Virus record (IMG/VR): IMGVR_UViG_3300047557_002709 | Span: 1 to 41,680 of that record | DNA from: a virus | DNA: 41,680 nucleotides | Reading direction: 5' to 3' (one strand) | Shown: positions 1 to 41,680 of the stretch, piece by piece | Layout of the letters: every line of letters starts with the position of its first letter | How positions within the stretch are numbered: position 1 is the stretch's first letter | Translations under genes and position numbers: made by a program | The notes under the pieces: model-generated | Told to the model about the DNA's origin: nothing | The model's database searches: none | The model's input: only the letters and a program-made list of their open reading frames with translations

Positions 1-5
1 GCACA

Positions 6-698
6 TTGAATATTTGTTTGTTCAAGCATTCATGGTGGTGGAAAATTCCTGAGTTGTTCAAGCCAAAAGAAAAATGGATTGATACAACCGATATGTCATG
101 GAACAAAGACAAAGAGGGGCCACATGGATTCACGGAAGAAATTCGTAAAGAATATGGATTCACATTCACGCCTGATGGACTACATTTTTATTATGGTATT
201 CAACCAGGCAATTGGTCACGCAATGATCCAGAAAACTCCGATCATTCAAAACTATTTTGGTATCCATGGCGTCTAGAGATTGTGCGTCACGACCTATTGT
301 TTCCGGACGGTGATGTGTATTACAGAAATGTATATCCTAAAAAAAATCAAAAACATTTGCATTGGTGGGAAGTATTTGATAAACCGAAATCACAATCTGG
401 TGTGCAAGTTCAAGTTGCTGAATTTGTTGAATTAGACCATTGGACTAAAGACGGCAAGAATCAAAAAGCAAAGATTAGATTGTGTGGTGAAGAAAGAGAA
501 TGGCGACCAAAATGTACACGTTGGTTGCCAATTTTCAGAAAAATCCAGAGAGTTGTTGATTGCGATTCTGATACCGAACTTGGTCCTCGTGCAGGATCAT
601 GGAAAGGTGGTATGTTAGGTTGGTCTGTAGACTGGAAAGAAGATGAATCTATGAAAGAGGCATTCTGGCGTTGGTATAGAAAGTGGGATGGTAATTAA
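6..698 (+). CDS. Tryptophan-rich hypothetical phage protein (possibly 5'-partial)
   Basis: A reading frame of about 230 residues that I do not recognise. It contains 19 tryptophans, including a WWW run near the N-terminus, and many charged residues. It has no signal peptide or membrane segment and looks soluble. The first possible start is a TTG at base 6, and the frame is open to the window edge, so the true start may lie upstream. Its stop abuts the ATG of the next gene, which is also tryptophan-rich (9 in 150), so the two may be functionally linked. It is the first member of a coupled run of small unknown genes. No function can be assigned. Confidence 0.75.
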   Translation: MNICLFKHSWWWKIPELFKPKEKWIDTTDMSWNKDKEGPHGFTEEIRKEYGFTFTPDGLHFYYGIQPGNWSRNDPENSDHSKLFWYPWRLEIVRHDLLFPDGDVYYRNVYPKKNQKHLHWWEVFDKPKSQSGVQVQVAEFVELDHWTKDGKNQKAKIRLCGEEREWRPKCTRWLPIFRKIQRVVDCDSDTELGPRAGSWKGGMLGWSVDWKEDESMKEAFWRWYRKWDGN

Positions 699-1151
699 AT
701 GCTTGATGAAGAAAAACAAAAGAAGCGTGAGGCTTTCATTGCTGAAGCCAAAGCCAAATATCAACAAGCAAAATTGGATTGGAAGAACTTATATGAATCC
801 AAAAAAGATTGTGAATTTTTGGATGAAGATGGTTATCCAACCAATGATGCATTGCATTTGATTGAAGAATGGCATTTCTCTGACCCGAAAGGATTCTTTG
901 CTTTTATTGAATCCATTTGGCATCTCCGTTCTTGGGGTTGGAATGAATGTGATGGTGGCATTGATGAATGGACACAAGAACAACTTCCTGAAACCACAAA
1001 AAGATTTCACATCTCTACTGCTGGTTGGTCGGGCAACGAATCTATCATTAAATCAATGCAGAAGAATGAAATGATGTGGTTCTTAAATTGGGTACAGTCT
1101 CGCCGTGGTGGACATTATATTTTTGAAGTGAAGGAGTTTGATGATGAATAA
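699..1151 (+). CDS. Hypothetical phage protein, 150 aa
   Basis: This protein starts with ATG directly after the preceding stop codon, so translation is probably coupled. The N-terminus is a charged helix rich in Lys, Glu and Ala (residues 1-40). The rest is tryptophan-rich with a central Trp-Gly-Trp motif and a patch of Trp and Phe near residues 125-135. The C-terminus is acidic. I do not recognise a family. It overlaps the following gene, whose Shine-Dalgarno (AAGGAG at 1131-1136) is inside its 3' end. Confidence 0.75.
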   Translation: MLDEEKQKKREAFIAEAKAKYQQAKLDWKNLYESKKDCEFLDEDGYPTNDALHLIEEWHFSDPKGFFAFIESIWHLRSWGWNECDGGIDEWTQEQLPETTKRFHISTAGWSGNESIIKSMQKNEMMWFLNWVQSRRGGHYIFEVKEFDDE

Positions 1152-1632
1152 TTATGAAAAACACGCAATGGTTGAATTTAAAGCCGCAGGTTGGATCGAT
1201 GAGAATGGTAAATTTATCGATGAAATGCAAGAGGCTATCTGCAAACATGTATTAAAACTATTGGATGTATTTGATGGAGAAGGACATTCTGGATCATCTG
1301 CACCATATACTATCAATCTGTTCAGTAAACTAGCAGCATTCGAACCTATTGCACCAATTACAGGTGAAGATTGGGAATGGAATGAAGCAAGCACAGGTGT
1401 ATATCAAAACAAACGATGCAGCCACGTATTCAAACAGGCTGACAGGTTTAATGGGCAAGCATACGATATTGATGGCAAAATCTTCTGGGAATGGTACAAA
1501 GATGAAGACGGAAAGCCATTTAAATCATACTACACTGGTTCAGGATCATTTGTGCCAATTACTTTCCCATATGTACCAAAGCGCGAGTATGTTTTTGTAC
1601 CAAATGAACAATTTCCTAATGAGATTTTGTGA
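1144..1632 (+). CDS. Hypothetical phage protein, about 162 aa
   Basis: The frame begins TTG-ATG-ATG (1138, 1141, 1144). I place the start at 1144 because AAGGAG at 1131-1136 then has a 7-base spacer; 1141 is also possible. The gene overlaps the previous one by 8 bases. The product looks globular and soluble, with aromatic-rich central and C-terminal parts and no recognisable motif. Its stop TGA overlaps the next ATG by one base, continuing the coupled arrangement. Function unknown. Confidence 0.75.
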   Translation: MNNYEKHAMVEFKAAGWIDENGKFIDEMQEAICKHVLKLLDVFDGEGHSGSSAPYTINLFSKLAAFEPIAPITGEDWEWNEASTGVYQNKRCSHVFKQADRFNGQAYDIDGKIFWEWYKDEDGKPFKSYYTGSGSFVPITFPYVPKREYVFVPNEQFPNEIL

Positions 1633-1880
1633 TGTTGGCTTTCATACATTATTATTCCGCTTACAGAAGACTTGAAGAATGTGAGAAAACGGTTCTCATG
1701 TTGGCGAAGGATAAGTATACAGAGGAAGGTGTTCCTATCGAAATTCTTGCTCAAAGAGATTTTATAAAAAAAGAAGTTGAGTATTATAAAGAGAGAAGCA
1801 CATTTCTTTTTTATTTTTACCTTGGCTGTTTGCTGGTAATATTTTTGGCTCTTACATTTTATTTTGGAGTATTAAAATGA
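1632..1880 (+). CDS. Small single-span membrane protein
   Basis: A protein of about 82 residues. The N-terminal two thirds is a charged helix (Glu/Lys-rich). Near the C-terminus is one strongly hydrophobic segment of about 22 residues (Phe, Leu, Tyr, Ile), so it is probably tail-anchored with a long cytoplasmic domain. The ATG at 1632 overlaps the previous stop by one base; a GTG at 1629 is an alternative start. The end overlaps the next gene by ATGA (1877-1880). Function unknown; a role in the host envelope is possible but not shown. Confidence 0.65.
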   Translation: MLAFIHYYSAYRRLEECEKTVLMLAKDKYTEEGVPIEILAQRDFIKKEVEYYKERSTFLFYFYLGCLLVIFLALTFYFGVLK

Positions 1881-2161
1881 GTTTATTTGTTGAAGTGACT
1901 TCGGTCGAAAAGGGTTGTCCTGTTATTATTAATTTGGACCACATTGTAGAGATTGCACCATTGGCTAGTGGTGGTTGTGCGTTGTTTATGACTGATGGCG
2001 CCGGCATGAATTCTAAAAGTGCCATGCGTGTAGAAGAAAATTACGATTTGTTCAAACAATTCGCAATGCAAACTGTTACAGCAGAAGATATTGAACGCAG
2101 GTTTCCCAAAAAAGTTGCAAAGAAACCTGATGACCTTAAAATTCCAACATTAGGAGAATGA
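1877..2161 (+). CDS. Hypothetical small beta-rich phage protein
   Basis: 94 residues. The first 60 alternate short hydrophobic strands with polar turns. The pattern (a Leu-Asp-His-Ile-Val-x-Ile strand, then a Gly-rich turn, then a Val-Glu-Glu strand) faintly resembles FlbD-like small proteins, but I would not assign that family. The tail after residue 75 is basic and proline-containing. The start ATG overlaps the previous stop (ATGA). An AGGAG at 2153-2157, inside its last codons, serves the next gene. Confidence 0.7.
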   Translation: MSLFVEVTSVEKGCPVIINLDHIVEIAPLASGGCALFMTDGAGMNSKSAMRVEENYDLFKQFAMQTVTAEDIERRFPKKVAKKPDDLKIPTLGE

Positions 2162-2162
2162 A

Positions 2163-2417
2163 ATGAAATTTACTCTAGTTTGTGAATATGGTGATGAAAC
2201 AAAAATCACACATGAATTTAAAAATATCATGCTTTCTGACACTCTTGAACACATGCAAAACTTCCTAAAAGGTTGTGGTTTTGTTTTTGATGGTGTACTT
2301 GACATTGTAAATGAAAATGGTGAACGACAACCACATGATCTTATTGTAGAATTTCCAGAATCACATAATAAATCATATAAATTTGAGCCTGATGTGGATT
2401 TGGATGGTAAATGCTAA
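2163..2417 (+). CDS. Conserved T4-like phage hypothetical protein, 84 aa
   Basis: A small acidic protein with the core phrase GCGFVFDG preceded by an aspartate/leucine helix. From memory, similar short proteins are common in T4-like phages of aquatic bacteria and are unassigned. The ATG lies one base after the preceding stop, with AGGAG at 2153-2157. The 3' end overlaps the next gene by 7 bases. No catalytic residues are evident. Confidence 0.75.
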   Translation: MKFTLVCEYGDETKITHEFKNIMLSDTLEHMQNFLKGCGFVFDGVLDIVNENGERQPHDLIVEFPESHNKSYKFEPDVDLDGKC

Positions 2418-2701
2418 ATGATGTATTGAGGCCGACATTCGATTGGATTCGTAGTGATTTCAGTTCCCATCCTTTACGTTTTGGTGTCGAGCTTTTTGCT
2501 TGGCTTCTTAGTATTGGGTGCAGTATCACTATGGCGCTCACCGTCCCTAATCCGCCTCTTATTTACCTGTATCCTGTTTGGATCTGTGGTTGTGCTATGT
2601 ATTCTTGGGCTGCTTTCAGCAGAAAGTCTTTTGGCATGTTGGCTAACTACCTCTTGTTGACAACAATTGATATGGTTGGTTTAATGCGAATGTTAATTTA
2701 A
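2411..2701 (+). CDS. Small multi-span membrane protein
   Basis: 96 residues with about three hydrophobic segments (roughly residues 23-43, 47-67 and 74-95) and a short polar N-terminus. The layout, with an aromatic second span and a final LLLTTIDMVG-like segment, is like small PnuC-like or unassigned phage membrane proteins. I cannot confirm a transporter role at this length. The start overlaps the previous gene in another frame. Function unknown. Confidence 0.65.
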   Translation: MLNDVLRPTFDWIRSDFSSHPLRFGVELFAWLLSIGCSITMALTVPNPPLIYLYPVWICGCAMYSWAAFSRKSFGMLANYLLLTTIDMVGLMRMLI

Positions 2702-2737
2702 GGTTCCTAAAACTTCTGTTGCCAACCTTATCTGTCT

Positions 2738-3007
2738 GTGATAAAATTTTATATTATGAATGCAAATTGGTTTAGAAAACTCGTATCTGATGAACTTCGT
2801 GAAATGATTTTGTGGGCAGGTCTCGCCGACAAATATGAAGGCATGAAGTCTAAAGAGGTAGATAAAAAAGGTAAAACTTTTTATCGATTAACTACGCACA
2901 TTGGTGATGTTTTGATTTATTCTCCAAAAGTAATTTATGTGAATGGTCATAAGTGCCATTCTGTAAATGAAACAAAAAGACATATTCAATACAAGTATGT
3001 TCTATGA
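2738..3007 (+). CDS. Hypothetical phage protein, about 83-89 aa
   Basis: The frame may start at GTG 2738 or at ATG 2756; neither has a convincing Shine-Dalgarno. The shorter form would begin MNANWFRKLV. The protein is basic, with a helical N-terminal half and a beta-like C-terminal half (a VLIYSPKVIYVNG strand-turn pattern). Its end overlaps the next gene by 4 bases (ATGA at 3004). No family recognised. Confidence 0.65.
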   Translation: MIKFYIMNANWFRKLVSDELREMILWAGLADKYEGMKSKEVDKKGKTFYRLTTHIGDVLIYSPKVIYVNGHKCHSVNETKRHIQYKYVL

Positions 3008-3582
3008 ATATTTTCTATCTTGATCCTGATCCAAAAACATGTGCTGAGATGCATATTTCAAAACATGTGGTCAAAATGATTATTGAGTATGCTCAGCTCA
3101 TGTCTACCGCACACCGTTTAATTGATGGTGAAGAATACACCGATCTGACCGCAAATGGCCGGCGTATCAAACGGTGGCGATTGCATGATGACCGTGAGCA
3201 ATTGTTGATGAAGGCTTCTCATATCAATCATCCTTCTGCAATCTGGTGTCGTGCTAACCATGAAAATTATGATTGGCTTTACATGATGTGGAAATGCCTA
3301 TTGAAAGAATACACCTATCGTTATGGCAAAGTACATGCATGTGCGAGACTTGTTGGTGTACTTTTTAATTCACCTAAAAATATCCAGCGCGGTAATTTTT
3401 TTCCTCCCACGCCTGCAATGCCGCCTGAAGTAAAAGTGTTGGCTGAAAATCCACATCCAGGACGCAAATATGATTCTCTTAAATCATATCACAATTACTA
3501 CATAAATAATAAAAAACACTTTGCTTCATGGCAAGGCAAAATTAATTCTCGTAATATTCCTGATTGGTTTAAAATTTCATGA
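3004..3582 (+). CDS. Conserved aquatic T4-like phage protein, 192 aa
   Basis: It begins with the stretch NIFYLDPDPKTCAEMH, then KHVVKMIIEYAQLMSTAHR. From memory this arrangement is found in many T4-like phages of aquatic bacteria, where it is left unassigned. The many conserved-looking His, Asp and Cys residues (for example C13, H17, H21) could form an active or metal site, but this is inference. It is soluble, with no membrane segments, and overlaps its neighbours by 4 bases on both sides, so it is part of the coupled operon leading to PhoH. Confidence 0.8.
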   Translation: MNIFYLDPDPKTCAEMHISKHVVKMIIEYAQLMSTAHRLIDGEEYTDLTANGRRIKRWRLHDDREQLLMKASHINHPSAIWCRANHENYDWLYMMWKCLLKEYTYRYGKVHACARLVGVLFNSPKNIQRGNFFPPTPAMPPEVKVLAENPHPGRKYDSLKSYHNYYINNKKHFASWQGKINSRNIPDWFKIS

Positions 3583-3857
3583 TCTATACATTTTTGAATA
3601 AGAATACTGGCGAAATTGAAGAACATATGATGAAATTATCCGAATATGATGATTTCACAAAAAATAATCCACACTTAGAAAGACATTTTTCTCCTGATAG
3701 TATTCCTAAGTTTGGTGATGGCATGAGAATGGATGTTCCGGGTGTAGGTAAAGCTGACTCGGCATTCGAAAAGTATGTCATCAATCGCATCAAAGAGACC
3801 GTACCAGGTAATAATCTGGTGAAGCGTCACAAAACTAAAGCACCGAGAGAATGGTAA
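3579..3857 (+). CDS. Small phage protein resembling a cysteine-less FmdB-type ribbon
   Basis: 92 residues. The opening IYTFLNKNTGEIEEHMMKLSE, a strand-turn-strand followed by a short helix, resembles the N-terminus of FmdB-family putative regulatory proteins, but the zinc-binding cysteines are absent. Proteins of this kind occur in many aquatic T4-like phages. A glycine-rich middle (GVGKAD) and a basic C-terminus follow. The start overlaps the previous gene (ATGA). Family assignment is tentative. Confidence 0.7.
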   Translation: MIYTFLNKNTGEIEEHMMKLSEYDDFTKNNPHLERHFSPDSIPKFGDGMRMDVPGVGKADSAFEKYVINRIKETVPGNNLVKRHKTKAPREW

Positions 3858-4096
3858 TGACACAAGTGCCTGCTTTATTTTTGCCTAAAAATCACATTGG
3901 TAAAAAACAGAATAAAGTTAAAACCGGTTATATGGTTTTGACAAATAAAAAGAAAGAAGAAAAACTACCAATCTTATTACAAAGGAGAACTGATGGTAAC
4001 AGCAAAAAAGAAAACAGCCGCAGCACAGGCACAGTCTCAACACTTCTCCTTAAAAACAATAAAACCACTCACAGAAAATCAACAAAAAACATTTGA
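3857..4096 (+). CDS. Doubtful short basic ORF before PhoH
   Basis: An open frame starting at an ATG that overlaps the preceding stop (TAATG), the same coupling seen elsewhere in this operon. The product would be about 79 residues and very lysine-rich. The last 104 bases overlap the phoH frame, which has its own strong Shine-Dalgarno (AAGGAG at 3982-3987). I see no recognisable domain. It may be a real small peptide or simply an untranslated spacer. Confidence 0.3.
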   Translation: MTQVPALFLPKNHIGKKQNKVKTGYMVLTNKKKEEKLPILLQRRTDGNSKKENSRSTGTVSTLLLKNNKTTHRKSTKNI

Positions 4097-4694
4097 TCTA
4101 TACGAAAACGAAAACAATTTAGTTTTATCTGGTTCAGCAGGCACAGGAAAATCATTCTTAGCATTATATCTTTCACTAAGAGAGATATTAAAAACCAATT
4201 CATATTACAACAAGATAATAATCATTCGTTCAGCGGTGCCATCCCGTGATCTTGGATTCGTTCCTGGTACATTGGAAGAAAAATCCAAGATATATCAAGA
4301 ACCGTACATGAACATTGTGAATGAATTGATTGGTCGTGGTGATGCATGGCATTTTCTCTTGAACAAAGAGATACTTGAATTTCAAACCACCAGTTTTTTG
4401 CGTGGTCTAACATTTAGAGATTGTATTATTATTTTCGATGAGTTTCAGAGTGCAACATTTCATGAAATAGATTCGGTATTGACAAGAGTTGGTGAAAATT
4501 GCCGTTTCATTTTATGTGGTGACCATGCACAGAATGATCTAAATAACAAAAAAGAAAAATCTGGTTTTGAAGATGTAATAAAAATTCTAAAGAACATAAG
4601 CAATGTCTCACATGTTCAATTTGGATTAGATGATGTTGTTCGATCCGGTTTTGTTCGTGAATACTTAATACAAAAAGAGAAAATGAAATTATAA
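3993..4694 (+). CDS. phoH: PhoH-like P-loop ATPase
   Basis: A PhoH-family cytoplasmic ATPase of 233 residues. The Walker A motif GSAGTGKS is at residues 47-54 and the Walker B segment IIIFDEFQ at about 145-152. A conserved sensor-like stretch (FILCGDHAQND) follows. PhoH proteins are widespread in T4-like phages of aquatic bacteria. Their role is unsettled: phosphate-starvation association, RNA or nucleotide metabolism and helicase-like activity have been proposed. The start ATG at 3993 has AAGGAG at 3982-3987. The stop overlaps the next ATG by one base, coupling it to the nuclease gene. Confidence 0.93.
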   Translation: MVTAKKKTAAAQAQSQHFSLKTIKPLTENQQKTFDLYENENNLVLSGSAGTGKSFLALYLSLREILKTNSYYNKIIIIRSAVPSRDLGFVPGTLEEKSKIYQEPYMNIVNELIGRGDAWHFLLNKEILEFQTTSFLRGLTFRDCIIIFDEFQSATFHEIDSVLTRVGENCRFILCGDHAQNDLNNKKEKSGFEDVIKILKNISNVSHVQFGLDDVVRSGFVREYLIQKEKMKL

Positions 4695-5356
4695 TGTTAT
4701 ACAATCATTGCCCACCATTAGAATTGCCAAACTTAGTATCAGAAACAAAACCTGATGGTAAGAGATATTATGTCACACCAAGTGGTATGAAATTACCATC
4801 AGTCACTACTGTTGTTGGTGCAAAGAAAAAACAATCAATAATGGAATGGCGCAATCGCGTTGGTGAAGCAGAAGCAAACCGCATATCTCGCATTGCTACT
4901 GGTAGAGGTAATCGCGTACATAATCTTGCAGAAAAGTATCTAAAGAACGAAAAGATAGATTGGGTCAGTGAAATGCCTGATTCTGTTATTATGTTTCGTT
5001 CTTTGATACCACACATGCAATCAATCAACAATATACACTATATTGAGCAATCAATGTGGTCAGAAAAACTAGGCATGGCTGGTCGTGTTGATTTGATTGC
5101 TGAATGGGATGGTGTATTATCTGTAATTGATTTTAAAACTTCTAAGAAGATAAAAGCAAAAGAAGATATACCAGAATACTTTGCACAATGTACCGCATAC
5201 TCTTGCATGTACGAAGAACTTGTCGGCAAACCTATCGATCAAATAGTCATTGTGATGGCCGTAGAAGATGAGAAACCATTAATATTTGTGGAAAAAACTG
5301 AAGATCATCTACACAATCTATTGGAACATATAGATTTCTACCGAAAAAACTCTTGA
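4694..5356 (+). CDS. PD-(D/E)XK exonuclease, Cas4/RecB/MGME1-like
   Basis: 220 residues of the RecB-type PD-(D/E)XK nuclease superfamily. Visible elements in order: a basic helix with RGNRVH (71-76, H76), GRVDLI (130-135, catalytic-type D133), the IDFKTS strand (145-150, D146 and K148), and the EYFAQCTAY helix (161-169) carrying the RecB-family Gln/Tyr signature. No Cas4 iron-sulfur cysteine cluster is evident, so an MGME1-like or phage-type exonuclease is more likely than true Cas4. The expected role is processing of DNA ends in phage replication or recombination. The stop TGA (5354-5356) lies inside the -35 box of the tmRNA promoter. Confidence 0.88.
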   Translation: MLYNHCPPLELPNLVSETKPDGKRYYVTPSGMKLPSVTTVVGAKKKQSIMEWRNRVGEAEANRISRIATGRGNRVHNLAEKYLKNEKIDWVSEMPDSVIMFRSLIPHMQSINNIHYIEQSMWSEKLGMAGRVDLIAEWDGVLSVIDFKTSKKIKAKEDIPEYFAQCTAYSCMYEELVGKPIDQIVIVMAVEDEKPLIFVEKTEDHLHNLLEHIDFYRKNS

Positions 5357-5381
5357 CACCTAAATAATAAATCACTATAAT
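5353..5381 (+). promoter_or_regulatory. Consensus sigma-70 promoter for the tmRNA
   Basis: A perfect -35 box TTGACA (5353-5358) and a perfect -10 box TATAAT (5376-5381), separated by 17 bases. The predicted start is about 5388, just before the tmRNA acceptor piece. The -35 box contains the stop codon of the upstream nuclease gene. A full-consensus promoter implies strong transcription by host RNA polymerase early in infection. Confidence 0.9.
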
Positions 5382-5387
5382 TATTTT

Positions 5388-5451
5388 ATGGTTGTATGAA
5401 GCAACTTGAAAAGTGTTCTGGACGTGGGTTCGACTCCCACCTGGTCCACCA
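5388..5451 (+). ncRNA. ssrA: Permuted tmRNA, acceptor (3'-type) piece
   Basis: This piece carries the tRNA-like 3' half of tmRNA, located upstream of the coding half. It has a T arm (GTGGG, loop TTCGACT, CCCAC) and an acceptor strand CTGGTCC (5441-5447) followed by A and an encoded CCA (5449-5451). The acceptor strand pairs with GGGCCAG at 5491-5497, the start of the coding piece, over 7 bp including one G-U. GTTGT (5391-5395) can pair with ACAAC (5533-5537) in the coding piece as part of the inter-piece helix H2. There is no anticodon arm, so it is not a tRNA. The 5' end is estimated from the promoter. Confidence 0.88.
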
Positions 5452-5490
5452 TAAGAGCATAAATTTACTTTGGTATTATGTTTTTATGAT

Positions 5491-5682
5491 GGGCCAGCCA
5501 TGGTTTCGACAGGGCAAAGAGTATAGAAGTGGACAACTAGGTAATGCAGAAGCCTTAAGGATGTGGGTTGTTCCCTTCCGAAGAAGCAAAACAAAGTAAA
5601 CGCAAACGATGAACGTTTCGCATTAGCAGCCTAAACACTGCTTAGGGTTTCGGTAGGTTTCCTCGTAACAGAATAACCTACC
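5491..5682 (+). ncRNA. ssrA: Permuted tmRNA, coding (5'-type) piece with tag ANDERFALAA
   Basis: It begins with the acceptor strand GGGCCAG and the conserved ATGGTTTCGAC element of tmRNA 5' ends. The tag frame runs from the resume codon GCA at 5602 to TAA at 5632-5634 and encodes ANDERFALAA, with the LAA end recognised by host proteases. The stop codon sits in a helix, CCTAA (5630-5634) with TTAGG (5642-5646), as in canonical tmRNA. A final perfect 8-bp hairpin pairs GGTAGGTT (5652-5659) with AACCTACC (5675-5682). The 39-base spacer at 5452-5490 would be removed to give a two-piece RNA. The role is ribosome rescue with SmpB. Confidence 0.9.
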
Positions 5683-5702
5683 ACAATTAAGAAAGGAAGA
5701 CA

Positions 5703-6260
5703 ATGCAAAGTAAACCAATACTTTTGAGCATAGTTTTTTCCGCATTTGTGATTTCTTTGGGTATGATAAATGTTGATCTTCATGGCTTATTGCCATTCAA
5801 AACATCTTATAACGAATTATCTAAAGATGTACAAAAACAAGTTACTTGTCTTGCGGAAAATATTTACTTTGAGGCTGCAAATGAGCCTCTAGATGGTAAA
5901 AAAGCAGTTGCTTTCGTAACCATTAATAGACTACAAACAGGAAATTATGCACACACAATTTGTGATGTGGTGTTTCAGAAAACAAATGGTACATGCCAAT
6001 TCTCTTGGTATTGTGATCCAGAAGTTTTGAGAAAACGCTTGACAATTCGTGAAACTGCATTGTATAATGAAATTCGTGAATTAGCAACGCATATGGTTGT
6101 TAATTACGAACGCATGAAAGATGTTACTCATGGAGCGACATACTATCATGCAGACTATGTGAATCCTGGTTGGAAGTTAAGAAAAGTGGATCAAATTGGT
6201 CGACACATTTTTTACAAGAGCAACAAGGATAATATTGACAGAAACAAGGAGATTATATGA
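5703..6260 (+). CDS. SleB-type cell-wall hydrolase with N-terminal membrane/signal segment
   Basis: A peptidoglycan hydrolase of the SleB/Hydrolase_2 family. Residues 1-26 form a hydrophobic signal or signal-anchor segment. The catalytic domain starts at about residue 45 with LAENIYFEAANEP (E52 and E57, the likely catalytic glutamate region), then KKAVAFVTINR, and ends near ATYYHADYVNPGW. With its membrane segment it could act as an endolysin exported by the host Sec system or as a signal-arrest-release endolysin. The start has a good upstream AAGGA (5694-5698). It overlaps the next gene, which encodes a small membrane protein, by 4 bases, which suggests a lysis module. It is probably co-transcribed with the tmRNA because no terminator is evident between them. 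Confidence 0.87.
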   Translation: MQSKPILLSIVFSAFVISLGMINVDLHGLLPFKTSYNELSKDVQKQVTCLAENIYFEAANEPLDGKKAVAFVTINRLQTGNYAHTICDVVFQKTNGTCQFSWYCDPEVLRKRLTIRETALYNEIRELATHMVVNYERMKDVTHGATYYHADYVNPGWKLRKVDQIGRHIFYKSNKDNIDRNKEII

Positions 6261-6490
6261 GCGAAACTAGGAAAAATACTGAATTGATTACTGTAATTGT
6301 GTGTATTACAATTGCAGTCTGTTCAGTAATCATCGGTGGATTTTTATATAACATCAATGATCGGAACAATATGTCTAAAAACATTGACGCTGCAATTCAA
6401 AAAGGTGTTGATCCACTTTCTGTTAAGTGTTCATATGAAACAACACCAACTTCAACATGCATTGCATATGCCATGGCGGTGAAAAAATAA
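6257..6490 (+). CDS. Small single-span membrane protein next to the hydrolase
   Basis: 77 residues with a short polar N-terminus, one hydrophobic segment (about residues 10-32) and a C-terminal domain of about 45 residues holding two cysteines. If the N-terminus is cytoplasmic, the C-terminal part faces the periplasm, where the cysteines could form a disulfide. Adjacency and overlap (ATGA) with the cell-wall hydrolase make a lysis role (pinholin or spanin-like) plausible, but there is no family evidence for it. Confidence 0.7.
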   Translation: MSETRKNTELITVIVCITIAVCSVIIGGFLYNINDRNNMSKNIDAAIQKGVDPLSVKCSYETTPTSTCIAYAMAVKK

Positions 6491-6711
6491 TGCCTACCAA
6501 AAATGAAATTGCTGAATTTAGTGAAATGGTCGATGTTCTCTCAAAGGAGATGAAGTGTTCTAGAATGGACGCAATCATCTATCATTGTGAAACTGTTGGT
6601 ATGGAAATTGATGTTGCTTCTTCATTGATTTCTCCTGCACTAAAATCAAAAATACGCGAAGAAGCTCAAGAATTAAATCTATTGAAAAAGACAGCAAAAT
6701 TGCCTTTATGA
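6490..6711 (+). CDS. 33: Late-transcription co-activator, T4 gp33-like
   Basis: 73 residues, starting at the ATG that overlaps the previous stop (TAATG). An upstream in-frame extension to 6457 is unlikely. The stretch FSEMVDVLSKEMKCSRMDA followed by SPALKSKIREEAQELNLL matches the T4 gp33 core in residue pattern and spacing. In T4, gp33 bridges RNA polymerase and the sliding clamp to activate late promoters. The T4 protein is longer (112 aa) and ends with a hydrophobic clamp-binding motif; this one ends in KLPL, which may play the same part. The following gp59 and gp32 genes reproduce the T4 33-59-32 cluster and strengthen the call. Confidence 0.82.
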   Translation: MPTKNEIAEFSEMVDVLSKEMKCSRMDAIIYHCETVGMEIDVASSLISPALKSKIREEAQELNLLKKTAKLPL

Positions 6712-7322
6712 TTATTGAAGAAGGATCTGGTTTCTCCGCATACGCACTCTTTAATGCCATTAAACTTCATTTTACTACTGATTCTTATAGTTTTTTTAAG
6801 TACAACGGTAAAACCAATGTTACCAAGGAACAATTCGCTGTACGGAAAGACAAATACAGTTTCTACAAATTATCCAGAAAATACAGTATAGCTGACTTGA
6901 AAAATTTCTTTATTGCAAATTTTATAGTCAAAGATTTTTCTTGGGTTGGTGAAATTGCAAATGAAGAAGGTGAAGATAATTACAGAAAGTGGCAAAAGAG
7001 AAATCAGAGCTTGACATATGTGTTTCAACAAGATATACTCCATCTTATGGATAGTGTGAATACACCAGATGATTTACTCAAAGTAAAATCTGGTCAACAT
7101 CCTAATTTGTTGATTCAAACGATGCAAGGTGAAATTGCAATTGAAACTTTGGTGATACTAAACGATATTATGAATTTCTTTCCTATGTGGAACAAAAAAA
7201 TATCTGACGATATTGTTTGGCCTACTTACAAAAGAAAATGTGAAAAGTACTCACCTTTTTTATTCTATGATAAGTCTAAATTTAAATCTATTTTAAAGGA
7301 AAACTTACATGAAAAAGTTTGA
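6708..7322 (+). CDS. 59: DNA helicase loader, T4 gp59-like
   Basis: 204 residues, close to the T4 protein (217). Shared features are the N-terminal Gly/Phe-rich turn and helix, then a basic RKDKYSFYKLSRKYS segment that mirrors RRDKYFFQKLSEKY in T4. A hydrophobic FFIANFIV helix and W-x-G-[DE]-I follow, and later an FxTLVILNDIMNF-type helix. gp59 binds forked DNA and gp32 and loads the gp41 helicase during replication and recombination. It overlaps gp33 by 4 bases. The gp32 promoter starts immediately after its stop. Confidence 0.9.
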   Translation: MIIEEGSGFSAYALFNAIKLHFTTDSYSFFKYNGKTNVTKEQFAVRKDKYSFYKLSRKYSIADLKNFFIANFIVKDFSWVGEIANEEGEDNYRKWQKRNQSLTYVFQQDILHLMDSVNTPDDLLKVKSGQHPNLLIQTMQGEIAIETLVILNDIMNFFPMWNKKISDDIVWPTYKRKCEKYSPFLFYDKSKFKSILKENLHEKV

Positions 7323-7323
7323 T

Positions 7324-7352
7324 TTGACATGACCTATATACTAGTATATAAT
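7324..7352 (+). promoter_or_regulatory. Consensus sigma-70 promoter for gp32
   Basis: TTGACA (7324-7329), a 17-base spacer, then TATAAT (7347-7352). The predicted start is at about 7359, leaving a leader of roughly 45 bases before the gp32 ATG at 7404. A perfect match in both boxes is consistent with the high expression that gp32 needs. The leader is also where T4 gp32 regulates its own translation, but I see no clear pseudoknot here. Confidence 0.85.
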
Positions 7353-7403
7353 GTATATGTGGACAAGTCGTTTATATTCCGTTTATAGAAAGGTAATACA
7401 AAA

Positions 7404-8291
7404 ATGGTTGATTTTTCAAAACTTAAAACACAGTCTGGTAATCTAGACAAGCTTGCAAAAGCAATCGAAGCACTCAATACTACTGAGGGAGCTTCTGACA
7501 AAGAAAACTTCTGGAAACCAGAAGTAGACAAAGCAGGTAACGGCATGGCAACAATTCGATTCCTACCTGCGCCACCACAAGATGGTGATGATGGCCTTCC
7601 CTGGGTTAAAATCTTCTCACACGGGTTTCAAGGACCAGGCGGATGGCTTATTGATAATTGCTTGACTACCAAGAACCAACAATGTCCTGTTTGTGAGCAC
7701 AACAACAAACTTTGGAATTCTGGTATCGAAGCAAATAAAGAAGTTGCTCGTAAACAAAAACGCAAATTGAATTACATTGCAAACATCTACATTGTCAATG
7801 ATCCAAAACATCCAGAGAACAATGGTACTGTTCGTTTGTTTAGATTCGGTGCAAAAATCTTTGATAAGATTACCGAAGCAATGAATCCTCAATTCGAAGA
7901 TGAAACACCTATCAATCCTTTTGATCTGTGGAAAGGTGCAAACTTCAAGTTGAAGATCACCAAAGTTGCTGGCTATCAGAACTATGATAAATCTGAATTT
8001 GAAAGCCCATCAGCACTTTCAAATGATGATGAAGAACTTGAAAAGATTTGGAAATCTGAACACTCTTTGTCCAATTTCCTAACTGACAAAGAATTCAAAT
8101 CATATGACACACTGAAAGCAAGGCTCGACAAAGTTCTTGGACTAAGTGATGAATCAGCACCAGTTAAAACTACTGTTGAACAAATGAAATCATCACCAGC
8201 ACCAAAGCGGAATGTCATCGAAGACAATGATGTGATGGATAATGTTGAGGAAGATGATCTAGCTTATTTTGCCAAATTGGCAGATGATTAA
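7404..8291 (+). CDS. 32: Single-stranded DNA-binding protein, T4 gp32
   Basis: 295 residues (T4: 301). The basic N-terminal part resembles the cooperativity domain. The zinc site is complete: H73, C86, C94 and C97, spaced H-X12-C-X7-C-X2-C, close to T4. The OB-fold core is rich in aromatic and basic residues. The C-terminus is strongly acidic (NVEEDDLAYF...), as expected for the tail that binds other replication proteins. It coats single-stranded DNA in replication, recombination and repair. It has its own promoter and ends at a strong terminator. AAAGG at 7388-7392 is the likely ribosome-binding site. Confidence 0.95.
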   Translation: MVDFSKLKTQSGNLDKLAKAIEALNTTEGASDKENFWKPEVDKAGNGMATIRFLPAPPQDGDDGLPWVKIFSHGFQGPGGWLIDNCLTTKNQQCPVCEHNNKLWNSGIEANKEVARKQKRKLNYIANIYIVNDPKHPENNGTVRLFRFGAKIFDKITEAMNPQFEDETPINPFDLWKGANFKLKITKVAGYQNYDKSEFESPSALSNDDEELEKIWKSEHSLSNFLTDKEFKSYDTLKARLDKVLGLSDESAPVKTTVEQMKSSPAPKRNVIEDNDVMDNVEEDDLAYFAKLADD

Positions 8292-8295
8292 AAAG

Positions 8296-8319
8296 AACCC
8301 CGCATAAGCGGGGTTTTTT
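8296..8319. terminator. Bidirectional intrinsic terminator between gp32 and the minus-strand operon
   Basis: A perfect 8-bp stem (AACCCCGC at 8296-8303 with GCGGGGTT at 8308-8315), an ATAA loop, then T's to 8319. On the other strand the hairpin is followed by CTTTTT, so it can also stop transcription of the convergent minus-strand tail operon, whose last gene ends at 8321. Confidence 0.93.
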
Positions 8320-8320
8320 A

Positions 8321-9811
8321 TTAGACCACACGAACTGAATTGTAAATCATTCTTTGGAATGTTGCATCTAAGTTTCTAACAGCAGGCATAATTCGTAAAG
8401 CATCAGACACCATATTTCTTGGTGCGGCCTCTACGGCTTTATTAATTACTGGCGGAGATACCGCCATTCTTTGATCTGCATTCATTTGTGCATTCTCTTG
8501 AATTGCATCAGACACGGGAGGTTCTGAAGTAACCGGAGTTGATCTTCTTCCTGCACTTGGATATGTGCCAAATGCAGCACCTTGTGGTGTTTGTTGGCGA
8601 ATGTAATCATCATATTGCATAGAGCTACGGCCTTCAGATGGTCTTATATCTGGTGGCAAAGGCATTTGACCTGGCTTTAAGCTCTTTAAAGTTCCGTCTG
8701 GATTATATCTACTAGCAAATCTGGTATCCCATCCAGCTGGACCACCCTGTTCTCTTGGCCATTTATCTCTAGGTGTTATTGTTTCCTCTTGTTGAATTGG
8801 GCCTTCGCGGCGAAGTGGCTCAGCCAACTTACTGTATTCTTCTCTTTCTTTCGGCGTTAAATCTAAATTATCAAGTGCATATTGAGCTTCTGCCATTTTG
8901 GTTCTGACAAATTCTTCCAATTTTTCTCTGCTGCCAAATTGTTTTTTCTTTGCAAAAGATTCTATATCGTATTCTGAACTTCTTTCTAAAACAGTTTTTG
9001 CTTCTATTGGACTGATGAGTGAATAGTCTGGCATTTGTTTTCTAACAAAATCTGTCAACCAATTACTAACCAAATCAGCCAAAAAAACACCTAAGGTAGC
9101 AAGAGCTGTTATACCAAGAAGTGCTAATCCTACTGGACTACCAAACCATGAAAGTATACTCATCAATTTACCTAATTGAAGAAGATTTTTTAAGTCAAGT
9201 ATTGATTGAACGACACTATCAATCATTTTTCTAATTGATGCAAAAGCAGAATTTAACATTTGACCAATTTTGCCAAATAATCCATCTTCTTGCTTTTCTG
9301 CTTTACTGACAACAACAGTTTTAACACCAAGAGCTTTCAGCAGTTGTCTATGTCTCTTTTCATCTTCCGCTTTTTGTTCTTCCGAAAAATCTTTTTCTTT
9401 ATCTTTTCGTTTTAAATCACTTTCATATATTTTACTCAAGAATCCATACATTTTTTCCAATATTGGCAATGTATCATCTGATTCTCTGACTCTACCAATT
9501 CTTGTATATGGATCAACAGGTTGTGCTCTACCGGCAAAGTAACGAATATCTTCATCACTACGACCAGCAAAACGACCATACAACGCAGCGGCAGTTCTTG
9601 AACCTCCTGTCATGAACTTAACAATATTCATGGGATCAAATTTTTCTTTGATACCCATGGCTCTTGCTTTCATTCTGGTTGAAATGCCATATTTTTCACG
9701 CAATGAACTCATAATTGCACTGCCGGCACTTTCACCCATCAAAGCTTTTTGCCTCATCAACTCAGTCAATGAGGGTAAATTTCTAAGTCTTCTAGCCTCT
9801 TGGTAGTTCAT
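8321..9811 (-). CDS. Tail/baseplate-associated helical protein with membrane segment (tape-measure candidate)
   Basis: 496 residues. Helical and highly charged from about 115 to 160. A very hydrophobic stretch at about 217-250 looks like one or two membrane-spanning helices. The C-terminal 150 residues are Pro/Gln/Arg-rich and probably disordered. Long helical proteins with a hydrophobic patch are typical of tape-measure or hub proteins that enter the host membrane during DNA delivery. It is the last gene of the minus operon containing gp4, gp26 and the glucosaminidase protein, and overlaps the preceding gene by 20 bases. T4 gp29 (tape measure, 590 aa) is the functional candidate, but I see no clear sequence match. 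Confidence 0.75.
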   Translation of the reverse strand: MNYQEARRLRNLPSLTELMRQKALMGESAGSAIMSSLREKYGISTRMKARAMGIKEKFDPMNIVKFMTGGSRTAAALYGRFAGRSDEDIRYFAGRAQPVDPYTRIGRVRESDDTLPILEKMYGFLSKIYESDLKRKDKEKDFSEEQKAEDEKRHRQLLKALGVKTVVVSKAEKQEDGLFGKIGQMLNSAFASIRKMIDSVVQSILDLKNLLQLGKLMSILSWFGSPVGLALLGITALATLGVFLADLVSNWLTDFVRKQMPDYSLISPIEAKTVLERSSEYDIESFAKKKQFGSREKLEEFVRTKMAEAQYALDNLDLTPKEREEYSKLAEPLRREGPIQQEETITPRDKWPREQGGPAGWDTRFASRYNPDGTLKSLKPGQMPLPPDIRPSEGRSSMQYDDYIRQQTPQGAAFGTYPSAGRRSTPVTSEPPVSDAIQENAQMNADQRMAVSPPVINKAVEAAPRNMVSDALRIMPAVRNLDATFQRMIYNSVRVV

Positions 9812-11636
9812 ATGCGTTTTGTCCTTTTGCTATTATAGCTGGTCGATCATTTTCTTCCATTAAGTTTGTTGATCGTCCTTGTGTATTTGTCTGTTGTGAT
9901 GTTCTTATATTTGTGGACTGTTGAGAATAGTTTCTACCTTCAACAGATGCCATCAATTGTGAATACTCATTAGACATTCCGTATAAATTGTTTCCAACAG
10001 AAGAAACATTTTTTTCTTTCATTAATTCATTTCTTCTAAATGTTTCTCTTTTCAACATTTCAATTTCACTTTTATTTTTTTCCAACAATTCCTGTATTGT
10101 TTTTCCAGCATTCGAACTCGTCATATATCCAGTTCCACCAGATTCAACAGAACCCAACAAATTTCCATATTCATATGGACTTGTTGCCTCACGAAGTCTT
10201 TGATATCTACTATTCGTTCCTATTAATTTTCCATATTGCTCCGCAAAATCTTTAAAATCTTTATAAGCCTTAAATTTAGACCATATTCTGACAAGTTTCA
10301 TACCGGGTTTCGTTGCTGGTGTTTTTCCATACCATTTCCAAGCATCAACCATTCCATGACCAGGTTTATTCATTTTGTCACCAAATTCGTAAGACTCGAC
10401 ATATTTTGTTCCTGGCCCGTTTGGTCCTTCGGCTTTTTTCCAGGTCTCTATTGTCGATGGAGTTGCAAATTCTTCTGTTAACTGCCATTCAAATTCTTCT
10501 CCTGGTTTTGCCGCAGCTTTTATCCCTCCATAATTAAATTTTGATGATAAGGCGCGACCATTTTTACTTTCTAATGCCCAATGTGCTGCAATGGCATCCG
10601 GCGACACTTTTCCTCCCATTTTTTCCGATGCTATTGCGGCGAAAGGTAACATAGTTGAAAAAAATGTCAAAAAAGCTTGATTTGCATTTTTTATTTCCGG
10701 AAAAACACCTCTAGGAGATATTCTTATATTTGCCGGCAATTCAGAAGGAATTTTAGTTGCAGTCGATGGTCTTTGTGTTGGTGGTGCTGGTTTAGTATCA
10801 ACCCTTCCAGTACCTCTTCCTGCTGTTGGTGGAGGTTCCGGTCTTTGTGTTGGTGGTGCTGGTTTAGTATCAACCCTTCCAGTACCTCTTCCTGCTGTTG
10901 GTGGAGGTTCCGGTCTTTGTGTTGGTGGTGCTGGTTTAGTATCAACCCTTCCAGTACCCCGGCCTGCTGTTAATGGAGGCTCTGGTCTTTGTACCGGTGG
11001 TGCTGGTTGTACCGGTGGTGCCTGTCTAGGAGGAACTTGTACCGGTGGTGATGGTTGTACCGGTGGTGCTGGTTGTACCGGTGGTGCCTGTCTAGGAGGA
11101 ACTTGTACCGGTGGTGCTTGAGTTGGTGCTGAAGGTCTAGGTGTTGGAACAGAAACCGGCGGTTTCGTTATAACAGGAGGTCTAAAAGGAGGAATTATTA
11201 TTCTTCCTGGCTTTTCAAGTTCTTTTTGTTTTTTTGTTTGTTTTATAACCGGCACCTGAATTTTTTTCTGGCGGCCAGTTATTGCCTTAATTATTTCATT
11301 ATTTCTTCTATCGTATTCTTTTTGTCTTAATTTTTCTAAATTATATCTTTCTTGTATGTCTATTTGTCTTTGATTTTCAATTTTAACCATTAGACCATAT
11401 ATTTCACCCAACGCTTCTTTAGGTGTTTCAAATCTTTTGTAAGATTCGGTTGAAACATCTTTTAAATTAGAAAGTGGATTTATTTTTGATTTTGTCTTCT
11501 CAGAAAAAGAATTTCTTTTATCTTCTGATATTGGTTTGGGTTCTGATTTATTTTGAGCAAAAGAATTTTTATCGCCAGATGAACTGTCGTTGCTTTGACC
11601 TAATATTTTTTTCTTTAGTGAACCGAGTATACTCAT
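9792..11636 (-). CDS. Proline-rich tail protein with glucosaminidase-like domain
   Basis: 614 residues. Residues 1-70 are polar and disordered, 72-125 form a charged helix, and 147-295 are a Pro/Gln/Arg-rich low-complexity region made of tandem repeats. From about 325 to 512 there is a domain resembling FlgJ/glucosaminidase (lysozyme-like) proteins: SPDAIAAHWALESKNGRA with the likely catalytic glutamate E356, then SKFNYGGIK. It probably cuts peptidoglycan during DNA injection. The phage gp5 homologue here lacks a lysozyme domain, so this protein may provide that activity. The ATG overlaps the stop of the frameshift ORF upstream (ATGA), the place where tape-measure genes sit in many phages. 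Confidence 0.82.
   Translation of the reverse strand: MSILGSLKKKILGQSNDSSSGDKNSFAQNKSEPKPISEDKRNSFSEKTKSKINPLSNLKDVSTESYKRFETPKEALGEIYGLMVKIENQRQIDIQERYNLEKLRQKEYDRRNNEIIKAITGRQKKIQVPVIKQTKKQKELEKPGRIIIPPFRPPVITKPPVSVPTPRPSAPTQAPPVQVPPRQAPPVQPAPPVQPSPPVQVPPRQAPPVQPAPPVQRPEPPLTAGRGTGRVDTKPAPPTQRPEPPPTAGRGTGRVDTKPAPPTQRPEPPPTAGRGTGRVDTKPAPPTQRPSTATKIPSELPANIRISPRGVFPEIKNANQAFLTFFSTMLPFAAIASEKMGGKVSPDAIAAHWALESKNGRALSSKFNYGGIKAAAKPGEEFEWQLTEEFATPSTIETWKKAEGPNGPGTKYVESYEFGDKMNKPGHGMVDAWKWYGKTPATKPGMKLVRIWSKFKAYKDFKDFAEQYGKLIGTNSRYQRLREATSPYEYGNLLGSVESGGTGYMTSSNAGKTIQELLEKNKSEIEMLKRETFRRNELMKEKNVSSVGNNLYGMSNEYSQLMASVEGRNYSQQSTNIRTSQQTNTQGRSTNLMEENDRPAIIAKGQNAYELPRG
10768..10983 (-). repeat. Tandem 72-bp repeats coding Pro-rich/Gly-Arg segments
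   Basis: Three tandem copies of a 72-bp unit start at 10768, 10840 and 10912. The first two are almost identical; the third has drifted at its distal end. They encode 24-residue units with cores PAPPTQRPEPPP and TAGRGTGRVDTK (residues about 219-290 of the glucosaminidase protein). The period is a multiple of three, so copy-number change would keep the frame. Confidence 0.9.
10990..11125 (-). repeat. Second Pro-rich repeat block
   Basis: Repeats built around TGTACCGGTGGTG and TGTCTAGGAGGAACTTG (read on the + strand). They encode PPVQ, PAPPVQ and PPRQAPPVQ units on the minus strand (residues about 172-216). Together with the 72-bp block this gives a flexible linker of about 150 residues ahead of the peptidoglycan-hydrolase domain. 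Confidence 0.8.
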
Positions 11637-11830
11637 CTACTTTTCATTTTTTCTTTTATTCTACGATTTTCTTCCTCAATATACTGCATTAACATTGTGA
11701 TATAAATGTCTCTTTCCCACGGTATCATATTTTCAAGTTCCGTGAGAGAATACTTATGGTGTTGTATCAAAGAGAAATTAGTTTTATAGTAATTTCTCAA
11801 ACTATCATGACGAAATATTAATCGAAAAAA
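11633..11830 (-). CDS. Hidden -1 frame ORF downstream of gp26 (tail/baseplate assembly chaperone-like)
   Basis: A frame open from the end of gp26 to a TGA at 11635-11633, not preceded by any ATG until its middle. From the slippery site it adds 63 residues. The conserved-looking part runs NFSLIQHHKYSLTELENM, then IPWERDIYITMLMQYIEEEN and a basic tail. Trp-Glu-Arg plus a hydrophobic helix is typical of the small second components of tail-assembly chaperones. It overlaps the next gene by ATGA, so it is translated into it. Expected product: a gp26 fusion of 302 residues made by -1 frameshifting. T4 has gp51 at this place in gene order, but I cannot show homology. Confidence 0.72.
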   Translation of the reverse strand, partial: FFRLIFRHDSLRNYYKTNFSLIQHHKYSLTELENMIPWERDIYITMLMQYIEEENRRIKEKMKSR

Positions 11831-12540
11831 CTTTCTAGGCCTTCCACATCAATTTTGTGTTCAAAGCCACACTTACTGCATTTTATGTCAACAGTTTCTC
11901 TTAGTCTAGGTAAATTATTGAAAAATAGTTCCAACTTAGAAAATTGTTCTTGATTTAACGATTCAATAAAATCAACCTTTTCTTCCAAACTAACCTCATG
12001 GCCATAATAGTATTGTTCACCATCATAAATGTGGTCAATTGATTGTGCTACCATATTGAAAGTCAATTCACTTGCATCTTCATGATTAAGTGAATCTCGC
12101 ACCATTGAAAATTGTGGATATTTCATTTTCATGGTTATTGTATCCGTTAATTTAATTTCGGGATCAATATTCTCTTTCATGTCAACTTGCATATCTAACA
12201 AATTGACTTTACTTTCCATCAAATTACCACATTCTTTACCTTCAACCTCATTATTACAACGATATTTCGATTCAACAACTTCACCAACAGATTTGGCTCT
12301 CAAATTAATGAAATAATATTCTATGTCAATGACAGGCAAATCATCCACATTAATTTCGGATAAAGTACAATTAATTAAAACATCTCTAATCGCATTGTAA
12401 ACAGAAGATGAATCTTGTGCTTCAATGGCCATTAATAAATTCTTCTGTTCTTTGACTAAAAATGGCCTAAATTTAATTTTCTTTTTTGATACTGGCAAAA
12501 CAATTTCATATGTTGGCACATCAATTTTTGGTAACGGCAT
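11818..12540 (-). CDS. 26: Baseplate hub assembly protein, T4 gp26-like
   Basis: 240 residues of the T4_baseplate (gp26) family; the T4 protein has 208. The N-terminal half includes a KFRPFLVKEQKNLLMA motif typical of the family. There are two cysteine pairs (YRCNN...ECGN and KCSKCGFEH), which could form a zinc ribbon. The C-terminus ends in ESFFD over a slippery sequence. The protein assists building of the central baseplate hub and may act as an assembly chaperone rather than a structural part. It is followed by the hidden -1 frame ORF. Confidence 0.88.
   Translation of the reverse strand: MPLPKIDVPTYEIVLPVSKKKIKFRPFLVKEQKNLLMAIEAQDSSSVYNAIRDVLINCTLSEINVDDLPVIDIEYYFINLRAKSVGEVVESKYRCNNEVEGKECGNLMESKVNLLDMQVDMKENIDPEIKLTDTITMKMKYPQFSMVRDSLNHEDASELTFNMVAQSIDHIYDGEQYYYGHEVSLEEKVDFIESLNQEQFSKLELFFNNLPRLRETVDIKCSKCGFEHKIDVEGLESFFD
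11824..11830 (-). promoter_or_regulatory. Putative -1 ribosomal frameshift site T TTT TTC
   Basis: On the minus strand the gp26 codons AGT TTT TTC GAT TAA include the heptamer T TTT TTC (11830-11824), which fits the X XXY YYZ slippery pattern in the zero frame. It lies two codons before the gp26 stop. A -1 slip enters the open frame ending at 11633. Frameshifting of this type between tail-assembly chaperone genes is well established in tailed phages. No stimulatory structure was identified by eye. Confidence 0.65.
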
Positions 12541-12552
12541 AATAACTCCTCA

Positions 12553-13080
12553 TTAATAATTTCTATTTGGTTCCCATCTGGTGTAAGCAAAAGTAACCAT
12601 CAGTCTATGATAATCATCGGAACTCCAGTCAAGTGACAACTGGTTTACCGATAAAGGATATGATTCAATTAATTTTACAGAATAAGACAAAACATCTGAC
12701 ATATCATATTGACTTATGATAATGTCGCAACAGTAGTCAGCCTTGTATCTATAGTTATTCGTTGAAAGTGGTGTAATATACTCCATCCAGTTATCAAAAA
12801 ACACTTTTTGACGCATATCATCTTCAATAATAAATGTTAAATCAATATCATTGAACATTGTCAAATATGGAAATTTTTCCACAGGTCCATATGTTTTTTG
12901 TTCAGTTGTTGCAAGAGCTCGTCCAGGCAATTCTGCGGCCTGACATTTATACACCAAATCTCTTGCATTTACACCCATGAAAGGTAAATTTGCAGGTGTC
13001 ACAATTCTCACATCAAACCTACTTGCCTTGGCTGGATCATACTTAAACGAAGATTTAAATCCTTGTATATTTGAAGCCAT
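12553..13080 (-). CDS. Tail-tube-family protein (gp19/gp54-like)
   Basis: 175 residues with the pattern of the T4 gp19 tail-tube fold: SRFDVRIVTP, then YKCQAAELPGRAL (in gp19, FQCKATALPA), a long middle with FPYLTMFNDIDLTF and a final LSLDWSSDDY...VTFAYTRW (gp19: LQLDWDSNNE). Its place between gp26 and gp4, away from a sheath gene, suggests a baseplate tube initiator (gp54 role) or a second tube protein rather than the major tube. The true gp19 is presumably outside this window. Confidence 0.8.
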   Translation of the reverse strand: MASNIQGFKSSFKYDPAKASRFDVRIVTPANLPFMGVNARDLVYKCQAAELPGRALATTEQKTYGPVEKFPYLTMFNDIDLTFIIEDDMRQKVFFDNWMEYITPLSTNNYRYKADYCCDIIISQYDMSDVLSYSVKLIESYPLSVNQLSLDWSSDDYHRLMVTFAYTRWEPNRNY

Positions 13081-13081
13081 C

Positions 13082-13693
13082 TTATGCCTTTATTTGTTCC
13101 AACGATTCTTGCCAAATCGTTTTTGCCGATTCTTTTCTAAATTGATGAATTGGTAAATGCAGTGCAACATCCCATTCCTCAGGTTCTACCGCCAAAATCC
13201 TAGATCGTATATTAGTGTACAGATATTGTTTGATGCAAGGTCTAAACTCTCTGTACTTCCTGGACGAATCCAATATCGGATAAGTCACTCGGATTCTCTT
13301 AATCTCGTCCATCTCATTGTATATCGCCAGCGGTAACAGTTTCCTCATGAAAATGATTCTATATCTAAGTGGTAAGTAATGTAAATTTAGTCCCAAAAAC
13401 CCATCCGGATTGCGTTTAAGTGGTATTACCATGGGAAATTTGTCATAATATGGTAAAGTTGCCTTATTTTTTGGATCATACATAAAAAAGTAAAGCCCAC
13501 CCATCAAAAATTTCATTCTATCTGTTGGTCGTGTATATCTACCCGTTTCTTTTGTAATGGGCATAATAAACCGACCTGGACTTCTCAAGTCATTTATTTT
13601 TTTAGTTAACCATGTGAAAGAATCACGGCTCATATAGGCATGGCCAGCAGCAATTCTTTCGTCAGTTAGAGTAGTTAGAATGGAAGGTTTCAT
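13082..13693 (-). CDS. Structural/packaging protein, possibly DNA end protector gp2
   Basis: 203 residues, basic and aromatic. It contains PGRFIMPIT, FFMYDPKNKATLPYYDKFPMVI and GFLGLNLHYLPLRYRI. I recall this arrangement from T4-like phages in a gene next to gp4, where T4 has gene 2 (DNA end protector), but I cannot verify the identity. If it is gp2, it would bind packaged DNA ends and protect them from host RecBCD. The start ATG (13693-13691) lies 5 bases after CATAAATA on the minus strand (13706-13699), a possible late promoter. Confidence 0.62.
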   Translation of the reverse strand: MKPSILTTLTDERIAAGHAYMSRDSFTWLTKKINDLRSPGRFIMPITKETGRYTRPTDRMKFLMGGLYFFMYDPKNKATLPYYDKFPMVIPLKRNPDGFLGLNLHYLPLRYRIIFMRKLLPLAIYNEMDEIKRIRVTYPILDSSRKYREFRPCIKQYLYTNIRSRILAVEPEEWDVALHLPIHQFRKESAKTIWQESLEQIKA

Positions 13694-13701
13694 CTAAATA
13701 T

Positions 13702-14139
13702 TTATGAGAGCCCCAAATGATCTTCCGTAATCAGTTTAAATTCCCAACCACGATCTAAACAATACTCCGATGCGGCTTTCCATTTGGCTTGATTGACACC
13801 CCAAGTAACAACTTCATTGATGTATTGTTTTGTCTTTCTTTTCTTTCTCTCAGGTTCCATTGTTTGTTTTTTGGGTTTCACTTCTAGCATTAACGTTTTT
13901 TGTCTTCCATCTCTATCTTTTACTTTGACAAGAAAATCTGGAAAGTATCGGTGCCAACGACCATCTATAGGCGAAACATAAGGAACGATCAATTCTTCTG
14001 ATGCCCACGACAAAATGCTTGGATTTTTATCCAACCAATTCATAACCCGACATTCCCATGATGAACGGTAAATAATATTGTTTGAGTCACCAACGTATTT
14101 TTCTGGGTTTGTTGGTTTAAATCTTCCGGAATATGCCAT
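13702..14139 (-). CDS. 4: Head completion protein, T4 gp4-like
   Basis: 146 residues (T4: 150). I set the start at the ATG at 14139-14137, giving MAYSGRFKPTNPEKY, which matches the T4 start MAYSGKW. An upstream in-frame extension to 14256 has no similarity and would cross the divergent intergenic space. Also visible are YRSSWE, SEELIVPYVSP, HRYFPDF and LEVKPKKQT, with a nuclease-like Asp...Glu-x-Lys pattern. The family acts in head completion before the tail joins. It is the first gene of the minus operon, divergent from gp48. Confidence 0.9.
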   Translation of the reverse strand: MAYSGRFKPTNPEKYVGDSNNIIYRSSWECRVMNWLDKNPSILSWASEELIVPYVSPIDGRWHRYFPDFLVKVKDRDGRQKTLMLEVKPKKQTMEPERKKRKTKQYINEVVTWGVNQAKWKAASEYCLDRGWEFKLITEDHLGLS

Positions 14140-14144
14140 AAATA
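14137..14144 (+). promoter_or_regulatory. Possible late promoter (CATAAATA) before gp48
   Basis: A one-mismatch version of the T4 late consensus TATAAATA in the short divergent gap between gp4 and gp48, 27 bases before the gp48 ATG, with AGGAA in between (14162-14166). Because the region is AT-rich this could be chance, but gp48 starts a long + strand late operon and needs a promoter about here. Confidence 0.4.
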
Positions 14145-14171
14145 TTATATATGTTTTTTTCAGGAACAAAG

Positions 14172-15254
14172 ATGGCAACAGTATCAATTTTAGATTACAA
14201 TGAAGAAGAAGCAATAAATCGAGCATTAGTTGAGGGGCCAGCTGAAGCGACCACAATTTTTTATCCTGATGGCACTCAAGGACCTTTAGCTAAAGCCGTA
14301 CAAAATCCATTCGAAAATGCTACTTCATATCTACAGTATCCCAGAGATTTAAATTCTTCTAGAAAAAGCCATTCCGTACAATTTCAAATATTTGAAAGAA
14401 AAACAATTTCATTAGAAGATGTAAAAACTAAATTTACAGAATTAACCGACAGAGTTACAACAGAAAATACAAATCAAGCCATTCAAAATTTAGATGAAAC
14501 TGGTACAGAGTTCATTAATAATCCAAAAGAAACAGTGACTAATGCTGCAAAAAAATTAGGAGAAACTGTAAGATCCGGCGCAAATAGACTTTTTAGTGGA
14601 GAATTAGGGGGTGCGGCTAAAGAAGTTATAGACAGAGCTTCTCTTAATGTAAGAGATATGCCGGCCGGATTAATCAGTCTCTATATGCCAGATAATGTAC
14701 AATTTGAATATACCGCACAATATGAAAATTTTACATTGGCTGATGCTATTGGATCTGCTCATGTACCATTAGTAAGTGCTGGTGTTAGAGCTATTACTTC
14801 CACAATAGATAAGGGCGGAAATACGGCAGCCAGAGCTCTTCTGAACTATGCTGGTTATGTTTTTAATCCACAACAACAAACAATGTTTGAAGGTATAGAT
14901 TTTAGAAGTTATGCAATGGCTTTTACATTTACTCCTTTCTCTAAAGTTGAATCTGATGTTGTTAAACAAATTATCAAAAAATTTAGAGAACACGCTGCAC
15001 CAACAATTGTAACAGGCGCAGCAGGATTTTTCTTTAATCCACCTTCAGTTTTTAAAATTAAATTCATGTACGCAGGAAAAGAAAATAAAAATATACCTCT
15101 ATTGAAAACCTGCGTCTTAGAAAATGTCAGTGTAGATTATTCACCAAACGGTTGGACAGCTTTTAGTGATGGTAGTCCGGTGCAAATGACAATGGCATTA
15201 CAGTTTAGAGAAGTCGAACTGGTGGATCGTGTTGCTATACAGAACGGTTACTAA
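14172..15254 (+). CDS. 48: Baseplate tail-tube cap, T4 gp48-like
   Basis: 361 residues starting from the ATG at 14172 (T4 gp48: 364). An upstream in-frame ATG at 14151 gives a poor extension. Residues 1-60 are acidic, about 90-170 are helical, and the C-terminal half includes LYMPDNVQFEYTAQYEN, then FRSYAMAFTFTPFS and a final NVSVDYSPNGWTAFSDG...VQMTMALQFREVE. These are typical of gp48-family tube-cap proteins. In T4 it sits on the hub and starts tail-tube growth. It is the first gene of the + strand baseplate operon. Confidence 0.87.
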   Translation: MATVSILDYNEEEAINRALVEGPAEATTIFYPDGTQGPLAKAVQNPFENATSYLQYPRDLNSSRKSHSVQFQIFERKTISLEDVKTKFTELTDRVTTENTNQAIQNLDETGTEFINNPKETVTNAAKKLGETVRSGANRLFSGELGGAAKEVIDRASLNVRDMPAGLISLYMPDNVQFEYTAQYENFTLADAIGSAHVPLVSAGVRAITSTIDKGGNTAARALLNYAGYVFNPQQQTMFEGIDFRSYAMAFTFTPFSKVESDVVKQIIKKFREHAAPTIVTGAAGFFFNPPSVFKIKFMYAGKENKNIPLLKTCVLENVSVDYSPNGWTAFSDGSPVQMTMALQFREVELVDRVAIQNGY

Positions 15255-15256
15255 AA

Positions 15257-15853
15257 ATGAAATATTTTAGAACTTTACCAAAAATTACTAAAATTGACGA
15301 AAAAGGAAATTCATCACTTTTCGTTAATTTGCTAGCTAGAGCCAGTATAATTCAAGAGTTATTGAAAAATCCTTTACTTTTTTATTCTTATGATATACAA
15401 GAATCAGACACACCAGAAATATTGGCTCACAAGTATTATGGTGACATAGAAAGATTCTGGTTAATTATGTTTGCGAACCAGCTTTTAGATCCTTTATGGG
15501 ACTGGCCATTGCAAGGTCAAAACTTTCAGAAATATTTAAATGATAAGTATACGACAGAAGAATTGGGTGAAATTCATCACTATGAAAAAATAATTACTAC
15601 TTTAGACACGGTTTCTAGAACTGAAACTAAACATCGACTTGTAATAGATGAAGAAACTTACAACACTATGGCAAACACTGAAAATGCATATACTTTGCCT
15701 AGTGGTGCGATAGTCACAGTCAAAGAACAAAAAGCAGTCGTTACAAATTATGAATATGAAGTAAATGTAAATGAATCGAAAAGAAACATTAAAATATTGA
15801 ATGAAAAATATGCGGCTCAAATGGAAATAGAATTAAGAGAGTTAATGAGTTGA
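15257..15853 (+). CDS. 53: Baseplate wedge protein, T4 gp53-like
   Basis: 198 residues, as in T4 (196). The LysM-like core LLFYSYDIQESDTPEILAHKYYG is followed by FWLIMFANQLLDPLWDWPL, the hallmark of gp53. The C-terminal half is a Glu/Lys-rich helix. gp53 joins wedges to form the hexagonal baseplate. The start follows the gp48 stop after two bases and has no obvious Shine-Dalgarno, so it is probably coupled. Confidence 0.92.
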   Translation: MKYFRTLPKITKIDEKGNSSLFVNLLARASIIQELLKNPLLFYSYDIQESDTPEILAHKYYGDIERFWLIMFANQLLDPLWDWPLQGQNFQKYLNDKYTTEELGEIHHYEKIITTLDTVSRTETKHRLVIDEETYNTMANTENAYTLPSGAIVTVKEQKAVVTNYEYEVNVNESKRNIKILNEKYAAQMEIELRELMS

Positions 15854-15857
15854 AAAT

Positions 15858-17138
15858 ATGGCAACAGCATCAACGGAAACAAGACCAGATACATTTAGTT
15901 ACACTCAAGATGTAAGTCTTGATAAATTGGACATTATACTTTCTGGTGGTGAAAGATATATGGTCAAAGGCTTGTTGATTGAATTAAATTATTTTGAAGA
16001 TATCTTTGGATTTGTGACTTCTGGTTATATGACACTTAGAGATTCTGTAGGCTTGGTTGAAACTTTAAGTTTAAATGGTGAAGAAACCATAGAAATTGAA
16101 TTTGGAAAAACAATAAACGCATCCAGACCGGCACAAACATTTAGACTTTATTCAATACCAAAAAGAATACCTGCCGCCAATATGAATGGTGAAGTATTGC
16201 ACATTTATTTTTGTTCTGAAGAATTATTAACATCAGAATTATCAAAAGTGACTAAATCATACAAAGGATTTGCAATAAATGGAATAGTTCAGAGAATACT
16301 AAGAGATGAACTCAAAAGTAATAAAAAATTCTACAGTGATTACACCGCAGGAACTTATAATTTTAATGTGCCAACACTAAAACCTTTAGAAGCAATAAGT
16401 TGGTTATCAACATATGCATTGCCTTTTGCGAATAATAGAAAAGGTGCTGATATGTTATTTTATGAAAACTACGAAGGTTTTCATTTCAGATCATTGGGTA
16501 AATTGTATGAACAAACTCCATACAAAACTTACAAGTACCAACAAAAAAATGTTGGTTCTATAGAGCAAGGTGTTGTTTCTGTTTTGGATTATCAATTCGT
16601 CAAAAATTTTGATGTGTTGAATGAAGTTTCATCAGGAACATTTGCAAATAGATTAATTTCAATAGACCCAATCACCAGAGGTGTAAAAGTCACAGATTTT
16701 GATTATTTAAAATATGAGGGAAGCACATTAAATAGAAATAAACCAGAATCTCCTGTTCCTGTTGTTTCACCAAAAAGTGTCATAAAGTTTTCAGTTAGTA
16801 ATTCTGAACAGGCCAGAAAACCTTATATACCCACAGGTTCTGTTGGACCAGATATATATGCAGAAACAACTATACCAAACAGAACAGCACAAATAGCTCT
16901 TGCAAATTTCACAGTTTTAAAAATAAGAATACCTGGTGATCCTAATATTTCTGTTGGAAAAGTGATCAATTTCAATATGCTTAAAACGACAAGAGAAACA
17001 TCCACAACTGCAAGTAACCTAGATAATTTTTATTCAGGTAAATATATCGTGACGGCTGTAAGGCACATCATACAATCACAAGGTGTTTTTCAAACTGTTT
17101 TAGAAATTTCTAAAGAAAGTAATCCAAGGGCAAGTTAA
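15858..17138 (+). CDS. 27: Baseplate hub protein, T4 gp27-like
   Basis: 426 residues (T4 gp27: 391). The fold pattern is that of gp27/VgrG-type hubs: an N-terminal strand set (DKLDIILSGGERYMVKGLLIELNYFEDIF), a region with INGIVQRILRDEL, then the THxxF-like LKPLEAISWLSTYALP segment and a beta-rich C-terminus ending YIVTAVRHII. Its position directly before the gp5 OB-fold gene supports the hub role: the gp27 trimer carries the gp5 spike. Confidence 0.85.
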   Translation: MATASTETRPDTFSYTQDVSLDKLDIILSGGERYMVKGLLIELNYFEDIFGFVTSGYMTLRDSVGLVETLSLNGEETIEIEFGKTINASRPAQTFRLYSIPKRIPAANMNGEVLHIYFCSEELLTSELSKVTKSYKGFAINGIVQRILRDELKSNKKFYSDYTAGTYNFNVPTLKPLEAISWLSTYALPFANNRKGADMLFYENYEGFHFRSLGKLYEQTPYKTYKYQQKNVGSIEQGVVSVLDYQFVKNFDVLNEVSSGTFANRLISIDPITRGVKVTDFDYLKYEGSTLNRNKPESPVPVVSPKSVIKFSVSNSEQARKPYIPTGSVGPDIYAETTIPNRTAQIALANFTVLKIRIPGDPNISVGKVINFNMLKTTRETSTTASNLDNFYSGKYIVTAVRHIIQSQGVFQTVLEISKESNPRAS

Positions 17139-17139
17139 T

Positions 17140-17505
17140 ATGATGCAGAATTTTTTAGGTAAAGACAACTTTATTTGGTGGGTCGGTACAATAGAGGATA
17201 TAAATGATCCTTTAGGTATTGGTCGTTGTCGAGTGAGAATATTTGGTTGGCATTATGATGGAAGTAAAGAATCCAAAGTTAAGATACCCACAGGTGATTT
17301 GCCATGGGCTGTTCCTTTGATTCCATTAACAAATTCTAGATCATCCGTTGTACCATTTTTGGATGATTGGGTCATGGGTTTCTTTTTTGATGGGTTATCT
17401 GGTCAATTTCCTGTCATCATGGGAATAATTCCAGGATTTTTTAATGCTGAAACTGAACCAATGTTTGATCCTAATAATGTAACCCCTTCTAATCCGGATG
17501 TATAA
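17140..17505 (+). CDS. gp5-type OB-fold protein (spike N-terminal domain as a separate gene)
   Basis: 121 residues. The sequence FIWWVGTIEDINDPLGIGRCRVRIFG is the gp5 OB-fold start. LPWAVPLIPLT and GFFFDGLSGQFPVIMGIIPG follow, which complete that domain. In T4 this is the first domain of gp5 (575 aa), fused to a lysozyme and a beta-helix. Here it stands alone, with the beta-helix in the separate gene at 18391. It should bind the gp27 hub. An alternative start is the second ATG at 17143. Confidence 0.88.
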   Translation: MMQNFLGKDNFIWWVGTIEDINDPLGIGRCRVRIFGWHYDGSKESKVKIPTGDLPWAVPLIPLTNSRSSVVPFLDDWVMGFFFDGLSGQFPVIMGIIPGFFNAETEPMFDPNNVTPSNPDV

Positions 17506-17507
17506 AG

Positions 17508-18380
17508 ATGGCAGAAGAAAAAGAATCATTTGTAAATATTCAAACTAAAGTAAGTGTAACTGATCCCAGATTTAGTGCTTTGCTGAATAAAATTGGAGTG
17601 CAAACAACTCCACCTTTGGCCAGAGGGTATCTAAAAGGAAGTGCCATAGAAGCAACAAATGCAGATTTAACTTCGGTCTGTGATTTTAAATTTATATTCG
17701 ACTTTTCGTTTAACTTAGGTGATTTAATATTTCCAGCAGCTGCTCTGGCACAAGCAATTAAAAATGCAAAATTAGCCGCTGCAGCTAAAATAAGAAGTTT
17801 TTTGAAACAATTTACCGATAAACTAAGAGCAGTTTATCAAGCCATTGTGGCAGCTTTAAATTTAGACCCGACAGGTAGATTTTCTGTTTCTTTCTCGATA
17901 GCCAAACAAATTATCAATAAAATTAATGCAGCAATAAAACAACTCGCTCAGTTTATTGAAGATATTTTGGTTTGGGTTTTTGTTGCACAACAAATAAAAC
18001 AATTAATAGATTGGATTTTATCATTACCACAACAGATAAAGCAGCTTTTGCAAAGATGTTTGGCCAGTTTTACAAATTCAATCAAACAGGTTGCGGATAG
18101 CATTCAATCTATACCAAGTCAAATTGTAAATGAAACCACATCACAAATCAGAACGATAGCAAACGATTTGGCTTCAACATCTGAACAATCACTCAAATCA
18201 CTAGAAAATGAGTTGAAAAATTCAGAAGACACTTTACCTCCTGTTGTCATAGATGCTCTTAATGATCCCACAGATGCATCGGCTAATAATTTATTGATAT
18301 ATATAGAGTCTGCAACACCAAATTCAAATTCTATATTAGCGAATACAACATCAACACCTTCGCCAAAAAACACACCATGA
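17508..18380 (+). CDS. Helical virion/baseplate protein of unknown function
   Basis: 290 residues inserted between the two halves of gp5. The N-terminal 60 residues are mixed. About 70-230 is a long run of Ala/Gln/Lys/Ile-rich amphipathic helices (LAQAIKNAKLAAAAK, QQIKQLIDWILSLPQQIKQLLQ), tape-measure-like in look and possibly membrane-active. The C-terminus is Asn/Thr/Ser-rich. I do not recognise the family. Being between OB fold and spike, it is likely a hub or spike-associated structural protein. Confidence 0.75.
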   Translation: MAEEKESFVNIQTKVSVTDPRFSALLNKIGVQTTPPLARGYLKGSAIEATNADLTSVCDFKFIFDFSFNLGDLIFPAAALAQAIKNAKLAAAAKIRSFLKQFTDKLRAVYQAIVAALNLDPTGRFSVSFSIAKQIINKINAAIKQLAQFIEDILVWVFVAQQIKQLIDWILSLPQQIKQLLQRCLASFTNSIKQVADSIQSIPSQIVNETTSQIRTIANDLASTSEQSLKSLENELKNSEDTLPPVVIDALNDPTDASANNLLIYIESATPNSNSILANTTSTPSPKNTP

Positions 18381-18390
18381 TGGAATTATA

Positions 18391-19227
18391 ATGCATTCTA
18401 CTAATAAACCAGATTTTATTTCGGCGTGGACTGAACCAATATCAGCAGCGAATACTACACATCAGCCAGTTTATCCATATAATGATGTAAAACAAACCAG
18501 AAGTGGTCACTCATTGGAGTTTGATGATACTCCAACTAGAGAGAGAATTCGTCTGCAACACAGATCACAAACATTTATGGAAATACATCCAACTGGTGAT
18601 CAAGTTACAAAAGTTTATGGTGATGACTATGAAATTGTAATAAAAGATAAAAATGTTGAAATTAAAGGAAAATTAAATATTACAGTTCACGGTGATGCAA
18701 ATTTTTGGATACAAGGTGATAAGATAGAGCAGGTTGAAGGTAATGTTGAGCAACGAATCAAAGGTAACTTTACTCAAGTTGTTGAGGGATTAACCTCAAT
18801 AAGTTCCATGGGTGATGCTACAATTTCTGCCGGCGCAGGTTATACTGGTGCGTTAACTTTAGTCACTCCTGGTTCAATCAATGCATATGCGGGAGCTGTT
18901 TCGGTAAGTGGAGAACTTACAGCTCAAAAAATTACATCGGAAGGTAGAATAGATACAGGACCACTTTCTGGTTTGAGTGTGGGACTTCAAGGAATTACCA
19001 CAACTGGCGGAATTGCTGTTGGTACTGTTTTGCCTATTCCAAAAATGATCACTTGTGTTGGTCCAATATATTCACTTACATCCATGTCGGCGCCTCTAGG
19101 TTCGTTTGGAATTAGTTCATCAATTTTAGCTTTTGATATTATTAACACAATGCTTCGGAGAGTACATACACATCCTGCACCAAAAGGAATTACTGGACCT
19201 CCAATTTCAAAAGAAATGACAGCGTAA
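18391..19227 (+). CDS. gp5-like beta-helix spike protein
   Basis: 278 residues. About residues 65-140 contain short repeating strands (VTKVYGDDYEIVIKDKNVEIKG, LNITVHGDANFWIQGD, VEGNVEQRIKGNFTQVVEG), the intertwined beta-helix of the gp5 C-terminal needle. The C-terminus has HTHPAPKGITGPP, common at spike tips near the PAAR-like cap. There is no lysozyme domain, unlike T4 gp5. It would trimerise to pierce the outer membrane. Confidence 0.85.
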   Translation: MHSTNKPDFISAWTEPISAANTTHQPVYPYNDVKQTRSGHSLEFDDTPTRERIRLQHRSQTFMEIHPTGDQVTKVYGDDYEIVIKDKNVEIKGKLNITVHGDANFWIQGDKIEQVEGNVEQRIKGNFTQVVEGLTSISSMGDATISAGAGYTGALTLVTPGSINAYAGAVSVSGELTAQKITSEGRIDTGPLSGLSVGLQGITTTGGIAVGTVLPIPKMITCVGPIYSLTSMSAPLGSFGISSSILAFDIINTMLRRVHTHPAPKGITGPPISKEMTA

Positions 19228-19240
19228 GGAAAATTAAATT

Positions 19241-20041
19241 ATGAGTAATAGTATTTTTGCAATATTAAGTTTTAATCCTGCTTTGGAAAGCAAGGTGATT
19301 GAACTCACACCTGAAACTAGTAAACAAATGAAAGAAATGCCTTCAATGTTAGAAGGATGGCAGCAAGATGATGTAGCTAATAATTCAACTGACGGATATT
19401 TTTTCAATCCTTTGGCTAATACGATTAATTTATTTAAAACATTGTCAAGTACAATATTATTTACTGGTAATTCTGTCACAGGATCAACATCAAATATCAC
19501 AAATTTGTTATTTCAAACTGCAAATACTGCAAATACTCTTTATTATGAAACTGTTGATGGGTTTTTATACCATACCAATAGATTATCGAATGTGATACCA
19601 CCAGATGAAAATATTACTGAACCGCACTTTGAAAGTGCGAGTGGTATAGGTAAAATGATTACATATATTGTTGCTCAAACTGACAATGTGCAGAATAATG
19701 CACCAATGATTGGTAGTTTTGGTGCTTTATTCATTGGAAATACATTAAATGAAATGGCAAACACAGCAAATACGATAACTAATTTGTATGTGAACACGGT
19801 TTCAAATGGAAATTCAAATATTTCTTTAGTGGAAGCGCAATCCTTATATAATGCTTATAGTAACATTTATTCAACCATGACAAGTTACAGAAATAGTGAC
19901 AATGTATTTTTCCAAAAATCTGCTGAAATATTAACTAATTTCAACAAAGTCAGAAGTTTTTCACAGATGGGACAAACTGAAATTTATTTAATTAAGAATC
20001 ACATAGGCACAGAAAAAATAAAATCGAGACTAGATTCTTAA
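19241..20041 (+). CDS. Virion protein of unknown function
   Basis: 266 residues starting at an ATG with AAGGA at 19227-19231. The middle is Asn/Thr/Ala-rich with phrases such as TANTANTLYYETV and NTLNEMANTANTITNLY, helical in propensity and similar in style to the phage fibre-like repeats. No catalytic motif or family is recognised. Position between the spike and gp25 makes it a baseplate or tail component. Its stop codon overlaps the first copy of a 20-bp repeat shared with 39106-39125. Confidence 0.7.
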   Translation: MSNSIFAILSFNPALESKVIELTPETSKQMKEMPSMLEGWQQDDVANNSTDGYFFNPLANTINLFKTLSSTILFTGNSVTGSTSNITNLLFQTANTANTLYYETVDGFLYHTNRLSNVIPPDENITEPHFESASGIGKMITYIVAQTDNVQNNAPMIGSFGALFIGNTLNEMANTANTITNLYVNTVSNGNSNISLVEAQSLYNAYSNIYSTMTSYRNSDNVFFQKSAEILTNFNKVRSFSQMGQTEIYLIKNHIGTEKIKSRLDS

Positions 20042-20059
20042 AAAGCGATTTTACTTTTA
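20040..20059 (+). repeat. 20-bp intergenic repeat, copy 1
   Basis: Bases 20040-20059 (five A's, then GCGATTTTACTTTTA) recur identically at 39106-39125. Both copies are intergenic, just before a new transcription unit. Here the element starts in the stop codon of the upstream gene and is followed, after three bases, by the late-promoter octamer. It could be a shared regulatory site or a trace of recombination. Confidence 0.7.
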
Positions 20060-20062
20060 GCT

Positions 20063-20070
20063 TATAAATA
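20063..20070 (+). promoter_or_regulatory. T4-type late promoter TATAAATA before gp25
   Basis: An exact match to the T4 late-promoter octamer TATAAATA in the intergenic gap before gp25, where a new late transcription unit would be expected. The predicted start is around the ATG (20076), five bases after the octamer, so the mRNA may be leaderless or have a very short leader. The phage encodes a gp33 homologue, which in T4 is needed for use of such promoters. Confidence 0.75.
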
Positions 20071-20075
20071 AAAGA

Positions 20076-20468
20076 ATGCCAAACCTACAAAAAATATACT
20101 CGGATATAGACTTCACGTTCACAAGGAAACCTGTGACGAATGATGTTGCTCTTAGTTATGATTCTCAGGCAGTAATTCGATCAATCAGAAATTTACTGTC
20201 AGCAAAACATTATGAAAGACTTTGGAATCCAGATTTGGGTTCCAATATACAATCATCACTTTTTGAACCTATAAGTCCGGAAATATCTTCAATAATTGAA
20301 ACAGAAATACGAGAATTGATTGGATTTTATGAGCCTAGAGCAACTTTGTCGCAAATAAATGTTGAGCCTTTGCCAGATCAGAATGCTTATCGGGTGAAAC
20401 TTTCTTTTTATGTTGAAAATGCAACGGCACCAACGACAGTAACACTTCTTTTAGAGAGAAATAGATAA
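20076..20468 (+). CDS. 25: Baseplate wedge protein, T4 gp25
   Basis: 130 residues (T4: 132). The N-terminal phrase LQKIYSDIDFTF matches NKLYSDID of T4. SLFEPISP, an IETEIRELI helix, YEPRATLSQINV and a final strand pair are as in gp25/lysozyme-like baseplate proteins. gp25 is one of the most conserved parts of contractile tails and links the wedge to the sheath initiator. A lack of Shine-Dalgarno and the close late promoter suggest unusual initiation. Confidence 0.94.
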   Translation: MPNLQKIYSDIDFTFTRKPVTNDVALSYDSQAVIRSIRNLLSAKHYERLWNPDLGSNIQSSLFEPISPEISSIIETEIRELIGFYEPRATLSQINVEPLPDQNAYRVKLSFYVENATAPTTVTLLLERNR

Positions 20469-20469
20469 A

Positions 20470-22548
20470 ATGGCTGGTGCTAATTCAAATATTCAACTGG
20501 CGGATTTAGATTTTACCGCTATTAAAAACAATCTAAAAACATTTTTGCAATCACAAGATGTTTTAAAAGATTACAATTACGATGGTGCAGCACTTTCAGT
20601 ATTATTAGATGTTTTAGCATATAATACGCAATATAATGCATATTATCTAAACATGGTCGGAAACGAAATGTTTTTGGATAGCGCACTTCTAAGAAACTCT
20701 GTTGTTTCTCAAGCAAAAATTTTAAATTACATACCAAAATCAGTTATAGCACCAACGGCAACGATTAATTTAACAGTAAACCAAGTAAATACTGCATCTT
20801 TGACATTGCCAAAATTCACACAATTTATGTCTGAGGCGATAGAAGGCATCAATTATAGTTTCGTTACAGCTGATGCAACCACAGTAAATGTATCTTCAAA
20901 TACTGCATTATTTACTGATATTGCAATAAAACAAGGTATTCCGACTACAATAAGTTACACTGTCAATACAACCACAAATCCAAAATTTGTTTTCCAAATA
21001 CCAGAAACAAATGTTGACACTACCACATTAGAAGTTCTTGTGCAGGAATCATCATCGAATAGTTCCTATGAAATATACAGTAAAGCGACAGATGTGTTAG
21101 CTTTAGATAGTGAATCTTTGGTGTACTTCTTGCAGGAAGGAAACGATGGATTGTATGAAGTGTACTTCGGTGACGACATTTTAGGTAAAAAACTTATAAA
21201 TGGCAATATCGTTCGTATGAATTACATTGTAAGTGCGGGATCAGATGCTGCCGGTGCAAACAGTTTCGTTTTGATGGACACAATTGGCACTTTTTCAAAT
21301 ACTGTGACAACTCCTGTTTCTGCGGCTACAACAGGTGCATTGAAAGAAAGTATTGAATCGATTAAATTCCAGGCACCAAAGTCTTATTCTGCACAAAAAA
21401 GAGCAGTCACAAAAGAAGATTACATTACAGCAATACAACAAAACAATTTAGGTTATTCCTTTGATGCGGTTAATGTTTGGGGTGGACAAGAGAATGATCC
21501 TCCTGTTTATGGACAAGTTTTTGTATGCATCAAACCTGCTGGTGCATATTTGTTGACACAGACACAAAAACAGAAAATTACAAGTGATATTCTTCGTCCA
21601 ATTTCTGTGATGACTGTTGATCCAACAATTGTGGATCCGGATTATACTTATCTACAGATCACAGCAAATGTGTTGTATGATCCAAAGAAAACTAATTTAA
21701 CTGCAAATCAATTACAATCTGCAATAAAAAATTCTATTTCTAACTTGGCAGCTTCATCGTTGAATACATTTAATTCAACATTTAAATTATCCGATTTTAC
21801 AAATGCAATCAACAATTTAAATCAGTCTATATTGACAAATGAAATAAACATATCGGTGCAAAAGAAATTTTTGCCAAATTTAACTAACGCACAAACTTAT
21901 AAATTTTATTTCAACACACCTTTGAAAAAAGGCATGTTTCAGAGTGGAATAAGTAGTTCGCCGGCTTTAAAATTTTATGATCCCGTAAATCGTTCGATTA
22001 TAATAAATGGACTTTATATTGAAGAAGTTCCATCTTCAACTGGTGGCGTAGAAAGTGTATCGATTATAAATCCGGGTTTTGGTTATCAATCGACACCAAC
22101 AGTCAAAATATTGGGTGATGGTACAGGTGCGACTGCTACCGCCACAATTAATAATAACGGAACACTAAAAAGTATTGAAATAACTAATGCGGGTTCTGGT
22201 TATACTAGTGCAGTTGTTCAAATTATTCCTGCTTCTTCCGACACAACAGGACAATTAGGCTCTGCGATTGCAATTTTAGAAGGACAGTTCGGCACACTCA
22301 GAACATATTATTTTAATACAAACAACGTTAAAACTATTTTAAATAGTAATGCAGGAACTGTCGATTACATTAACGGCATAATCACACTAAATGATTTTAA
22401 TCCTTTAGACGTAGATAATCCACTCGGACAATTAACTATATCTGCAAATCCCACGACAACTATCATTTCTTCTTCTTATAATAGAATTATTACTGTTGAT
22501 CCTTTTGATCCAAACTCTATAGTTGTCAACGTAACTGCTAAAACATGA
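20470..22548 (+). CDS. 6: Baseplate wedge protein, T4 gp6
   Basis: 692 residues (T4: 660). The N-terminus shows the gp6 hallmark: DFTAIKNNLKTFLQSQ, then YDGAALSVLLDVLAYNTQYNA, YLNMVGNEMFLDSA and LLRNSVVSQAKILNYIP. KAPKSYSAQKRAVTKEDY-type phrases follow near residue 300-320. Around residues 520-590 is a Gly/Tyr repeat module (GGVESVSIINPGFGY...) that recurs in gp7, gp8 and the protein at 34106. gp6 forms the inner iris of the baseplate. It overlaps gp7 by 4 bases. Confidence 0.94.
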   Translation: MAGANSNIQLADLDFTAIKNNLKTFLQSQDVLKDYNYDGAALSVLLDVLAYNTQYNAYYLNMVGNEMFLDSALLRNSVVSQAKILNYIPKSVIAPTATINLTVNQVNTASLTLPKFTQFMSEAIEGINYSFVTADATTVNVSSNTALFTDIAIKQGIPTTISYTVNTTTNPKFVFQIPETNVDTTTLEVLVQESSSNSSYEIYSKATDVLALDSESLVYFLQEGNDGLYEVYFGDDILGKKLINGNIVRMNYIVSAGSDAAGANSFVLMDTIGTFSNTVTTPVSAATTGALKESIESIKFQAPKSYSAQKRAVTKEDYITAIQQNNLGYSFDAVNVWGGQENDPPVYGQVFVCIKPAGAYLLTQTQKQKITSDILRPISVMTVDPTIVDPDYTYLQITANVLYDPKKTNLTANQLQSAIKNSISNLAASSLNTFNSTFKLSDFTNAINNLNQSILTNEINISVQKKFLPNLTNAQTYKFYFNTPLKKGMFQSGISSSPALKFYDPVNRSIIINGLYIEEVPSSTGGVESVSIINPGFGYQSTPTVKILGDGTGATATATINNNGTLKSIEITNAGSGYTSAVVQIIPASSDTTGQLGSAIAILEGQFGTLRTYYFNTNNVKTILNSNAGTVDYINGIITLNDFNPLDVDNPLGQLTISANPTTTIISSSYNRIITVDPFDPNSIVVNVTAKT

Positions 22549-25349
22549 TACAGAATCATCATAAAACCTCTTTACTTGTTGCTTCAGAACTACCTGAATT
22601 TGTTAGGGATGACCCTAATTACCAAAACTTTGTTCTTTTTTTACAGGCTTATTATGAGTGGATGGAACAAAATGGTAAAGTTTCGGAAAGAACACAAAAT
22701 CTTCTTTCATATAAAGATATCGATACAACAACATCTGAATTTTTAGATTTTTATCTAAAAGAATTTCTACCATTTTTTCCACAAGAGACTCTTATAAGCA
22801 AACAACAAGCTGTAAAGTTTGCTAGAGAATTTTATCAATCTAAAGGAACAATATCTTCTTACAAGTTTCTTTTTAAGATATTATACAATTCTGAATTCGA
22901 TGTATTTTATACTAAAGATGCAGTTCTTAAAGCATCGGATGGTGTTTGGTATGTTGCGAAAAGTTTAAAGCTGGCAACAACAGATCCTAGATTTCTTGAA
23001 ATAAAAAACTATCGCGTGTTTGGTGAGGAAACCAAATCAATCGCAACAATCGAAACTTCTGTTTTGAACGGTACAAGAACAGATGTTTTTGTTTCAAATA
23101 TACAAAGATTATTTGAGTCAGGTGAATTTGTAAGAATTGTTGATAATAATAATCAGGATGTAATAATTGATGGTCAACCACTGAGAGCTAAACTGGTTGG
23201 TCAAATCAGCAACATTCGTATTAATCCGCGTAATAGAGGATTGTTGTATGAAGTTGGCGATCCAGTTGTTGTTTTTGGTGGTCTAGAAGCAAACACCGAT
23301 AAAGGTGCTTCAGCAATAGTTTCCAGTGTAACATCTGGTTCCATTGAACGTATCAACGTTTTAAATGGAGGATATGGTTTCAGAGAAGATCCAAATACAA
23401 CAATAGAAATAACAAATGCTCCAGGTGCTTCTGCAATTGTTGGTTCTATAGATCCAAGTTTATCTAGTATTGCAAATGTAGCTTTGATACCGATTGATAC
23501 AATTAGTTTAAAACGATTTATTCAAATAGGCGCAAACAATTATAATTTTTCAAATATTGCCGTATCAAATGCAAATACAACACTTGCAAATGCATTTTCT
23601 TTCACATCTTTTTCAACATATCCCATTTCATCAGTTTTTATCATAAATCGTGGTGGTGGAATTAATAAAACTCCCATCATTGATGCAACTTCGTTTTATG
23701 AAAATGACACATCCGGAGACAATGATTTGTCAAAACTTGGTATTTTGGCTCCAATTCAAATTGTAAATGGTGGTTCTGGATATCAAGCAAATGATATAAT
23801 AGTTTTTTCTGGTGGATCAGGTATAGGCGCAAGAGCCAATGTAACCTCTGTGAATGGAACAGGTTCAATAACAAGAATTGAGTATGTTCCGGATGAGTTT
23901 AGAAGATATCCCGTTGGTGGTTTTGGTTACAGAGTAAATGATCTACCAGCAGTAACCGTACAATCCGCAAACGTACAGGCTTCCAATGCTAGTATTTTTG
24001 TTCCAGGAATACTAGGTACCGGCGAATCTTTAGTTCCTATCGTGGATCGTGTTGGATCAGTAACAACAATACAGGTTGTCGATGCGGGTGAAGATTATGT
24101 TTCAACACCAAGTGTTTCTTTAAAAATACAAGATATTGTTGTTTCTAATGTTTATATTCAAAATCTTCCAATAAAAGGAGATGTAATATATCAGGGTGCA
24201 AATGTAAATGCAGCTTCTTATGCGGCAACCGTAAACTCAATTTCTCTTTTGCAGACAAACGCAGACCCAACACAGTCTCTTTGGAACTTGAGAGTATTTA
24301 ATTATAATTCCAAACCAAATACACAAATTAATTTAACAATTGATAAAAATATATTTTTATCGATGGCAAATACGCAATATGATTCAAACTATGATGTTAC
24401 CGGCGTTAGAACATATGGTGATGGAACGGCAAAAGCGAATGCTTCATTCTTGAATGGTTTATCTGTAAGTGAAGGTCAATATCTAAGCAGTAAAGGACAA
24501 CCAAGTTCTTTTAGTGTACTGCAAAGTGAAATTTACAATAACTATACTTATCAGGTAACAGTAGAAAAAGAAATAGCAAAATATCGTGATATGTTGATGA
24601 GTTTGATTCATCCAACTGGAATGAGAGTTGTTGGTCGTTACGCTATGAAAGCCAATGGTGATTTCTATTTCCATGGCCTCGAAGCTTTAGATCAAGGTTA
24701 TCCATTAAGGTACTATACCGGTTATACGGGTTCAACCGTTGTAATGCATTCAGATTTTTCAAACAAGAGTAACAATATAATTAAATTTGAGAATTTGATT
24801 GGTGCAAATATTGAAAGCTTTATTACTCCTGGTGAAACGCACATACAAATAAGTCCGACCAATGGACCAAATGTCACAGCGTTAATTACATCTATGGATT
24901 CGATTGCAAATACCGTTACAATTCAAAGTAATGTGTGGTTGACATTTGCAAATGTTGCGACAGTTGTGGCAAACTCTGGTTCTAATGTAATAAATATTTT
25001 AACTGTCACTGATGCATACGATATTGTTAACAATAAGAATTATAGCAATCCAAATTATCCAATCAAAGATATAGTGTTTGCTGGTGATACGATTAAAGTT
25101 GCGGCAAATACGCAAAGAACGGTAACTTTGGTTGATTATGCAAACAACAAAATTTATGTGAACACGAATTTTGGTGCGAATATCAATTCATATATGTCAG
25201 TTGCAAGAACTTTTGTTGCAAATACATCGTTGACCTCAGATCAAGTGTTCCTATTTGGTCCCGTAGGACAACAATATATACCAGAATTGATAACACAAGA
25301 TGGTTTAAGTATAACGACACAAGACGGAAGAATTCTTCTTTTAGGATAA
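22545..25349 (+). CDS. 7: Baseplate wedge protein, T4 gp7-like
   Basis: 934 residues (T4 gp7: 1032). The N-terminal part resembles the central gp7 domain: NFVLFLQAYYEWMEQNG, then AREFYQSKGTISSYKFLFKILYNSEFDV (T4: FYSTKGIEASYKFLFKVLYNEE). Several Gly-Gly-x-Gly-Tyr modules are found at about residues 235-305 and 405-450. VTVEKEIAKYRDMLMSLIHPTGMRVVGRY near residue 670-700 matches the HPVGF region of T4 gp7. The C-terminal 200 residues are Asn/Val/Thr-rich. It is an outer wedge component. Confidence 0.85.
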   Translation: MIQNHHKTSLLVASELPEFVRDDPNYQNFVLFLQAYYEWMEQNGKVSERTQNLLSYKDIDTTTSEFLDFYLKEFLPFFPQETLISKQQAVKFAREFYQSKGTISSYKFLFKILYNSEFDVFYTKDAVLKASDGVWYVAKSLKLATTDPRFLEIKNYRVFGEETKSIATIETSVLNGTRTDVFVSNIQRLFESGEFVRIVDNNNQDVIIDGQPLRAKLVGQISNIRINPRNRGLLYEVGDPVVVFGGLEANTDKGASAIVSSVTSGSIERINVLNGGYGFREDPNTTIEITNAPGASAIVGSIDPSLSSIANVALIPIDTISLKRFIQIGANNYNFSNIAVSNANTTLANAFSFTSFSTYPISSVFIINRGGGINKTPIIDATSFYENDTSGDNDLSKLGILAPIQIVNGGSGYQANDIIVFSGGSGIGARANVTSVNGTGSITRIEYVPDEFRRYPVGGFGYRVNDLPAVTVQSANVQASNASIFVPGILGTGESLVPIVDRVGSVTTIQVVDAGEDYVSTPSVSLKIQDIVVSNVYIQNLPIKGDVIYQGANVNAASYAATVNSISLLQTNADPTQSLWNLRVFNYNSKPNTQINLTIDKNIFLSMANTQYDSNYDVTGVRTYGDGTAKANASFLNGLSVSEGQYLSSKGQPSSFSVLQSEIYNNYTYQVTVEKEIAKYRDMLMSLIHPTGMRVVGRYAMKANGDFYFHGLEALDQGYPLRYYTGYTGSTVVMHSDFSNKSNNIIKFENLIGANIESFITPGETHIQISPTNGPNVTALITSMDSIANTVTIQSNVWLTFANVATVVANSGSNVINILTVTDAYDIVNNKNYSNPNYPIKDIVFAGDTIKVAANTQRTVTLVDYANNKIYVNTNFGANINSYMSVARTFVANTSLTSDQVFLFGPVGQQYIPELITQDGLSITTQDGRILLLG

Positions 25350-25352
25350 AAA

Positions 25353-27224
25353 ATGTCAACAGTAAAAATTACAGACTTATCGGAAATAGTTCCTTTAAAT
25401 GCAAACACCTCTAACACAGTTTTAGTTGGTGTTGATATTCAAAGTGATATCACAGGAAAGATTAGTGTTACTACATTGGCCGCAGGCATGTTTGCAAACA
25501 ATGCATTGAATGTTGGTAACAATGCTGTTGTATTTCCTGGTGTTATTGGTCAATTTGCTTCAAACAACGAAAACTATTTGCAAGTAAATCTTCAAAACTT
25601 CAATCAAAATGGTTCTGGAGATTATGTGGTTACTGCTGACATAGGCACAGACACAACACATTACATTGATTTGGGATTACACAACTCAAATGCCTCCGAT
25701 GGAACAATATTGAATTTAGATGGTTATTTGTTTGTTCAAGGTAATACTGGCCAAGCTGGCGGCAATCTAATTATTGGAACCGCAACAACAAATAGAGATA
25801 TTCTTTTTGTTCACGGCGGATTAGAAACATCAAATGTAATAGGCAAAGTTAATGCCAGTGGTTTGTTGTTATCTAGTGGCAAATCAATTTACTTTGGTGA
25901 TGGTACAGTCCAGACAACTTCTTTTGGTGCTGCTGCAACATATGCAAATGGCGCTTTCATACAAGCCAACGCTGCGTTCCTAAGGGCTAATACACCAGAT
26001 GCTATAGCAAACTCAGCAGCATTATATGCTAATGGTGCTTTTGCAAAGGCAAATGCAGCACTCGCAAATACAACAGGAACTTTTAATGGTGATTTGAATG
26101 TAGCCGGAACAATGAATGTCAACAACATTTTGGTAATTGAAACATCACCTCCGGCTGCAAGTCCTTCCATAACTACAATTTCAACTCAAAATTCTAATTT
26201 ATTACTTAGAGTTGCAAGCAATAATTGGACATATATTTCGAATGGCGCTTTAAAATTTCCGGACAATACACTTCAAACAACAGCATTTACTGGCTCTGCA
26301 ATTGATCAAACAGCTAGAAATAAGGCAAATTCTGCATTAGCAAATACATCAGGAACCTTTGATGGTAACCTATCAATAACAGGCAATTTAAACTTATTAA
26401 ATGGATCATTATCTTCTGCTGGAAATATGTCTGTCAACGGAACCATAGTTCTTGCAAACAGCAATTTTTCAGCAACAGAATCCGCAATAACAATCAAAGC
26501 AACTGCAAACGTAGCTACACCATCAAATGATGGTTACATGTTGCACATTTCCGGCAAACAAAACGTTGCTTCACGAATCGTATTTGATTCATATAGTGTG
26601 ACCGGCAATGCATATGCTGTTGTTGCTGGTAGAACAGCAAGAGGTACAGTTGATGCACCATTAGCCGCAGCAAATGGTGATATACTGATGAGAATTAGTG
26701 GTAATGGCCATGGCGGAGCGAATGCAGGATTTACACAGTTTGGTGTAGCTAGAATTGATATAGTTGCAACAGAAAACTATTCATCTACGAATAGGGGATC
26801 GCAGATTCAGTTCTGGAATTGTCCAGTAGGATCAAATACATTACAAAGAATTGCATCATTCAATGGTGATTCCGTATCTTTTACTGGCGTTCTTGAACCA
26901 CAAAAAGGATTTGTTTACACACCAAGAAACTTAGGCGCTCAAACAGCAATCACTATTGACTTTGCAAATGATTCGATGATCAGAGCAACATACAGTTCAA
27001 CACTCACAATGTCTTTTACGAACTATACATATGGTAAAATCGTTGAAGTATGGTTAACAAACACCGCAGGTACAGGTCAAACAATTAACCTTGGTGTCTT
27101 GGCAAATAACTCTACAACAGGTTCTGCAACACTATCTGTTGCATCAAATAGATCGGCAAAGTTACAGTACTTCAGTATTGATGGTGACTTGGCAAATACT
27201 TTCTGTGCAATAACTTACGCTTAA
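25353..27224 (+). CDS. Fibre-like virion protein with heptad ANxAF repeats
   Basis: 623 residues. The N-terminus (STVKITDLSEIVPLNANTSNT) is of a type common in aquatic T4-like tail proteins. Residues about 197-238 hold six 7-residue repeats (YANGAFI, QANAAFL, RANTPDA, IANSAAL, YANGAFA, KANAALA). A second, weaker copy is near residues 325-335. The C-terminal part has a chaperone-free fibre-like beta pattern. Probably a tail fibre or whisker-type component between gp7 and gp8; no enzymatic motif is visible. Confidence 0.78.
   Translation: MSTVKITDLSEIVPLNANTSNTVLVGVDIQSDITGKISVTTLAAGMFANNALNVGNNAVVFPGVIGQFASNNENYLQVNLQNFNQNGSGDYVVTADIGTDTTHYIDLGLHNSNASDGTILNLDGYLFVQGNTGQAGGNLIIGTATTNRDILFVHGGLETSNVIGKVNASGLLLSSGKSIYFGDGTVQTTSFGAAATYANGAFIQANAAFLRANTPDAIANSAALYANGAFAKANAALANTTGTFNGDLNVAGTMNVNNILVIETSPPAASPSITTISTQNSNLLLRVASNNWTYISNGALKFPDNTLQTTAFTGSAIDQTARNKANSALANTSGTFDGNLSITGNLNLLNGSLSSAGNMSVNGTIVLANSNFSATESAITIKATANVATPSNDGYMLHISGKQNVASRIVFDSYSVTGNAYAVVAGRTARGTVDAPLAAANGDILMRISGNGHGGANAGFTQFGVARIDIVATENYSSTNRGSQIQFWNCPVGSNTLQRIASFNGDSVSFTGVLEPQKGFVYTPRNLGAQTAITIDFANDSMIRATYSSTLTMSFTNYTYGKIVEVWLTNTAGTGQTINLGVLANNSTTGSATLSVASNRSAKLQYFSIDGDLANTFCAITYA
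25941..26066 (+). repeat. Six 21-bp coding repeats (heptad ANxAF)
   Basis: Six consecutive 7-residue units in the 623-residue tail protein. Their nucleotide sequence is close to units of the much longer array at 37698-38369; for example, the string that encodes AAFLRANTP is almost the same in both places. This suggests duplication or gene conversion between the two fibre genes. Confidence 0.85.
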
Positions 27225-27230
27225 TAAATA
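27223..27230 (+). promoter_or_regulatory. Possible late promoter (AATAAATA) before gp8
   Basis: A one-mismatch version of the late octamer overlapping the stop region of the upstream gene and ending 4 bases before the gp8 ATG (27235). The spacing resembles the gp25 site. The AT-rich setting means chance cannot be excluded. Confidence 0.35.
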
Positions 27231-27234
27231 AATC

Positions 27235-28605
27235 ATGGCAAATAGAAATATACTTACCACACAAGCAAAGACAGTTCAAGCGGAGAGAGTATATTATTCT
27301 CCGACTGCCGTTCTGCCCTCTAGTCCAACCATACCATTGGAATCAACTTACTGTTTCTTATCAAAAGCCGAACCATGGCCAGATAATGAAAATCCTCCTG
27401 TTCCTGGCACAAGTGTTAAAGATTTAAAACAAGTTTTTAAGAATATTTTTGCTGTTAAAAAAGTTACCAGCGGAGATATTTCTCCTGTCGTTGAGAGAAT
27501 TGATTGGACTGCCGGTGTGACGTATGATTATTATCGTGATGACATTGACATGTTGGAATTAAATGAAAATGGCAATTTAATTAAACAATTCTATGTAAAA
27601 AACAAGTACGATCAAGTTTTTAAATGCTTGTGGAATAATAATGATTCAGTAGCTGTTGATGAACCTTTCTTTGAACCTGGTTCGTATGGCACAAACGGTA
27701 TTTTTACTGGTTCAAACGATGGTTATAAGTGGAAATACATTTATACAATTGATCTTGGACTCAAAGTTAAATTCATGGATGACACATGGATGCCAGTTTC
27801 TGTGGGTTCAAACACACCAAATCCACTCATAAGTTCAGCTGGTTCTGGAAGTATTGATGTAATTAATCTTTTTAATGGTGGTTCCGGATATGATACAACT
27901 AACGCAATCATAACGGTTGCTATCACAGGTGATGGTTCCGGCGCAGCTGCTGTTGCAACAGCCAGCAATGGTGCGATTACAGGAATAACTGTAACTTCCA
28001 GTGGTTCAAATTATACATTTGCAAATGTTGCAATCACATCAGCTTTAGGGTCAGGTGCAATTGCATATGCAAATACTTCACCGGTGGGTGGCCACGGTTT
28101 CGATCCTATTTCTGAATTGGGTTGTGCTCATGTGATGATCACCTCAGAATTTAACGGAACAGAAAATAATACGATTCCTGTAGACGTAGATTTTCATCAG
28201 GTCGGTATCATTGTAAATCCAACAGCCAAAGGATTAAGCCCAAAGCCAGCTAATGGAATAATCTATCGTACAACAACTGATATGATAGTTGCACCTGGTT
28301 TTGGTGTATATCAGGAAGATGAGATTGTTTATCAAGGTGACAATTTACAATCGTCTACTTTTTATGCAAGAGTGTTGTCTTTTAATACATCAACAAATGT
28401 CCTTTACTTGATAAATACAGTTGGAACTCCAACACTCAGCGCTCCATTAATTGGAAATACATCATCTGTTGTGAGAACTTTACTTTCGTCAACAACTCCT
28501 GTGTTTACATTGCTTTCTGGTCATATAATCTTTATAGAAAACAGAACAGGTGTTGAAAGAAGTTCTGATGGTATTGAACAATTTAGATTTGTACTAGGAT
28601 TTTAA
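27235..28605 (+). CDS. 8: Baseplate wedge protein, T4 gp8-like
   Basis: 456 residues (T4: 334). Characteristic of gp8: VYYSPTAVLPSS, LKQVFKNIFAVKKVT, VVERIDWTAGVTYDYYRDD, VKNKYDQVFKCLWNNN, then SNDGYKWKYIYTID. The extra length is mainly a Gly-rich module (about residues 203-275, VINLFNGGSGYDTTN... and ITGITVTSSGSNYTF) of the same kind as in gp6 and gp7. gp8 is a dimer in the outer wedge. Confidence 0.93.
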   Translation: MANRNILTTQAKTVQAERVYYSPTAVLPSSPTIPLESTYCFLSKAEPWPDNENPPVPGTSVKDLKQVFKNIFAVKKVTSGDISPVVERIDWTAGVTYDYYRDDIDMLELNENGNLIKQFYVKNKYDQVFKCLWNNNDSVAVDEPFFEPGSYGTNGIFTGSNDGYKWKYIYTIDLGLKVKFMDDTWMPVSVGSNTPNPLISSAGSGSIDVINLFNGGSGYDTTNAIITVAITGDGSGAAAVATASNGAITGITVTSSGSNYTFANVAITSALGSGAIAYANTSPVGGHGFDPISELGCAHVMITSEFNGTENNTIPVDVDFHQVGIIVNPTAKGLSPKPANGIIYRTTTDMIVAPGFGVYQEDEIVYQGDNLQSSTFYARVLSFNTSTNVLYLINTVGTPTLSAPLIGNTSSVVRTLLSSTTPVFTLLSGHIIFIENRTGVERSSDGIEQFRFVLGF

Positions 28606-28614
28606 AGGATAAAA

Positions 28615-31600
28615 ATGTCTCTGAATTTTAACGTAGAACCGTACTATGATGATTTTGACCAAAGTAAAAACTTTCATCGTATTTTGTTTAAACCTGGTTT
28701 TGCCGTACAGGCCAGAGAACTAACACAGGCTCAAACAATTTTACAAAGTCAAATATCTAAATTTGCTGACAATATCTTTACACAAAATACACCAGTTACT
28801 GGTGGTAAAGTAACAACAAATTTAAATTGTTATTATCTAAAATTAAATAGACAATATAATAATCTAGATATTGATGTTGATAACTTTTTAAATAAAGTAA
28901 TTCAAGATAGTACCGGAACTATTTTAGCCAAAGTTGTGAAAACTGTTGTTGCTACTGGTACTGAAGAAGAAGCCGGTGATCCACCAACGTTAATTGTTAC
29001 ATATCTTTCCGGATCACGATTTACTGAAAGTATGAATGTTTTTCCTGCCGATGGATCAAATTTTGCAGCAACGATAGTTGCTACGAACGGAACAGGATTA
29101 TCTTCTGTTGCTTCTATTTCTGAGGGTGTTTTTTACATCGTAAATGGTTATTCTCAATCTTACACACAAAACGAAGACGGAACATTCTCTAATTATTCTA
29201 TTGGTAATTTTGTTTCTGTTCAGCCACAAACAATTGTCTTGGACAAATACAGTGACACTCCTTCATATCGTATCGGCTTGTCAATTGATGAGACAATCGT
29301 TGATTATATCAATGATTCTTCACTATTGGATCCAGCTGTAGGTTCATCAAATAATCAAGCCCCAGGTGCAGATCGTTATAAAATTTCTTTGACACTAACA
29401 ACATTACCATTATCATTAGGAAATGATGATCAATTTGTGGAATTGGTTCGTATAGATGAGGGTAATATAGTTAAGCAAGTTGACAATACTGTTTATTCTG
29501 TAATTGATGACTATTTTGCAAAACGCACACACGAAACAAATGGTGATTATATCGTTAATGATTTTAAAATTACACCATCCGCAAACACAATTAATGCAAA
29601 CACATATATTTTATCTGTAGGACCTGGTGTTGCATATGTGCAAGGTTATCGTGCAGAAAATCAATCTACAATTAAGATAGATTCAAACAGATCAAGACAA
29701 ACAGAATCTGTAAATAACAATGGCAATTTTATTGATTATGGAAATTATTTGTATATTGATAATTTAAAAGGTCGAAATGGCAATTTCTTTGATATTACAA
29801 CCGGAGATACTGTAGATTTTCATACAGTTGGTCCAGAAAATATTAACAGGTCAAATACAACTTCATATAATGCGACACTTGCTGGATCTGGTTTTATTCG
29901 TAACCTATCTTATGTTCAATCTTCAAATACAGCAAACTCACAAACGTATGTGTATAAAGCACATTTGTTTGATATTTCCAACAAAGTTTTAAGTGGTACA
30001 ATTTCATCAGCAACAAGCACAACAATTACATTTAATACATCCGGAGGCAATTTTTCTAATATTGCAAATGCATATATCGGATGTACGTTAACTATTAATT
30101 CTGGTGTAGATTCTGGTGATACAAAACAAATTATTTCATATGATGGATCAACACGCACTGCGGTAGTTGATTCTCCATTTATTGTTACTCCTAATGCAAG
30201 TGACTCATTCTCTATAAGATTTGCAGTCAAAGATTTTGAATGTATGGTTCAACCAGTGCCGGACACACCATACTTGTTAGATGCTAGTGCGAGTATGAGT
30301 TCTATTGGTAAAACAAACAATGTGCCATCTGGTTTTACACAGTTGTACAATACAAACAACACACAATTAATATTTCCATTAGGAAATCCTTATGTTGCGA
30401 CTGTGACAGACTCATCGTATGTAACAACACAACAATTTAGAGCTCAATCTTTTGGTTCTTATTCCACCGGTTCACGCCGTTATTTGCAATTAGATGTTTC
30501 AGCAACTGGTACATTTGATTTTATAAGAACAGGAGCAACAGAAAGTTCCGATGCAATTAAGCAAAATTGGGTTGTAGTTGTTACAGATAGATTGACAAAT
30601 ACAACGATTCAAAATGGAGATATTATTGACTTCACAGCAGCAGGAAGAAGCATTGCTGTAGATTCAAATAAAAATGGCGTATATCTAACTGCACTAGATT
30701 TGAATCCTTTTATTGCAACAATTTTTGTTCGTTTGAACGTTACAAACGGAAATGATACCAATCTAGTTTTAAAAACCAAAACTTTGATTGAAGCAAACAC
30801 ACAAATCGCTAGCAGTGCCGGTCCAGATGGAATCATCAGTAACACATACATTGATTTAACAAATGCACAATTATGGATTCCAGAAGAAGGTGTCGTGAAC
30901 TATGGCGTCAATCAAAGCATGTATGTATCTGATGTGACACGAATTGTTAAAATTATTGATACGGGTGGTCTTGCACCAAATGTATCTTTGCTAACAACTG
31001 GTTCAGATGTTACTAATTATTACAATTTCAATAATGGTCAAACTGATAATTATTATGGACACTCTTATATCTCATTAAGACCAGGCAGACCAAAACCAAA
31101 GTCACTATGGATTTTGTTTGATTACTATGAGCACTCAGGTGGTGATGGTTATTTTTCCGCACAATCATATAATAGTGTAGATTTTACCGAAAGACCAACA
31201 TATTTTTCAACCAATCGTATCAATTACGAATTAAAAGATTGTTTGGATTTTAGACCAGCTGTTAAAAATGCACAACCCAATTTTACTTTTAGGTATAAAA
31301 TTACACCAACATCAACAAATAGTTCTGGATTATTTTTACCAGCAGACCTAAGTTCTTTTGTTTCGGATTATAGTTATTATCTTGGTCGTAAAGACGTATT
31401 GATTATTGGTAAAGATAAAACAATCAAACTTATTGAGGGTAAACCTGCTGTTAATCCAGTTTTACCTGTTGTACCTGAAGGTTCATTGGTATTGGCCAAT
31501 ATTTCTTTGGATCCATATACTGCGTATGTACCTGGCCAGGTAGCAGGAAAAGCCTCAAACGTAAACATTCAACCAGTATTACACAAGCGTTGGGCATTTA

Positions 31601-33672
31601 GTGATATTTCAGATTTACAAACTCGCGTTAATAATTTGGAATATTATGCTTCACTAAACTTGTTGGAACAAAAAGCATCCAGTTTACAAATTACTGATGC
31701 AAATGGATTGAACAGATTTAAAAATGGTATATTAGTGGATGATTTCTCAACATATTCTGTTGGATCCACATTCAATCCTGATTTTTCAGCAGCTATCAAT
31801 ACAAGATTGCAGTATCTATCACCAGCGTTATTGGTGAAGAATTATCCTCTACAGAATCAACAAACACTTAATACAAATAGCTTGGCAAGATTCTCAGATG
31901 CAACATTGGCTGGTTTGAGTTATGTTCCTGCACAAAATGGTGGACAATCACCATCTTACATGTTGAAATATACAGAAACAGAACTTGCGGCACAACCACT
32001 TGCAAGTAGATCAATGAGTGTTAATCCTTTTGCTACACCAAGTTCTGTTGGTGTGGTTGAATTAACTCCACCAATTGATAACTGGGTGGATAATACTGAG
32101 CTGCCTGAATTGTTGTTTGTCGATCCTAATTTGAAAACATATTTGCCATCATCGACACTCAATTTATTGGAAGGAAATCCAACATTAGCTGTTGCTGACT
32201 GGCAAACAGTTCCAGGAACAACAGTAACAACATCATATACTGAAAGTGGAGATGATGGTTACGGTGGGTTCTTCACGGGTGATACGGTCACCACAACAAC
32301 CGCAACAAAACAAAACATCTACACTTACGGTTATTGGTCACAGTCATATAATCAAACCTCAAGTTACATCACAAATGTGAGTATTTTACCATACATTCGT
32401 GGCCAATATATTATGTTCCAGGCTAAAGGAATGTTGTTCAACACAACAGTCAATGCGTTCTTTGATGAGAAACGTGTAACTCGTTTGATTAGAAAACCAA
32501 ATATTATTGAATTGACTGGTGTAACTGGAGCATTCAAAGCTGGTGATATCATTGGTTATGTTTCCAGTTCCGTTTTTTACAAAACCGGTTTTGTAATTGA
32601 TGTATACAAATATGCAAATGGCAATGTTAGATTGTATGTTGTACAAGATTTAGATACAACATCATATGGAGCAATTGTTGTCAATGCCACCTTCAATACA
32701 TCTGGTGTGTATCAAGGAAGCACCGCATCAGGAACCAGATCATCAACAGTACACTATTCAGGTAAAACTGTTGCTGTTGGAACAAACACCAACACAATTA
32801 ACTTGTCTTCTTCGTTGGCTTCAACAACAGATATTTACACAGGCATGGATTTGTGGATTGTTGCGGGTTCAGCAACAGGTATTTCTTCTATACCAAATGG
32901 TTCTAAGGCAACAATTTCTGCATACAACACCACGACAAAAGTTGCCACATTAGATAGAAACATTTCTTATTCTGTTGGTGATACCTACTCTATTGGACCA
33001 TTAACTACAAATGAAATAGGTAATATTTCTGGCATATTCTGTTTGCCGGGTGGTTATTTCCATACAGGCGAACGTTTATTCCGATTGGATAATCGTATTG
33101 TTACACAAGGCGCAAGCGATTTCTTCTATAATAATGGATCAGAAACAACTTATGCTGAAGCTAAATTCAGAGCACAAGGTTTAGCTACCAAGTCACAAGA
33201 TGTAAATTATTCTGCCTCTATTTCTTCTGCAAAAAATACACAAACAACAATCAACACACAAACAGGAGTTATCATTAAACAAACCAGAACTTCTCCTCCA
33301 AGTGGTGGTGGTGGTTGTTGTGTGATGGCGACTGCGTTGAACAGCAAAGGTATATGGTCTGATAAACAAAAGAACACTTTGATTGAATGGTGTGAAAAAT
33401 ATCTACACAATAAGTCATTGGGTGAATGTTTCCGCCGTGGTTATCAAGTGATTGGTTCTAAATTATTGGTACCTGCACTTCGTAGTGATAATAAACTATT
33501 TGAAAAATATGCAACTTGGTCTTGGAACAATGGTACACAGATGGTAATGGGTAAGAAATTTAATCCATTATCAATACCAAACTCAATGTTCTGGATCACA
33601 GCATTTATGGCAGTTGGTGCTGTCGTGACCACAAATTATGCTAAGAAATGTTGGAAAAAATTGTATGAGTAA
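28615..33672 (+). CDS. Giant DUF4815-type tail structural protein with C-terminal CFI-box-like domain
   Basis: 1685 residues. The N-terminus SLNFNVEPYYDDFDQSKNFH, then ILFKPGFAVQARELTQAQTILQ, is the DUF4815 signature seen in T4-like aquatic phages. Beta-rich modules follow to about residue 1560. Then comes a linker of four glycines (1564-1567), and a Cys-Cys-Val-Met-Ala-Thr-Ala box (1568-1574) like the CFI-box (CFIATA) C-terminal domains, with a helix that includes EWCEKYL and LGECFRRGY, and a hydrophobic segment near the end (MFWITAFMAVGAVV). In related phages a DPxAQTF region normally continues this protein; here it is a separate gene at 34106. Likely part of the tail fibre attachment or baseplate periphery. 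Confidence 0.85.
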   Translation: MSLNFNVEPYYDDFDQSKNFHRILFKPGFAVQARELTQAQTILQSQISKFADNIFTQNTPVTGGKVTTNLNCYYLKLNRQYNNLDIDVDNFLNKVIQDSTGTILAKVVKTVVATGTEEEAGDPPTLIVTYLSGSRFTESMNVFPADGSNFAATIVATNGTGLSSVASISEGVFYIVNGYSQSYTQNEDGTFSNYSIGNFVSVQPQTIVLDKYSDTPSYRIGLSIDETIVDYINDSSLLDPAVGSSNNQAPGADRYKISLTLTTLPLSLGNDDQFVELVRIDEGNIVKQVDNTVYSVIDDYFAKRTHETNGDYIVNDFKITPSANTINANTYILSVGPGVAYVQGYRAENQSTIKIDSNRSRQTESVNNNGNFIDYGNYLYIDNLKGRNGNFFDITTGDTVDFHTVGPENINRSNTTSYNATLAGSGFIRNLSYVQSSNTANSQTYVYKAHLFDISNKVLSGTISSATSTTITFNTSGGNFSNIANAYIGCTLTINSGVDSGDTKQIISYDGSTRTAVVDSPFIVTPNASDSFSIRFAVKDFECMVQPVPDTPYLLDASASMSSIGKTNNVPSGFTQLYNTNNTQLIFPLGNPYVATVTDSSYVTTQQFRAQSFGSYSTGSRRYLQLDVSATGTFDFIRTGATESSDAIKQNWVVVVTDRLTNTTIQNGDIIDFTAAGRSIAVDSNKNGVYLTALDLNPFIATIFVRLNVTNGNDTNLVLKTKTLIEANTQIASSAGPDGIISNTYIDLTNAQLWIPEEGVVNYGVNQSMYVSDVTRIVKIIDTGGLAPNVSLLTTGSDVTNYYNFNNGQTDNYYGHSYISLRPGRPKPKSLWILFDYYEHSGGDGYFSAQSYNSVDFTERPTYFSTNRINYELKDCLDFRPAVKNAQPNFTFRYKITPTSTNSSGLFLPADLSSFVSDYSYYLGRKDVLIIGKDKTIKLIEGKPAVNPVLPVVPEGSLVLANISLDPYTAYVPGQVAGKASNVNIQPVLHKRWAFSDISDLQTRVNNLEYYASLNLLEQKASSLQITDANGLNRFKNGILVDDFSTYSVGSTFNPDFSAAINTRLQYLSPALLVKNYPLQNQQTLNTNSLARFSDATLAGLSYVPAQNGGQSPSYMLKYTETELAAQPLASRSMSVNPFATPSSVGVVELTPPIDNWVDNTELPELLFVDPNLKTYLPSSTLNLLEGNPTLAVADWQTVPGTTVTTSYTESGDDGYGGFFTGDTVTTTTATKQNIYTYGYWSQSYNQTSSYITNVSILPYIRGQYIMFQAKGMLFNTTVNAFFDEKRVTRLIRKPNIIELTGVTGAFKAGDIIGYVSSSVFYKTGFVIDVYKYANGNVRLYVVQDLDTTSYGAIVVNATFNTSGVYQGSTASGTRSSTVHYSGKTVAVGTNTNTINLSSSLASTTDIYTGMDLWIVAGSATGISSIPNGSKATISAYNTTTKVATLDRNISYSVGDTYSIGPLTTNEIGNISGIFCLPGGYFHTGERLFRLDNRIVTQGASDFFYNNGSETTYAEAKFRAQGLATKSQDVNYSASISSAKNTQTTINTQTGVIIKQTRTSPPSGGGGCCVMATALNSKGIWSDKQKNTLIEWCEKYLHNKSLGECFRRGYQVIGSKLLVPALRSDNKLFEKYATWSWNNGTQMVMGKKFNPLSIPNSMFWITAFMAVGAVVTTNYAKKCWKKLYE

Positions 33673-33675
33673 ATT

Positions 33676-34125
33676 ATGGGTTTAACTGTTGAAGAATATT
33701 TTGCACAAAAAGAAGCATGTGCTCACTGTGCTGAACATGGTAATGAAGAACATTGTGTTACGACACTTCTGAGTAGAAAAGAAAACTGTTTTGTATACAA
33801 TATAACACACTATGGTATAGGTGAATACAATGAGAAACAGTTGGAATTATTGAGAGAGTTTAGAAACAATTCAACAGAAGAAGAAAATGTGGATTATTAT
33901 GTTAGATGTGATAAATTAATTTCTAAGATGGGTATTTTAGAAAAACCATATCATGAACAGATTTCAATTTATAGTGGAATAAATTACAGATACATAAGAG
34001 AAGTTGTATTTGCTTTAACTGATAATGAAAAAGAAAAAGCAAAACACATAATAAATACTATGTTAAAAGTTCTTGAAACAGAGAATAACATATCGAAGGA
34101 ATTAAATGACTACGACAATTATTGA
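33676..34125 (+). CDS. Small Cys/His-rich hypothetical protein between split tail genes
   Basis: 149 residues. Near the N-terminus is a Cys/His cluster (C15, C18, C27, with H17, H21 and H26) that could bind a metal. The rest is a charged helical protein with a YIREVVFAL-like helix. It lies between the CFI-box end of the giant tail protein and the DPVAQTF protein, overlapping the latter by 20 bases. No family is recognised. It could assist the CFI-box domain, but that is inference from position only. Confidence 0.7.
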   Translation: MGLTVEEYFAQKEACAHCAEHGNEEHCVTTLLSRKENCFVYNITHYGIGEYNEKQLELLREFRNNSTEEENVDYYVRCDKLISKMGILEKPYHEQISIYSGINYRYIREVVFALTDNEKEKAKHIINTMLKVLETENNISKELNDYDNY

Positions 34126-35758
34126 TCCGGTAGCACAGACATTTATTATTGATAGTGCAAATTATCCAAATGGAGCTTTTTTAAGTTCAATTTGTCTATT
34201 CTTCCGCAGTAAACCATCAACAAATATACCAATTCAGTTGTCCATTTTACCAACATTAAATGGATATCCTACTGGATCGTCATTAGATTATTCTGTAGTT
34301 TCTTTACCGGCCACCAGCGTTAACGTTTCGGAAACACCGCACTATAAAGATGAAACAACCTGGACAAAATTTACATTTTCTTCTCCGGTTTATATTAATC
34401 CAGATGTATTGTATGCTTTCATAATACAGTCTGCATCAAGTGATTATACATTATGGATGTCTCAACAAAATGATACCGCTTTGTTATCGACTTCAAAAAA
34501 TCTACCAACAGATCCAAATCCAACATCACCAACTAAAATTTCCAAATCTCCCTATGTTGGTGACCTATTTGAATCGCAAAATGCATTGACATGGACAGCA
34601 GATTTGTTAAAAGATTTGATGTTTGTAATTAATCGTTGTAAATTTACAACTACAAGTGTGAATATTCCGTTTGTCGTTCCTGCTGGTTTACCACAAAGGA
34701 AAACAATCGAAAATAACATGGCTACGGCAACATCCAACTCCATATATGATGCATTAAATGTATCCACAACAGATTTTACGCCACCAGGAACAAGTATTAA
34801 CTATCAATACACAACAACACTAGGCAGTGGTGCATCGGACGGTCCTTATTCAATCAATCCAGGAAAATACGGAACACCACAACCAATGGATGTTTATCTA
34901 AACGATAACAAACAGAGCCGAGTTTTGAATTATTTGGCAAATGATTCGTTTAAATTAGAAGCCTCAATGTCAACGACAACTGATACTGTAAGTCCGGTTA
35001 TTTCGGAGGATGGTTTGGCATTGTACACAACCAGATACCGTATCAACAATATGGGTATAGCAAACGACAATATTATTTTGGTGAGTGGTGGTAGAGGTTA
35101 CTTGGCAAATGCAAACGGAACAATTTCTTATCCTGAAATTACAGTTTCAACACCAGATGCAAACTGGGGAACACAAGCTTATGTTTCTGCCAATATTGTA
35201 ATGGGCAATATAGTAAGTGTCTATGTTACCTCAGAAGGTTCGGGTTATTTGACTACTCCGACCATAACAGTTTCCAATACATCAAATGTTTCCGCACAAG
35301 TTCTTGTCAATGGTGAAACATCTTCATCTGGCGGCAATGGATTGGCCAGATACATTACACAAGCAGTAACACTGACCGAAGGCAATGATTCTGGTGATTT
35401 GCGTGTATTCTTCTCTGCATATAGACCGGTTAATACAGATATTAGTGTGTATTACAAAATTGTCGCAAGAGAAGACACACAAACTATTGACGAAGGTGAT
35501 TGGAAATTGATGACTATTGTTAGTGGTTCTTCTTTGTATTCAACAACAAGAGATAATATCTTAGAATATGAAGCTGCTCCTGGTACAGGAAATATTGCAG
35601 ATAATGCGGTTAGTTATACAAGTAAGAGAACCGGATTTTCTTACACATCATTTTATCAGTTCATGATAAAAATTGTTATGTCATCTTCTGATTCCACATT
35701 CTCACCTTACTTAAAGGATATGAGAACAATTGCATTGCCTTCAGGAACAGGACTGTAA
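34106..35758 (+). CDS. Tail structural protein beginning DPVAQTF (detached C-terminal part of DUF4815 protein)
   Basis: 550 residues. It starts TTTIIDPVAQTFIIDS, followed by FLSSICLFFRSK and LPTLNGYPTG, and later FTFSSPVYINPDVLYAFIIQS. This series is usually found in the C-terminal half of DUF4815-type tail proteins, so I read it as a gene split. Residues about 320-395 contain two Gly-x-Gly-Tyr modules (LVSGGRGYLANAN, VTSEGSGYLTTP). The C-terminus (FYQFMIKIVMSSSD...YLKDMRTIALP) is a strand-rich end. A virion protein without an enzymatic motif. Confidence 0.8.
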   Translation: MTTTIIDPVAQTFIIDSANYPNGAFLSSICLFFRSKPSTNIPIQLSILPTLNGYPTGSSLDYSVVSLPATSVNVSETPHYKDETTWTKFTFSSPVYINPDVLYAFIIQSASSDYTLWMSQQNDTALLSTSKNLPTDPNPTSPTKISKSPYVGDLFESQNALTWTADLLKDLMFVINRCKFTTTSVNIPFVVPAGLPQRKTIENNMATATSNSIYDALNVSTTDFTPPGTSINYQYTTTLGSGASDGPYSINPGKYGTPQPMDVYLNDNKQSRVLNYLANDSFKLEASMSTTTDTVSPVISEDGLALYTTRYRINNMGIANDNIILVSGGRGYLANANGTISYPEITVSTPDANWGTQAYVSANIVMGNIVSVYVTSEGSGYLTTPTITVSNTSNVSAQVLVNGETSSSGGNGLARYITQAVTLTEGNDSGDLRVFFSAYRPVNTDISVYYKIVAREDTQTIDEGDWKLMTIVSGSSLYSTTRDNILEYEAAPGTGNIADNAVSYTSKRTGFSYTSFYQFMIKIVMSSSDSTFSPYLKDMRTIALPSGTGL

Positions 35759-35759
35759 T

Positions 35760-35978
35760 ATGTTGGTAAAAGTAGAGGGTACTAATATGTATCGTGATAC
35801 CAATAGTATGGCACTAGTGAACAGAGATACAGCAGGCCGAGAAGAATATTTCTTAAAAAGAAAATTGGTAGAGACTCAAAAACAAGAAATAAATAAACTG
35901 AAGGAAGACTTTAATAACATCAAAACTGAAATCTCCGAGATTAAACAATTGATGTTAAAACTATTGGAAAAAAACTAA
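35760..35978 (+). CDS. Small coiled-coil phage protein
   Basis: 72 residues from the ATG at 35760, one base after the previous stop; an in-frame upstream extension overlapping the previous gene is less likely. The N-terminus MLVKVEGTNMYRDTNSMALVN is followed by a Lys/Glu/Ile heptad coiled coil to the end. From memory, very similar small proteins sit beside the fibre genes of T4-like aquatic phages. Function unknown, probably structural or an assembly factor. Confidence 0.8.
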   Translation: MLVKVEGTNMYRDTNSMALVNRDTAGREEYFLKRKLVETQKQEINKLKEDFNNIKTEISEIKQLMLKLLEKN

Positions 35979-38900
35979 ATGGCTAATACAGTTACCGCTA
36001 TAAGTTATGCTAATACATTTGGCGATTGGGTTGTTGCAACCAATGCATTAATTGGTGAAAACAACATACTTGCCGGTGGAGATTACAATAAAACTTCAGG
36101 CACACTTTACTTGAATGAAACAGTACAAAACGCACTTCAATCAAACGGTACTGTCGTTATCCAGAAACAACTGTTGGTTCAAGGTGTTGGTTCATCAGGA
36201 ACTATTCAAAATAACTTAACTGTTGGTGGCCAAGTATATTTTACGAACACAACATTGGGTTTAACGAATTCTGGACAAGCTAATATTGATGGTTTGTTAC
36301 TCGCACAAGGACCAAATATTGGTTTAAGTGTTTCTAATAATGCATTTGTTGCCGGTAATACTACAATAAGACTTAATACAATAACAAATATATTACAAGC
36401 AAATTCAATAGTTAATACTGCAAACGCTAGTATTACCGGCACAACTTATTCAGGAATACTACAAGGTAATACCAGAACTCTGACTGGTATACTAACGGCA
36501 AATACAAATGTTTATACAGATGCATTGCAAGCAAATAATAAAATATTAACCGAATATGTAACTTCAAACACAAAAGTTTTTACAAATTTTGTACAAGCCA
36601 ATTCTTCGGTATTAACTGGTATATTAACAGCAAATACAAATGTTTATACAAACATTTTACAATCTAACACATCTGTAACTACCGATGTTTTGACATCCAA
36701 TACATCTGTGTTAACAGGTAGTTTACAATCCAATACTTCTGTTTTAACCGCTGCATTACAATCCAACAATTCTATATTGACCGGTTCTTTGCAAGCCAAT
36801 ACTACAACCAATACACAAATATTATCTGTAACACAAGAAACTTTTACAAACAGATTACAAGCAAATAATAGTATCACTGCGCCAATCATTAATGCAAATA
36901 CACTCGTAGTTGCAGCAAATATAGTTTCAAATAATGATATTAGCGCAGTTGGTGATATATTCACAAATAATTTACAAGCAAATACAAATATTGTCAGTGG
37001 TACAATTGAAGCAAATACAACTATTGTAGGAAAAGTTGAAGTAAGAACTCCATTGTTAACTGCTGAAAACATTCGCGCAAATACTACAGCTATAGTTGAA
37101 GCTTTATCGGTCAATTCTTCCACTTTCATAGCCGGTTCATTACAAGTTGCTGGTGATTTTACAACATTAGGTAGATCACTGATAGACACAAATGAAATAC
37201 TTTTAAAGGCTACTAACAAACAAACGCCAGGCGCAGGTTTTGATTATATTTCAGTTAATAGAACTAATTCTAGTGGCAATTTTGATGGTTTTACTGATTA
37301 CATTTATTCACCATCACATGGTTTCACAACCGGACAAAATGTTTCTTTCACATTATTGAGTTCTTCATTATCAGTTATTGCAAATAATGTAACATACAGA
37401 GTTTTAAATCAAAACACAAATTATTTCCAAGTTGCAACAACCGCAACACCATCAACACCAATTAATTTTATTGGTTCTGGCTCAGGTACAATTTCCGATT
37501 TAGATAGAAGAAATGCTGAATTCCGTTGGAATGAACCACAAAAATTTTGGGATATTATAAATGTTGATGATGGATTTCATTACAGAGTTTTAACCGCTGA
37601 TCTTTTTAATGATACTGTTACAAACACAAGTACATCATTAGTTGCAACAGCAAACTCAGTAAATGCAGCAAGTATTAACGCAGCGAGTGCTGCAACATAT
37701 GCAAATGGTGCTTTTAGACAAGCTAATGCAGCATTCACACAAGCCAATACTGCTACCAATAATGCAGCTGGAGCTTCCTTGTATGCTAATGGTGCGTTTA
37801 TACAAGCCAATGCTGCATTTGGTAGTCAAAATACTACAGGTTCTTATGCTAATTCAGCATATACTCAAGCCAATACTGCAACCAATAATGCAGCTAGTGC
37901 TTCCTTGTATGCTAATTCGGCATTTTTAAGAGCTAATACTCCAACGCATGTAGCTAATTCAGCATCATTGTATGCAAATGGTGCTTTTGTGCAAGCTAAT
38001 GCGGCTTATAGTTCACAAAATACAACCGGATCATACGCAAACTCGGCATACAGCCAAGCCAATACTGCTACCAATAATGCAGCTGGTGCTTCATTATATG
38101 CCAACGGTGCTTTCATACAAGCTAATGCTGCGTTCCTAAGGGCTAATACACCAAGTCATGTAGCCAACTCAGCAGCACTTTACGCTAATGGCGCTTTCAT
38201 ACAAGCCAATGCTGCATTTGGTAGTCAAAATACTACAGGTTCTTATGCTAATTCAGCTTATGCACAAGCCAATACTGCTACAAATGATGCTTCTGGTGCT
38301 TCCTTGTATGCTAATGGTGCTTTTAGACACGCTAATGCTGCATTTGCAACAGCCAACAGTGCAGCAATAAACTTAACAAATGCAAGCAACTTAACTTCTG
38401 GTACTGTAGCTCTTGCGAGATTAAGTGGAATAACCACAAGTCAATTAAGTGCCACAGCGGGAATTACAAACTCTCAACTAGCTAGCAGCACAATTTCTGG
38501 TGTTGCTCTGGGTGGAACTTTAGCTTCACATTCAGCCGGTTCTTATTTGAATGGTAACGCATATAACGGTAGCGCATCACAAACTTGGTCTGTTAATGCA
38601 ACAACTACAAACACTGCTGGTGCAATTGCTGCGAGAGATGGTGCAGGTGATATATACGCAACGGTATTCAGAGGCCTTGCAACTAGTGCTAATTACGCTG
38701 ACTTGGCAGAAAAATACCTAGCTGATCAAGATTATGAAGTTGGTACAGTTATTGTTGTTGGTGGTGAAAAAGAAGTTACCGCCAGTTCGTATGGCGATAG
38801 AGCAATTGGTGTAGTATCTGAACAACCTGCATATATGATGAATAGTGAACTTGAAGGTGGAACTTATATTGCACTTAAAGGTAGAGTGCCAGTGAAAGTA

Positions 38901-39050
38901 TCTGGAACTATACGTAAAGGACAACGTTTGGTTGCATACAACAATGGCACAGCAGTTGCAGCAGTACCACATGCAAATGACGTTTTTGCTATCGCATTAG
39001 AATCCAGTGATGATACTGGAGTAAAACTGATTGAAGCAGTGATTTTATAA
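35979..39050 (+). CDS. Large repetitive tail-fibre-like protein
   Basis: 1023 residues. Residues 161-281 are eleven perfect 11-residue units (LQSNTSVLTGS-like). Residues about 370-540 are a globular beta-domain (DTNEILLKATNKQ... FRWNEPQKFWDIIN). Residues 574-797 are thirty-two 7-residue units (YANGAFI, QANAAFG and relatives). The C-terminal 120 residues begin ADLAEKYLADQDYEVGTVIVVGG and end VKLIEAVIL, a domain common at the end of aquatic-phage tail proteins, probably a cap or trimerisation domain. It abuts the small coiled-coil gene upstream. Likely a long fibre that contacts the host. Confidence 0.85.
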   Translation: MANTVTAISYANTFGDWVVATNALIGENNILAGGDYNKTSGTLYLNETVQNALQSNGTVVIQKQLLVQGVGSSGTIQNNLTVGGQVYFTNTTLGLTNSGQANIDGLLLAQGPNIGLSVSNNAFVAGNTTIRLNTITNILQANSIVNTANASITGTTYSGILQGNTRTLTGILTANTNVYTDALQANNKILTEYVTSNTKVFTNFVQANSSVLTGILTANTNVYTNILQSNTSVTTDVLTSNTSVLTGSLQSNTSVLTAALQSNNSILTGSLQANTTTNTQILSVTQETFTNRLQANNSITAPIINANTLVVAANIVSNNDISAVGDIFTNNLQANTNIVSGTIEANTTIVGKVEVRTPLLTAENIRANTTAIVEALSVNSSTFIAGSLQVAGDFTTLGRSLIDTNEILLKATNKQTPGAGFDYISVNRTNSSGNFDGFTDYIYSPSHGFTTGQNVSFTLLSSSLSVIANNVTYRVLNQNTNYFQVATTATPSTPINFIGSGSGTISDLDRRNAEFRWNEPQKFWDIINVDDGFHYRVLTADLFNDTVTNTSTSLVATANSVNAASINAASAATYANGAFRQANAAFTQANTATNNAAGASLYANGAFIQANAAFGSQNTTGSYANSAYTQANTATNNAASASLYANSAFLRANTPTHVANSASLYANGAFVQANAAYSSQNTTGSYANSAYSQANTATNNAAGASLYANGAFIQANAAFLRANTPSHVANSAALYANGAFIQANAAFGSQNTTGSYANSAYAQANTATNDASGASLYANGAFRHANAAFATANSAAINLTNASNLTSGTVALARLSGITTSQLSATAGITNSQLASSTISGVALGGTLASHSAGSYLNGNAYNGSASQTWSVNATTTNTAGAIAARDGAGDIYATVFRGLATSANYADLAEKYLADQDYEVGTVIVVGGEKEVTASSYGDRAIGVVSEQPAYMMNSELEGGTYIALKGRVPVKVSGTIRKGQRLVAYNNGTAVAAVPHANDVFAIALESSDDTGVKLIEAVIL
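36459..36821 (+). repeat. Eleven 33-bp coding repeats (11-residue units)
   Basis: Eleven consecutive 11-residue units with the pattern [LV]-[QT]-x-N-x-x-x-[LYFT]-T-x-x, spanning residues 161-281 with no insertions. Hydrophobic positions 1, 7 and 8 repeat regularly, which suggests a beta-solenoid or a hendecad fibre shaft. Confidence 0.9.
37698..38369 (+). repeat. Thirty-two 21-bp coding repeats (7-residue units)
   Basis: Thirty-two consecutive 7-residue units spanning residues 574-797. Most carry Ala-Asn at positions 2-3 and a small or aromatic residue at 5-6. A larger, nearly identical block (unit order YANGAFI, QANAAFG, SQNTTGS, YANSAYT, QANTATN, NAAGASL) recurs, so recent duplications are likely. 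Confidence 0.92.
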
Positions 39051-39055
39051 ATTTC

Positions 39056-39097
39056 GAAATCCTGCGCGGAGCTCCGAAAAAAATTTGCGCTGATTTC
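39056..39097. promoter_or_regulatory. GC-rich intergenic hairpin element
   Basis: An AT-rich surround gives way to a GC-rich island after the fibre gene. GAAATC (39056-39061) pairs with GATTTC (39092-39097), and inner GCGC pairs with GCGC. The perfect palindrome CGGAGCTCCG (39067-39076) lies in the loop. There is no T-tract immediately after it, so it is not a standard terminator. It may be a transcript-end or processing structure, or a module boundary for the cassette that follows. Confidence 0.55.
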
Positions 39098-39105
39098 AAA
39101 AGTCC

Positions 39106-39125
39106 AAAAAGCGATTTTACTTTTA
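39106..39125 (+). repeat. 20-bp intergenic repeat, copy 2
   Basis: Identical to 20040-20059. Its last base is the A of the cupin-like gene's ATG (39125). Copy 1 lies upstream of the late promoter of gp25; copy 2 has no TATAAATA after it. A shared upstream element for late transcription, or a recombination footprint, are both possible. Confidence 0.7.
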
Positions 39126-39547
39126 TGAATTTTGATTTTTTATATAATGGTAACTTAGCAATGATCATTGACAATCATGGCCGAGATCATATTATAAATT
39201 TCGATTTAGTCGATTACTATATAGCAGAAGAAAAATACACAGTCAAGGTTGAAGGTTTGGAAGAATATTTCTCTGAATACCTACCAAACACTGTTCATTG
39301 TTATATTTCTCCAAAAAATGCGAAAAGTTTTCCAGAACATTTAGACCCAATTGATGTTAAAATTGTCTGTATTGATGGAACAAAAACTTTAAAAGTAAAA
39401 AACGAAAACGTGATTTTGAAAAAAGGTGAAAGTATTTTGATACCTGCAAATACTTCACATCAAGCAACAAATCATTATGATTCAATAATTTTATCTATTG
39501 GTTATGAAAGAACTACTGATTTACTTAAAAACAACAGAAACCTGTAA
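39125..39547 (+). CDS. Cupin-like protein at the head of the radical SAM cassette
   Basis: 140 residues. The second half has the small-barrel pattern of cupins: LKVKNENVILKKGESILIPANTSHQATN, with the turn GESILIPANTSHQ matching the second cupin motif (Gly-x5-Pro-x-x-x-x-His). The usual first metal-binding motif (HxH...E) is not evident, so it may be non-enzymatic or bind a peptide. The 3' end overlaps the radical SAM frame by 44 bases, so expression is linked. In modification clusters such a protein could carry or recognise the substrate. Confidence 0.7.
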   Translation: MNFDFLYNGNLAMIIDNHGRDHIINFDLVDYYIAEEKYTVKVEGLEEYFSEYLPNTVHCYISPKNAKSFPEHLDPIDVKIVCIDGTKTLKVKNENVILKKGESILIPANTSHQATNHYDSIILSIGYERTTDLLKNNRNL

Positions 39548-40562
39548 TTTAAATTGTAAACATTGTTTTACAAATGGTAGTAATGGATCCAAAATATATT
39601 GGAATCACGTAAAAGTTGCAGATTGGTTAAAAAGATTAAATAAAGAAATGCCAAGTGCGCCACACGTACATTTGGAATTTCATGGAGGAGAACCTTTTCT
39701 AGCAGATATCGAAACACTACAATATGTTTATGATAACTGCCAAAATTTATGGAAAAGCCAGAGTTGGGGTATCACAACCAATCTAACATTCAAACTCGAC
39801 CAAGAAAAAATCGACTTCATTATGGGTCCATTAGGTGGCAGAGTCGGCACTAGTTGGGATCCAGATATTCGATTTGCAAACCCAAAACAATATGATTTGT
39901 GGAGAAAAAATGTACAAACACTGATTGATTTGGGTGTTGTTGTCAAATTATTCATTAGTGTAACAAAAGGTACAATTGAGATTGAACCCATAGAACTACT
40001 TGAATGGGTCAGATCACTTGGTGTCAAAGAATTAGCACTAGAACGATTAACAATGAATGGTAGTGCAAAACAAAACTTGCACATATTTCCCACAAACATT
40101 GAACAAGACCAATGGTTTTTAAAAATGCATCAACAGAGTGAAGAACATGGTGCGAGAGACTGGTTCGACAACGAATTTTTAGAAACAATATATTCAAAAT
40201 TTGAAAAAAATTTCAATGCTGGTGGTACTTTTTGTAGAGATTGTGAAGAAAAATTATTCACATTAAATGCAGATGGAACTATATCTGGATGTCCAAATTC
40301 TGCACCAGAATTTCAATTTGGAAAAATAGATGACACCATAGAAACTCTTATAAATAGTCCAACTAGAATTGAAAATATTGCATGTGAAAGGTCTAGAGAT
40401 CCTAGATGTTATTCTTGTGATGTTTTTGAATATTGCGGTGGAGACTGCCATCAACTTGAATGGGAAGAAAACGTGTGTGGTGCACCAAAAAGTTTGATGA
40501 AGTTTTTAAAATATAGTCAAAAAAGAAAAGTATGGATGATAAAAGATGGCAACATTAACTAG
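39504..40562 (+). CDS. Radical SAM/SPASM peptide-modifying enzyme
   Basis: 352 residues, with the start at the ATG at 39504 (an upstream TTG at 39498 is less likely). The radical SAM cluster motif C14-X3-C18-X2-C21 (TCNLNCKHC) is followed by HLEFHGGEPF (GGEP 61-64). The C-terminal SPASM domain is complete: C247 and C263 with G258-x4-C263, then C302-x2-C305-x5-C311-x3-C315-x9-C325. C244 and C294 are extra cysteines. SPASM enzymes bind auxiliary 4Fe-4S clusters and modify peptides (for example thioether or carbon-carbon links, or formylglycine formation). It overlaps both neighbours, the cupin-like gene before and the Cys-His-Ser protein after (17 bases), so that protein is the obvious substrate. 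Confidence 0.93.
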   Translation: MKELLIYLKTTETCNLNCKHCFTNGSNGSKIYWNHVKVADWLKRLNKEMPSAPHVHLEFHGGEPFLADIETLQYVYDNCQNLWKSQSWGITTNLTFKLDQEKIDFIMGPLGGRVGTSWDPDIRFANPKQYDLWRKNVQTLIDLGVVVKLFISVTKGTIEIEPIELLEWVRSLGVKELALERLTMNGSAKQNLHIFPTNIEQDQWFLKMHQQSEEHGARDWFDNEFLETIYSKFEKNFNAGGTFCRDCEEKLFTLNADGTISGCPNSAPEFQFGKIDDTIETLINSPTRIENIACERSRDPRCYSCDVFEYCGGDCHQLEWEENVCGAPKSLMKFLKYSQKRKVWMIKDGNIN

Positions 40563-41115
40563 TCCTGTAAGAACACAAAATATTGTCGATAGATTTGCTG
40601 ATTATGTAACAGCAACAGCAGCTTCGGGAATTTCTTGGGGAACAAACGCCAAGCCATTTGCTGAAATGCCCGATTCAACTTTTGGTGGCACAACCAGTGG
40701 AAGATCAATAGGCATATCAGGAGGTAATATTGGTTCTGGATTAATTACAGCATCAAATATTTACAACACACTTGTAAATGAAACTACACAATATACATCA
40801 ATTAGAAACCTGCGCGCAATACTAAATGTACTAGGTGACGGCGGCAATCTTGGTACACGTCCAGGTCAATTAGGTTATATTTACGATCAGACGGCCGTTG
40901 CATATATGAATACAAATTATCTTCAAAGTATTGGTTCACCAGGAAATGCCGGCGTGGCTTCTGGAAATGTAATCTCTACTGTAAATTTAGAATCATTTTT
41001 TAATACACTTAGAAATTCATATAATAGTGCAAGAGCAACCACAGCAACAGTCCAAGTTGATGTTTGTCACTCATCTTGTCACTCAGCATGTCACAGTTCC
41101 AGATCCAGGAGATAA
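40546..41115 (+). CDS. Probable substrate with C-terminal Cys-His-Ser repeats
   Basis: 189 residues. The first 170 are Gly/Ser/Thr/Asn-rich and look like a small virion domain: SIRNLRAILNVLGDGG and TVNLESFFNTLRNSYN helices, with no cysteine. The C-terminus is VDVCHSSCHSACHSSRSRR: three Cys-His-Ser-x units (C174, C178, C182) followed by a basic tail. These are the only cysteines in the protein. Overlap with the radical SAM gene, terminal position and repeated motif make it a strong candidate substrate, resembling in logic (not in demonstrated homology) His-Xaa-Ser and other repeat-bearing precursors. The basic tail may be a recognition or retained anchor. It is unlike a short leader-core precursor because its N-terminal domain is large. 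Confidence 0.85.
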   Translation: MATLTSPVRTQNIVDRFADYVTATAASGISWGTNAKPFAEMPDSTFGGTTSGRSIGISGGNIGSGLITASNIYNTLVNETTQYTSIRNLRAILNVLGDGGNLGTRPGQLGYIYDQTAVAYMNTNYLQSIGSPGNAGVASGNVISTVNLESFFNTLRNSYNSARATTATVQVDVCHSSCHSACHSSRSRR

Positions 41116-41117
41116 TA

Positions 41118-41680
41118 ATGAATATTATTGAAACAACCGCACCAATATCTATTGATAATTTAAAAAAATACTTTGCTGACAAAACAACTTTTTTTATTAT
41201 CAATTATAAAGATAGTGCTCTAAAAAACACAAAATTATTAACTTATCTTTCAAATTTAGATATACCTTGTGATGTTAATTTTAAGGATTGTTCGGAAAAA
41301 GAATGTTTTGATATGATCAAAGACTATTTAAACACACAAACTATTGTTAATATTCCTTCTTTAGAAAAAGCAACCATTGGTATTTTGCAACAAACAAAAG
41401 GATTGGTTCCTATTGTTGACAAAGATTTTATTGAGGAAAACAAAGAAATATTAAATAAGTGGATATCAAAATTAGAAAGTTTGACTCTTTATAATATGTA
41501 TATTGTTAAAGATGAAACTTTTAAAGAGTTTGTTAACAGTTTCCCTGTCGATGAAACAAAAGAAATGACTGGAGTTAATTTTGTTAGTTTACTAAAACAC
41601 CAAAATTTTTATTCTTTCTACCAAAATACAAATCAGAGTCATTTGAAATTTTATCCATATTATTTTAATGAATATATTTT
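41118..41680 (+). CDS. Fourth cassette gene of unknown function (3'-partial)
   Basis: An ATG at 41118 follows AGGAG (41107-41111) and the stop of the Cys-His-Ser protein by two bases. The frame stays open to the window end (187 codons). It begins MNIIETTAPISIDNLKKYF, has FFIINYKDS and a polar, helical middle, and is rich in Lys, Asn and Leu with aromatic residues. I do not recognise a domain. It could be a partner of the modification system or the next structural gene. Confidence 0.75.
   Translation, partial: MNIIETTAPISIDNLKKYFADKTTFFIINYKDSALKNTKLLTYLSNLDIPCDVNFKDCSEKECFDMIKDYLNTQTIVNIPSLEKATIGILQQTKGLVPIVDKDFIEENKEILNKWISKLESLTLYNMYIVKDETFKEFVNSFPVDETKEMTGVNFVSLLKHQNFYSFYQNTNQSHLKFYPYYFNEYI

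Follow-up and report, generated by a model that had tools for sequence, protein, structure and literature searches.

Permuted, two-piece tmRNAs of marine T4-like phages are already known and have been in print since 2022 (PMC9004378); in the excerpted text of that paper, by Buchholz et al. (2022), 53 of the 133 unique phage tmRNAs are two-piece molecules. The locus described here lies in the window, our term for the whole stretch of DNA analysed, which at 41,680 bases is an entire IMG/VR record and a fragment of a genome. An earlier note on this DNA had called a permuted copy in a T4-like phage uncommon, a rarity contradicted by that published count, by phage Melnitz, published in 2022, and by dozens more copies found here. 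That a phage of T4-like kind carries the gene was borne out by its T4 core genes and by Rfam.

The ssrA gene of Methylophilales phage Melnitz (EXVC044M; MZ577097) resembles that of the window in being permuted and two-piece, in belonging to a T4-like phage and in occupying the same genomic slot, and it too has an upstream promoter according to the excerpts of PMC9004378. It differs in being of alpha type, with the tag ANDNYVPVDYALAA and a 142-nt intervening sequence that contains a 54-codon ORF. Similarly, phage HTVC008M (KC465899, L441 3658-3999) has a permuted tmRNA in this slot, but one that is alpha-type (83.8 bits), tagged ANFNEYALAA and unannotated. In close relatives of Melnitz a glutamine riboswitch directly follows the tmRNA, whereas Rfam finds none in the window.

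The permuted tmRNAs of betaproteobacteria (RF01850; Rhodocyclales) share with the window their gene order, the tag ANDERFALAA, the G3·U70 pair and the model match. However, the terminal hairpin of the beta model is absent from the window copy, the intervening sequence of the window (39 nt) exceeds the bacterial median, and its acceptor reads GGGCCAG where bacterial beta copies mostly have GGGGGTG. A further parallel concerns tmRNA genes with group I introns and LAGLIDADG endonucleases (PMC11915505, in part), which, like 14 relatives of the window locus, have an endonuclease gene in a part of the precursor that is removed. In that case a group I intron lies in the T loop, whereas the 14 relatives are intronless, with an HNH gene in the permuted intervening sequence, and the window has no insert. 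The new elements are, most importantly, the protein-coding intervening sequences of the relatives, and besides these the lineage of beta type, the slot held in common and the gene of HTVC008M that its record leaves unannotated.

The tmRNA gene of the window

The window has a permuted, two-piece tmRNA gene at 5353-5689 on the plus strand, recognised by both ARAGORN and Rfam; the earlier note had proposed it at 5353-5682. ARAGORN called a permuted tmRNA at 5359-5725 (+) with the tag ANDERFALAA, and two Rfam models exceeded their cut-offs: beta_tmRNA (RF01850) with 122.4 bits over 5339-5689 (cut-off 84) and tmRNA_permuted (RF04321) with 120.8 bits over 5390-5634 (cut-off 47). The alpha and cyano models scored 57.2 and 44.7 bits, which places the gene in the beta subtype.

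Direct reading of the plus strand puts the tRNA-like 3' half first and the 5' half downstream. The 3' piece (5390-5451, also delimited by Rfam) opens with the P2 strand GGTTGT and contains the T arm GTGGG-TTCGACT-CCCAC (5424-5440), the acceptor strand CTGGTCC (5441-5447) and the discriminator A (5448), followed by an encoded CCA (5449-5451). It is separated by a 39-nt intervening sequence (5452-5490), which is predicted to form a hairpin extending the acceptor stem, is presumably removed at maturation and contains no ORF, from the mRNA-like 5' piece (5491-5689). This second piece starts with the acceptor strand GGGCCAG (5491-5497), carries the GGTTTCGAC motif and extends to approximately 5689, the end of the beta_tmRNA match. 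The tag frame called by ARAGORN (5602-5634) runs from the resume codon GCA to a last GCC codon and TAA, and encodes ANDERFALAA, with the hydrophobic-Ala-Ala end.

The two acceptor strands are complementary at 7/7 positions, the third pair being a G·U (G3·U70), the identity pair of AlaRS. GTTGT at 5391-5395 faces ACAAC at 5533-5537, and the two pair in the window to form the P2a helix. In the RF04321 structure 29 of 31 pairs are standard in the window sequence, and the predicted fold of the precursor surpasses those of 199 of 200 shuffled sequences (z -2.92). The order of the halves, the acceptor strands, the CCA and the tag, the seven pairs with one G-U and the GTTGT/ACAAC complementarity had all been claimed beforehand and were all found on direct reading, and the covariance-model check that had been proposed supports the acceptor helix between the pieces. 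Based on these data, we consider the gene very probably a bona fide phage ssrA, permuted and beta-like.

Fully paired acceptors (7/7, G·U third) were found in 164 distinct permuted sequences, comprising the window, 76 viral contigs and 4 phage isolates among the viral matches listed, and 83 bacterial sequences; the phage sequences in this and the following counts are related to each other and so are not independent events. The finder picked the best-pairing frame, which makes a counter-test with re-dealt strands important: full pairing was seen in 81/81 distinct phage sequences among the viral matches listed, compared with 28.3% when the 3' strands were dealt anew. Since the viral copies among the matches listed contain 14 different acceptor stems, the two strands of the helix, which end up in separate molecules, covary. 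Six of 208 ARAGORN genes (L117, L121, L174, L179, L140 and L324) were dropped from this analysis; inspected by eye, L121 has 7/7 pairing (GGGGATG/CATCTCC); the finder passed over it on account of its loop, TTTGAC. The ends of the intervening sequence are complementary over 11 bp (median) in the phage set among the matches listed, compared with 5 bp in shuffles. The tag ends in LAA in 77 of the 81 phage sequences from the viral matches listed, the others ending in MVA, MAA, IAA or AAA, and among phage sequences whose tags start with AN the resume codon is preceded by T at -5 in 106/109 and by A at -4 in 109/109. The P2a helix across phages is less clear, with 81.9% paired in beta-type phages and 67.3% when dealt anew, in an imperfect alignment.

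Just upstream of the tmRNA, an exact sigma-70 consensus promoter, TTGACA-17-TATAAT, lies at 5353-5381 (+), exactly as the earlier note had read it, and its TTGACA shares bases with the exonuclease stop codon. The window contains three exact TTGACA/TATAAT sites, compared with 0.14 expected (spacer 15-19), all on the plus strand; the other two, with spacers of 17 or 18, are at 6039-6068, within the endolysin ORF, and at 7324-7352, before gp32. A late promoter was rejected as a candidate: neither CTAAATA (at 5360) nor TATAAATA occurs more often in the window than expected (3 vs 9.6 and 2 vs 4.5 expected, respectively). Among the viral matches listed, promoters with 11-12 of 12 matches lie directly upstream of 21/81 phage tmRNAs and of none of the shuffles; the remaining 60 are weaker, and 56 of these are no better than shuffles. 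In beta-type phages, 8 of 83 copies have a terminator 20-170 nt past the tag; none was found in that interval in the window, so the transcript probably continues into endolysin-gp33-gp59.

Position in the phage genome

The window encodes the T4 core proteins gp32, gp59, gp33 and the gp6 baseplate wedge, indicating a T4-like (Kyanoviridae-related) phage, and its gp6 is closest, at ~39%, to those of the Pelagibacter phages Mosig and HTVC008M and of Melnitz. The order around the tmRNA is PhoH; a PD-(D/E)XK exonuclease (phrog_298; 4694-5356, +), which is the upstream flank of the slot; the tmRNA; a cell-wall hydrolase or endolysin (PF07486, phrog_938; 5703-6260, +) as downstream neighbour; a gp33-like late-promoter coactivator (phrog_254; 6457-6711, +) and the gp59 helicase loader (6708-7322, +), which form the downstream flank; and the gp32 single-strand DNA-binding protein (7404-8291, +).

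The slot exonuclease-[tmRNA]-gp33-gp59 is common to the window, Melnitz, HTVC008M and dozens of viral contigs, in viral samples that are biased, one having been chosen by tag and one centred on Melnitz. The 115 tag-pattern contigs among the matches listed comprised 88 permuted genes, 8 one-piece genes and 19 that were neither by the tools applied. For these tag-found permuted loci, again among the matches listed, 14 of 17 with two long flanks lay in the exonuclease-gp33/gp59 slot; where the upstream flank alone was long, the exonuclease was present in 29 of 38, and where the downstream flank alone was long, gp33/gp59 were present in 15 of 18. Flanks in the other 15/88 were too short for assignment. 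Searching with the Melnitz exonuclease, and including HTVC008M, yielded 62 Melnitz-like loci that reach gp33/gp59; five of these (L426, L427, L429, L438 and L440) stood outside covariance-model testing, and of the 57 tested a slot tmRNA was present in 52 and absent from 5. Complete slots without a tmRNA are those of L425, L428, L430, L431 and L436 among Melnitz-like loci and of L014 and L022 among window-like loci, which indicates that the gene is dispensable. The slot tmRNA is thus common yet dispensable.

Several other features of these genomes were observed. A glutamine riboswitch has been reported as controlling the Melnitz tmRNA; in our loci it begins 0-8 nt past the tmRNA end and ahead of gp33 (L361 3349-3822, L392, L399, L406, L412 and others), a position more like that of a leader of the downstream gene than of a tmRNA control. 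In some Melnitz-type slots a tRNA gene starts 4 nt past the tmRNA (L374 4837-4911, L383, L385, L410), and in the tmRNA-less relatives L425, L428, L430 and L431 a tRNA occupies the slot. Unannotated permuted tmRNAs were also seen in Alcaligenes phage QDWS595 (Schitoviridae; OK149171, L296 2953-3329), with the tag ANDNVYAAAA, and in Synechococcus phage BUCT-ZZ01 (ON615601, L294 2973-3391), with the tag ANDETFSMALAA; the latter gene scores with the beta model (94.5), not with the cyano model. Elsewhere, at 39125-41115, the window encodes a cupin, a radical SAM/SPASM enzyme and a small protein whose sequence ends in CHSSCHSACHSSRSRR, a combination that resembles a phage-borne set for peptide maturation (RiPP-like).

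Subtype, origin and proposed function

In contrast to the window gene, the Melnitz tmRNA scores 106.7 bits with the alpha model and 25 with the beta model, and the Melnitz/HTVC008M-like copies are alpha-type in 37/37 tested (20 + 15 + L441 + Melnitz). Window-like copies are for the most part of beta type: the beta cut-off was passed by 26 of 29 copies, those below it being Melnitz, L035 and L036; in another comparison the beta model was best in 14 of 17 loci (exceptions L441, L077 and L116), and among ten window-like loci with a subtype call, eight were beta and two alpha (L004, L082). A tree of exonuclease plus gp59 was built from 41 thinned loci of 110, with 11 of no known tmRNA state excluded. 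In it the alpha carriers form one clade, together with one tmRNA-less row, within beta-carrying diversity, and three state changes suffice to explain the pattern, in what is a quick tree with a midpoint root and biased sampling. The simplest reading is that one tmRNA type has been replaced by the other within the slot.

It is possible, though we lean against it, that the contrast between Melnitz-like and window-like copies instead reflects drift of model scores within one phage lineage, with no replacement. The window-like phages L004, L077, L082 and L116 have slot copies that score better with the alpha model, L035 has 64.0 bits with alpha and 60.9 with beta, and the AU test allows all phage copies to form one clade (p-AU 0.058); the mixed scorers thus leave room for drift beside replacement. 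Nevertheless, a branch with 100/100 support divides Melnitz-type from window-type copies in the tmRNA trees, and every Melnitz/HTVC008M-like copy tested is of alpha type. As to the source of the gene, the earlier note had suggested capture from a betaproteobacterial host, which is partly supported: the beta model scores best, and Rhodocyclales, found unprompted with a T-arm pattern, share both ANDERFALAA and the permuted form, as a capture would predict. The same tag is, however, also carried by one-piece betaproteobacterial tmRNAs (L452, L461, L462). The T-arm pattern biases the bacterial set towards Rhodocyclales and one-piece Chlorobi/Bacteroidota, and genomes scanned with a codon pattern for ANDERFALAA (ACG/CGN context at the Arg codon, as in the window) gave no matches. 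A recent capture from a present betaproteobacterial host seems quite unlikely, as the nearest phage tmRNA is 82% identical to that of the window and the nearest bacterial permuted tmRNA only 66%, very diverged phages keep the gene in the same slot, and in the sampled order, that of the Azospira genome, the permuted cut-off was passed by 16/300 sampled genomes (13 of them with at least 120 bits) and the one-piece cut-off by 35/41. Use of the slot by related phages probably reflects inheritance within the phage lineage, and no recent capture.

The tmRNA trees were built from 131 and 153 thinned rows, with L313 omitted from the former and L313, L310, L461, L468, L469 and L485 from the latter; 8 of 270 rows had been dropped from the alignment set, including L441, L437 and L439. 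One-piece beta copies and viral one-piece copies form their own clade (100/93), permuted bacterial beta copies and 8 phage rows share a clade (95/95) that excludes the one-piece betas of the same order, and the window sits in a phage-only set of 16 (98/99). Bacterial beta copies are thus placed near or within phage diversity, by an alignment whose 182 columns are too few to give the direction of transfer. In AU tests, grouping bacterial permuted and one-piece copies together gave p 0.048, bacterial permuted copies alone 0.254 and beta-type phage copies alone 0.097, beside the value given above for all phage copies. Because the bacterial copies group with those of phages and not with one-piece betaproteobacterial tmRNAs, the two-piece tmRNA of betaproteobacteria might have been acquired from phages, an idea we regard as rather doubtful.

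For the function of the gene, where the earlier note had raised a possible takeover of ribosome rescue, we propose that an early sigma-70 transcript would begin just ahead of GGTTGT, that host RNase P and 3'-end enzymes would excise the 39-nt intervening hairpin, and that the two pieces would remain paired. The 3' piece may then be charged by host AlaRS via G3·U70 and brought by host SmpB to stalled ribosomes, where nascent chains would receive ANDERFALAA, with its LAA end, and be released for host proteases such as ClpXP. The phage would benefit by recycling ribosomes stalled on mRNAs broken in the takeover. SmpB was found in 0/16 phage records, ten of them longer than 100 kb, in a search whose control was detected in 10/14 genomes, and tagging would therefore need host SmpB; as a 41.7-kb fragment, the window may come from a genome that encodes SmpB elsewhere. 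Alternatively, the gene might be a remnant or decoy whose tRNA-like part ties up SmpB or AlaRS of the host, thereby inhibiting its trans-translation, an effect reported, in the excerpted texts of PMC4131195 and PMC11915505, for a tag-less molecule of mycobacteriophage DS6A. A decoy would not need a tag frame, a stop, a resume context and an LAA end (the latter in 77/81, as noted above), and their retention across deep divergence makes this alternative very improbable.

Protein genes in intervening sequences and their meaning

The intervening sequences of phage copies have a median of 82.5 nt and a maximum of 194 nt (ARAGORN genes, viral matches listed), and those of the sampled bacteria a median of 24 nt and a maximum of 47 nt. 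Where the intervening sequence is at least 90 nt, an ORF of at least 28 codons after a Shine-Dalgarno-like motif is present in 33/38 Melnitz-type and 12/34 window-type loci, many of which are near-copies, and in 9.0% of shuffles. One family of these ORFs (9 sequences) has a pN/pS of 0.35 (0.21-0.52) in frame, compared with 0.94 and 0.97 in the other frames, and a second (7 sequences) has 0.36 (0.23-0.56), compared with 0.87 and 1.69; the bootstrap intervals of the in-frame and +1 values are disjoint in the first family and partly overlapping in the second. These two diversified families are under purifying selection. The intervening ORF of Melnitz has no relatives elsewhere in the phage collection. 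Small unannotated ORFs with a pN/pS of ~0.35 were observed in the Melnitz-type intervening sequences of L360 (3078-3260) and its relatives L361-L420, and several Melnitz-type ORFs extend 42 nt into the 5' half.

A different kind of gene was found in L026 (5214-5920), and also in L487-L499: an HNH-endonuclease ORF inside the intervening sequence. In L026 it has 152 codons and matches PF01844 (E 7.7e-4, just under the curated cut-off), is flanked by intact tmRNA halves and belongs to a family that resembles annotated homing endonucleases of T4-like phages. Among 80 viral-contig relatives of this ORF, 14 (on 14 contigs, with 6 distinct ORFs) lie within the intervening sequence of a permuted tmRNA, as judged by a rule that itself demanded seven pairs and G3·U70 and that 0/3,824 random stretches passed. 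As independent evidence, matches to RF04321 extend across the insert and exceed the model's cut-off in L490-L495 and L498 (55.1-62.5 bits), but fall slightly short of it in L499 (46.0 bits) and L026 (42.8 bits). The stop codon of the ORF ends one base ahead of the acceptor, the mature 5' end, in four of the six types. Several metagenomes contain the arrangement, as do contigs as long as 161 and 174 kb, making an assembly accident unlikely. The largest tmRNA database paper (PMC11915505) describes, in its excerpted text, endonucleases in group I introns and, within intervening sequences, a single tRNA gene and a single repeat; no published report of a protein gene in a tmRNA intervening sequence was found in open-licence PMC text. 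Based on these data, the intervening sequence of permuted phage tmRNAs is probably a protein-coding niche, used by unrelated small genes and by at least six types of HNH homing endonuclease.

In many aquatic T4-like phages the two-piece tmRNA gene has a constant location within the block of core replication and late-transcription genes, and because of this position ribosome rescue seems to belong to the regular functions of a phage, although it is dispensable. This role is testable in an isolated phage, Melnitz on H5P1, and the occurrence of alpha or beta copies in one slot makes the exchange of host-type tmRNAs testable as well. The gene-bearing relatives suggest that no intron is needed for a protein gene or a mobile endonuclease to reside in a processed RNA gene. 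If this is true, the permuted tmRNA would be a safe harbour of the kind an intron provides, though none is present, and the tmRNA precursor would double as a messenger RNA.

Follow-up and report, generated by a model that had tools for sequence, protein, structure and literature searches.

Does the 3′ end of gp26 in an uncultured T4-like phage direct some ribosomes into a second reading frame? The window in which we addressed this question is the whole stretch of 41,680 nt analysed from IMG/VR record IMGVR_UViG_3300047557_002709, and on the evidence set out below ribosomes very probably do slip by −1 at the end of gp26 in this phage, making a longer protein that carries gp51. The gene lies on the minus strand, and its 3′ end reads GAA GGC CTA GAA AGT TTT TTC GAT TAA. 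A sequence-only reading of the window had taken the last five of these codons, AGT TTT TTC GAT TAA, as the end of gp26 and had proposed that a −1 slip there opens 63 further codons, the last of which overlap the next gene by ATGA; both observations were confirmed in the sequence, with the extension running from 11824 to 11633. The features of the locus and its neighbours are as follows.

12553..13080, minus strand: tail tube protein gene, directly upstream of gp26 (PHROG_45, E 2.5e-40; Pfam Phage_TTP_2, E 5.8e-8)
11818..12540, minus strand: gp26, short form (TAC-N-like), 240 aa, T4_baseplate (Pfam PF12322, E 1.5e-59; PHROG_150, E 1.7e-64)
11840..11845, minus strand: SD-like GGAAGG, 9 nt upstream of the heptamer, a tentative candidate stimulator (SD-like match)
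11824..11830, minus strand: slippery heptamer T TTT TTC, 0-frame codons (AG)T TTT TTC (sequence and conservation)
11818..11820, minus strand: gp26 0-frame stop TAA, three bases past the heptamer (sequence)
11633..11824, minus strand: −1 frame extension, 63 codons plus stop, the gp51 domain (TAC-C-like; PHROG_634)
11633..11636, minus strand: ATGA overlap of the gp51-frame stop with the start of the next gene (sequence)
9792..11636, minus strand: next gene, 614 aa, candidate tail/hub protein (PHROG_3513, E 1.8e-12)
8321..9811, minus strand: gene for a 496-aa protein, weak tape measure candidate, in whole or in part (PHROG_3981 tape measure, E 0.027)

The −1 frame opens just past a TGA at 11851–11849, passes through CGA at 11824–11822, which is the first codon after a −1 slip and stands at the head of the 63 sense codons, and ends at TGA 11635–11633. 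Since the TGA at 11851–11849 is the last −1 stop before the heptamer, a slip that reaches the extension is confined to a ten-codon stretch; other relatives narrow this permissive stretch to as few as four codons, and the heptamer still lies inside it. The predicted fusion joins gp26 residues 1–239 to the 63-codon extension, giving 302 aa. T TTT TTC is itself no rarity in this AT-rich window (31 copies observed, 30 expected), and the argument from rarity was dropped; what is non-random about the heptamer is its position and conservation, not its occurrence as such.

The window −1 ORF matches PHROG_634, ‘baseplate hub assembly catalyst’, with an E-value of 5e-28, and also matches the C-terminal columns 235–277 of the gp26 profile PHROG_150 (E 2.5e-6), the latter because some proteins of the PHROG_150 family hold both parts in one frame. 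T4 gp51 matches PHROG_150 along its whole length, extension included, and matches PF12322 over residues 1–201 (E 4.2e-55) before continuing for about 48 aa, while T4 gp26 matches PF12322 with an E-value of 8.8e-64. Judged by these profile matches the hidden ORF is gp51, hence an already known gene product and not a new ORF.

Conservation of the heptamer, on which the sequence-only reading had let its case depend, was borne out. TTTTTTC was found at the same place in 80/80 nearest relatives (viral contigs at 63–82% identity), together with a conserved −1 ORF, and in 165 of the 173 loci obtained from the nearest relatives, a second scan and isolates. The −1 ORF downstream of the slip is conserved as a protein in all relatives with a complete locus; in one relative (L060) the locus is cut by the contig end. 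For a test at codon level, 104 of the 165 heptamer loci were left after dereplication at <90% nucleotide identity, and as these representatives were chosen for having the heptamer, the choice excluded just the 8 loci that lack it. Among these dereplicated carriers the Phe-Phe codons are TTT in 104/104 and TTC in 104/104, and the codon before them is AGT (58), TCT (33), AAT (7), GGT (3) or GAT (3), encoding four amino acids and always ending in T. Other conserved Phe columns of gp26 have mixed codons, for example 76:27 and 63:41, with 98:3 as the strongest bias, and a second Phe-Phe pair in the same protein is encoded as T TTT TTC in 0/103.

The heptamer is kept in isolates at 27–41% identity (S-SM2, P-SSM4, P-SSM5, KVP40 and Stenotrophomonas phage Ps15), and T TTT TTC or T TTT TT(G/T) is also present in Pelagibacter, Vibrio, Aeromonas, Pseudomonas, Stenotrophomonas and rhizobial phages. 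Sinorhizobium phage phiM9 and Rhizobium phage AF3 have T TTT TTG, by which the second residue becomes Leu and all six T are kept; phiN3 has T TTT TTT at the site, a T run of at least seven; and Pelagibacter phage Mosig keeps the heptamer even though the distance from the start of the heptamer to the 0-frame stop has grown from 10 to 31 nt, its gp26 ending 21 nt further downstream than other gp26 genes. In Milchi and MA10 the gp26 stop follows directly after the heptamer. The synonymous invariance and the variants of phiM9 and AF3, phiN3 and Mosig argue for selection on the nucleotides and not on Phe-Phe alone; by these comparisons, conservation of the heptamer far exceeds the needs of the protein.

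The 8 site-less loci of the 173 belong to T4-type phages with gene 51 elsewhere, to Ackermannviridae and to one Vibrio phage. In the five T4-type phages examined gp25 comes next after gp26 and a further gene, which in T4 is gene 51, lies on the opposite strand, and where a T4-type gp26 without gp51 behind it has kept the C-terminal Phe-Phe, the codons are the non-slippery TTC TTT. The Ackermannviridae Maynard and Kuja and Vibrio phage K351 have a −1 ORF and lack the canonical heptamer; in Maynard this ORF matches PHROG_634 weakly (E 0.0026).

A different reading of the locus would make gp51 a free protein, translated by termination-reinitiation or from a non-AUG start, with the T-rich site merely coding for Phe-Phe. 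In cyanophages and KVP40, annotators have given gp51 a separate start at such a downstream ATG, and TAATG or TGATG is present at the gp26 stop in KVP40, Ps15, phiM9 and AF3, with an ATG at or shortly after the stop in many cyanophages; in all of these, restarts may yield free gp51 by reinitiation. However, the cyanophage ATG, common at +5 or +14 and not universal, varies in position and an early −1 frame ATG is absent in L146 and L153, yet the heptamer is invariant. The window and its clade are more restrictive still. The earliest ATG, GTG or TTG of the window −1 frame is a TTG at 11800, and the conserved part FFRLIFRHDSLRNYYKTNFSL starts upstream of it, in agreement with the earlier claim that the frame has no early ATG and that its conserved part precedes the first Met. 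A conserved start with its own Shine-Dalgarno sequence, which the same reading had named as the finding that would speak against it, did not appear in 28/28 window-clade representatives: the first −1 frame ATG lies at +50 to +92 nt from the gp26 stop, within the conserved domain, TTG at +20 is the first start in 9/28 only, and an SD-like 4-mer precedes the first possible −1 frame start in 0/28. Free initiation likewise sits badly with the synonymous codons fixed at this Phe-Phe and not at the other pair, and with the retention of six T in phiM9 and AF3 after loss of the second Phe. We regard a free gp51 with a purely coding T-rich site as improbable, and in the window clade frameshifting appears to be the only plausible route to gp51.

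Ribosomal slippage must also be set against slippage of the polymerase, as a homopolymer run is a possible site of RNA polymerase slippage that could give mixed frames, and the run in phiN3 is of the longer kind described above. Six T is short for polymerase slippage, however, and the conserved motif is codon-phased as T TTT TTC/G, and in nearly all lineages C or G ends the run after six T, a pattern consistent with two tRNAs re-pairing in tandem; six-T runs elsewhere in gp26 occur in 40/104 representatives and are not conserved. An origin of the mixed frames in transcription is thus highly improbable. Hardly credible at all is a −1 ORF that is a decayed gene or was split by a sequencing error: assembly errors commonly break frames in AT-rich runs, but the arrangement is identical in 165 loci, a survey that refutes this explanation, as well as in many finished isolate genomes, with both frames conserved.

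Ribosomal frameshifting, which we prefer over these explanations, finds a natural counterpart in T4, whose gp51 is a paralogue of gp26 that bears the same extension at its C-terminus, all in a single frame. A profile of 102 predicted frameshift products matched T4-type gp51 over 245 columns (E 7.6e-19), and the alignment is gap-free at the junction, where the window has ESFF|RLIFRHDSL and T4 has DVF|KLLVNPDEI (FFRLI/VFKLL). In profile comparisons, gp26 alone matched the N-terminal part of T4 gp51 (E 9.4e-13), and T4 gp26 matched T4 gp51 (E 4.5e-14). From these profile matches it follows that T4 gp26 and gp51 are paralogues, the short and the long form held as two genes. Unlike the window, T4 encodes gp26 and gp51 in two separate single-frame genes that lie on opposite strands, and its gp26 has TTC TTT in place of a slippery site. 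Descriptions of T4 gene 26 and gene 51 have long spoken of a hub protein and an assembly catalyst.

Cyanophage and marine vibriophage gp51 lacks the first ~200 residues (Sullivan et al. 2010, PMC3037559); the marine gp51 of that study is the same short ORF as here, regarded there as a shortened gene, whereas on our reading the missing ~200 residues come from gp26 via the slip. A gp26 that supplies the N-terminus in this way would explain the residues that appear to be missing from marine gp51 (PMC3037559).

In all likelihood, then, gp26 and gp51 are expressed as one unit, a short form plus its −1 frameshift fusion, that resembles the lambda chaperone pair. Within this translational unit most ribosomes would reach the gp26 TAA and release the 240-aa short form, and some would slip −1 on T TTT TTC with both Phe tRNAs re-pairing on TTT, bypass the stop and read the 63 codons to give the 302-aa gp26-gp51 fusion. 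If lambda G/GT is a guide, coating of the tape measure protein would fall to the short form, to which the long form would add by recruiting tail tube subunits to the tape measure; we infer, along with the slip itself and this chaperone role, a slip rate that would set the short/long ratio and thereby control tail assembly.

As in lambda G/GT and other frameshifts of long-tailed phages, a short form is followed by a −1 extension at the gene end, right after the tail tube gene. Unlike lambda G/GT, gp26 is larger (240 aa), belongs to the separate family PF12322 and has T TTT TTC as its site, the lambda slippery site being G GGA AAG. AlphaFold2 models were obtained for window gp26 (mean pLDDT 84.8) and T4-type gp51 (82.9), and the two show a similar order of secondary structure, gp51 having extra C-terminal helices. 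Over residues 1–87 the solved structures nearest to the gp26 model were those of YqbN (3KLU), with Z 6.8, and of the tail assembly chaperone of HK97 (2OB9), with Z 6.7, the next unrelated row having Z 2.9; these chaperone Z-scores are middling and concern the N-terminal domain only, which in the model has the chaperone fold. Foldseek gave a probability of 0.60 and an E-value of 1.5 for the gp26 model against 2OB9 and found no meaningful match in the PDB for the T4 gp51 model; sequence searches of gp26 and gp51 against PDB chains found no significant match. T4 gp51 is reported to be required for assembly and not to be part of the particle, and the list of T4 hub assembly chaperones includes both gp26 and gp51 (PMC3004832). 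The locus combines several features by which TAC genes are recognised, namely a short form and a predicted C-terminally extended one, a conserved in-phase X XXY YYZ near the end of the short form and, in the modelled N-terminal domain, a chaperone fold. The chaperone analogy put forward by the sequence-only reading is supported by the fold match of gp26 to HK97 chaperone and YqbN.

Possible stimulators of the slip were sought on both sides of the heptamer. Folding of the RNA downstream, suggested as a check on the frameshift, yielded no conserved structure: RNAalifold returned an empty structure for a downstream stem or pseudoknot in 28 window-like and 76 other representatives, and z-scores in sliding windows showed nothing special downstream of the slip site. 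Upstream, most representatives have an SD-like GAGG or GAAGG 8–10 nt before the heptamer, overlapping conserved Glu-Gly codons. Codon bias toward this element is strong in the cyanophage group (GAG, p 2e-15; GGG, p 1e-5), and the window clade shows no more than a mild enrichment of GGG (p 0.001). In dnaX an SD-like element precedes the slippery site at similar spacing. The role of the upstream element as a stimulator, confounded with the conserved Glu-Gly, is suggestive only.

The abstract by Vladimirov and colleagues on T4-like phages reportedly describes the frameshift as conserved in several groups and T4 as using separate genes 26 and 51. That study identified T4-like tail assembly chaperones (Vladimirov, Gautam and Davidson, Virology 2022, 566:9–15, doi 10.1016/j.virol.2021.11.003), and articles that cite it state that poly-T slippery sequences are known −1 signals in T4-like TAC-N genes (PMC12846349) and that some T4-like phages, instead of frameshifting, encode the short protein and the long fusion in two different genes (PMC10885494). 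As far as these accounts of the study go, its genes are the same gp26 and gp51, and the window clade, which lacks any gp51 start codon, is a further case. The proposal that gp26 can be of chaperone type and have a long form made by frameshifting is therefore upheld in substance and had been published before; the principle is already known, and the window is a well-supported further example of the T4-like gp26/gp51 frameshift.

What may be new is a clade in which the slip is the sole route to gp51, along with a set of intermediate states in other T4-like lineages, which combine a slippery site with a TAATG or TGATG restart or have a displaced stop. We give even chances to an account in which the slip is obligatory in the window clade, where no start is left, other lineages are intermediate, and T4 swapped the slip for gene duplication. 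If true, members of the family would form a natural series tracing how a programmed frameshift either disappears or becomes obligatory. For a large group of T4-like phages from marine and freshwater habitats, the results indicate how gp51 is probably produced; annotations of these phages either omit it or list a short orphan gene whose start is doubtful. Annotation pipelines should join both frames. They also support the view of the T4 gene 26/gene 51 pair as the split form of a frameshifted chaperone.

Beyond gp51, the 614-aa product of the next gene combines a repeat-containing, proline-rich linker with a glucosaminidase-like domain, for which the match to Pfam Glucosaminidase (E 2.3e-5) falls under the curated cutoff. 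A sequence search for a tape measure gene in the window gave weak leads only and no confident identification; in a single BLASTP comparison the 496-aa protein weakly matched the S-SM2 gene that follows gp51 (E 3e-4). The gene order accordingly has the tail tube directly before gp26 and tail-like genes after gp51, among them a weakly indicated tape measure.

In Pelagibacter phage Mosig (locus L183) the gp26 stop codon was found to be shifted by approximately 21 nt relative to its relatives, and despite this shift both the slippery heptamer (T TTT TTC) and the -1 frame are intact (L183 1500-1570). The start of gp51 as annotated in Mosig is probably wrong. We also noted a -1 frame ORF 3′ of gp26, at which the canonical heptamer is absent, in the Ackermannviridae and Vibrio K351 (coordinates local to each locus):

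L087 2729-2899, -1 frame ORF after gp26, without canonical heptamer
L091 2648-2932, -1 frame ORF after gp26, without canonical heptamer
L093, -1 frame ORF after gp26, without canonical heptamer

Within ORF 9792-11636, a candidate tail/hub protein, three near-identical proline-rich repeats of 24 codons each (10724-10990, minus strand; repeat unit PAPPTQRPEPPPTAGRGTGRVDTK) lie in the linker ahead of a glucosaminidase-like domain. A phage-borne tmRNA gene was identified in the window (5359-5725, plus strand) by ARAGORN, which reported it as tmRNA* with the tag ANDERFALAA, and by Rfam, where two models scored above their gathering scores: beta_tmRNA (RF01850) at 122.4 bits, and RF04321, the permuted tmRNA model, at 120.8 bits.

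Follow-up and report, generated by a model that had tools for sequence, protein, structure and literature searches.

We propose, with a probability of roughly 0.7, that a gene island downstream of a phage tail-fiber gene is a dedicated post-translational modification system, and that its substrate is the short C-terminal tail, built of Cys-His units, of a virion, probably fiber-associated, protein (the CHxS protein). The window is the whole stretch of DNA analyzed here, a virus record of 41,680 bases with T4-like tail genes. All four genes that the first-pass annotation had recognized there (cupin-like, radical SAM/SPASM, Cys-His-tailed, and a fourth) were found, and the overlaps it gave are correct: 44 bases between the cupin and radical SAM genes, and 17 between the radical SAM and CHxS genes. 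The features are the following:

35979..39050, + strand: tail-fiber gene, 1023 aa (phrog tail fiber), with a C-terminal Peptidase_G2 / IMC-type domain (PF11962, E 5.8e-7)
39125..39547, + strand: cupin / JmjC_2-like protein, 140 aa (PF08007, E 6.6e-10), with the triad H72-x-D74...H112
39504..40562, + strand: radical SAM/SPASM enzyme, 352 aa from the ATG (SPASM TIGR04085; phrog_1802, E 4e-69)
39543..39566, + strand: codons of the radical SAM cluster motif, C-N-L-N-C-K-H-C
40546..41115, + strand: CHxS protein, 189 aa, the proposed substrate; a predicted compact alpha/beta body, then a tail predicted to be disordered
41065..41112, + strand: core tail CHSSCHSACHSSRSRR, residues 174-189, with the stop codon directly after
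41118..41680, + strand: gene 4 (phrog_20767), a conserved partner, open at the window end

The sole radical-SAM-type ORF inside the window spans 39498-40562, with the TTG at 39498 as a possible alternative start. Two further observations concern the surrounding tail genes: a 149-aa protein with clustered cysteines is encoded among them at 33676-34125 and is kept in a relative (L011, 134-583), and the shaft of the tail fiber (about 37600-38360) carries YANGAFIQANAAF-type repeats, probably phased fiber repeats.

The only cysteines of the CHxS protein fall within residues 174-185, as had been noted at the outset; the repeating unit, given at that time as Cys-His-Ser-x, is actually Cys-His-x-(Ser/Asn/Ala), and the conserved motif reaches on to a C-terminal R-x-R-R. 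The tail can accordingly be written as C-H-x-[S/N/A] three times, then R-x-R-R. Across 81 distinct tails among the matches listed, C1, H2, C5, H6, C9, H10, R13, R15, and R16 are invariant, positions 4, 8, and 12 are Ser or Asn and rarely Ala or Lys (the second unit of the window tail ends in Ala), and positions 3, 7, and 11 are variable. The tail search pattern itself demanded most of these invariant positions; the enzyme-side search described below, which made no such demand, returned the same tails. A relaxed degenerate DNA version of the pattern matched the window once, at 41065-41113, and had no match in 100 shuffles. Synonymous codons vary freely at the invariant positions (for example, TGT 93, TGC 56), indicating that the constraint acts on the protein.

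The bodies that carry this tail differ down to 26-30% identity and range from about 125 to 364 residues in length, with the tail unchanged. The AlphaFold model of the CHxS protein has a pLDDT of 87.1 overall and of about 53 in the last ten residues; the tail is thus predicted to be disordered, which would leave it accessible. A fold search with the body gave no significant PDB match, and its BFVD matches are uncharacterized phage proteins of its own family only, including the CHxS protein of Atu_ph07. At another locus (L094, 8105-8878), which has at least seven radical SAM genes, a four-unit CHxx protein (CHSNCHSNCHSNCHTNRSRR) is encoded.

The radical SAM motif and the SPASM cysteine pattern read from the window alone are both correct and are conserved in relatives of the enzyme. 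In an alignment, the three cysteines of CNLNCKHC are invariant in 34 of 34 relatives; among the SPASM-region cysteines (246, 249, 265, 304, 307, 313, 317, and 327), seven are invariant in the same 34 and C246 is present in 33. The SPASM model TIGR04085 is matched above its cut-off (35.1 bits against 27). No specific NCBIfam maturase family reaches its cut-off with the window protein: the best match, PapB, scores 56.3 bits against 340, anSME 42.7 against 349, and HxsB 39.2 against 370. A PDB profile match to the anSME structures 4k36-4k39 spans the full length of the enzyme. Judged by its sequence, the enzyme is of the radical SAM/SPASM maturation type in its predicted chemistry and lies outside every curated maturase family tested. 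Two specific identities were tried and rejected, namely a formylglycine-making anSME role, because Pro-Asn (CPN) replaces the anSME Asp (PCD, within PCDF) after the SPASM Cys in 34 of 34 sequences, and the anti-phage protein viperin, for which PADLOC gave a partial core match only.

The cupin encoded just upstream scores 39.1 bits against JmjC_2 (PF08007; cut-off 22). The HxD...H facial triad of Fe(II) oxygenases (H72, D74, H112) is invariant in a 33-sequence cupin alignment, and the PDB relatives of the cupin include the MINA histidyl-hydroxylase.

The association between enzyme and tail was approached from both sides. On the enzyme side, viral contigs were searched with the radical SAM protein alone as the query, giving 55 loci, among which there are near-duplicates. 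In 53 of these, the gene directly downstream, or one or two genes further on, codes for a protein with the C-terminus CHxxCHxxCHxxRxRR, and the remaining two (L041, L056) are ended by the contig edge, so that all 53 uncut loci have the tailed protein. It is likewise present in all six enzyme-bearing phage isolates: Atu_ph07 (two records), Phosso, FLC6, FLC8, SURPRISE13, and DT01. On the tail side, the pattern scan comprised at least 120 viral stretches and 16 bacterial-genome stretches; two of the 16 genome-collection matches (L188, L197) were dropped, as they are not ORF C-termini. The matches listed include 146 motif genes in loci no shorter than 4 kb; for 140 of them a radical-SAM-type gene lies no more than 5 kb away, and for the other six the locus edge cuts at least one side. 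On the upstream side, these radical-SAM-type genes are common within the first kilobase and near-absent past 2 kb; on the downstream side, they stay dense to 8 kb or more. The first-pass annotation had staked its proposal on this linkage, to be given up if homologs of the CHxS protein regularly lacked a radical SAM neighbor; they do not, in the uncut loci or around the motif genes. The co-occurrence that it suggested checking for the gene at 41118 also holds: among the matches listed, 76 of 87 loci have gene 4 no more than 5 kb downstream.

The description of the window as a four-gene system stands as regards the four genes, but the cassette runs kilobases past gene 4 in close relatives (L001/L011), in which the CHxS protein is 77% identical and the genes downstream of gene 4 can be seen; in the present phage these genes fall outside the window. 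Neighbor clustering gives a recurrent order, FIB-CUP-rSAM-CHxS-g4-g5-enzymes. The downstream enzymes vary and include radical SAM enzymes, 2OG-Fe(II) oxygenases (PF13640), large radical SAM enzymes, and others; in the large radical SAM member that was scanned in detail, a B12-binding domain (PF02310) was matched below the gathering score. Two to six radical-SAM-type genes are present in 40 of 40 loci, among the matches listed, with at least 6 kb of downstream sequence. The island also carries two conserved families without assigned function, g4 and g5. The structure model of gene 4 is confident, and a fold search with it gave no significant PDB match. In Burkholderia phage SURPRISE13 (L009, 12375-14987), the radical SAM island contains a pair of neighboring genes annotated as dihydrofolate reductase.

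In a second class of loci (L066, L087, L096, L105, L114, L132, and others), the fiber gene is immediately followed by a tandem pair of CHxS genes, each coding for about 127 aa, and then, directly downstream, by a different radical SAM family, another uncharacterized gene, and gene 4. This class is without the upstream radical SAM enzyme, which counts against our preferred reading, and any of several radical SAM enzymes may act on the tail.

Of 95 loci among the matches listed, 73 encode a G2-type fiber domain no more than 4 kb upstream, those of Atu_ph07 and Phosso included; the Peptidase_G2-type domain of the window fiber is found in Atu_ph07 gp176 and also in Phosso. The tailed protein of Atu_ph07 is gp170. 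According to PMC6102473, mass spectrometry of the Atu_ph07 virion proteome assigned most virion proteins to CDS 31-76, 170-215, and 284-329, and the CDS numbering there matches the Atu_ph07 record at gp215, gp204, and gp198. By this agreement, the second virion block starts exactly at the tailed protein. The place of gp170 at the boundary of the stated range is suggestive, not proof, that the CHxS protein is a virion protein; together with the fiber gene upstream, it lends circumstantial support to the virion product that had been surmised from the window.

The system is not confined to phages, contrary to what a reading of the window alone had implied: similar cassettes are also found in Bdellovibrionota genomes and in Pseudomonas megaplasmids. 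The tail pattern occurs in 7 of 369 Bdellovibrionota genomes. In two of these (L212 and L214/L220), the cassette is chromosomal and flanked by ordinary bacterial genes. The genes at L212 6155-7192 and L220 9589-10917, which adjoin CHxS cassettes, encode chimeras that join a prepilin-type N-terminus to an S74 fiber chaperone at the C-terminus, and a prepilin-like N-terminus is encoded nearby in a third genome (L215). PMC10769870 describes S74 fibers as prey-contact proteins in Bdellovibrio. The Bdellovibrionota CHxS protein has no obvious signal peptide, which fits surface display poorly. A resemblance between a short Bdellovibrionota protein beside the S74 fiber and the C-terminus of the phage fiber was considered and rejected (no HMM match; hhalign probability 3.5%).

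In the plasmids, 129 Pseudomonas records contain the gene for a protein, some 125 aa long, that has a hydrophobic, signal-like N-terminus and looks exported. Its C-terminus is CHxACHGACHGACHG[SA]RGWR in the four records read in detail, where the tailed protein is encoded at the following positions:

L217, 7115-7501: plasmid tailed protein
L218, 10127-10501: plasmid tailed protein
L223, 7001-7375: plasmid tailed protein
L224, 5004-5378: plasmid tailed protein

At all four loci, the gene lies between two radical SAM groups and directly downstream of prepilin/type II secretion genes; g4 and g5 were not detected at the plasmid loci examined. PMC7070040 reports that distant plasmids retain the radical SAM cluster jointly with the type IV pilus and calls their functional association unclear, and PMC13391042 repeats the observation. 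Taking the phage, Bdellovibrionota, and plasmid loci together, similar tails and enzymes recur beside three kinds of extracellular filament. On a Photobacterium damselae plasmid (L219, 4527-4871), a signal-peptide-like protein ending in WCHNNHSNHSKHHHWKSW is encoded with radical SAM genes on either side and type IV pilus genes close by; this protein possibly forms a bridge to His-Xaa-Ser tails.

A thioether or other Cys-centered crosslink is the most usual outcome when SPASM enzymes act on Cys-rich targets. In the mechanism that we favor, the radical SAM/SPASM enzyme, translated just before the CHxS protein and overlapping it, would most likely make a radical bond or an oxidation at the invariant Cys and/or His; these are the likely targets, given that Asn and Ala can stand in for Ser. 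Further changes would probably be added by the cupin and by the enzymes encoded downstream (radical SAM, 2OG-Fe(II) oxygenases, sometimes B12 radical SAM), and the cupin or the oxygenases may hydroxylate His or Arg. Once finished, the tail would be borne on the virion by the folded body, most likely at or next to the tail fiber encoded upstream.

Other explanations account for parts of the same evidence. Invariance restricted to C, H, and R is what metal ligands typically show, and the tail might accordingly be an unmodified metal-binding element (3 Cys and 3 His per chain) with a role like that of the HxH iron sites of trimeric tail-fiber needles, such sites in phage fibers having been published (PMC11705849), while the radical SAM enzymes and oxygenases act elsewhere, for example on the fiber. 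We consider this unlikely, given that no uncut locus breaks the linkage of tail and radical SAM gene, that this linkage is seen again with unrelated plasmid proteins, that the SPASM domain marks protein- or peptide-modifying enzymes, and that no other shared candidate substrate was seen. It is improbable as well that the enzymes merely dock on the tail, or on its RxRR end, and modify residues elsewhere, in the body or the neighboring fiber: CHxS bodies have no invariant modifiable residues in common, although the strong invariance of the basic R-x-R-R end and a complement of enzymes larger than one short tail seems to need are both in keeping with such a recognition handle.

The enzyme set also resembles ribosomal natural-product clusters, and the plasmid version, with its signal-like N-terminus, looks exported, as would be expected if the island made a free secreted peptide (antimicrobial or signal) from a CHxS precursor cleaved after modification. 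However, no protease or exporter family was found among the conserved neighbors of the cassette, the body is predicted to be a conserved folded domain of about 170 aa, and the position beside tail genes and at the start of the published Atu_ph07 virion block argues for the particle; we therefore regard a free peptide as decidedly improbable. The sequence C-H-x-S-C-H contains Cx3CH, and overlapping motifs of this kind could in principle attach c-type heme. This is hardly credible, as heme c attachment needs periplasmic maturation and the phage CHxS proteins have no obvious signal peptide on sequence reading, and as it leaves the radical SAM linkage and the third unit unexplained.

If tail modification is correct, phages encode enzymes of the natural-product type with which they remodel a component of their own virion, of which we found no report in the literature searched. 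The open literature covered, mostly without subscription papers and without bioRxiv, describes no CHxS tail and no radical-SAM-modified phage structural protein, and an open-text search with the motif letters returned unrelated words only. The recurrence in phages, relatives of predatory bacteria, and drug-resistance megaplasmids, each time beside fiber or pilus genes, suggests that contact with other bacteria is made through a common chemistry that has yet to be described. More tentatively, extracellular filaments (phage tail fibers, Bdellovibrionota prepilin/S74 fibers, megaplasmid type IV pili) might bear CHxx tails as an undescribed cap for contact or metal chelation, built by enzymes, which engages the target envelope; as a chemical rather than a protein-sequence ligand, such a cap could stay invariant across hosts. 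If the tail is indeed modified, one chemistry would also link phage fibers, Bdellovibrionota fibers, and plasmid pili, and would offer a testable answer to the question raised by PMC7070040, namely why radical SAM clusters accompany type IV pili in Pseudomonas megaplasmids. Cultured phages that bear the cassette are at hand for direct testing (Atu_ph07, Phosso, FLC6, FLC8, SURPRISE13, and DT01).

Among known systems, PapB-type ranthipeptide and other SPASM RiPP maturases share with the phage cassette a radical SAM core, a SPASM domain, and an adjacent Cys-containing substrate, whereas the proposed phage substrate is a long protein that has invariant Cys-His pairs and is encoded among virion genes. 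The anSME enzymes share the eight conserved SPASM-region cysteines but differ in that the phage cassette has no sulfatase substrate and has Pro-Asn in place of Asp. In the pBT2436/IncP-2 megaplasmids, several radical SAM genes surround the gene of a protein whose C-terminus is four CHxA units and RGWR, beside prepilin genes; the synteny of radical SAM cluster and pilus is reported in PMC7070040 and PMC13391042, the covered passages of which do not mention the tailed protein. The MAT fibers of Bdellovibrio are described in PMC10769870, and S74-chaperone fiber genes adjoin CHxS cassettes in some Bdellovibrionota. Unlike the MAT fibers, the neighbors of the Bdellovibrionota cassettes have prepilin-like N-termini.

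In the HxsABCD system, a substrate with a repeat tail of His-x-Ser units is served by dedicated radical SAM maturases. PMC9062424 cites Hxs as a putative maturation system. An NCBIfam search gave no HxsA match for the CHxS protein, the tandem-class protein, or the plasmid protein. HxsABCD (TIGR03976-TIGR03979) is nevertheless the nearest system in concept, with its combination of a repeat-tailed substrate and dedicated radical SAM enzymes; the phage version differs in that its unit opens with an invariant Cys, and in that oxygenases, the cupin, g4, and g5 replace HxsC/HxsD.
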